From Paracoccaceae bacterium (GTDB taxonomy: Bacteria > Pseudomonadota > Alphaproteobacteria > Rhodobacterales > Rhodobacteraceae): a stretch of DNA of 37,099 nt. The translations under genes and the position numbers were made by a program. Positions within the stretch are counted from its first letter, which is position 1. Every line of letters begins with the position of its first letter. The stretch spans positions 1-37,099 of the forward strand of contig JANTFS010000006.1 in NCBI GenBank assembly GCA_024763335.1, given 5' to 3'. A model generated the notes under the pieces. The model searched no databases. It was not told the origin of the DNA and worked only from the letters and a program-made list of their open reading frames with translations. Positions 1-37,099 of this stretch are shown here, piece by piece.

Positions 1-1508
1 TCGGTTTCATCCGGGGCCGGGCGCGCATCTACCCGCACCCGCAGGTCTTCCTGCTCGGAATATGTCAGCGGGAAGAAGGCGCGCACGTCCTGGGTGGTGT
101 CGGTGAGGTTCTCCACCGTGAAGGTGATGCGCTGCTCGCGGGTGTTCGATTTCGATATGATCCCCGTGTCGCCCTCTTCGTTGCGGGCAAAGATCGTTTC
201 AAGCCGAATTCCTTCGACGGGACCGAACCCCAGTTCGGTCTCGGCGCCGGCGGGGATCATTTCGATCCGCTCGCGCCCGACCAGGTGGCCATCGCGCAGT
301 ATGTTGGCCCAGCCCGGCAACAGAGGTTCACCGGTGGTGTTGGTGAACCGCGCCACGGTGAAAGCCGTCTCGTCCCAGCGTGGGGCGGCATAGACAGACG
401 GCTCGGCCGCGAGGCGCAGCGTGTCGAGCGCGAGTTCCGCCGCTTCCTCGGAGCTGATGGTCACCGCATCGGGGTAGCTGTAGGACAGCGCCAGCCCGTC
501 AACCTCAAGCGCGGCTGTCGTGATTGAGGGTTCGACCAGAACCATCGCGTCGGGCGCCTTCTCGGCTTCCTCCATCATTGGCGCCGGTGCGCCAATGGCG
601 CGCCCGTAGGCGAGCGGTTCGACAATGCGGGCCTGGTCCGGATCGACGGGTGTCGGCGCAACGTCCTCGCCGGGTCGGGCCGTCGACAGTTTCAGCGCGA
701 CATTGTCCCAGGTGCGTCCGGTGTTCTGGGTGACGATGACCTTGCGTGACACCGCCAGTTCGCCTGCATCGCGGTCAAGATCCAGATCATAGTCCATCTC
801 CCACCACGCGTCGGGCGAAAGCTCGGTCAGCTCGAGCGCAACCGGTCCAGCCTGGGCGACATTGACCTCAACGGTTAGCATGTCGATCACCTCTTCGGGG
901 GGCGACAGCCGTTCAAAGGCTGCCTCGGCCGCGGCAAGTTCAGAGCTGAGATCGTCAAGCACGTCTTTCAGAGGGCGCAGCTTCGCCTTCGCCTGCACCA
1001 GAGCGGCCGCGCTGAGGCCGGTCTCGTCGCGCAGCCGGTCAGCCAGCGCGATGACATCGTCGGCCGGCATGCCGTCGCCGGGGGAGACCCGCGAGAGGAA
1101 GTCCAGCCGTGCCTCGATTGCGTGCACCGCAGCCTCGGCGGTGGCAATCTCATCACGTTGCGCTTCGACCCCGTCGCGCGCGGCGATCACCCGCGCCCAG
1201 GCATCCGCCTGTGCGGTTGTAAACAGGTCTTCGCGGTCGATCGTCACGTCACGGCGGAAACCGAGCGCGCCGATTGCGACACCCTCCGAGCTGCGAATGC
1301 GTGGCAGGGCACTCAGGCTGTCGAGCCCGGCATAGGGGAGAAAGATGCGGTGATTTCCGGCCGGCAATTCGACCGTGGCCCGATGGACGAGTTCGGCGCC
1401 CGAGGGATAGACGGTGACGGCGGCAACGGGCGCTTGGGCGAAAACGTCCCCGGCAAACGCCGGAACGGCCGCGACGAGGGCGATGAGGGAAGTGGCAAGA
1501 ACTCGCAT
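1..1508 (-). CDS. DUF4139 / mucoidy-inhibitor MuiA-like protein, 3' end truncated by the window edge
   Basis: Open minus-strand frame from ATG (cat at 1506-1508) to the window edge; signal peptide MRVLATSLIALVAAVPAFAGDVFA, then VTVYPSGAELVHRATVELPAGNHRI and a C-terminal beta-rich region (ITFTVENLTDTTQDVRAFFPLTYSEQEDLRV) typical of the family. Absent from the ORF track because it has no stop inside the window. Confidence 0.8.
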   Translation of the reverse strand, partial: MRVLATSLIALVAAVPAFAGDVFAQAPVAAVTVYPSGAELVHRATVELPAGNHRIFLPYAGLDSLSALPRIRSSEGVAIGALGFRRDVTIDREDLFTTAQADAWARVIAARDGVEAQRDEIATAEAAVHAIEARLDFLSRVSPGDGMPADDVIALADRLRDETGLSAAALVQAKAKLRPLKDVLDDLSSELAAAEAAFERLSPPEEVIDMLTVEVNVAQAGPVALELTELSPDAWWEMDYDLDLDRDAGELAVSRKVIVTQNTGRTWDNVALKLSTARPGEDVAPTPVDPDQARIVEPLAYGRAIGAPAPMMEEAEKAPDAMVLVEPSITTAALEVDGLALSYSYPDAVTISSEEAAELALDTLRLAAEPSVYAAPRWDETAFTVARFTNTTGEPLLPGWANILRDGHLVGRERIEMIPAGAETELGFGPVEGIRLETIFARNEEGDTGIISKSNTREQRITFTVENLTDTTQDVRAFFPLTYSEQEDLRVRVDARPAPDET

Positions 1509-1673
1509 CGGGAAAACCTTTCTCCTTGGGGTTCGCGAGCACGCTAACGCGGGCGCGCTTGCGCGCAAAGCGCGCGGTCGTCGCATCGGCAAAACCCGGC
1601 CCGCGCGATCGGAAATTGCGGGGAATGGACGGCGTTTAACGCTTTCTCAAGGTTGCGGCGGCAGGGTGGGGGC

Positions 1674-2204
1674 ATGGAGCTGTTCGATATCCCCCTCAAA
1701 CTGCCAGGCGAAATGATCTCGCAACTGAGGGTCATCGCAAGAGACCGCGATGAATCGATCGGCCGTGTTGTCCGCGATATCGTTGGAAAGGATTTGCGCC
1801 GACGGGCATCGGCGAAGACGCCCAACCGGGCGGATGAGCTGCTCGTCGCACGCCTTCAGCGGCTCCTCGCGGCCGAAATGGCGTCGGCCGACAGCTGGTC
1901 TGACATCCAGAAGCGGCTGTCGCGCCACGGGTATGAGCTCAGACCAGCCGGCGGCGGGTTGACCCTGCACGAGCGCGAAAGTGGGCGCCGGCTCTGCAAA
2001 TCGTCCGAGCTCGGCTTCGCCTATTCCCGCCTGGTGCGAAAATTCGGGGCCCCGATGCCAGGCCACCCGCACCTCATGCGCCACCTGTTGAATGAAACGG
2101 CCGTCGACGCCCAAAGTCCCGACGATGACCTGGAGCTGATCGAGCCTTTCGAGCCCGATCAGCCTTTTTTCAACACTTCGCGGCCGAGCAGTTCCGCGAT
2201 TTGA
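1674..2204 (+). CDS. Hypothetical protein; ribbon-helix-helix-like N-terminus and a C-terminal segment resembling those of relaxase/mobilization proteins
   Basis: ORF 1653..2204; ATG at 1674 (MELFDIPLKLPGEMISQLRVIARDRDESIGRVVRDIV...) is the more likely start. Confidence 0.65.
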   Translation: MELFDIPLKLPGEMISQLRVIARDRDESIGRVVRDIVGKDLRRRASAKTPNRADELLVARLQRLLAAEMASADSWSDIQKRLSRHGYELRPAGGGLTLHERESGRRLCKSSELGFAYSRLVRKFGAPMPGHPHLMRHLLNETAVDAQSPDDDLELIEPFEPDQPFFNTSRPSSSAI

Positions 2205-3181
2205 ACCGCATTCAGCGCCGCGCCCTTGCGCAGGTTGTCGGAGACGCACCACAGGTTGAGCCCGTTGTCGATCGTCGAATCCTGCCGGATACGGCTGACG
2301 AAGGTCGCGTAGTCACCGACACATTCCACCGGGGTGACGTAGCCGCCGGGCTCACGCTTGTCGACGACGAGGATGCCCGGGGATTCGCGCAGGATGTCGC
2401 GCGCTTCGTCTTCGTCGAGGTGCTCTTCAAACTCGATGTTCACCGCCTCCGAATGGCCGACAAAGACCGGAACGCGCACGCAGGTTGCGGTGACCTTGAT
2501 CGAGGGGTCAACGATCTTCTTGGTCTCGGCAACCATCTTCCACTCTTCCTTGGTGTCGCCCGAATCCAGGAAGACGTCGATCTGAGGGATCACGTTGAAG
2601 GCGATCTGCTTGGGATAGACCGAGGGCTCGACCTCCTGTCCGGGCACATACATGCCCTTGGTCTGGTTCCACAGCTCGTCCATCGCCTCCTTGCCGGAGC
2701 CGGAGACCGACTGGTAGGTGCTCACCACCACGCGCTTGACCTTGGCACGATCGTGGAGGGGCTTCAGCGCGACAACCATCTGCGCGGTCGAACAGTTCGG
2801 GTTGGCGATGATGTTCTTCTTGGCGTAGCCGTGCACCGCTTGCGGGTTCACCTCCGGCACGATCAGCGGCACGTCCGGGTCGTAGCGATAGAGCGACGAG
2901 TTGTCGATCACCACGCAGCCGGCCTTGGCAGCAATGGGCGCGTATTTCTTGGTTGCGTCCGAGCCGATGGCGAAAAGCGCAATATCCCAGCCGGTGAAGT
3001 CGAACTGGTCGAGATCCTGGGTCTTGAGGGTCTTGTCGCCAAAGCTGCATTCGGTGCCGAGCGAGCGGCGGCTAGCCAGCGCCGCGATCTCGTCCACGGG
3101 AAACTGGCGCTCGGCCAGGATGTTCAGCATTTCGCGGCCCACGTTGCCCGTGGCGCCAACGACGACGACCTTGTAGCCCAT
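2159..3181 (-). CDS. asd: Aspartate-semialdehyde dehydrogenase
   Basis: MGYKVVVVGATGNVGREMLNILAERQFPVDEIAALASRRS..., NPNCSTAQMVVALKPLHD active-site region; start taken at the MGYK Met rather than the upstream MSKETL. Confidence 0.96.
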   Translation of the reverse strand: MGYKVVVVGATGNVGREMLNILAERQFPVDEIAALASRRSLGTECSFGDKTLKTQDLDQFDFTGWDIALFAIGSDATKKYAPIAAKAGCVVIDNSSLYRYDPDVPLIVPEVNPQAVHGYAKKNIIANPNCSTAQMVVALKPLHDRAKVKRVVVSTYQSVSGSGKEAMDELWNQTKGMYVPGQEVEPSVYPKQIAFNVIPQIDVFLDSGDTKEEWKMVAETKKIVDPSIKVTATCVRVPVFVGHSEAVNIEFEEHLDEDEARDILRESPGILVVDKREPGGYVTPVECVGDYATFVSRIRQDSTIDNGLNLWCVSDNLRKGAALNAVQIAELLGREVLKKG

Positions 3182-3524
3182 GAGGGTCTCCTTTGACATT
3201 GCCTCGATGCGAGGACGATGCGGGGCTTAACGCAAAGCGGGGCCGGGTGGAAGGGGGCGTTGATTCCCGTTGACTTGAGTCCCACATGCTGTGATGAGGG
3301 CGCATCGCCCCGGTGGCCGCGTGAGCCACCCGCCGCCAGCGAAAAACAACAACGAGCGGCAAGGGACGATGAGCAAGCGCAGCTCGCGAAGAGCGCGCGA
3401 CACAGGTTCCCAATTCACGCGGGGGGTCAACGGGCCGGACGGCGGCGGGGCAAGGGCCCGGCTGCGAGGACAGGCCTGCACCTTCACCTGCCAGGGCGCA
3501 AGGCGCGCCCCGGCCCCCACGTAT

Positions 3525-3540
3525 GCGGCCTGTTGGCCGC
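3525..3540 (+). promoter_or_regulatory. Perfect hairpin gcggcc-tgtt-ggccgc abutting the helicase ribosome-binding site
   Basis: 6-bp perfect stem with 4-nt loop, immediately followed by GGAAAG-atatac-ATG. Confidence 0.45.
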
Positions 3541-3552
3541 GGAAAGATATAC

Positions 3553-4809
3553 ATGACCGAATTTTCCGACCTCGGGCTCGCCCCGAAACTGCTCGATGCC
3601 ATCAAGGCCGCGGGCTACACCGCGCCCACGCCGATCCAGCTCAAGGCGATCCCGCCGGTGCTGGAGGGGCACGACGTGATGGGCCTCGCCCAGACCGGCA
3701 CCGGCAAGACGGCGGCCTTTGGCCTGCCGCTCATCCACCAGCTTCTGCATAAGCATGACAAGCGCCAGCCGAAAACGGCCCGCGCGCTCATCCTCGCGCC
3801 CACCCGCGAGCTTGTGAACCAGATCGCCGAAAACCTGCTGCTCTATGTCAAGGGCACGCATATGAAAGTGACCACGGTTGTCGGCGGCGTCTCGATCAAT
3901 CGACAGGCCAATGCCCTCGCCAAGGGCACCGACATTCTCGTCGCCACCCCGGGCCGGCTGATCGACCTGATGGACCGCGGCGCCGTGCGGCTCGATGCCG
4001 CCACCTTTCTTGTGCTCGACGAGGCCGATCACATGCTCGACATGGGTTTCATCCATGCCCTGCGCCGGATCGCGCCGAAGCTCGGCCACCCTCGCCAGAC
4101 CATGCTGTTCTCGGCAACAATGCCAAAGCAGATGGAAGAAATCGCCGGCGCCTATTTGCACAACCCCGTTCGGGTGCAGGTCTCCGCGCCTGGCAAGGCC
4201 GCCGACAAGATTACCCAAGGCGTGCATTGGGCCGACGACAAGGCCGACAAGACCCGCCTGCTCAAATCGTATCTCGATGACGCGCCCGAAGGGCTTGCGC
4301 TTGTTTTCGCGCGTACGAAGCATGGCGCCGAGCGGCTGATGAAGCACCTCGTCGCCCAAGGCTACGGCGCGGTGTCGATCCACGGCAACAAGAGCCAGGG
4401 CCAGCGGGAGCGGGCGCTGAAAGCGTTTCGCGAAGGCGATGCCCGCATTCTCGTGGCCACCGATGTCGCCGCACGCGGGATCGACATTCCGGGGGTGAGC
4501 CATGTCTACAATTTCGATCTGCCGGAAGTGGCGGAAAACTACGTCCACCGGATTGGCCGCACGGCACGCGCGGGCGCTGACGGCGATGCGATTGCCTTTG
4601 TCACCGGTGAGGAGATCGGGCTGCTCAAGCAGATTGAAAAGGTGATGAAAACCGCCATCCCCGTGCTGGGTGGAACCCGCCCCGCCGAGACCGAGCCGGC
4701 AAAGCGGCAAGGCCGCGGTGGCAGGCGTGCAGGAAGCGGCGGCGGCGCCAACACCGCGAAGACGCAAGGTGCTGGCAAACGGCGCAGGCGGCCGCGTCGC
4801 GCGGCCTGA
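3553..4809 (+). CDS. DEAD-box ATP-dependent RNA helicase (RhlE/DeaD-like)
   Basis: AQTGTGKTAAF, PTRELVNQ, VLDEADHMLDMGF, FSATMPK, HRIGRTARAG motifs; basic C-terminal tail. Confidence 0.96.
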   Translation: MTEFSDLGLAPKLLDAIKAAGYTAPTPIQLKAIPPVLEGHDVMGLAQTGTGKTAAFGLPLIHQLLHKHDKRQPKTARALILAPTRELVNQIAENLLLYVKGTHMKVTTVVGGVSINRQANALAKGTDILVATPGRLIDLMDRGAVRLDAATFLVLDEADHMLDMGFIHALRRIAPKLGHPRQTMLFSATMPKQMEEIAGAYLHNPVRVQVSAPGKAADKITQGVHWADDKADKTRLLKSYLDDAPEGLALVFARTKHGAERLMKHLVAQGYGAVSIHGNKSQGQRERALKAFREGDARILVATDVAARGIDIPGVSHVYNFDLPEVAENYVHRIGRTARAGADGDAIAFVTGEEIGLLKQIEKVMKTAIPVLGGTRPAETEPAKRQGRGGRRAGSGGGANTAKTQGAGKRRRRPRRAA

Positions 4810-4822
4810 GGGGAGGCGCCCG

Positions 4823-4844
4823 GCCCGGAGGTCAGTCTCCGGGC
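4823..4844. terminator. Convergent stem-loop between the helicase and luxR-type genes
   Basis: gcccggag-gtcagt-ctccgggc, 8-bp perfect stem lying between the two convergent stop codons; no clear T-tract. Confidence 0.4.
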
Positions 4845-5353
4845 TTCGAGCCGATCCCGTCGGAGATATCTTCAATCAAGAGCCCGATGAGCTGCGCCCG
4901 CCCGGTGACGCCGGCCTTGCGAAAGACAGAATTGCTCTGCGCCTTGATGGTGCCCGGGCTCTTGCCGCGAAGCTCGGCAATCTCGTCATTGGAGAAACCC
5001 TTGACGGCGAACATCGCCACATCGGCCTCCGCGGGGGTCAGTCCCCATTCGCCAAACCGCTGCCACATGAGAGCGTTGAACGCGCCGGCGGCGGCGTGCA
5101 GCCGGGCTTCCGAGACACGGCGCTGTGTGGTGAAAGCCCGCAGCAGGGCAACCCCCAGCACCGTGCCGAGAGCCAGAGCTATGATGGTGAGAATTTGGAG
5201 AACCTCGCGGGCGTTCCAGCTCAGTCGGATGGAATAGAACCCGAAGACGTCGAGGAGGAACAGCCCGATGAACACGACCGAAAGCGTGGCCTGCACCAGC
5301 ACGATGGCAATCAGCATGGCGCGATAGGCGCGATATCCGGCATCTCGGTTCAT
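4832..5353 (-). CDS. Membrane-anchored LuxR-type helix-turn-helix transcriptional regulator
   Basis: Two N-terminal TM segments (AMLIAIVLVQATLSVVFIGLFLL; VLQILTIIALALGTVLGVALL) followed by a C-terminal HTH (LTPAEADVAMFAVKGFSNDEIAELRGKSPGTIKAQSNSVFRKAGVTGRAQLI). Confidence 0.85.
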   Translation of the reverse strand: MNRDAGYRAYRAMLIAIVLVQATLSVVFIGLFLLDVFGFYSIRLSWNAREVLQILTIIALALGTVLGVALLRAFTTQRRVSEARLHAAAGAFNALMWQRFGEWGLTPAEADVAMFAVKGFSNDEIAELRGKSPGTIKAQSNSVFRKAGVTGRAQLIGLLIEDISDGIGSKPGD

Positions 5354-5384
5354 CGGGCTCAACCTTGTTGTGACAAGTGGAGAG

Positions 5385-5894
5385 TTAGTTACCGAAACCG
5401 AAGCCGCCACCACCTGTGACACTGTCGACCATTCCGCTGACAGCGCTGCTGGTGCTGTCAACCACCGAGCTTGCGGCTTGCGAGGTGCTGTCGATCACCG
5501 AATGGGCGGCCTGTGACGTGCCCTCGACCACCGAACCGGCGGCCTGCGACGTGTTGTCGGCGACCATGCCGGCGGCGGCGGGATAGCCCTGGTAGGCCTC
5601 CGTTGCGTCTTGCATGATGTCGCCCGAGGTCATGTTGATCACGATCTCGCGTTTTTTGGCGCCGTCCCAGGCATATATCACCGCGCGGCCCAGCATCGAG
5701 CGGGAAACCTTGATGTATTGGTAGCCTTCCGCGGCGAGCTGTTTCCACGTCTCGCGGACCTTGGGCATGTTGGCCAGATCCGGGCTGGTGACGACGACCT
5801 TGACGTCGGCAGTGGCGGCTTGGGCGGCAAAATTCCCACCGGTAACGAAAAGCGCGGCGGTCATGCCGGCAATGATCCATTTCTTCGCGTTCAT
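5385..5894 (-). CDS. Secreted protein with C-terminal 11-residue tandem repeats
   Basis: MNAKKWIIAGMTAALFVTGGNFAAQA signal peptide; repeats MVADNTSQAAG/SVVEGTSQAAH/SVIDSTSQAAS/SVVDSTSSAVS/GMVDSVTGGGG. Confidence 0.8.
   Translation of the reverse strand: MNAKKWIIAGMTAALFVTGGNFAAQAATADVKVVVTSPDLANMPKVRETWKQLAAEGYQYIKVSRSMLGRAVIYAWDGAKKREIVINMTSGDIMQDATEAYQGYPAAAGMVADNTSQAAGSVVEGTSQAAHSVIDSTSQAASSVVDSTSSAVSGMVDSVTGGGGFGFGN
5403..5567 (-). repeat. Five 33-bp (11-aa) coding tandem repeats
   Basis: Period-11 alignment of the translated C-terminus. Confidence 0.8.
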
Positions 5895-6021
5895 GACTGG
5901 TCTCCTGTCTGGCCGGGCGCCCGAACCGTTCCGGGCTGCGATCGGCTTTGCGATGCCCCACAAGAAGGCGAAATTTCCGTGGGGTTCCATCAACTCAGGT
6001 CCGAATTGGCTGCGAGAGCGG

Positions 6022-6039
6022 CGGTTTAAACCGTGGTTT
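6022..6039. promoter_or_regulatory. Palindrome cggtttaaaccg with an adjacent third half-site (ggttta)
   Basis: cggtttaaaccg-t-ggttta read directly; 12-bp perfect palindrome plus repeated half-site. Confidence 0.4.
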
Positions 6040-6158
6040 AGGCCGGTGTGCCCACTCTTGCGCACGTTCTCCCGGCCGGGTTGCGCCCGCTTGAAGGTTG
6101 ATCAATTTCGTGGGTGCAGTGGTGGCGAACGTCGACGGTTTTTCGCAGAGCGGCAATT

Positions 6159-6190
6159 CCGGTTTTCCGGAAAACCGGTTTTCCGGAAAT
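6159..6190. repeat. Tandem 16-bp repeat ccggttttccggaaaa / ccggttttccggaaat made of nested palindromes
   Basis: Two copies identical at 15 of 16 positions; ttttccggaaaa and aaaaccggtttt are each perfect palindromes. Confidence 0.7.
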
Positions 6191-6200
6191 GAAAAATATC

Positions 6201-6217
6201 ACATCTTCATAAGATGT
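6201..6217 (-). terminator. Inverted repeat acatctt-cat-aagatgt, followed on the minus strand by gatattttt (possible weak terminator or operator)
   Basis: 7-bp perfect stem, 3-nt loop, T-rich tail on the minus strand. Confidence 0.35.
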
Positions 6218-6332
6218 TAGAATGACATTTCGGTCGGATTGAAATCATTTGCTAACGGGCTGTGCTTCGGCGCCTGCCGTCCAGAGCGATGCGGGCGATA
6301 CGCAATATGCCGGGACAGCGGCTGTTCGGATC

Positions 6333-7514
6333 TCAGTCCAGCCGGTCGCGGCTGAACAGGTAGGCCAGGGAGCCGAGCAGCACCGGCACGGCGAAGAACA
6401 GGAAGAGCGCACGGTAGGCGGCCAACGGATCGCCGGTCATCTGCGCGCTCTCGAACACCCAGCCTGATGAGAACTGAAACAACCCCACGCCGCCGATTCC
6501 GAAAAGGTTCAACAGCGTCACCCCGCGCCCGGTCAGGTGCGGAGGAATGAACGCAAGCCCGTGGGCCATGATCAGGGGAAACGAGGCGCCGAACAGGCCC
6601 GCCGCGGCGAGGAGCAGTGTCGCTGTGCCAATGCCGCCCGCCGGCCAGGCCCAGAGTGCAAAGATACAGGCGGCAGAGAGCATGTTGCCGGCGAAAACCA
6701 CCCATTTGCGAGTGCCAAACAGCCGATCAAGCGGGCCATAGGCGAAATTGCCGACAATCATGGCTACGCCCATCACAAGGGTCACCCACCCGATCCCGGC
6801 CGCATCGAGACCGAACACGTCCGAAAGATAGGGCCCGGCCCAGAGCCCGCGCAGGCCGGCCACAGGGGCGTAGTTGACGAACATGAGCGGGAAAATCGCC
6901 CAGAGCGCGGGCATGGCGAGGAGCGACAACAGCGAGCCTTTCTGCGCATTATGGCCCTCGGGGCGCGCCGGATCGCGCACCGCCAAGGCGATGAACGCCG
7001 CCACGGCAAATGTCAGGGCCGCGAGGCCCCACATCGTCTCGCGCCAGCCGAACGTGCCGATCGCCCAAGCCATCGGCAGGCTGCCCGCGATGTTGCCGAG
7101 CGAGCCAAGCCCGATCACCGCCCCGGCAAGCGTGCCAAAGATGGCAGGCGGGAAACTCTTTGCGATGATGAAGTAGGTGGCCATCAGGACGGGCGAGCAG
7201 CCGATCCCCATCAACCCCATAGCCACCGAGACGTGCCACGGAGCGCTCGCCTGCGCGAACAGAACCGCGCCGCTGCCGGCGCCGAGACCAAGCAGCCAGG
7301 CCGCGGTGCGCCGCGGGCCGAGACGATCGAGGGCCCACCCTACGGGCAGCTGCATCGCCGCGAAAGCAAGGAACCAAAGCCCCGAGGCGCGCCCAAGCTC
7401 TTCCGGCGTGGCGGCGATGTCGGATTGCAGCACGGGGGTCAGAACCGGCAGGAACGCCCGGTCGAACTGGCTGAGCATATAGCCCGCAAGAAGCATCGCG
7501 AAGCCCGCACGCAT
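6333..7514 (-). CDS. MFS transporter
   Basis: About 12 hydrophobic segments; GWALDRLGPRRT motif between TM2 and TM3; divergent from a MarR regulator. Confidence 0.9.
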   Translation of the reverse strand: MRAGFAMLLAGYMLSQFDRAFLPVLTPVLQSDIAATPEELGRASGLWFLAFAAMQLPVGWALDRLGPRRTAAWLLGLGAGSGAVLFAQASAPWHVSVAMGLMGIGCSPVLMATYFIIAKSFPPAIFGTLAGAVIGLGSLGNIAGSLPMAWAIGTFGWRETMWGLAALTFAVAAFIALAVRDPARPEGHNAQKGSLLSLLAMPALWAIFPLMFVNYAPVAGLRGLWAGPYLSDVFGLDAAGIGWVTLVMGVAMIVGNFAYGPLDRLFGTRKWVVFAGNMLSAACIFALWAWPAGGIGTATLLLAAAGLFGASFPLIMAHGLAFIPPHLTGRGVTLLNLFGIGGVGLFQFSSGWVFESAQMTGDPLAAYRALFLFFAVPVLLGSLAYLFSRDRLD

Positions 7515-7648
7515 GCCTGATTGTCCTCCCCTGCCCGCGATGGGCCGGGCCAACTGACACGTCTTCGCTCCCGGGCGCAAGCCTCGTTGCTCTTGCACTG
7601 ATCAAGGGCCTGCGCTTCAATCTTCGCAAGCCATACAGAGGATTCCAC

Positions 7649-8083
7649 GTGACCGATTTCAACCTTGACGATTTCCTTCCCTACCAGCTCGCCGAGCTCT
7701 CGCGCCGGGTGAGCGGCCGGTTCTCCCGGCACTATCGCGAGCGCTATGGAATCTCGGTGGCCGAATGGCGCGTGGTCGCGCATCTCAGCCAGCAAACTGC
7801 TGTGTCGGTGCGCGAGATTCACGACCGGGTTGGCATGGACAAGCCGAAAGTCAGCCGCGCCGCGTCCCGATTGGAAGCGGGCGGTTATCTTTCGAAGGTT
7901 GTCAACGAGAACGACCGGCGACTGGTGGAGCTCTCGTTGACCGAAAAGGGCCACGAGATGATCGCAGATCTGGCACCGATCGCCGCGGCGTATCAAGCCG
8001 AGCTGATGACGGCTCTGGGCGCGCGGGCAGATGACTTCGTGTCGACGGTGGAGGAACTGACGAGGGCTCTGGAACCGGAATAG
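7649..8083 (+). CDS. MarR-family transcriptional regulator
   Basis: GTG start; REIHDRVGMDKPKVSRAASRLEAGGYLSKVVNENDRRLVELSLTEKGHEM winged-HTH signature. Confidence 0.94.
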   Translation: MTDFNLDDFLPYQLAELSRRVSGRFSRHYRERYGISVAEWRVVAHLSQQTAVSVREIHDRVGMDKPKVSRAASRLEAGGYLSKVVNENDRRLVELSLTEKGHEMIADLAPIAAAYQAELMTALGARADDFVSTVEELTRALEPE

Positions 8084-8095
8084 GGGGTGCAGGGC

Positions 8096-8674
8096 TCAGG
8101 CGCGTCCGCCTTCAGACGACAGCATCAGGGGGTCGATGCCGAGCTTTTTCAGCGCGGCGGACCACTTGCCGCCGTCATCGGTGTCAAAGACGATCGCGGC
8201 GTCGCCGTCGACCGTGAGCCACGCGTTTTTCTGCAGCTCGCTTTCCAGCTGGCCCGGGCCCCAGCCGGCATAGCCGAGCGCCGTCAGCGTGGCCTGCGGT
8301 CCGGACCCGCGGGCGATGTCGACGAGAATGTCCTTTGTCGCCGTCATGCCAAATTTGCTGCCGATTTCGAGGGTTCCCGGCGTTCCCGGGTAGTCGCGCG
8401 AATGCAACACGAACCCGCGGGCCCCTTCGACCGGCCCGCCAAAATGCACCGCCGCGCCCTGGTTGCCGGAGGCGGTTTCGATATCGAGCTGCTTGAGCAG
8501 ATCGCCGAGGTTGAGGTCGGGCACCCGCTTGTTGACGATCAGCCCCATCGCGCCGTCGTCGGTATGGGCGCAAAGCAGCACGACGGAATGGTCAAACCGC
8601 GGATCGCCCATGCCCGGCATGGCGATGAGCATTTTTCCCGTCAGGTCATGATCGAGTGCTTGGGGCTTGGTCAT
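8096..8674 (-). CDS. YqgE/AlgH family protein
   Basis: LTGKMLIAMPGMGDPRFDHSVVLLCAHTDDGAMGLIVNKR; YAGWGPGQLESELQKNAWL. Confidence 0.95.
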   Translation of the reverse strand: MTKPQALDHDLTGKMLIAMPGMGDPRFDHSVVLLCAHTDDGAMGLIVNKRVPDLNLGDLLKQLDIETASGNQGAAVHFGGPVEGARGFVLHSRDYPGTPGTLEIGSKFGMTATKDILVDIARGSGPQATLTALGYAGWGPGQLESELQKNAWLTVDGDAAIVFDTDDGGKWSAALKKLGIDPLMLSSEGGRA

Positions 8675-8785
8675 GCCGATAAGATGGGGGCGCCGCCGGG
8701 CCGTTTGCAAGGGGCTGTGGCATTGTGAGCGATGTCTCGCGAATGTGACTTTCGCTTGCTGAAGGCGATCCTATATCCAAAGCCC

Positions 8786-9595
8786 ATGAGACAGATCATT
8801 CCTTTCCTTCTGGCCGGGGCGTTCCTTGCAGATCCGCTACTGGCGAGCGACAACGGCGTGTCACATGCACAGGCCGAGATCCTGCCGGGCTGGCGCACCG
8901 AAGCGGGCACGCATATGGCGGCGCTGCACGTGACGTTGGACCCGGGCTGGAAGACCTATTGGCGCGCGCCGGGTGAGGCCGGGCTGCCGCCCGAGTTCGA
9001 CTGGTCGAAATCCTTGAATGCCGCCGAGGTGATCGTGCATTGGCCGACGCCGGAGGTATTCCTGTCCAGCGGCGTCAGGACGCTCGGCTTTCACGACGAT
9101 CTGGTCTTGCCGCTTGAGATCGTGCCGGAGGATCCGGCGGCGGCGATCGAGCTATCCGGTGATCTCGCTCTGGGCATTTGCGAAAACATCTGCATGCCGA
9201 TGCAGGTGAGCGTGAGCGCCGAGCTGCCAGACAGCGAGACCCGCGCCGATCCGCGCATCGAGTTCGCTCTCGATCACCGTCCTGAAAGCGCGCAAGCGGC
9301 GGGGCTCGTCTCGGCCCGTTGCGATGTGGAGCCGATCTCCGATGGGCTGCGGGTGACGGCGCAGTTGGAATTGCCCGATGTGGGCGATGACGAGGTGGTC
9401 GTCGTCGAAACGGCCGATCCCTCGGTTTGGGTGTCAACGGCGCTATCGGACCGCTCCGGAGCCGTGCTGACGGCAGAGGCGGATCTGGTGCCGGCCAATG
9501 CGCAGCCCTTTGCGCTCGATCCAGAGGATCTGCGCTTCACGGTGCTGGCATCCGGCCGCGCCGTGGACATTCACGGCTGCGAGGCGTCACATTAG
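8786..9595 (+). CDS. Secreted DsbD-alpha-like domain protein (protein-disulfide reductase DsbD N-terminal family)
   Basis: Signal peptide; LDPGWKTYWRAPGEAGLPPEFDWSKSLN... and LALGICENICMPMQ motifs. Confidence 0.88.
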   Translation: MRQIIPFLLAGAFLADPLLASDNGVSHAQAEILPGWRTEAGTHMAALHVTLDPGWKTYWRAPGEAGLPPEFDWSKSLNAAEVIVHWPTPEVFLSSGVRTLGFHDDLVLPLEIVPEDPAAAIELSGDLALGICENICMPMQVSVSAELPDSETRADPRIEFALDHRPESAQAAGLVSARCDVEPISDGLRVTAQLELPDVGDDEVVVVETADPSVWVSTALSDRSGAVLTAEADLVPANAQPFALDPEDLRFTVLASGRAVDIHGCEASH

Positions 9596-12500
9596 GCGTG
9601 GCGCCGCAGGTGGGCCCAATGCGCAAGCGCGGCGATGAGCCATGCGCCCGCGAGGATCACCACGGCCCCGGCAAGAAACAGGCCCGTCGCCGCGAGGACG
9701 GGCGGCACATCTGCGCGCAGTAACCCGCCCGGCAGCGCGCCGGTGGCGAGGGTCCAGCCCAGGGTGGCGGCGAACAGTGCAAACAGCGCCGCGGCGGTCG
9801 CCCCGGTGGCGAGAGCTGCGCGCCGCGCGCCGCGATGGCGCAGCGTCATCATCCGGCGAAGCGCGCGTAATTGTTTGCCGAGGTCTTCTTGCGCCGCCAC
9901 CAGCGCGGGCACCACGAGCAGCACCAGCACGAAGCCGAAGCCGAGGCCATAGACCAGCGTGATGACGGTGGGCTTGAGAAACTGGGCCTGGCTCGAGGTT
10001 TCGTAGAGCAAGGGTGCGAGGCCGATCACCGTCGTGGCGGTGGTCAGGAACACTGGCCGGAGCCGGTCGGCCACCGCATCGACAATCGCGGGCACGACAC
10101 CGCGGTCGCGGGCGTATTCGTCGATCGTGCTCACCAGCACGATGGAATCGTTGATGATGATCCCAACCATGCCAATCAGTCCGACCACGGAGAACATGCT
10201 CAAGGGCACACCCCAGACGTAGTGCCCCCAGATCGCGCCGATCAGGCCGAAGGGGATGATGCCCATCACCACGAGCGGGCGCGTCCAGCTCGAGAAAATC
10301 CACGCCAGCGTGAGGAATATCCCGATCAGGGTGAGGATGAGGGCAAACCGGGCGTCGGCGAGGAAGTCTTTCTCCTGCTCCTTAAGGCCGGAGATGCGAT
10401 AGGTGATGCCAAAATCCTCGGCTACCTGCGGCAGGATCTCGTCTTCGATCGCGCGGGTGATGTCTTCGGCCCGCCCCGGGTCGCTCTCGTCGATATCGCC
10501 GGTTACCGAGACCACGCGCAGCCCGTTTTCGCGGTTCACGGTGGAAAAGCCGGTCTTGGTCTTCACCGTCACGATATCGCCCAGCGGCACATAGGCACCG
10601 CTCGCGGTGCGCATCATCGTGCGCTCGAGGAAATCGGCGGTCAGCTCGTCATCAGGCAACTCGACCCGGATCGCGCCCGAGCGCATGCCGACCGGGTAAG
10701 TCGCGGCCTCGATCCCGCCGAGCCGCCGGCGCAATTCGCTGCCGAGATCATCAATCGTGAACCCGAGCGCGCGGCCTTGTGCGGTGAGGTCGAGGACCAA
10801 CTCGTTCTTGTCGTAGGCGAGGCTGTCTTCCACCGCCGAAACCTCGGGGTATTGCGCGACGGCCGTTTTCAGGGCTTCGGCCGCGGCCTTGAGCACCTCC
10901 GCCTCGGCACCGGTCAGTTCGATGTCGAGCGCATCGCCGCCCGGTCCGAAGCGCCCGCCGCGGAAGCTCAATTCTTCGAGCATCGGGTGTCGCGGTGCGC
11001 GGTCCTGGATTTCGCTGACGAAGGCGAAGGACGAGAACGGCCGCTGGTCGGCATCGATCAGTTCGATCGACACCGCGCCGAGCAAGTCAGGCTCCTTGGT
11101 TTCCGCCGCAGCCAGGCCGCGCCCGGCATTGCCGCCGATCTGCCCGAGCAGGTAGGTGATCGGGTTGGTGCCGGTCTCGGCCTCGATCTCGGCGCCATAG
11201 CCGCGCACAACCTCTTCAAGTTGCGCCAGCATCTCGCGCGTGTCGTCGCGCGTCGCCCCGGGGGCCATGGCGAAGTTGGCTGTCACATCCGAGCGCTCGG
11301 GCGCGTTGAAGAACTGGAACCGGACCTTGCCGTCGATGACGAACGCGACCTGCGAGGCGAGCACGACGACCACGCCGGCAAGCACCGGGTAGCGGGCCTT
11401 GATCACCAGAACCATGAGCGGGCGGAACAGCCGCTCGCGAACGAACCGGAACCCCTTGTTCACCTGCCGTGAAGGCCAGTCATACCAATGCTTGGCGGAT
11501 ACATGGGCCAAGGCATGGGCCATGTGGTTGGGCAGGATCAGGAAACATTCCACCAGCGAGGCCGTGAGCACCGCGATGACGGTGATCGGGATGTCCTCGA
11601 TCAGATCGCCAAACCGCCCGCCGATGGCGACGAGGCCGAAAAACGCGATGATCGTTGTGAGAGTGGCCGAAAACACCGGGGGAAACATCCGCCGGGCCGC
11701 GTTCTCCGAGGCGGCGACCGGGTCTTCGCCCCGGTGCCGGGCGCGGAAATCGGCGTGCTCACCCACCACGATGGCGTCGTCAACGACGATACCCAGCGTG
11801 ATGATCAGGGCAAACAGCGAGATCATGTTGAAGCTCAGCCCGAGCATGTACATGATCGCCACCGCCGTGAGCATCGAGACAGGGATGCCGGCTGCGACCC
11901 AGAACGCGGTCCGCGCGTTGAGGAAGAGGAATAGCAGGACAACGACCAGCCCAAGGCCGACCGCGCCGTTTTCGAGCAGGATCTGGAGCCGGCCGGTGAT
12001 GATCTCGGCGCGGGTGCGGATCAGGTCGATCTCGACGCCGGCAGGCAGGGTTCGCATCATGTCGGCGGCGACGTCTTCGACGATCCCCTGCATCTCGATC
12101 GCATCGCCCTGCGCCGACCGCGTGACCTTGATCGTCATCGCCGGTTGCGCGCCGACGTAATAGGCGATCTCCCGGTCGATCCCCTCGGCGGAGATGCTGG
12201 CGACGTCGCCGATTGTGAGCTTCGAGCCATCGGGGTTGGAGCGCAGAACGATTCCGGCGATCTCTTCGGGCGTGCGTTTGGCAATGCCCGTCCGCACCCG
12301 CGCCGCGCCGGAGGCGACATTGCCGGCCGGGTCGGCAGCCGCCTCCTCGGCGATGGCGCCGGCGATCTGCCCCATGGTGACGTCATTGCGGATGAGCGAG
12401 GCCGAGGTGACCCGCACCACGGTCTGCGGGGCGGCCACCCCACTGATGGTGGTGCGCGTCACCCCTTCGACGAACAGCCGCGCCACCATTTCGTCGGCAA

Positions 12501-12984
12501 ACCGTGCCAACTGGTCGATGCCCACGGGCCCGGTGATCACCACGTCGGTGACCGGATCGCGCCAGCTTCCGCGGCGGATTTCGGGCGTGTCGGCATCGCC
12601 GGGCAGGGTGGATATGGCGGCGACGGCTTCTTCGACGTCGGAAGAGGCGCGCGACATGTCCCAGCCCGGTTCGAACTCGAGCGTGATCCGCGCATTGCCC
12701 TCGGCGGCCCGGGCGGTGCTGGAGGTTACGCCCTCGACGGCGAGCAGCGCGGGCTCAAGCGCCTGCACGATGCCGGCATCGACGTCTTCGGCCCCGGCGC
12801 CATCCCACCGGACCGAGACGGTAACATTGTCGATCACGATGTCGGGGAAGAACTGCGCCCGCATCTTCGGCAGGATCGAAAGCCCGATCGCCAGGAGCAC
12901 CACGAGCAGCAGGTTCGCGGCCGTCGCGTGGCGGGTGAAGTAACTCAGCAGGCCCTTGGCCATGCCCGTCGGGGTCGGTGCCAT
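9592..12984 (-). CDS. RND-family efflux permease (AcrB-like)
   Basis: 1130 aa; LGIVVDDAIVVGEHADFRARHRGEDP, FSATLTTIIAFFGLVAIGG, INDSIVLVSTIDEYARDRG; multiple TM segments. Confidence 0.96.
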   Translation of the reverse strand: MAPTPTGMAKGLLSYFTRHATAANLLLVVLLAIGLSILPKMRAQFFPDIVIDNVTVSVRWDGAGAEDVDAGIVQALEPALLAVEGVTSSTARAAEGNARITLEFEPGWDMSRASSDVEEAVAAISTLPGDADTPEIRRGSWRDPVTDVVITGPVGIDQLARFADEMVARLFVEGVTRTTISGVAAPQTVVRVTSASLIRNDVTMGQIAGAIAEEAAADPAGNVASGAARVRTGIAKRTPEEIAGIVLRSNPDGSKLTIGDVASISAEGIDREIAYYVGAQPAMTIKVTRSAQGDAIEMQGIVEDVAADMMRTLPAGVEIDLIRTRAEIITGRLQILLENGAVGLGLVVVLLFLFLNARTAFWVAAGIPVSMLTAVAIMYMLGLSFNMISLFALIITLGIVVDDAIVVGEHADFRARHRGEDPVAASENAARRMFPPVFSATLTTIIAFFGLVAIGGRFGDLIEDIPITVIAVLTASLVECFLILPNHMAHALAHVSAKHWYDWPSRQVNKGFRFVRERLFRPLMVLVIKARYPVLAGVVVVLASQVAFVIDGKVRFQFFNAPERSDVTANFAMAPGATRDDTREMLAQLEEVVRGYGAEIEAETGTNPITYLLGQIGGNAGRGLAAAETKEPDLLGAVSIELIDADQRPFSSFAFVSEIQDRAPRHPMLEELSFRGGRFGPGGDALDIELTGAEAEVLKAAAEALKTAVAQYPEVSAVEDSLAYDKNELVLDLTAQGRALGFTIDDLGSELRRRLGGIEAATYPVGMRSGAIRVELPDDELTADFLERTMMRTASGAYVPLGDIVTVKTKTGFSTVNRENGLRVVSVTGDIDESDPGRAEDITRAIEDEILPQVAEDFGITYRISGLKEQEKDFLADARFALILTLIGIFLTLAWIFSSWTRPLVVMGIIPFGLIGAIWGHYVWGVPLSMFSVVGLIGMVGIIINDSIVLVSTIDEYARDRGVVPAIVDAVADRLRPVFLTTATTVIGLAPLLYETSSQAQFLKPTVITLVYGLGFGFVLVLLVVPALVAAQEDLGKQLRALRRMMTLRHRGARRAALATGATAAALFALFAATLGWTLATGALPGGLLRADVPPVLAATGLFLAGAVVILAGAWLIAALAHWAHLRRHA

Positions 12985-12985
12985 C

Positions 12986-14458
12986 TCAGCCCCCCATCCG
13001 GCTCTCGAGCCGCTCGACCATGCGGGCGGGAACCTCGGGCTGGTTCAGCTGGTTGAGGATACGGTCCTTGGCATCGGCCGGCATGAAGGTGTTGGCCTTC
13101 ACGGCCTCGATCAGCCGCGCCCGACGATCGTCATCGAGGGTAATCATCTCACGCGCGGCGTCGCCTTCGGCCTTGCTGCCTGCGGCGCCATCTTCGCGGA
13201 ACGGCCGAACCTGGATGCCGGCGCCCAGCATCGGTGTGCGCTCGGTGACCACTTCGCGCCCGGCAAGGGCATCGGCGCGCACGAGCACGCTGTCGCCCTG
13301 TCGGCGCAGAACGACGACGGGCTGTTCTTCGAGCCGGTCTTCTTCTCCGAGCAGCAGGACCGTGCCAGTGGCCCCGATCGCCGCCGCTGGCAGGCGGGCG
13401 ACACCGCGCAGTCGTGGCTCCCGGACTTCGACCGTGACGAAATCACCCGGCCGCAAACCCGGTGCCGCATCGAGCCGGGCAAAGATCAAACGCCCGGTCA
13501 GCCCTTCCCCAACCTCGGCGCTTTCGCGGTCGATCCGGCCATGGGCGACGAGATCGACGCCCGATACCGCGAGCCGCACCGTGACCTCGGCATCGAGAAG
13601 ACGGCCGTCCTCATCGACGAGGCGGGCGTATTGGGCCGTCGAGAGCCGGAACGAGACCTCCAGCGCATCAGGGTCGATCAGGGTGGCGACCTTTTCATTG
13701 ACGGTGACGATGCGGCCCTCGATCGCGCTGACGTTGGATAACCGCCCGGAAAACGCGGCCCTCACCTCGGTTTCGCCAAGGCGGCGCTCGGCTTCTTCAA
13801 GCGCGATGCGGGCCCGGTCAAGCCGGTTGCGGGCCTGGGCCACGCGGGCCTCGGCGACGGCCAGAGCGGAGCGGCGCGACAGCACCGCCTGGTCAGCGCC
13901 GGCTGCGGCCAGCGCGGCAGTCTCGACCTGGGCCTCAGTTCCCACGCCCCGGCTGGCGAGATCGCGCTGGCGTTCAAGCGCCTGGCTGCGCAGTTCCGCC
14001 TGGCGCTGGGCGGAGCCGAGATCATCGCGGGCGATCTCGAGCGCCACGGCCGCATCGCGTTCCTCGGCCTCGGCTTCCGACATGTCGGTGCGCGCCAGGG
14101 CCAGGGCATCCGCGAGGTCGGTGGGGTCGATCCGGAGCAACAGCTGCCCCGCTTCCACCTGCCCGCCCTCTTCGAAGCCCGGGCCCAGCTCGACAATCGG
14201 GCCGCCGGCCTGCACCCGGACCTCCAGCGCGCGACGTGCACGCACCTCGCCGAAAGCTTGCAGCACCGGGGTCACGTCTTGCGGCGTGACGGTGACGACG
14301 TTGACCGCAAAGACGCGCTCTCGCGCCGGCCGGCTGATGCTTTCCCGCGCCGCGCGTGTTTCGAGCGCGCTACGCACCATCTCGACGGCCAGGGCGAGCA
14401 GGGCCGCGGTCAGGGCGAGTAGAAACAGCCCGGTGAGGCTACGGCGAAAAAAGCGCAT
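12986..14458 (-). CDS. RND efflux periplasmic adaptor (HlyD/MFP family)
   Basis: N-terminal TM, lipoyl-like VQAGGPIVELGPGFEEGGQVEAGQLLLRID, coiled coil, beta-barrel; stop lies 1 bp upstream of the permease ATG. Confidence 0.94.
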   Translation of the reverse strand: MRFFRRSLTGLFLLALTAALLALAVEMVRSALETRAARESISRPARERVFAVNVVTVTPQDVTPVLQAFGEVRARRALEVRVQAGGPIVELGPGFEEGGQVEAGQLLLRIDPTDLADALALARTDMSEAEAEERDAAVALEIARDDLGSAQRQAELRSQALERQRDLASRGVGTEAQVETAALAAAGADQAVLSRRSALAVAEARVAQARNRLDRARIALEEAERRLGETEVRAAFSGRLSNVSAIEGRIVTVNEKVATLIDPDALEVSFRLSTAQYARLVDEDGRLLDAEVTVRLAVSGVDLVAHGRIDRESAEVGEGLTGRLIFARLDAAPGLRPGDFVTVEVREPRLRGVARLPAAAIGATGTVLLLGEEDRLEEQPVVVLRRQGDSVLVRADALAGREVVTERTPMLGAGIQVRPFREDGAAGSKAEGDAAREMITLDDDRRARLIEAVKANTFMPADAKDRILNQLNQPEVPARMVERLESRMGG

Positions 14459-14563
14459 CGGGGCGTCACTCCAACTGGTTGAGCCGAGACAATGACGGGG
14501 CTGCCCCCGCCATGCAATTGGACAAAATTGACATAGCCGTTAGGGAGCAAACGGATGCCGCGA

Positions 14564-15112
14564 TCACTTCCGTCGCTTGTGCTCGTCGAGCCGGGGAAAG
14601 ATCTCGACGAAATTGCAGGGCGGATGGCGGTAATCGAACTGCGGGGCGAGGATCTCGTCCCATGCATCCTTGCAGGCCCCTGTCGAGCCGGGCAGGGCGA
14701 AAAGGTAGGTGCCGTTCGCCACGCCGCCGGTGGCCCGGCTCTGGACAGCCGAGGTGCCGATCTTGTTGTAGCTCACCAGTGCGAAGATCGTGGCGAAGGC
14801 GTCGATTTCCTTTTCGTAGACGTCGCGGTGCGCCTCGACGCTGACGTCGCGCCCGGTGAGCCCGGTGCCGCCGGTCGAGATCACCACGTCGATCTCGGGG
14901 TCAAGGCTCCAGGCGCGCAGACGGTCGGCAATCTCGCCGCGGTCGTCCTTGACGATATCGCGGTCGGCGAGGCTGTGCCCGGCGGCTTCGAGGCGGGCCA
15001 CGAGCGTATCGCCGGAGCGGTCATCCTCGAGAGTGCGGGTGTCGGACACCGTGAGAATGGCAATGCGAACGGGGATGAATTCGCGGGTTTCGGCATCGGT
15101 GATCTGGTTCAT
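14564..15112 (-). CDS. moaB: Molybdenum cofactor biosynthesis protein B
   Basis: ILTVSDTRTLEDDRSGDTLVARLEAAGH; DVVISTGGTGLTGRDVS; ALPGSTGACKDAWDEIL. Confidence 0.95.
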   Translation of the reverse strand: MNQITDAETREFIPVRIAILTVSDTRTLEDDRSGDTLVARLEAAGHSLADRDIVKDDRGEIADRLRAWSLDPEIDVVISTGGTGLTGRDVSVEAHRDVYEKEIDAFATIFALVSYNKIGTSAVQSRATGGVANGTYLFALPGSTGACKDAWDEILAPQFDYRHPPCNFVEIFPRLDEHKRRK

Positions 15113-15123
15113 CGGCGGTGTCC

Positions 15124-15717
15124 TCAGAGTTCAAACCAATTGACGGTGGGGCCGAGATTGACGATCCGCGTGCTGCCGATCATCCCTTCCTCGCCCCAGC
15201 AATCGTGAATGTGGCCGCAGACGGTCAGTTTCGGCTGCACACGTTCGATTGCGGAATAGACGGCTGTCGAGCCCACCGAATGCCCCATCGAGGTGCGGTC
15301 GGCGATGCCCTTGGGCGGCGAATGGCTGACGATCACGTCGGCGCCCTCGGCCCCGGCCAGCAATGTCTCGGCCTCTGCCTCGGTGAGGTCCCATGACCAC
15401 GCGCCGAAAGGTGTCACGGGGATGCCGCCGCCGATGCCAAAGATTTTCAGACCGCCGATCTCGGCCATCTGACCGTGCAGGACATGCGCCCCGGGCGGCG
15501 CCGTCAAGCGCAATTCGTCGAGGCTTTCGTTGTTGCCCGGCACCATCACGAAGGGCGCGTCGATGCCCGCGAGCATCGCCATCGCCTCTTCGATCCCCTT
15601 GCGCATGTTGCAAAAATCTCCGGCGCCAATCACGAGATCAGCGTCAGCGCTTGCGGCAACGATATTGGCTGCCCTGGCGCGGGCGAGGTGCAGATCGGAA
15701 AAGGCGAGGATCTTCAT
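15124..15717 (-). CDS. Metallophosphoesterase
   Basis: [50 protein letters not shown] motifs. Confidence 0.93.
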   Translation of the reverse strand: MKILAFSDLHLARARAANIVAASADADLVIGAGDFCNMRKGIEEAMAMLAGIDAPFVMVPGNNESLDELRLTAPPGAHVLHGQMAEIGGLKIFGIGGGIPVTPFGAWSWDLTEAEAETLLAGAEGADVIVSHSPPKGIADRTSMGHSVGSTAVYSAIERVQPKLTVCGHIHDCWGEEGMIGSTRIVNLGPTVNWFEL

Positions 15718-16505
15718 GCGGTTTCTCTCAGCTTGGCCTGAATATCGAGCAGATCGGCCCATGCTTCGCGCTTTGCCGCCGGGTTGCGCAGCAGATAGGC
15801 CGGGTGCGTCATCGGCATGGCGGGTTTTCCCAAGACCTCGGTCCAATGACCGCGCATGCGCAGGATGCCCGTGCGCCCCAGAAGCGCGCTGCAAGGCGTG
15901 TTGCCCATGAGGATGAGAATGTCCGGGTCGGCCAGCGCGATGTGACGTTCGAGGAAGGGCACCATCATTGCCATTTCCTCGGCGGTCGGGGTGCGGTTTC
16001 CGGGCGGGCGCCATGGCAGGACGTTGGTGATATAGACGGCGTGCTCCGGATCGGGGCTTTCGCGCGAGAGGCCGATGGCGGCGAGCATCCGGTCGAGAAG
16101 CTGACCGGCGCGGCCAACGAAGGGCCGACCGATCCGGTCTTCATCGGCGCCGGGGGCTTCGCCGATGATCATCACCCGCGCCGCCGGGTTGCCATCAGAG
16201 AAGACAAAGTTGCGCGCGCCCTTTTTCAGCTCGAGCCCGTCAAACTGCCGCATGGCTTCGGCGAGAGCTTCCAGCGTCGGGGCGTTCTCGGCGAGGATCC
16301 GCGCCTCGGCCGCCGGATCGGCGCGCGGCGCATCAGGTGCGGGCGTCGGGTCTGGCTGGCTGTCCTGCGGCGCGGCGGCTTTCGGCGGTTTGTCGGGCAG
16401 CTCGAAGCGATTTACGGGCTCGTCGCCCACCGCGTCTTGCGCGCCGAGCTCGATATACCACTCCAGAAGCGCCTTCGCGCCTTGCCAGTCAGGGGCCGAT
16501 TCCAT
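15714..16505 (-). CDS. Family-4-like uracil-DNA glycosylase, apparently without Fe-S cluster cysteines
   Basis: [60 protein letters not shown]; only one Cys in the protein. 4-bp overlap with the phosphoesterase gene. Confidence 0.92.
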
Positions 16506-16521
16506 GCGTTGACGCTACCGC

Positions 16522-16555
16522 ATGCGCCAGCGGGCTGCCAGCGCCCGTGGCGCAT
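16522..16555 (-). terminator. Imperfect stem-loop at the 3' end of the HAD gene
   Basis: atgcgcca...tggcgcat 8-bp perfect outer stem plus inner gggc/gccc; overlaps the first base of the HAD stop complement; no T-tract. Confidence 0.35.
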
Positions 16556-17229
16556 CACCCTGCGCGGCCGAGGATCGCAAGACCCGCGGAGAGATCACGA
16601 TGCAGGGCACAGGCCGGATCGGCGCGACGCAAGGCATCGGCCTTTGCCCCGGTTGCGATTCCGATGAACGCGAGCCTGAGCGCCCGTGCAGTGGTGAGAT
16701 CCCACAGCCCGTCGCCAACAGAAACCACGCGCCCGCCGGGTTCGATGCCATGAGCCTGTCGCACACGGTCGACGGCGGCGGCAACGATGGCTTCACGGGT
16801 GTGGAACTCGGAAGCGGTGACGAGAATCGCGGTGTCGGTGTCACAGCCAGTCACCGCCAGCTTGGCGCGCGCGGCGTCGGCGAGGCTGCCGGTGGCAAAG
16901 GCAACCGCCCAGGGCGTGTCTTCGAGCGCCGACAGGAGCCCAGCGGCGCCGCTGATCTCGGCGATCGGGCGGCGTGCGGCGGCGGCGTGAAACCGCGGGG
17001 TGAAGCGGGCTTCAAGGGCCGTCACGTCGGCTGCCCCGGCAAATCCGGCCCGCTCCCATGCCTCGGCAAAGATGCCGCTGTCGGTGTGGTGGCGATAGCT
17101 GGCCCAATCCGTGTTCAGATCTGGGAAGCCGAAGCTCTCAAGCGTTTCTGCGAAAGCGTCTTGGTGAACCCCGACGCTGTCGGTCAGCGTGCCGTCGATG
17201 TCAAACACGACGATGGCGGATTTCTTCAT
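16555..17229 (-). CDS. HAD-family hydrolase (phosphatase)
   Basis: MKKSAIVVFDIDGTLTDSVGVHQDAF; FATGSLADAARAKL; VSVGDGLWDLTTARAL. Confidence 0.93.
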   Translation of the reverse strand: MKKSAIVVFDIDGTLTDSVGVHQDAFAETLESFGFPDLNTDWASYRHHTDSGIFAEAWERAGFAGAADVTALEARFTPRFHAAAARRPIAEISGAAGLLSALEDTPWAVAFATGSLADAARAKLAVTGCDTDTAILVTASEFHTREAIVAAAVDRVRQAHGIEPGGRVVSVGDGLWDLTTARALRLAFIGIATGAKADALRRADPACALHRDLSAGLAILGRAG

Positions 17230-17357
17230 CACAAGCGGTCTCAAGCCCGGGGCAAACCCGGCGAAGGTAGGAGCCACGATCCGCCCCGTCAACGCCCTTG
17301 GCTTGCCCCCGGAGGCGCACGCGGCTACACAGCGAAGCCAAACCGGAGTGTTGCCCC

Positions 17358-18314
17358 ATGACCTTCCGCCACCGCCATCTGCTCGGTATCGAACCTCTCC
17401 ACCCCGAGGAGATCACCACGGTGCTCGACCTCGCAGAAAAATACGTTGAGCTGAACCGCCAGCCGAAGAAGCGTTCGAAGGTGCTGCAGGGGCTGACCCA
17501 GATCAACATGTTCTTCGAGGCTTCGACGCGCACGCAGGCGAGTTTCGAGCTGGCCGGGAAGCGGCTGGGCGCGGATGTGATGAACATGGCGATGCAGGCG
17601 TCGTCGATCAAAAAGGGCGAGACGCTGATCGACACGGCGCTGACGCTCAACGCCATGCATCCCGATCTTCTGGTGGTGCGCCATCCCAATTCGGGCGCGG
17701 TGAACCTTTTGGCCGAAAAGGTCAATGCGGCCGTGCTCAACGCCGGCGACGGGCGGCACGAGCACCCCACGCAGGCGTTGCTGGACGCGCTGACGATCCG
17801 GCGCGAGAAGGGACGGCTACATCGGCTCACCATCGCGATCTGCGGCGATATTGCCCACAGCCGGGTGGCGCGCTCAAACCTGATCCTGCTGGGCAAGATG
17901 GAAAACCGGGTGCGCCTTGTCGGGCCGCCGACGCTGATGCCGCCGCGGATCGGGGAATTTGGCGTCGAGGTGTTCGATGACATGCGCGAGGGCCTCGAAG
18001 GCGCCGACGTCGTGATGATGCTGAGGCTCCAGAAGGAGCGGATGGACGGGGGCTTCATCCCGTCCGAGCGCGAGTACTATCACCGTTGGGGGCTCGATGT
18101 GGAAAAGCTGAGCTACGCCAAGGACGATGCCATCGTGATGCACCCCGGGCCGATGAACCGCGGCGTCGAGATCGATGGCACCATCGCCGATGACATCAAC
18201 CGTTCGGTGATACAGGAACAGGTCGAGATGGGCGTGGCGGTGCGGATGGCGGCGATGGATCTGCTGGCGCGCAATCTACCCGAAGCGGTGCAAAACGAGG
18301 GGGTTCTGGTGTGA
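17358..18314 (+). CDS. pyrB: Aspartate carbamoyltransferase catalytic subunit
   Basis: [58 protein letters not shown]. Confidence 0.97.
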
Positions 18315-18859
18315 CCGACCCGCTTGAATTTGGCCCCGACACGGGTTTGCGCGAATTATGGGTGTTTACCCTCTTTGTGCTCTCCGATGAGATCAGCCGA
18401 TGGGAACCGCCGCGCGTGGGCTATCCCGAGCGTGACTGGCCACTGCCCGAGGCGCTCGGGGCGGGCCCGCTCAAACCGACCCACGTTCAGGTGTTCGAGG
18501 CCGGTGATCTTGGCAAGAAAGGGCTGCGAAAGTTGTTGGTCGACGCTCACGGGATGGACGCCGAGCAGGTCGAGGCGGACGCCGACAAGCTCGACATGCT
18601 GCGCGGCACCGTGGTCTTGGTTCTCTCCGGTGCGCTCACCAAACGTCCCGGGCGATTTGACCCGAAACCGCCGACAGCCTTCATCGGGCACTACACCGAG
18701 CCCAGCGATCTCGTGCCCGCGTCGCCGGCAATTCCCCGACCCAGCACGGCGGGCCACATCGAGCCGCCCGCTGCCCCCGCGCCCGACACACGCCGCGGGC
18801 TGATCCTCACGCTCGCGGGGCTGCTGGTCCTCGCGCTCTTGATCCTCGCCTTCGTCTAG
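18311..18859 (+). CDS. Hypothetical C-tail-anchored membrane protein
   Basis: GTG start overlapping the pyrB stop (4 nt); single C-terminal TM ([19 protein letters not shown]). Confidence 0.75.
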
Positions 18860-18876
18860 ACCGACTGGAGCCGCCC

Positions 18877-19293
18877 ATGTCATCGACCGTTCCCGCTCTC
18901 GCCGAAGGCGAAACCCTGATCACCACCTTCACCGGCAGCCGCCCGACCTACATAAAGGAGCACGTGATGCTGGCGGCGATCGGCTCGGTGGGCGCGGTCA
19001 TTGTCCTCATGGCGATGGGCAATCCACATGCCTGGACCGGCGTTGTCGGCGCGGTGCTCGCGATTGGCATACGTGGGGTCTACGTTGCCTCGGAACAGAT
19101 CGGGATGACCTGGCATCTCACCGACAGGCGGTTGATAACCCCGGCGGGTATGTCGGTCCTGCGCGGTGACATCGAGAAGGTGCGCACGATCTTTTCGGCC
19201 GCACAGGTCGTCACCCGAAAGGGCGACAAATTCATGATCAAGTATCAGGCAGACCCCGCCGCCACCGCCGCCGCGATTCTGGGAAAAGGCTGA
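18877..19293 (+). CDS. Small membrane protein with bacterial PH-like architecture
   Basis: N-terminal EGETLITTFTGSRP, two TM segments, then WHLTDRRLITPAGMSVLRGDIEKVRTI. Confidence 0.75.
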   Translation: MSSTVPALAEGETLITTFTGSRPTYIKEHVMLAAIGSVGAVIVLMAMGNPHAWTGVVGAVLAIGIRGVYVASEQIGMTWHLTDRRLITPAGMSVLRGDIEKVRTIFSAAQVVTRKGDKFMIKYQADPAATAAAILGKG

Positions 19294-20302
19294 TCACGCC
19301 GAGCCACAGGAACAGCGCCACCCCAATCGCCGGCATCGCAAGAAAGGCGACGGCGGCCAGGCCCTGCCCGAGCGGGGGCGAAACTGCGGTGACAACGATC
19401 TTGGCGAGCCCGACCACAAAGATCGGCAGCAAGACCCCGGCGAAGACATCCCGGGGGCTGCCGCGAACCGGTGCGGTGGTTGCCATGTTTCCGTCGCGCG
19501 GGCTCCGCCAGAGCGCGATTGCCAGCAACGGATAGGCAAGGGCGGTGAGCAGTTGGATCGCAACAGGCGGGCGCCGTTCGGGCAGGAGCATCCAGTAGGT
19601 GACGAGATAGATCGCGGCGAGCCAGACGAATGCGAGGCTGCGTTCACGGGGGCCGAGCAGGGGATTGCGCGCCTGTGGGGGTGTGGTGTCGCGCAGCAGC
19701 CAGGCGGCACCGAGCCAGAGTGCGAGGAGGAGCGGGGCCCAGGTTGCGAGATAGAGGCCGGGATCGGGCATGTTGTTGCCGCTGATCACGCCCCAAAGCG
19801 CGATCAGCCCCCAACGGCGCAGCCGCCCCCACGTGTCCGGCGCGAAGAGCCAGCGCGGGGCGGGAAACCGCGCGCGCCACTCCGGCAGCAGCCACGTCAA
19901 CACCGCAAGCGGGAGCAGAAACGATGTCACCGCGTGGTAGAACAACACCAGCCCCAGCGTTTCATGCACGCCGATCCATGGCCCAAACCCGCCCATCGAG
20001 AAGCCGGGCATATCCGGGTAACCGAACCAGATCACCTTGGTAATCCAGCTCTCGTAGAGCCCGAAGACGATGCCGAGCAGGTAGAGTGCCGGCCAGGAGC
20101 TGCGCTGCATCCGCAGGGCAAGATCGGCCAGCAGGAGAAGGTGCAGCCCGTAGAGGGGCACGCCAAGGATCCAGACGTCCGGCCGCATGAGCCAGAGCTC
20201 GCCGGTGCCGGCAATGACCTCCGGCAATCCGAATGCGAGCAGCGCGGCCCAGAGCAGGAACAGCACCCTGGCCAAGCCGCCACGCCTGTTGCGTGCTTTC
20301 AT
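19238..20302 (-). CDS. Polytopic membrane protein of unknown function
   Basis: 354-aa ORF with multiple hydrophobic segments; convergent 56-bp overlap with the preceding gene. Confidence 0.75.
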   Translation of the reverse strand: MKARNRRGGLARVLFLLWAALLAFGLPEVIAGTGELWLMRPDVWILGVPLYGLHLLLLADLALRMQRSSWPALYLLGIVFGLYESWITKVIWFGYPDMPGFSMGGFGPWIGVHETLGLVLFYHAVTSFLLPLAVLTWLLPEWRARFPAPRWLFAPDTWGRLRRWGLIALWGVISGNNMPDPGLYLATWAPLLLALWLGAAWLLRDTTPPQARNPLLGPRERSLAFVWLAAIYLVTYWMLLPERRPPVAIQLLTALAYPLLAIALWRSPRDGNMATTAPVRGSPRDVFAGVLLPIFVVGLAKIVVTAVSPPLGQGLAAVAFLAMPAIGVALFLWLGVISLFPESRRRWRRGLPDT

Positions 20303-20407
20303 AGCGGTCTCCCGGCGTCAACTGCATCGGCAATGTTGCAGCAATCACGGGGCGAATCTATACCGGAGCCGGTGGCGCCCGGACTGGTGCCGTGCGGGAA
20401 GGGCGTT

Positions 20408-20953
20408 ATGGCGGAGCAATCGACCGGCTGGGAAGGGATCCTCGACGCGGGTGAGCGGATCATCTGGCAGGGTCGGCCCGATCCTTCGTTTCACGTCAGC
20501 CCGAAGAAGCTGTTCCCAACCTTGTTTGGCCTTGGCTTTGCCGGGTTTGCCTTGTTCTGGATGGCGATGGCGGCTCAATCCGGCGGCGGGTTCTGGATGT
20601 TCGGCCTGATCCACTTTTCCGTGGGCCTTTGGCTGACCGGCAATTCCCTGTTCGGCGAAAGCCTCAGGCACCGGCGCACGTGGTACACGCTGACCGACAA
20701 GCGGGCCTTTATCGCGACCGACTTCCCGTGGAAGGGTCGCCAGCTCGACAGCTATGCCCTCACACCCGCAACGCGCCTGTCGTTGCGCGGCGGTCTGCCC
20801 GGCTCGGTGATCTTCGCGCGCGAGGAACGGCGTGGCAACAAGGGGCGCCGCTACATGGTCGACATCGGCTTTCATCGCATTGGTGACGCGGAGAAAGTCT
20901 ACGAGTTGATGCGCGGGGTTCAGCGCGCGCACGGGGCGGAGGCCGAGGCGTGA
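20408..20953 (+). CDS. Small membrane protein with bacterial PH-like architecture
   Basis: AGERIIWQGRPDPSFH, two TM segments, RRTWYTLTDKRAFIATDFP. Confidence 0.78.
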   Translation: MAEQSTGWEGILDAGERIIWQGRPDPSFHVSPKKLFPTLFGLGFAGFALFWMAMAAQSGGGFWMFGLIHFSVGLWLTGNSLFGESLRHRRTWYTLTDKRAFIATDFPWKGRQLDSYALTPATRLSLRGGLPGSVIFAREERRGNKGRRYMVDIGFHRIGDAEKVYELMRGVQRAHGAEAEA

Positions 20954-21453
20954 GCGCGCGACCCGATATCGCCGCGGTGCTCGATGCGGACGAAGCGCTG
21001 CTTTGGCGGGGACATCCCAGCGCAGGCCGACGATCAACGGCGAAGGCGACCGCTTTGGGGGCGCTGTTCTACGTCGCGACGATTGCCTTTGTCATATTGG
21101 GGTGGTGGGTCGAGATCTTCCGCGGACATGTGCCGGTCTGGCACCTTGTCGTCTATGCCGTCATCGCGGCGGCGGCTTTCACCGCCTATCTCGGCCTGCG
21201 TGTCACCTTGCTGGACCGGCGCCGGGCGCGGGCGCGCGATGCCCGCACCGCCTATGCCATCACCGACCGCCGGGCGCTGGCCATCGCCGGGCCATACCGC
21301 AGCGAAGTGCGGCTCGGGCCGGAGGTGACGGCGGATTTGTCGGGCGACCTGCTCTTGATCGACGGCCCGGCGGCGCACCTGCGCTTCGAACGGCTTGACG
21401 ACGCGGCGCGGGCGCGCGACATCCTCAACGCGCGGATCCGGGGGAACGCATGA
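20950..21453 (+). CDS. Small membrane protein with bacterial PH-like architecture
   Basis: GTG start; DADEALLWRGHPS, two TM segments, RTAYAITDRRALAIAGPYRSEV; 4-bp overlaps with both neighbours. Confidence 0.78.
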   Translation: MSARPDIAAVLDADEALLWRGHPSAGRRSTAKATALGALFYVATIAFVILGWWVEIFRGHVPVWHLVVYAVIAAAAFTAYLGLRVTLLDRRRARARDARTAYAITDRRALAIAGPYRSEVRLGPEVTADLSGDLLLIDGPAAHLRFERLDDAARARDILNARIRGNA

Positions 21454-22715
21454 CCACCATCACCTTCGAGAATGCCCGTCTGGTCGATCCGGAAGCGGAC
21501 ACTGAAGCCCTCGGGAGTCTCACTGTAGCGGATGGTGCCATCGTCGGGCGCGATCTGGCGCCGCGTGGCGAGATCGTTGATTGCGGCGGCAAGTGCCTTG
21601 CCCCGGGGATCGTCGACATCGGGGTGAAGATCGGCGAGCCGGGGGAGCGCCACAAGGAAAGTTTCAGAACCGCGGCCGCGGCCGCAGCCGCTGGTGGTGT
21701 CACCACCATGGTCACGCGCCCCGATACGACGCCGGCGATCGACTCGCCCGAGACGCTGGCCTTCGTTACCCGGCGGGCACGGGAAGTATCGCCGGTGCGG
21801 GTGCACACGATGGCCGCGCTGACCAAGGGCCGCGACGGGCGCGAGATGGTCGAGGTGGGCTTCCTGATGGATGCCGGTGCCGTGGCCTTCACCGATTGCG
21901 ACCGGGTGGTGACGGATACCAAGGTGTTCGCCCGCGCGCTCACCTATGCCCGCCAGCTCGGCGCGCTGGTCATGGCCCACCCGCAGGAGCCGCAGCTCTC
22001 GCAGGGCGCGGCGGCGACTTCTGGCAAGTTCGCAACGCTGCGCGGGCTGCCGGCGGTCTCGCCGATGGCCGAGCGCATGGGGCTTGAGCGCGATCTTGCC
22101 CTCGTTGCAATGACGGGTGCGCGTTACCATGCCGACAACCTTTCGGCCGCCGCCGCGCTGCCCGCCCTCGAACGGGCCAAGGCCGACGGGCTTGACGTCA
22201 CCGCCGGGGTGAACATCCATCACCTGACGCTGAACGAGCTCGACGTCGGCGATTACCGGACCTTCTTCAAGCTCAAGCCGCCGCTGCGCAGCGAGGACGA
22301 CCGTGTTGCGATGGTCGAGGCCGTCGCCAGCGGGCTGATCGACGTGATCTCGTCGATGCATACGCCGCAGGACGAGGAATCCAAGCGCCTGCCTTTTGAA
22401 GAGGCGGCCTCGGGCGCCGTGGCGCTTGAAACCCTGTTGCCCGCCGCCATGCGCCTCATGCACGCCGGTGCGGTGAGCCTGCCCGCGCTCTGGCGCGCGC
22501 TGTCGCTCAATCCCGCCCGCCGCTTCGGTCTGCCCGGGGGCACGCTGGCGGAGGGGGCGCCGGCCGATCTTGTGCTGTTCGATCCCGACACCCCGTTCGT
22601 GCTGGATCGATTCGCGCTGCGGTCGAAATCGAAAAACACGCCGTTCGATGGCGCACGGATGCAGGGCCGAGTGCTCGGCACCTGGGTTGGCGGCAGACGG
22701 GTTCACGGAGGCTGA
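21450..22715 (+). CDS. pyrC: Dihydroorotase homologue, probable non-catalytic PyrC'-type subunit
   Basis: Dihydroorotase fold-family similarity throughout, but PGIVDIGVKIGEPG replaces the canonical PG(L/I)VDxHVHLREPG and SSMHTPQ replaces TDHAPH. Confidence 0.9.
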   Translation: MTTITFENARLVDPEADTEALGSLTVADGAIVGRDLAPRGEIVDCGGKCLAPGIVDIGVKIGEPGERHKESFRTAAAAAAAGGVTTMVTRPDTTPAIDSPETLAFVTRRAREVSPVRVHTMAALTKGRDGREMVEVGFLMDAGAVAFTDCDRVVTDTKVFARALTYARQLGALVMAHPQEPQLSQGAAATSGKFATLRGLPAVSPMAERMGLERDLALVAMTGARYHADNLSAAAALPALERAKADGLDVTAGVNIHHLTLNELDVGDYRTFFKLKPPLRSEDDRVAMVEAVASGLIDVISSMHTPQDEESKRLPFEEAASGAVALETLLPAAMRLMHAGAVSLPALWRALSLNPARRFGLPGGTLAEGAPADLVLFDPDTPFVLDRFALRSKSKNTPFDGARMQGRVLGTWVGGRRVHGG

Positions 22716-22716
22716 C

Positions 22717-23322
22717 ATGCCCGAGATCACAACATCCCTGCCGTTGCTCGGATTGACCATCATCCTTGGCTATCTGCTCGGCTCGGTTCCGTTCGGCCTC
22801 GTCTGGGCCCGGCTGTTTGGCCTCGGCGATATCCGCGATATCGGGTCGGGCAACATCGGCGCAACCAACGTGCTGCGCACGGGGCACAAGTTTGCGGCCT
22901 TGCTGACGCTGATCGGCGACGTGGGCAAGGGTGCCTTTGCGGTGCTCGTCGCGCGCGCGCTGCTGGGCGACGATGCGGCCCAGCTTGCCGGGCTTTCGGC
23001 CTATATCGGCCATCTCTACCCGGTCTACATCGGCTTTCGCGGTGGCAAGGGCGTGGCTACGTGGCTGGGCACCATGCTGGCGGTGGCCTGGCCGGTGGGC
23101 CTCGCGGCGGCCGCGACCTGGCTCGCTGCGGCGCTGGTCTTCAGGATTTCGTCGCTTGCAGGTCTCGTGGCCGCAGCGCTCGCGCCGATCTGGGCGCTTG
23201 TGCTCGGACGAGGCGACGTGCTGATCCTCGCGCTGCTGCTCGGCGCGCTGATCTTCGCGCGGCATCGCGAAAACATCGGTCGGCTGATGCGCGGCGAGGA
23301 GCCGAAAATCGGGGAGAAATAA
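22717..23322 (+). CDS. plsY: Glycerol-3-phosphate acyltransferase
   Basis: GYLLGSVPFGLVWARLFGLGDIRDIGSGNIGATNVLRTGHK; GHLYPVYIGFRGGKGVATWLG. Confidence 0.97.
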   Translation: MPEITTSLPLLGLTIILGYLLGSVPFGLVWARLFGLGDIRDIGSGNIGATNVLRTGHKFAALLTLIGDVGKGAFAVLVARALLGDDAAQLAGLSAYIGHLYPVYIGFRGGKGVATWLGTMLAVAWPVGLAAAATWLAAALVFRISSLAGLVAAALAPIWALVLGRGDVLILALLLGALIFARHRENIGRLMRGEEPKIGEK

Positions 23323-23409
23323 CCTCGAACCGGGCTGCCGGCGGAGTTGATTTTCCACCCAAACAGGCGCACGATCAGCCGGCAACAAGAATTGGGAGAG
23401 GGACTCACG

Positions 23410-23874
23410 ATGATGACATTTGGCGAGTCTGTCAGAACTTGTCTGTCGAAATACGTCACGTTTTCGGGGCGTGCGCAGCGGTCGGAATTCTGGTGGTGGA
23501 TCCTGCTGGTCTTTTCCATTTCCATCATTCTCGCGGCAGTAGATTCGTTTCTCTTCGGAACAACGGTTCGGACCGAATACGGGTTCGAAGCGTCCACCAA
23601 TACCCCGATCTTCTCGGGGATATTCGGACTGGTGACTTTGCTGCCGACGATTTCGGTTGCCGTGCGTCGCCTGCATGACCTCGACAAGTCCGGCTGGTGG
23701 TACTGGATTGCTCTCATCCCGCTGATTGGCGGGATCATCCTGATCGTGTGGTTTGCGATGGAAGGCACACGCGGTGCGAACCGGTATGGCCCCGATCCCC
23801 TCGGCGGTAGCGGCGGCGGCGCGGGTGGCGAAGGGTTGACGGCCTCGTCGGTTCCCAACGTGCCGCGCGATTGA
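23410..23874 (+). CDS. DUF805 family membrane protein
   Basis: YVTFSGRAQRSEFWWWIL; AVRRLHDLDKSGWWYWIALIPLIGGIILIVWFAMEGTRGANRYGPDP. Confidence 0.94.
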   Translation: MMTFGESVRTCLSKYVTFSGRAQRSEFWWWILLVFSISIILAAVDSFLFGTTVRTEYGFEASTNTPIFSGIFGLVTLLPTISVAVRRLHDLDKSGWWYWIALIPLIGGIILIVWFAMEGTRGANRYGPDPLGGSGGGAGGEGLTASSVPNVPRD

Positions 23875-23947
23875 CGGGTACCCGGCGCGTTTCAGTCAGG
23901 ACCGCTGGGGCGGGACCGCCCCGAGCGGGAAGCAAGGGCCGGTTGGG

Positions 23948-25318
23948 TCAGTAGCTGAATTCGGCGTAGATCCGGGTGAGATCCTCGTGCCAATCGCCAT
24001 AGTAGCGATCCAGCAGTTCGTCGGCCGGGGTCTTGCCGTCCTCGACGGTGTCTTCCAGCGCGGTCAGGAAGTGGCGCTCGTCCGGCACCATGCCGCCGAA
24101 GCCCGGCTTGGCCCGGCGGCGCAATCCGCCGCGCGAGATGTCGAGCACTGTCTCGGCGAGTTCGCGCAGATGCAGCTTGCCGACCTGACCTTGCAGGCCG
24201 TCTTTCGAGGCGGCGATGCGCAAGCCCTCGCGGGTTTCGGCATCCCAGCCCTTCACCAGATCCCAGGCCGCGTCGAGGGCGCCTTGATCATACATGATGC
24301 CCACCCAAAAGGCTGGCAAGGCGCAGATGCGCCGCCACGGCCCGCCGTCGGCGCCGCGCATTTCCATGAAGGTCTTGATCCGCACCTCGGGGAAGACGGT
24401 GGTCAGGTGATCGGCCCAGTCAGAAAGTGTCGGGATCTCGCCGGGCAGCGCGGGCAACTTGCCCTTGAGGAAATCGCGGAAGGACTGGCCGCGCGCGTCG
24501 ATGTATGTTCCGTTTCGGTAGACGAAATACATCGGCACATCGAGCGCGTAGTCGACATAGCGCTGAAAGCCCATGCCCTCCTCGAAGACGAAGGGCAACA
24601 TGCCGGTGCGGGCCGGATCGAGATCGCGCCAGATGCGCGAGCGCCACGATTTGTAGCCGGTCGGTTTGCCGTCGATGAAGGGGGAATTGGCGAAGAGCGC
24701 GGTGGCCACCGGCTGCAGGGCAAGCCCGACGCGGAACTTCTTCACCATGTCGGCCTCGGAGGCAAAGTCGAGGTTCACCTGAATGGTGCAGGTGCGATAC
24801 ATCATCTGCTTGCCCAGCTCGCCGACCTTGTCCATGTAGTCGGTCATCAGCTTGTAGCGGCCCTTGGGCATCATCGGCATGTCTTCGTGGTGCCAGATCG
24901 GGGCGGTGCCCAGCCCGATGAAGCCGGCGCCGATCTTGTCGGCCACGTGGCGCACCTCGCGCAGGTGTTCGTTCACCTCGTCGCAGGTCTGGTGGATCGT
25001 CGCCAGCGGCGCGCCCGAAAGCTCGAGCTGGCCGCCGGGCTCCAGCGAGATGTTGGCGCCCTTGAGCTCCAGCCCGATGATGTGATCGCCTTCGTGAATG
25101 GGCACCCAGCCGTATTCGTCGCGCAAACCCTCGAGCATGGCCGTGATCGAGGTCGGCCCCTCGTAGGGCAGTGGCATCAGGGTTTTCTTGTCGTAGCCGA
25201 ATTTTTCATGCTCGGTGCCGATACGCCACTCTTCCTTGGGCTTGCAGCCCGAAGCGAGATACTCGGCCAACTGGTCGGGGTGTTCGATGGGACCACCGCC
25301 GGACTGGGGAATGGACAT
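23948..25318 (-). CDS. gshA: Glutamate--cysteine ligase (plant/alphaproteobacterial type)
   Basis: WRIGTEHEKFGYDKKTLMPLPYEG; ISLEPGGQLELSGAPL; MMYRTCTIQVNLDFASEADMVKKFRVGLALQPVATALFANSPF. Confidence 0.93.
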   Translation of the reverse strand: MSIPQSGGGPIEHPDQLAEYLASGCKPKEEWRIGTEHEKFGYDKKTLMPLPYEGPTSITAMLEGLRDEYGWVPIHEGDHIIGLELKGANISLEPGGQLELSGAPLATIHQTCDEVNEHLREVRHVADKIGAGFIGLGTAPIWHHEDMPMMPKGRYKLMTDYMDKVGELGKQMMYRTCTIQVNLDFASEADMVKKFRVGLALQPVATALFANSPFIDGKPTGYKSWRSRIWRDLDPARTGMLPFVFEEGMGFQRYVDYALDVPMYFVYRNGTYIDARGQSFRDFLKGKLPALPGEIPTLSDWADHLTTVFPEVRIKTFMEMRGADGGPWRRICALPAFWVGIMYDQGALDAAWDLVKGWDAETREGLRIAASKDGLQGQVGKLHLRELAETVLDISRGGLRRRAKPGFGGMVPDERHFLTALEDTVEDGKTPADELLDRYYGDWHEDLTRIYAEFSY

Positions 25319-25345
25319 GGCAGGCCTCCGGCCGTTTGTTCGCGT

Positions 25346-25891
25346 TCACTGCTTGGTGGGCCAAGCTGCGGGGCGTGTCAATGCAGGGTGCGCGCCCGGG
25401 CGGGCCCAGATCACGACGTTGCGCTCGGGACGGGTTCGGCTGGCGCGGATGGCGGCTTCGATGTCGATGCCGGGAAGCGCGGTGAGGGCCTCGAACAGCG
25501 CGCCTGTGCCTTCGGCTGAGGCAGGCACGGCGAGGATCTCGCTGCCGGTGCGGAAACGCCACACCGGCAGACCGGCGCGGTCGGGCCCGATGGAAACCTC
25601 GGTGAGCGCCTCGAGCGAAACCATGCCGCCGCCCACCGGCGCGAAATAGCTGATCTGACGTTCATCGACCTCGACAACTCCGAGCCCGCCGTGGCCGGCA
25701 TGAAACCGCGCGCGTTGCAGGCTGGCCCACAGCAGTGCAGTGCCCACGATGGCAAGGGCCCAACCCAGCCAGCGGACCAGCCCGAGCGAAGCGATGCCCC
25801 ACCATAACCCAAGCGCCGTGACCGCAGCCGCGGCGATCACTCCGCGCCAGCGCTGGAGGCCTTCGGCGGCTTTCGGGCGGATAAAACTCAT
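25346..25891 (-). CDS. Hypothetical membrane protein, two N-terminal TM segments
   Basis: Hydrophobic pair near the N-terminus then a soluble domain; stop/start overlap with the acetyltransferase gene. Confidence 0.75.
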   Translation of the reverse strand: MSFIRPKAAEGLQRWRGVIAAAAVTALGLWWGIASLGLVRWLGWALAIVGTALLWASLQRARFHAGHGGLGVVEVDERQISYFAPVGGGMVSLEALTEVSIGPDRAGLPVWRFRTGSEILAVPASAEGTGALFEALTALPGIDIEAAIRASRTRPERNVVIWARPGAHPALTRPAAWPTKQ

Positions 25892-26745
25892 GGCGTGCCC
25901 CCGATGGTGACAGGCTGTTTCAGGATCGCCAGCGCGTAGCTGCCGATATGCTGGAAGCCAATGGCCTCGTAGGCCCGGCAGGCGGCAGCCCCCGAGGCGA
26001 ACAGGATGGCGGTTTGCACCCCCTCGGCGCGCAACTCGGCCAGATGCAGGGCAACGATGCGCCGGGCATATCCGCGGCCGCGCAGGGAAGGGGGCGTGTA
26101 GACGCCGCCGATCTGGACCATATCGGGCAGGCGCGCATTGAGCGCGGTCATTGCAACGGGCGTGCCGTCGACGGTGAGCAAACGGGTGTTTGGCTCCGCA
26201 ATTGCGCGCGCGGCCCGGTTGCGAGCCTCGGCGCTGACCTGGTCCGGCGTCGACATCCGTAACTCGGTCACATAGGCGCGGTGCCAGTCTTCGAGCAGGG
26301 GCCGGTCGGCCTCGGCGGGGCGGCGGAGCGTGCCCGGAACGCCGGGGATCACCAGATCCGCCAAATCCAACCGGTAGAGAGGTTCAGGCGAATCGAGTGA
26401 GAATCCGGCGGCCTCGACACCCAGTGCCCGCTTGGCCTGGGCCACCTGTGCGCTCTCGCCGGCGAGGCCTGCAAGCCTGCGTCCGGCCACCGCATCCGCA
26501 AATGCCGCCCACAGCGCGGGCGCCGCATCCGGGGCCTGGCTCAACGCAAAGCCCGCGTTGGACAAGCCGAACACCGCCGTGATGCCGCCCGCCTCGGCGA
26601 GCCAATAGCCCGTGCCGTGCGGGCTCTCACGGTCGAACAGGCCGAGATTGTGGAGATTGCCACGCAGGAACAGACTGGTTTCGGCGTGATCGGCGAGGAA
26701 GGTCTCGATCGCGGCCTCATCACCGGCGCGGGCGGGGCGCAGCAT
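25888..26745 (-). CDS. GNAT family N-acetyltransferase
   Basis: VQIGGVYTPPSLRGRGYARRIVALHLAELRAEGVQTAILFASGAAACRAYEAIGFQHIGSYALAIL. Start chosen at MLRPARAGDEAA. Confidence 0.9.
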   Translation of the reverse strand: MLRPARAGDEAAIETFLADHAETSLFLRGNLHNLGLFDRESPHGTGYWLAEAGGITAVFGLSNAGFALSQAPDAAPALWAAFADAVAGRRLAGLAGESAQVAQAKRALGVEAAGFSLDSPEPLYRLDLADLVIPGVPGTLRRPAEADRPLLEDWHRAYVTELRMSTPDQVSAEARNRAARAIAEPNTRLLTVDGTPVAMTALNARLPDMVQIGGVYTPPSLRGRGYARRIVALHLAELRAEGVQTAILFASGAAACRAYEAIGFQHIGSYALAILKQPVTIGGTP

Positions 26746-27497
26746 CACCAATCTCCGAGCGTCGATTGCCACAGCGTCAGCGCGGCGACGGCGGCGGTAT
26801 CGGCGCGCAGGATGCGCGGGCCGAGCCGCACCGGGTGGGACTGCGGCATGGCCCGCAGCCGGGCGCGTTCGGCTTGTGAATACCCGCCCTCCGGGCCGAT
26901 GAAGATGGCCCAGGGCGCGCCTCGTCCGGCCTGTGGCCCGTCCTCGGCGAAGAGGGGGGCAGCCCCCGATGAGCTTTCCGCGAGGGTCTCGTCCGCGAAC
27001 ATGATCTGGCGCTCGGTCGACCAGTCGTCGAGCAGCCGGTCGAGTTTTCTGAGGTCTTCGACGGGCGGGACGAATGTGCCCCCGCATTGCTCGGCCGCCT
27101 CGATGGCGTGGGCCTGCAGACGGTCGCGCCGGATCCTTTCGGCATTGGTGAAATCCGTCTGCACCGGCAGGATCCGCGCCGCCCCCAGTTCGGCTGCCTT
27201 TTCGACGATGAAGTCTGTGCGGGCCTTCTTGATCGGCGCAAAGACCAGCCAGAGGTCGGGCGGATCGAGCTGCGCCGCGCTTTGGCCAAGGCACATGAGC
27301 CGCCCGCCGCGCTTGCCGGCTTCGGTGATCTCGGCCGTCCATTCCCCGGCGTGTCCGTTGAACAGCGCCACCCGTGCGCCCTTGCCCAGCCGCATCACCG
27401 CGAAAAGGTAATGCGCCTGATCACGCGTCAGATCGACGGATTGCCCCTCACCCAAAGGCGCGTCTACAAAGAGGCGAATTTTCTCACGGCTCATCAT
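26745..27497 (-). CDS. rsmE: 16S rRNA (uracil-1498-N3)-methyltransferase
   Basis: RLFVDAPLGEGQSVDLTRDQAHYLFAVMRLGKGARVALFNG; IFIGPEGGYSQAE; LRADTAAVAAL. Confidence 0.94.
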   Translation of the reverse strand: MMSREKIRLFVDAPLGEGQSVDLTRDQAHYLFAVMRLGKGARVALFNGHAGEWTAEITEAGKRGGRLMCLGQSAAQLDPPDLWLVFAPIKKARTDFIVEKAAELGAARILPVQTDFTNAERIRRDRLQAHAIEAAEQCGGTFVPPVEDLRKLDRLLDDWSTERQIMFADETLAESSSGAAPLFAEDGPQAGRGAPWAIFIGPEGGYSQAERARLRAMPQSHPVRLGPRILRADTAAVAALTLWQSTLGDW

Positions 27498-27508
27498 GGG
27501 GGCACGAT

Positions 27509-28477
27509 ATGGCGGCGAAGGGCAAGACACCAGAGCCCGGCGGACAGGTTGCCGACGCGGTGCGCGGCAACTGGGTGGACCGTATCGCGCCGGTCTGGTC
27601 GCGGCCCTACCTGCGGCTGAGCCGGGCCGACCGGCCGATCGGCACGTGGCTTTTGCTACTGCCGTGCTGGTGGGGGCTCCTGCTGGGCATCGGCGAGACC
27701 GGGCAGCTCGGATGGCAGGATGCGTGGATCGCGCTGGGCACGGCAATGGGCGCATGGCTCATGCGCGGGGCGGGCTGCACGTGGAATGACATCACCGACC
27801 GTGACTTCGATGCCGCCGTGGCGCGCACCCGGTCGCGGCCGATCCCCTCGGGGCAGGTCAGCGTGAAACAGGCGCTGGGCTGGCTGGTGGGGCAATCGCT
27901 CGTCGCGCTTGCCATCCTTCTGACCTTTCACCCCAATGCAATTCTTCTGGGCTTCGTCTCGCTCGTCCCTGTTGCGATCTATCCTTTTGCCAAGCGTTTC
28001 ACATGGTGGCCGCAGGTCTTCCTCGGCATCGCCTTCAACTGGGGCGCCTTGCTGGCCTATACCGCCCATACCGGCTATCTCGGCTGGCCCGCGGTGGCGC
28101 TCTATCTCGCGGGGATTGCCTGGACGCTGTTCTACGACACGATCTATGCCCATCAGGACAAGGACGATGATGCGCTGATCGGAGTGAAATCCACCGCGCG
28201 GCTCTTTGGGGCGCACACCGTGCCGTGGCTCAGGGCCTTCCTGATTGCCACGGTCGTTCTGCTCACGCTGGCCATCGTGCTTGCCTTTGCGCCCGGGCGC
28301 TCTGTCCTGTCGTTGACGGTGGCGCTCGGGGGCGCGTGGTTCATGGGCTGGCACCTGTCATGGCAATTGCGGGTTCTGGATACCGAGGATCCCGACACCT
28401 GCCTGCGCCTGTTCCGCTCCAACCGCGATGCCGGACTGATCCCTGTGCTGTTTCTTGCCGTAGCCGCGCTCGTTTGA
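27509..28477 (+). CDS. ubiA: 4-hydroxybenzoate octaprenyltransferase
   Basis: LSRADRPIGTWLLLLPCWWGLLL; GAGCTWNDITDRDFDAAVARTRSRPIPSG; YDTIYAHQDKDDDALIGVKSTA. Confidence 0.96.
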   Translation: MAAKGKTPEPGGQVADAVRGNWVDRIAPVWSRPYLRLSRADRPIGTWLLLLPCWWGLLLGIGETGQLGWQDAWIALGTAMGAWLMRGAGCTWNDITDRDFDAAVARTRSRPIPSGQVSVKQALGWLVGQSLVALAILLTFHPNAILLGFVSLVPVAIYPFAKRFTWWPQVFLGIAFNWGALLAYTAHTGYLGWPAVALYLAGIAWTLFYDTIYAHQDKDDDALIGVKSTARLFGAHTVPWLRAFLIATVVLLTLAIVLAFAPGRSVLSLTVALGGAWFMGWHLSWQLRVLDTEDPDTCLRLFRSNRDAGLIPVLFLAVAALV

Positions 28478-28543
28478 TTGCACCCGCCTCGCATGGGCCC
28501 TATTGAAGCAAGACCGCAACCGGAACCGGGAACTTGATCGCCG

Positions 28544-30625
28544 ATGCGCTTGCCGCACTTGTCAACACTTCGCAGTCATCCGGGCTTTCTCAATGGGGCC
28601 GTCTTCCTGGCGGCCGCCGTTCTGTCGGTTCTCGTTGCCTGGGGCGCCCTGCGCACGATCGAGACGATGTCTTTGCTGTCGATCGAAAGCGCGCTGCTGC
28701 TTGATGGCGAAGACTGGGCCGAAGTCGAAACCAACGGTCTTCAGGTGATTTTGAGTGGAACGGCGCCAACGGAATCCGCGCGGTTTCGCGCGCTTTCGAT
28801 TGCCGGCTCGCAGGTTGATGCGAGCCGCGTGATCGACGTCATGGAAGTGCCGCCGCCAAAGGAGATCACGCCGCCGCAATTCTCGGTAGAGATCCTGCGC
28901 AGCGAGGCCGGGATCTCGATGATCGGCCTGATTCCCGCGGCAACCGACCGCGAAGCGCTGGCTGAGCGAATTCATCGCATCGACTTTACCCGGGCGGCAA
29001 CGGACCTGCTCGAAACCGCGGATTACCCCGTGCCCGAGGGATGGGAGCCGGCTCTCGATTACGCTCTGTCCGCACTGGAGATCTTGCCGCGCGCAAAAAT
29101 CTCGCTCAATGCCGACCGGGTGGCCATCGAGGCAATCGCGGAATCGCCTGACCAGAAGGCAGCCTGGGAACGCGATCTGCGCGCTCAGGTGCCCGGCGGG
29201 TTGCGCCTTTCGCTCGATATCGCGGCGCCACGGCCGGTCATCACCCCGTTCACCTTGCGGTTTACCATCGACGACGAGGGCGCGCGGTTCGATGCCTGTA
29301 CGGCCTCGACGGAAGGTGGCCGCACCGAGATCGTTGCGGCGGGTGTTGCTGCCGGGGCAAAGGGGCGACCCGATTGCACCATCGGTCTTGGTGTGCCGTC
29401 GCCGGACTGGCCGGAAGCGGTTTCGCTCGGGATCGGCGCGCTACGCGAAATGGGCGGCGGGTCGCTGACCTTCTCGGATGCTGACGTGACGCTGGTGGCC
29501 GCCGCGGGCACGCCGCAAGCGACCTATGACCGGATTGTCGGCGAACTCGAGACCGAGCTCCCCGACGTCTTCTCGCTGCATTCGGTTCTGCCCGCGCCGG
29601 TGAAGATTTCGGGCACCGGCGACGCAGAGGCCGAAGGTCCGCCTGAGTTCGTCGCGACCCGCAGCCCGGAAGGGCTGGTTCAACTGAGGGGGCGTGTTGC
29701 CAGCGATCAGGAGCGGACCATCGCCGAAAGCTTCGCACGTGCGCGGTTCGGGGTCGAAAACGTCTATGCGGCGATGCGCCTTGATCCGGATCTGCCGCGC
29801 GGCTGGTCGGTGCGCACGCTTGCCGGGCTCGAAGCGCTCTCGCATCTTGCAAACGGCGCCGTCGTTGTGCAGCCCCTCGTCGTCGACGTCAGCGGCGCGA
29901 CCGGCAACAAGAATGCCTCGGCCGAGATCTCGCGGATTCTCTCGGAAAAGCTGGGTGAGGCGGAGGATTTCCGGGTGAATGTGCGGTATGAGGAAAAATT
30001 CGATCCGGTGGCCAGCCTGCCCACGCCGGAAGAATGCGCCGCGGATGTGAACGCGGCCCTTGAGGCCCGCAAGATCACGTTCGCACCTGGCTCGGCGGAG
30101 ATCGAGATCTCGTCGGCCCGCACCATCGACGAGATCGCCAAGATCCTGAAGCAATGTCCCGACGTGGCGATGGAGATTGCCGGCTACACCGACAGCCAGG
30201 GCCGCGAAGAGATGAACCGGGCGCTGTCGCAACGGCGGGCGGAAGCCGTGCTCTCGGCATTGCTCGCGCGCCGGGTGCTGACCAGCGGCTACACCGCTCA
30301 CGGCTATGGCGAGGACAACCCGATCGCGGACAATGAAACCGAAGAGGGCCGCGAGGCGAACCGGCGCATCGAATTCCGGCTGATCGGTGTCGAGGCCCCC
30401 AGCGACGCTGACGCCGCCAGCGCGGCGACCGAAGGGTTTGCCGAGACGACCGGGGCGGGCACCCCGCCCGCAGCCACGGATGACGCGGCAGACCAATCAT
30501 CCTCGCCACCGCAGCCTGACACTGCGTCGGGCGATGCGGCATCGTCCGAAGAGCCACCCATCGTCGTTGATCCTGAGCTTGAGGGGATCCGTCCACACCC
30601 GCGCCCGGCGCAAACGGACGGCTGA
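28544..30625 (+). CDS. OmpA-family protein with N-terminal TM and repeated BON-like regions
   Basis: C-terminal AGYTDSQGREEMNRALSQRRAEAVLSALLARRV...GYGEDNPIADNETEEGREANRRIEFRL; Pro/Ser/Asp-rich tail. Confidence 0.88.
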   Translation: MRLPHLSTLRSHPGFLNGAVFLAAAVLSVLVAWGALRTIETMSLLSIESALLLDGEDWAEVETNGLQVILSGTAPTESARFRALSIAGSQVDASRVIDVMEVPPPKEITPPQFSVEILRSEAGISMIGLIPAATDREALAERIHRIDFTRAATDLLETADYPVPEGWEPALDYALSALEILPRAKISLNADRVAIEAIAESPDQKAAWERDLRAQVPGGLRLSLDIAAPRPVITPFTLRFTIDDEGARFDACTASTEGGRTEIVAAGVAAGAKGRPDCTIGLGVPSPDWPEAVSLGIGALREMGGGSLTFSDADVTLVAAAGTPQATYDRIVGELETELPDVFSLHSVLPAPVKISGTGDAEAEGPPEFVATRSPEGLVQLRGRVASDQERTIAESFARARFGVENVYAAMRLDPDLPRGWSVRTLAGLEALSHLANGAVVVQPLVVDVSGATGNKNASAEISRILSEKLGEAEDFRVNVRYEEKFDPVASLPTPEECAADVNAALEARKITFAPGSAEIEISSARTIDEIAKILKQCPDVAMEIAGYTDSQGREEMNRALSQRRAEAVLSALLARRVLTSGYTAHGYGEDNPIADNETEEGREANRRIEFRLIGVEAPSDADAASAATEGFAETTGAGTPPAATDDAADQSSSPPQPDTASGDAASSEEPPIVVDPELEGIRPHPRPAQTDG

Positions 30626-30649
30626 CCCCGGCCCAGCACGGAGAAAGAC

Positions 30650-30976
30650 ATGAACAGAACCGAGTTCATCATCGTCACGGCCATCATCCTATTCGTGGCC
30701 TTTGCGCTGGGGTGGTTTGCCCATTGGCTGATCCATCGATTCGCGCGGGTCGCATCGGGCGACATGTCGGAGATTGACCGTCTGGCGCAATCGCTTCACG
30801 AGGCAGAAGAAACGCGCGATCAGGCGATCATCTATCTGCAGCAGCGTGAGGCGGAGATGTCGAACCAGCTGCACCAGACCGAGGCGGAGCTACGGGCCGC
30901 GATGGACGGGTTGCGCGACGCCCGGCAAGAGGCCGAGGAGCTGCGCGCCTATATCGAGCAGATGAACCAGCGCTGA
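30650..30976 (+). CDS. Small membrane protein with C-terminal coiled coil
   Basis: N-terminal TM (IIVTAIILFVAFALGWFAHWLI) then a charged heptad-rich helix. Confidence 0.75.
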   Translation: MNRTEFIIVTAIILFVAFALGWFAHWLIHRFARVASGDMSEIDRLAQSLHEAEETRDQAIIYLQQREAEMSNQLHQTEAELRAAMDGLRDARQEAEELRAYIEQMNQR

Positions 30977-30977
30977 G

Positions 30978-31328
30978 ATGCGACACCTGATTGCCAGCTT
31001 CGGGTATGCGATTTCCGGACTCGGCGCTGTCATGCTGGGCGAGCGCAACGGGCGCATCCACCTTGCCATCGCGCTTGGCGCGGTTGTCGCCGGGTTCGTG
31101 CTCGGGCTCAGCCGGGCCGACTGGCTCTGGATCACCGGCGCCATCGCGCTCGTTGTGATCGCCGAGGCCTTCAACTCAGCCATCGAGATTCTCTGCGACA
31201 CGGTTCATCCCGAGCGCGCCGAGGGCATTCGCCGGACCAAGGATATAGCCGCCGGCGCGGTGCTCGCGGCCGCGCTGGCCTCGGCCGTGATCGGGGTTCT
31301 CGTGTTCTGGCCCTACCTGCTGGGCTGA
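30978..31328 (+). CDS. dgkA: Diacylglycerol kinase / undecaprenol kinase family
   Basis: GERNGRIHLAIALGAVVAGFVLGLSRADWLWI; AEAFNSAIEILCDTVHPERAEGIRRTKDIAAGAVL. Confidence 0.93.
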   Translation: MRHLIASFGYAISGLGAVMLGERNGRIHLAIALGAVVAGFVLGLSRADWLWITGAIALVVIAEAFNSAIEILCDTVHPERAEGIRRTKDIAAGAVLAAALASAVIGVLVFWPYLLG

Positions 31329-31798
31329 CCTCCGGCGCGCGCCCATGCCATCTGCGCCTCGGTTTCCACCGCGCAGGGCCGGGCCGCGCGCAGCCGAGAA
31401 AGCGCGGCCTCCGGTGCTTCGCCGGCCTCGATCATCAGCCTGAGCACCGCCATCCCGGATCGCCCGCAGCCGCCGAAGCAATGCACGAGCACGCGCTCGC
31501 CGTCGGCCAGAAGCTCGCGCAGCCGTGCCGAGACCCCAGGCCAGAGGGTGCCCACCTCACCCGGCGGCGCGCCCATGTCGCGGATCGGCAGATGCTCCCA
31601 GCAGATGCCCGCGCGGGCGAGGTCGCGGCCAAGCGGGCCGCGGAACTCCTCCATCTCCGTCATCGAGAGCACAAGGCTTGGCCGCCAGCCGGTCAGCGCC
31701 GACAGATCGCCCCTATAGTCACCGCCACGCCCGGGCATCGGGCAGATCCCGAGCGTGCCTCCGCCCACCGGCATCGCCGCGATTGCAAATTCATCCAT
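31313..31798 (-). CDS. Protein-tyrosine / dual-specificity phosphatase
   Basis: VHCFGGCGRSGM (CX5R) signature; convergent 16-bp overlap with dgkA. Confidence 0.9.
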   Translation of the reverse strand: MDEFAIAAMPVGGGTLGICPMPGRGGDYRGDLSALTGWRPSLVLSMTEMEEFRGPLGRDLARAGICWEHLPIRDMGAPPGEVGTLWPGVSARLRELLADGERVLVHCFGGCGRSGMAVLRLMIEAGEAPEAALSRLRAARPCAVETEAQMAWARAGGQPSR

Positions 31799-31870
31799 GT
31801 TGCCTCCGGTGGTGGACGCCGCGCGGGCCAGCCACTAGATTTGCGAGGATCTTAGCCCCCGGGGAGCAGC

Positions 31871-33622
31871 ATGTCCGAAGCGCAGGAAAAAGCCTACCAG
31901 GTTCTCGCGCGCAAATACCGGCCCGAAACCTTCGCCGACCTTGTCGGGCAGGACGCGATGGTGCGCACGTTGAAGAATGCCTTCGAGGCCGACCGCATTG
32001 CGCAGGCCTTCATCATGACGGGCATTCGCGGGGTCGGCAAAACCACGACGGCGCGAATCATCGCCAAGGGGATGAACTGCATCGGCCCGGATGGCACCGG
32101 CGGGCCCACCGTTGAGCCTTGCGGCGAGTGCGAGCATTGCGTGGCGATTGCCGAGGGCCGGCACGTCGACGTGCTGGAGATGGACGCCGCCTCGCGCACC
32201 GGTGTGAACGACATCCGCGAGATCATCGAGAGCGTGCACTACCGGGCCGCCTCGGCGCGCTACAAGATCTACATCATCGACGAAGTACACATGCTGTCGA
32301 AAAGCGCCTTCAACGCGCTACTGAAAACGCTCGAAGAGCCGCCCGAACACGTGAAGTTCATCTTCGCCACCACCGAGATCCGGCAAGTGCCGGTGACGGT
32401 GCTGTCGCGCTGCCAGCGTTTTGATCTGCGCCGGATCGAGCCCGAAGACATGATCGCCATGCTGCGCCGAATCGCGGATGCGGAAGAGGCGAAAATCGCC
32501 GATGACGCGCTCGCCCTGATCACCCGGGCCGCAGAGGGATCGGCGCGTGATGCCCAGTCGCTGCTTGACCAGGCGATCTCCCACGGGGCCGGCGAAACCA
32601 CGGCCGATCAGGTTCGCGCCATGCTCGGGCTTGCCGACCGGGGCCGGGTGATGGACCTGTTCGACATGATCATGAAGGGCGACGCTTCGGGCGCGCTTTC
32701 GGAACTGGCCCGCCAATATGCCGATGGCGCCGACCCGATGGCGGTCTTGCGCGATCTCGCCGAGGTCACGCACTGGATCAGCGTGATCAAGATCACCCCC
32801 GAAGCGGTCGAAGACCCGACCGTCAGCCCCGACGAGCGCGCGCGTGGCCAAGGCATGGCCGCGGCGCTGCCGATCCGGGTTCTGAGCCGGATGTGGCAGA
32901 TGCTGCTCAGGGCGATCGAGGAAGTGGCGCAGGCGCCCAACGCGATGATGGCCGCCGAGATGGCGGTGATCCGGCTCACCCACGTGGCCGATCTGCCCAC
33001 CCCTGCCGATCTTGTGAAACAGCTCACCGAAACCCCGCCGCCGTCGCCTCCCCCTTCAGGGGGCGCAGCGGCCCCAATGGGCAACGGTGGGAGCGAAGCC
33101 CGTGGTGGACTGGCCCCGCGTTCGGGTGGCAATGGCAACGGGGCGACAGCGCTCGCAATGGCCGAGGAAACCGCGCTCGCCCATTACCCCACTTTCGACG
33201 ACGTGGTGGCGCTGATCCGCGCCAACCGCGACGTGAAGCTGCTCGTCGAGGTTGAAACCGGGCTGCGCCTGGCCCGCTACGAGCCTGGCAGGATCGAATT
33301 CACCCCGACCGAGGACGCGCCCGCGGACCTGGCTCAACGGCTTGCCGGGCGTTTGCAGGGCTGGACGGGCGTGCGCTGGGGCGTGACGCTGGTCTCTGGT
33401 GCCACGGCCCCGACGATTGCCGAGACACGTGATTCCGAGCGTCTTGAGCTCGAACAGAAGGCGAAGGCGCATCCAATGGTGCGGGCCGTGTTCGCGGCCT
33501 TCCCGAACGCGCGCATCGCCGAGATTCGCACCCCCAAGGAGCTGGCGGCGGAGGCACAGGCCGAGGCGCTGCCCGAGGTCGAGGAAGACAATGAGGATTG
33601 GGACCCGTTCGAGGATGGGTAG
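31871..33622 (+). CDS. dnaX: DNA polymerase III subunit gamma/tau
   Basis: RKYRPETFADLVGQDAMVRTLKNAF; GIRGVGKTTTARIIAKGMNC; CGECEHC; IIDEVHMLSKSAFNALLKTLEEPPEHVKFIFATTE. Confidence 0.97.
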   Translation: MSEAQEKAYQVLARKYRPETFADLVGQDAMVRTLKNAFEADRIAQAFIMTGIRGVGKTTTARIIAKGMNCIGPDGTGGPTVEPCGECEHCVAIAEGRHVDVLEMDAASRTGVNDIREIIESVHYRAASARYKIYIIDEVHMLSKSAFNALLKTLEEPPEHVKFIFATTEIRQVPVTVLSRCQRFDLRRIEPEDMIAMLRRIADAEEAKIADDALALITRAAEGSARDAQSLLDQAISHGAGETTADQVRAMLGLADRGRVMDLFDMIMKGDASGALSELARQYADGADPMAVLRDLAEVTHWISVIKITPEAVEDPTVSPDERARGQGMAAALPIRVLSRMWQMLLRAIEEVAQAPNAMMAAEMAVIRLTHVADLPTPADLVKQLTETPPPSPPPSGGAAAPMGNGGSEARGGLAPRSGGNGNGATALAMAEETALAHYPTFDDVVALIRANRDVKLLVEVETGLRLARYEPGRIEFTPTEDAPADLAQRLAGRLQGWTGVRWGVTLVSGATAPTIAETRDSERLELEQKAKAHPMVRAVFAAFPNARIAEIRTPKELAAEAQAEALPEVEEDNEDWDPFEDG

Positions 33623-33637
33623 AACAGGAGAAACGGA

Positions 33638-33985
33638 ATGCTGAAAGGTTTGGGCGGACTTGGCGACATGGCCAAGATGATGAAAGCCGCGCAGGAGATG
33701 CAATCGAAGATGACTGAGACGCAGGAGGCGCTCGAACGCATCATGGTGGAAGGCGAGGCCGGGGCGGGTCTGGTCAGGGCCACGGCGACGGCGAAGGGCG
33801 ATCTGATCGGGCTCGACATTGACCCGACGATCTTCGACCCGAACGAGAAGGAAGTGGTCGAAGACCTGATCCTCGCGGCCATCAAGGACGCGCAGGCCAA
33901 GGCCTCGGAGCGGATGCAGAGCGAGATGGCCAAGGTCACCGAAGGGCTTGGCCTGCCGCCCGGCATGGCCAATCCATTCGGCTGA
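33638..33985 (+). CDS. YbaB/EbfC family nucleoid-associated protein
   Basis: MLKGLGGLGDMAKMMKAAQEMQSKMTETQEALERI; directly downstream of dnaX. Confidence 0.95.
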   Translation: MLKGLGGLGDMAKMMKAAQEMQSKMTETQEALERIMVEGEAGAGLVRATATAKGDLIGLDIDPTIFDPNEKEVVEDLILAAIKDAQAKASERMQSEMAKVTEGLGLPPGMANPFG

Positions 33986-34347
33986 TGGCGGGGATTCTGC
34001 GTTACGGCCGCAAGGAGGCGGCAGCGCTGCCGCTCAACGAGGCCACGGTCGAGGCCGTCATCGAACGGGCGCGCCGGGTTTGCCTGATGCAGTTGGCGTT
34101 TTTCGCGGCCCTCGTTGCCGGTCTGGTGTGGCTCGCCAGCCAGTCGAGCGGCGTGATGGTCTGGATCGCCGGCGGCGCGGCCACACTGGCGGCTTGGGGG
34201 GTCTGGGGTGCGCTGTTCGCCACCTTCAACCATTTCGTCGCCAGTTTTGCGCTGCGCAGGAACGCCCGCGTCGAACTCGCCCGCGAGAAGGACCCGAAAA
34301 AGTTCTGGTGGAAACATCGCGAGGTGTTCCCCCTGGCCTGGGAATAG
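33985..34347 (+). CDS. Small two-TM membrane protein of unknown function
   Basis: TGATG-type overlap with the ybaB stop; [16 protein letters not shown] and [22 protein letters not shown]. Confidence 0.75.
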
Positions 34348-34354
34348 AGAGAGC

Positions 34355-34951
34355 ATGACCAACGCGCCGCGCGAGATCGAAGACCTGATCGAGTTGATGT
34401 CGAAGTTGCCCGGGCTCGGCCCCCGCTCGGCCCGGCGCGCGGTGCTCTATCTCATTCGCAAGCGCGGCCTCCTGCTCGCGCCACTGGCCGACGCGATGCA
34501 CGCGGTCGCCGTCTCGGCCCGCGAATGCGTGACTTGCGGCAACGTCTCCACCTCCGAGGTCTGCGAGATCTGCACCAGCGAGAAGCGCGCCACCGGCGAG
34601 CTTTGCGTGGTGGAAGACGTGGCCGATTTGTGGGCGATGGAGCGCGCAGGCGTGTTCAAAGGCCGCTACCACGTGCTCGGCGGCACGCTCTCGGCGCTCG
34701 ATGCGGTGGGCCCGGAAGAGCTGCGCATCCCGAAGCTGGTCAGCCGGGTGGCCGACGAGGGGATCGGCGAGGTGATCCTCGCGCTCAACGCCACGATCGA
34801 CGGCCAGACCACGGCGCATTACATCGCTGAGGAGCTTGAGGACCGCTGCACGGTGACGTCTCTCGCGCAGGGCGTGCCCATCGGCGGAGAGCTTGACTAT
34901 CTCGACGACGGGACGATCACCGCAGCGCTGAAGGCCCGCAAGAGGCTTTAG
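34355..34951 (+). CDS. recR: Recombination mediator protein RecR
   Basis: [25 protein letters not shown]-4 zinc motif [16 protein letters not shown]; toprim [19 protein letters not shown]. Confidence 0.97.
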
Positions 34952-34954
34952 CCG

Positions 34955-35911
34955 CTATTTCCAGTCGAAGAACCCCGCGCCAGCTTGCGCCAGCAGTCTT
35001 TCGGCCATGGCGCGGCCCATCTCTGGGCCGTCCTCCACCGCGCCCGAGACGTCATCGGCAAGTGCCTCCGAGCCATCGGTGCGCAGGATCTCGCCACGCA
35101 GGCGCAGGCTGCCGCCGTCAAGCTCGGCAAGCCCGGCAATCGGCGTCTCGCAGGATCCATCGAGGGCGGCGAGGAAGGCACGCTCAGCGGCAAGGCGCTG
35201 GCCAGTCTCGGCATGGTGGAGCGCGGCGAGCATCTCGGCGGTGCGGCTGTCGTCCGAGCGCCGCTCGATGCCGATGGCTCCCTGTGCCACGGCGGGCAGC
35301 ATTTCTTCGGGCGTGATCGCGCGGCGCGGCACATCGTCCATGCCGAGCCGGTTCAGCCCCGCCATGGCGAGGAAGGTTGCCTCGGCCACGCCGTCGCCCA
35401 GTTTCCTGAGCCGGGTCTGAACGTTGCCGCGAAACTCGACGACGCGCAGGTCGGGCCGGCGGTTGAGCAGCTGTGCCTTGCGCCGGAGCGACGAGGTGCC
35501 CACCGTCGCGCCCTCGGGCAGATCGGCGATCGCGCCATATTTGAGCGAGACGAAGGCGTCGCCGGTCGCTTCGCGCGGCAGGTAGCAATCCAGGAGCAGG
35601 CCGGCGGGCTGTTCGACCGGCATGTCTTTCATCGAATGCACCGCGATGTCGATGCCGCCCGAAAGGAGCTGTTCCTCGATTTCCTTGGTAAACAGCCCCT
35701 TGTTGCCGATCTCCTTGAGTGGCCGGTCAGCGGCGATTAGCGCGGCATCGTCGCCGGTGGTCTTGATCACCACCACCTCGAACGCACCTTCGGGCAGGTC
35801 GAAAGCCGCCATCAGGCGGGCGCGGGTCTCATGGGCCTGGGCCAGCGCCAGCGGCGAGCCGCGGGTGCCGATCTTGAGCGGTTTGGCGGGGGTGGGCAGG
35901 GAATGCGTCAT
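34955..35911 (-). CDS. hemC: Hydroxymethylbilane synthase (porphobilinogen deaminase)
   Basis: [70 protein letters not shown]. Confidence 0.97.
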
Positions 35912-35913
35912 GC

Positions 35914-35931
35914 GCCCCGTTTAAACGGGGC
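35914..35931. promoter_or_regulatory. 18-bp perfect palindrome gccccgtttaaacggggc in the hemC/hemE divergent spacer
   Basis: Read directly; ends 2 nt before the hemC ATG (35909-35911, minus). Confidence 0.6.
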
Positions 35932-36012
35932 AAAACGGCCTGTCCACGCCCCCTGTGCTTGACAAGTTGCCGCCGTCTTGGGAACCAGCCGGGACAAGCG
36001 AAAGGACAGCCG

Positions 36013-37041
36013 ATGACGAAGCTTCTGCTCAGGGCCCTTGCGGGCGAAACCCTGCCCGTCCCTCCGATCTGGATGATGCGCCAGGCCGGGCGGTATCTGC
36101 CGGAATATCGTGCCACCCGGGCCGAGGCCGGCGACTTCCTGAGCTTGTGCTACAACCCGGAATTGGCGGCCGAAGTGACGCTCCAGCCAATCCGACGCTA
36201 CGGTTTTGATGCGGCCATTCTGTTTGCTGACATTCTGCTCGTGCCGCAGGCGCTGGGCGCGGATCTGTGGTTCGTCACCGGCGAGGGGCCGCGGCTTTCG
36301 ACGATCACGAGCGCGGCCGATTTCGATGCGCTGAAGCCGGCCGGGGCGATCCATGAGACGCTCGCTCCGATCTACGAAACGGTGCGCATCCTGTCACGCG
36401 AGTTGCCCGCGGAAACGGCGCTGATCGGTTTTGCCGGAGCGCCATGGACGGTGGCGACCTACATGATAGCAGGGCGCGGCACGCCCGATCAGGGCCCCGC
36501 CCATGCGCTCAAGGCCGAGAATCGCGCGCTTTTCGAGGCACTCATCGACCGGATCACCGAAGCGACGATCGACTATCTGTCGAAACAGGTGGAGGCGGGT
36601 GCCGAGGTGGTGAAGATCTTTGACAGCTGGGCCGGGTCGCTCGAGGGCGAGGATTTCGACCGTTACGCGCTTGAGCCTGCCAAGCGTATCATCTCGGAGC
36701 TGAAGGCCCGCCACCCCGGTCTGCCGGTGATCGCCTTCCCGCGCGAGGCGGGCGAGCGCTACATCGGCTTTGCCAAGGCGACCGGGGCCGACTGCGTGGC
36801 GCTGGACAATTCAGTGAGCCCGGAATGGGCGGCCGAGCATGTCCAGGTTGATGGCTGCGTGCAGGGCAATCTTGACCCGAAACATATGGTTACGGGCGGG
36901 CAGGCGCTGGTCGATGCCACCCGGCGCGTTGTTGAGGCGTTTCGAGGTGGCCCGCATATCTTTAATCTGGGTCACGGCATCACGCCGGACGCGGACCCGG
37001 AGAACGTGCAGTTGATGATTGATACGGTGCGCCGCGTCTGA
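36013..37041 (+). CDS. hemE: Uroporphyrinogen decarboxylase
   Basis: [85 protein letters not shown]. Confidence 0.98.
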
Positions 37042-37071
37042 GCGGTTTCGCCCGCTGGCGCGGACGACCAA

Positions 37072-37099
37072 CCGGGGGGCGCTGCCCCCCGGACCCCCC
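37072..37099. repeat. GC-rich inverted repeat ccggggggc-gct-gccccccgg followed by acccccc, cut by the window end
   Basis: 9-bp perfect stem read directly, 30 nt after the hemE stop; resembles a repetitive intergenic element common in Rhodobacterales (recollection, not searched). Confidence 0.5.

Follow-up and report, generated by a model that had tools for sequence, protein, structure and literature searches.

The gene at 21450-22715 of the window, i.e., of the whole 37,099-nucleotide stretch of DNA analyzed here, very probably encodes a pseudo-dihydroorotase (PyrX/PyrC') serving as non-catalytic chain in an aspartate transcarbamoylase (ATCase) of class A2. This gene, here called pyrX, is a further case, real but ordinary, of an arrangement already known in Pseudomonas and Sinorhizobium; our literature search found no work on pyrX in Rhodobacteraceae. 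A scaffold role is supported by the loss of the catalytic Asp and of the zinc ligands of dihydroorotase (DHOase) in a fold predicted to be intact, by purifying selection, by an intact PyrB in a genome in which PyrI was not found, and by a second DHOase gene, a co-occurrence that extends across the class. The points against it are the gap of 3.1 kb to pyrB, the partial state of the class II DHOase gene in this assembly, and one genome, G131, without another DHOase.

The pyrX ORF runs uninterrupted for 421 codons from an ATG at 21450 to a stop codon ending at 22715. Its product scores 321.8 bits with TIGR00857 (cut-off, 279), which identifies it as a homologue of the type-I (multifunctional-complex) DHOases. 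The top model was PRK09059 (NF006558, rhizobial-type), with 524.7 bits, under its strict cut-off of 645; PRK07627 (NF005791, the beta/gamma type of PyrC') gave 358 bits, under its cut-off of 442, and the product thus falls outside that family. Its closest solved relative is the Aquifex DHOase 3d6n (265.7 bits). An AlphaFold2 model showed a complete fold with a mean pLDDT of 94.5, and its top structural match was again the Aquifex DHOase in its ATCase complex (3d6n; TM 0.96, 1.6 A). The free, latent Aquifex enzyme matched less well, largely because of disordered loops, and we give that difference no weight.

Aligned with Aquifex DHOase, PyrX reads G, K, G, C, H, N, M and Q at the positions of H61, H63, R65, D153, H180, H232, D305 and H309, respectively. 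The gene and the sites concerned are as follows (Aquifex residues stand to the left of the arrows).

21450-22715, + strand: pyrX (pyrC'-like), catalytically degenerate type-I DHOase homologue of 421 aa (TIGR00857, 3d6n match, predicted model)
21612-21644, + strand: former HxHxREPG metal motif, now VDIGVKIGEPG (H61->G58, H63->K60, R65->G62; Aquifex alignment)
21897-21899, + strand: Cys150, replacing the zinc ligand Asp153 (Aquifex alignment; zinc role of Asp153 from PMC3880350)
21978-21980, + strand: His177, equivalent of His180 and sole survivor among six metal or catalytic residues (Aquifex alignment)
22131-22151, + strand: ADNLSAA segment (sequence)
22137-22139, + strand: Asn230, replacing the beta-site His232 (Aquifex alignment)
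22350-22370, + strand: SSMHTPQ segment (sequence)
22356-22358, + strand: Met303, replacing the catalytic Asp305 (Aquifex alignment)

In Aquifex DHOase, a single catalytic zinc is bound by His61, His63 and Asp153, with Asp305 nearby, and replacement of His180 or His232 by Ala leaves catalysis almost unaffected (PMC3880350). All three ligands are replaced in PyrX (H61->G58, H63->K60, D153->C150); thus, the essential zinc site is wholly lost and the only residue kept is a dispensable one. Where an active type-I DHOase has this zinc site and the catalytic Asp305, PyrX has G, K, C and M, and in addition H309 is changed to Q307. Judged from these residues, PyrX almost certainly has no DHOase activity. 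The sequence-only reading had reported the loss of the metal-binding His residues and of the Arg in VDIGVKIGEPG, the His-to-Asn change in ADNLSAA (H232->N230) and the loss of the catalytic Asp in SSMHTPQ (D305->M303), all of which the alignment with the Aquifex enzyme bears out, with the zinc site destroyed. It had placed the motif at 21606-21641, a couple of codons off its true coordinates, and had understated the extent of the loss, missing both the third zinc ligand (D153->C150) and the retained H180 (H177).

The same changes occur in related genomes. Among the 80 nearest orthologues (72-82% identity, mostly Rhodobacteraceae), position 61 is G in 80, position 63 is K in 79 and position 305 is M in 78; G61, K63, M305 and Q309 are almost invariant, and the His180 equivalent is kept in 80/80. 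Positions 65, 153 and 232 are variable, R65 being replaced by C, G or S and D153 by C, G or A, with Cys at 153 in 66/80. Pairwise Nei-Gojobori comparisons with eight relatives, rough because some pairs are near synonymous saturation, gave dN/dS values of 0.11-0.20 for pyrX, between those of pyrB (0.06-0.14) and plsY (0.11-0.42). Because the loss is common to 80 orthologues and dN/dS is low, sequencing error and pseudogene decay are both ruled out, and the earlier view of an intact, non-decaying ORF holds. The gene thus combines the loss of zinc and substrate-binding residues with a maintained ORF, as in class A2 pseudo-DHOases.

The genes flanking pyrX in this argument are the following.

17358-18314, + strand: pyrB, ATCase catalytic chain (PRK00856, 402 bits, over the cut-off; motifs; PDB matches)
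22717-23322, + strand: plsY, glycerol-3-phosphate acyltransferase, downstream neighbour of pyrX (PF02660, 176 bits)

The start of pyrB was taken as the ATG at 17358 instead of the listed TTG. The STRT, HPTQ, RLQKER and HPGP motifs of PyrB are all intact, and the protein matches the ATCases of Bacillus subtilis and Aquifex in the PDB. pyrX follows pyrB on the same strand after a gap of 3.1 kb; plsY comes next, and it follows pyrX in 76 of 80 related loci as well. In nearly all relatives pyrB is found just upstream of pyrX; the gap between them ranges from 0 to 3.5 kb in Rhodobacteraceae loci, and the two genes mostly abut in the other alphaproteobacteria examined. Linkage to pyrB is therefore conserved and immediate adjacency is not, and the window shows the linkage typical of a class A2 pseudo-DHOase without the adjacency. 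Joint transcription of pyrX and pyrB in the window is doubtful because five predicted genes, one on the opposite strand (19238-20302), fill the 3.1 kb between them. Two of these genes, at 19238-20302 (- strand) and 20950-21453 (+ strand), had no tblastn match at 1e-6 in the 80 related loci and no Pfam match, and look like lineage-specific insertions. The others, at 18311-18859, 18877-19293 and about 20408-20953 (+ strand), encode small proteins, again with no Pfam match, that are found between pyrB and pyrX in 19, 30 and 20 of 80 related loci, respectively.

A genome search located another DHOase gene, in agreement with the proposal of the sequence-only reading that the true enzyme is encoded elsewhere. 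In the assembly to which the window belongs (3.0 Mb, 296 contigs, about 90% complete), a class II DHOase gene (pyrC) stands at the end of contig C65 (L005) and covers TIGR00856 profile positions 133-340. Only its C-terminal 210 residues are present, the N-terminal part having been lost at the contig end; they carry the HGE, EHITT and GTDSAPH segments, and the fragment adjoins, just upstream, a gene that reads as pyrE (orotate phosphoribosyltransferase). This fragment supplies the separate DHOase that goes with a class A2 pseudo-DHOase and rules out pyrX as the only DHOase gene. Within the family, 54 of 61 genomes have a full-length class II pyrC that scores over the cut-off. Rhodobacteraceae loci L209-L212 and L214 (genomes G334, G297 and G321) come from genomes lacking class II pyrC over the cut-off; L209 and L210 are PRK09060-type DHOases in its place, and in G321 a replacement DHOase was sought and not found. 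The other TIGR00857 match of the genome, a paralogue on contig C4, was rejected as the real DHOase, as it aligns better with dihydropyrimidinases; it has an HxH with a Lys ligand region and no HxHxREPG. No PF02748 match (PyrI) was found in this genome, about 90% complete, which argues against a class B, PyrI-regulated ATCase.

The pairing of a degenerate copy with a second DHOase extends through the class. We read 89 alphaproteobacterial copies from a 142-genome class sample, own genome not counted, and labelled them intact or degenerate ourselves from H/Q61, H63, D153 and D305, scoring Q61 as intact since PRK09060 sequences also have Q there. Eighty-four of the 89 copies were degenerate and five intact. 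Another DHOase (TIGR00856 or PRK09060 over cut-off) accompanied 79 of the 84 degenerate copies, and four of the five intact copies had none (Fisher p 2.5e-4, genome relatedness ignored). The five degenerate copies without another DHOase belong to three incomplete genomes (G011, G023 and G127), to G130, which has a partial match below the cut-off, and to the complete G131 (L183/L204). The latter, a single contig at 99% completeness with a degenerate PyrX (RGGGHHDQ), gave no TIGR00856 or PRK09060 match over the cut-offs. Genome G033 (L180/L203, L213) has an intact pyrB-linked DHOase plus a PRK09060-type DHOase, possibly the state before loss of activity.

Characterized relatives suggest how such a protein would work. 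In P. aeruginosa, six catalytic chains and six inactive pDHO chains make up the ATCase dodecamer; without pDHO the catalytic chain stays monomeric and inactive, pDHO being required both for the ATCase trimer to form and for its activity (PMC7053772). Like PyrX, the PyrC' (pDHO) of P. aeruginosa and P. putida is a PyrB-associated protein of type-I fold that has lost its zinc ligands, the real DHOase lying elsewhere (PMC7053772). In Sinorhizobium meliloti, disruption of smc01361, annotated as a DHOase gene and located beside pyrB, causes pyrimidine auxotrophy despite an essential PyrC elsewhere, and the authors of that work gave the product the name PyrX, proposing it to be an inactive DHOase that PyrB requires (PMC5929573). 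The window gene is likewise an alphaproteobacterial DHOase homologue linked to pyrB, proposed to be inactive and accompanied by a separate PyrC; it differs in its distance of 3.1 kb from pyrB and in that the other DHOase of its genome belongs to class II (Escherichia coli type); orthology of the two genes is taken from the description of smc01361 and our class-wide survey. The Aquifex DHOase-ATCase dodecamer (class A1; 3d6n, 4bjh) has the same fold and partner at 35% identity, but its DHOase is active and retains H61, H63, D153, H180, H232 and D305. The pseudo-DHOase domain of the fungal CPSase-ATCase protein Ura2, as described in PMC7053772, is also without zinc ligands and held with ATCase; unlike PyrX, it is part of a eukaryotic fusion protein.

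By analogy, PyrX would keep the whole type-I DHOase fold and have lost the ability to hold zinc and to perform the acid/base step. Its dimers most likely clamp two PyrB trimers into a PyrB6-PyrX6 dodecamer, the part played in Aquifex by an active DHOase; as in Pseudomonas, PyrB probably depends on PyrX for stability or activity. Ring closure of carbamoyl aspartate would be left to the separate class II DHOase. We infer that PyrX is inactive, that it forms a complex with PyrB in this stoichiometry and that PyrB depends on it. The smc01361 auxotrophy, the lost site and the second DHOase support the earlier proposal of a PyrC'-type pseudoenzyme serving the ATCase; two qualifications apply, namely that the window gene is not adjacent to pyrB, with 3.1 kb and five genes between them, and that descent from PyrC' is in question, as set out below.

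PyrX might instead be mainly a regulator acting on PyrB, its old active site sensing a nucleotide or a pathway intermediate, rather than a plain scaffold. With PyrI not found, regulation would need another source, and the near-fixed G61, K63, M305 and Q309 in 80 orthologues suggest constraint on the old pocket. However, nucleotide inhibition in P. aeruginosa is ascribed to destabilization of the dodecamer, not to allostery (PMC7053772), and we regard a mainly regulatory role as unlikely. That PyrX is still an active DHOase, using another metal or none in a site rebuilt around Cys150, Lys60 and His177, appears highly improbable. In Pseudomonas, a third PyrC paralogue, regulated by Zur, is reported to be DHOase-active without zinc-binding residues (PMC2770081), and Cys153 and His180 occur in 66/80 and 80/80 orthologues; yet besides the zinc ligands PyrX has lost the Arg of the motif and catalytic Asp305, the substituting residues differ among relatives (C/G/S for R65, C/G/A for D153), a separate canonical DHOase is almost always present, and the pyrB-linked P. 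aeruginosa homologue is reported to be inactive (PMC7053772). Drift to a function unrelated to ATCase, or decay, is scarcely credible: it could appeal to the 3.1 kb that separate pyrX and pyrB in the window, but runs counter to the full-length ORF, the low dN/dS and the confident, complete predicted fold, to the position of pyrB, shortly before pyrX in nearly all relatives and abutting it in most other alphaproteobacteria examined, and to the pyrimidine auxotrophy of the S. meliloti mutant (PMC5929573).

With PyrX taken as the non-catalytic ATCase chain, the origin of its probable inactivation was approached with trees in which the motif columns were masked, built from PyrX alone and from concatenated PyrB and PyrX. 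The degenerate copies of Alphaproteobacteria form one group, next to two intact copies from the same class (L180 and L169), and the PRK07627-type copies form a separate group. Both data sets require two intact/degenerate changes, and 0/200 bootstrap trees require only one. Forcing a single degenerate group cost 6.3 lnL units with PyrX alone (AU p 0.39) and 35.7 with PyrB+PyrX (AU p 0.115); two losses are thus favoured over a single origin, which the AU test does not reject. If the PRK07627 loci represent the Pseudomonas PyrC' lineage, an assumption made from the family of the model, PyrC' stands elsewhere in the tree than PyrX. At position 65 these loci mostly retain the motif Arg; at position 61 they carry S, A or N, versus R in most alphaproteobacteria and G in the relatives of the window gene. 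The alphaproteobacterial family may, on this phylogeny, have lost activity independently of Pseudomonas PyrC', and for that reason "PyrC'-type" may suit the role of PyrX better than its direct descent.

We consider it likely that the PyrB-bound DHOase has been inactivated at least twice in proteobacteria, in Alphaproteobacteria and in the beta/gamma type, in each case after another DHOase (class II or PRK09060 type) had made its activity redundant, a bifunctional complex repeatedly decaying into an enzyme and a scaffold. Most Alphaproteobacteria in the class-wide sample have a pseudo-DHOase beside ATCase and perform the DHOase step elsewhere. For such genes the plain label "dihydroorotase" is probably a misnomer, and metabolic models would be wrong to give them the reaction. 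Since this one class holds intact as well as degenerate copies, it offers a natural series for the change from enzyme subunit to scaffold.
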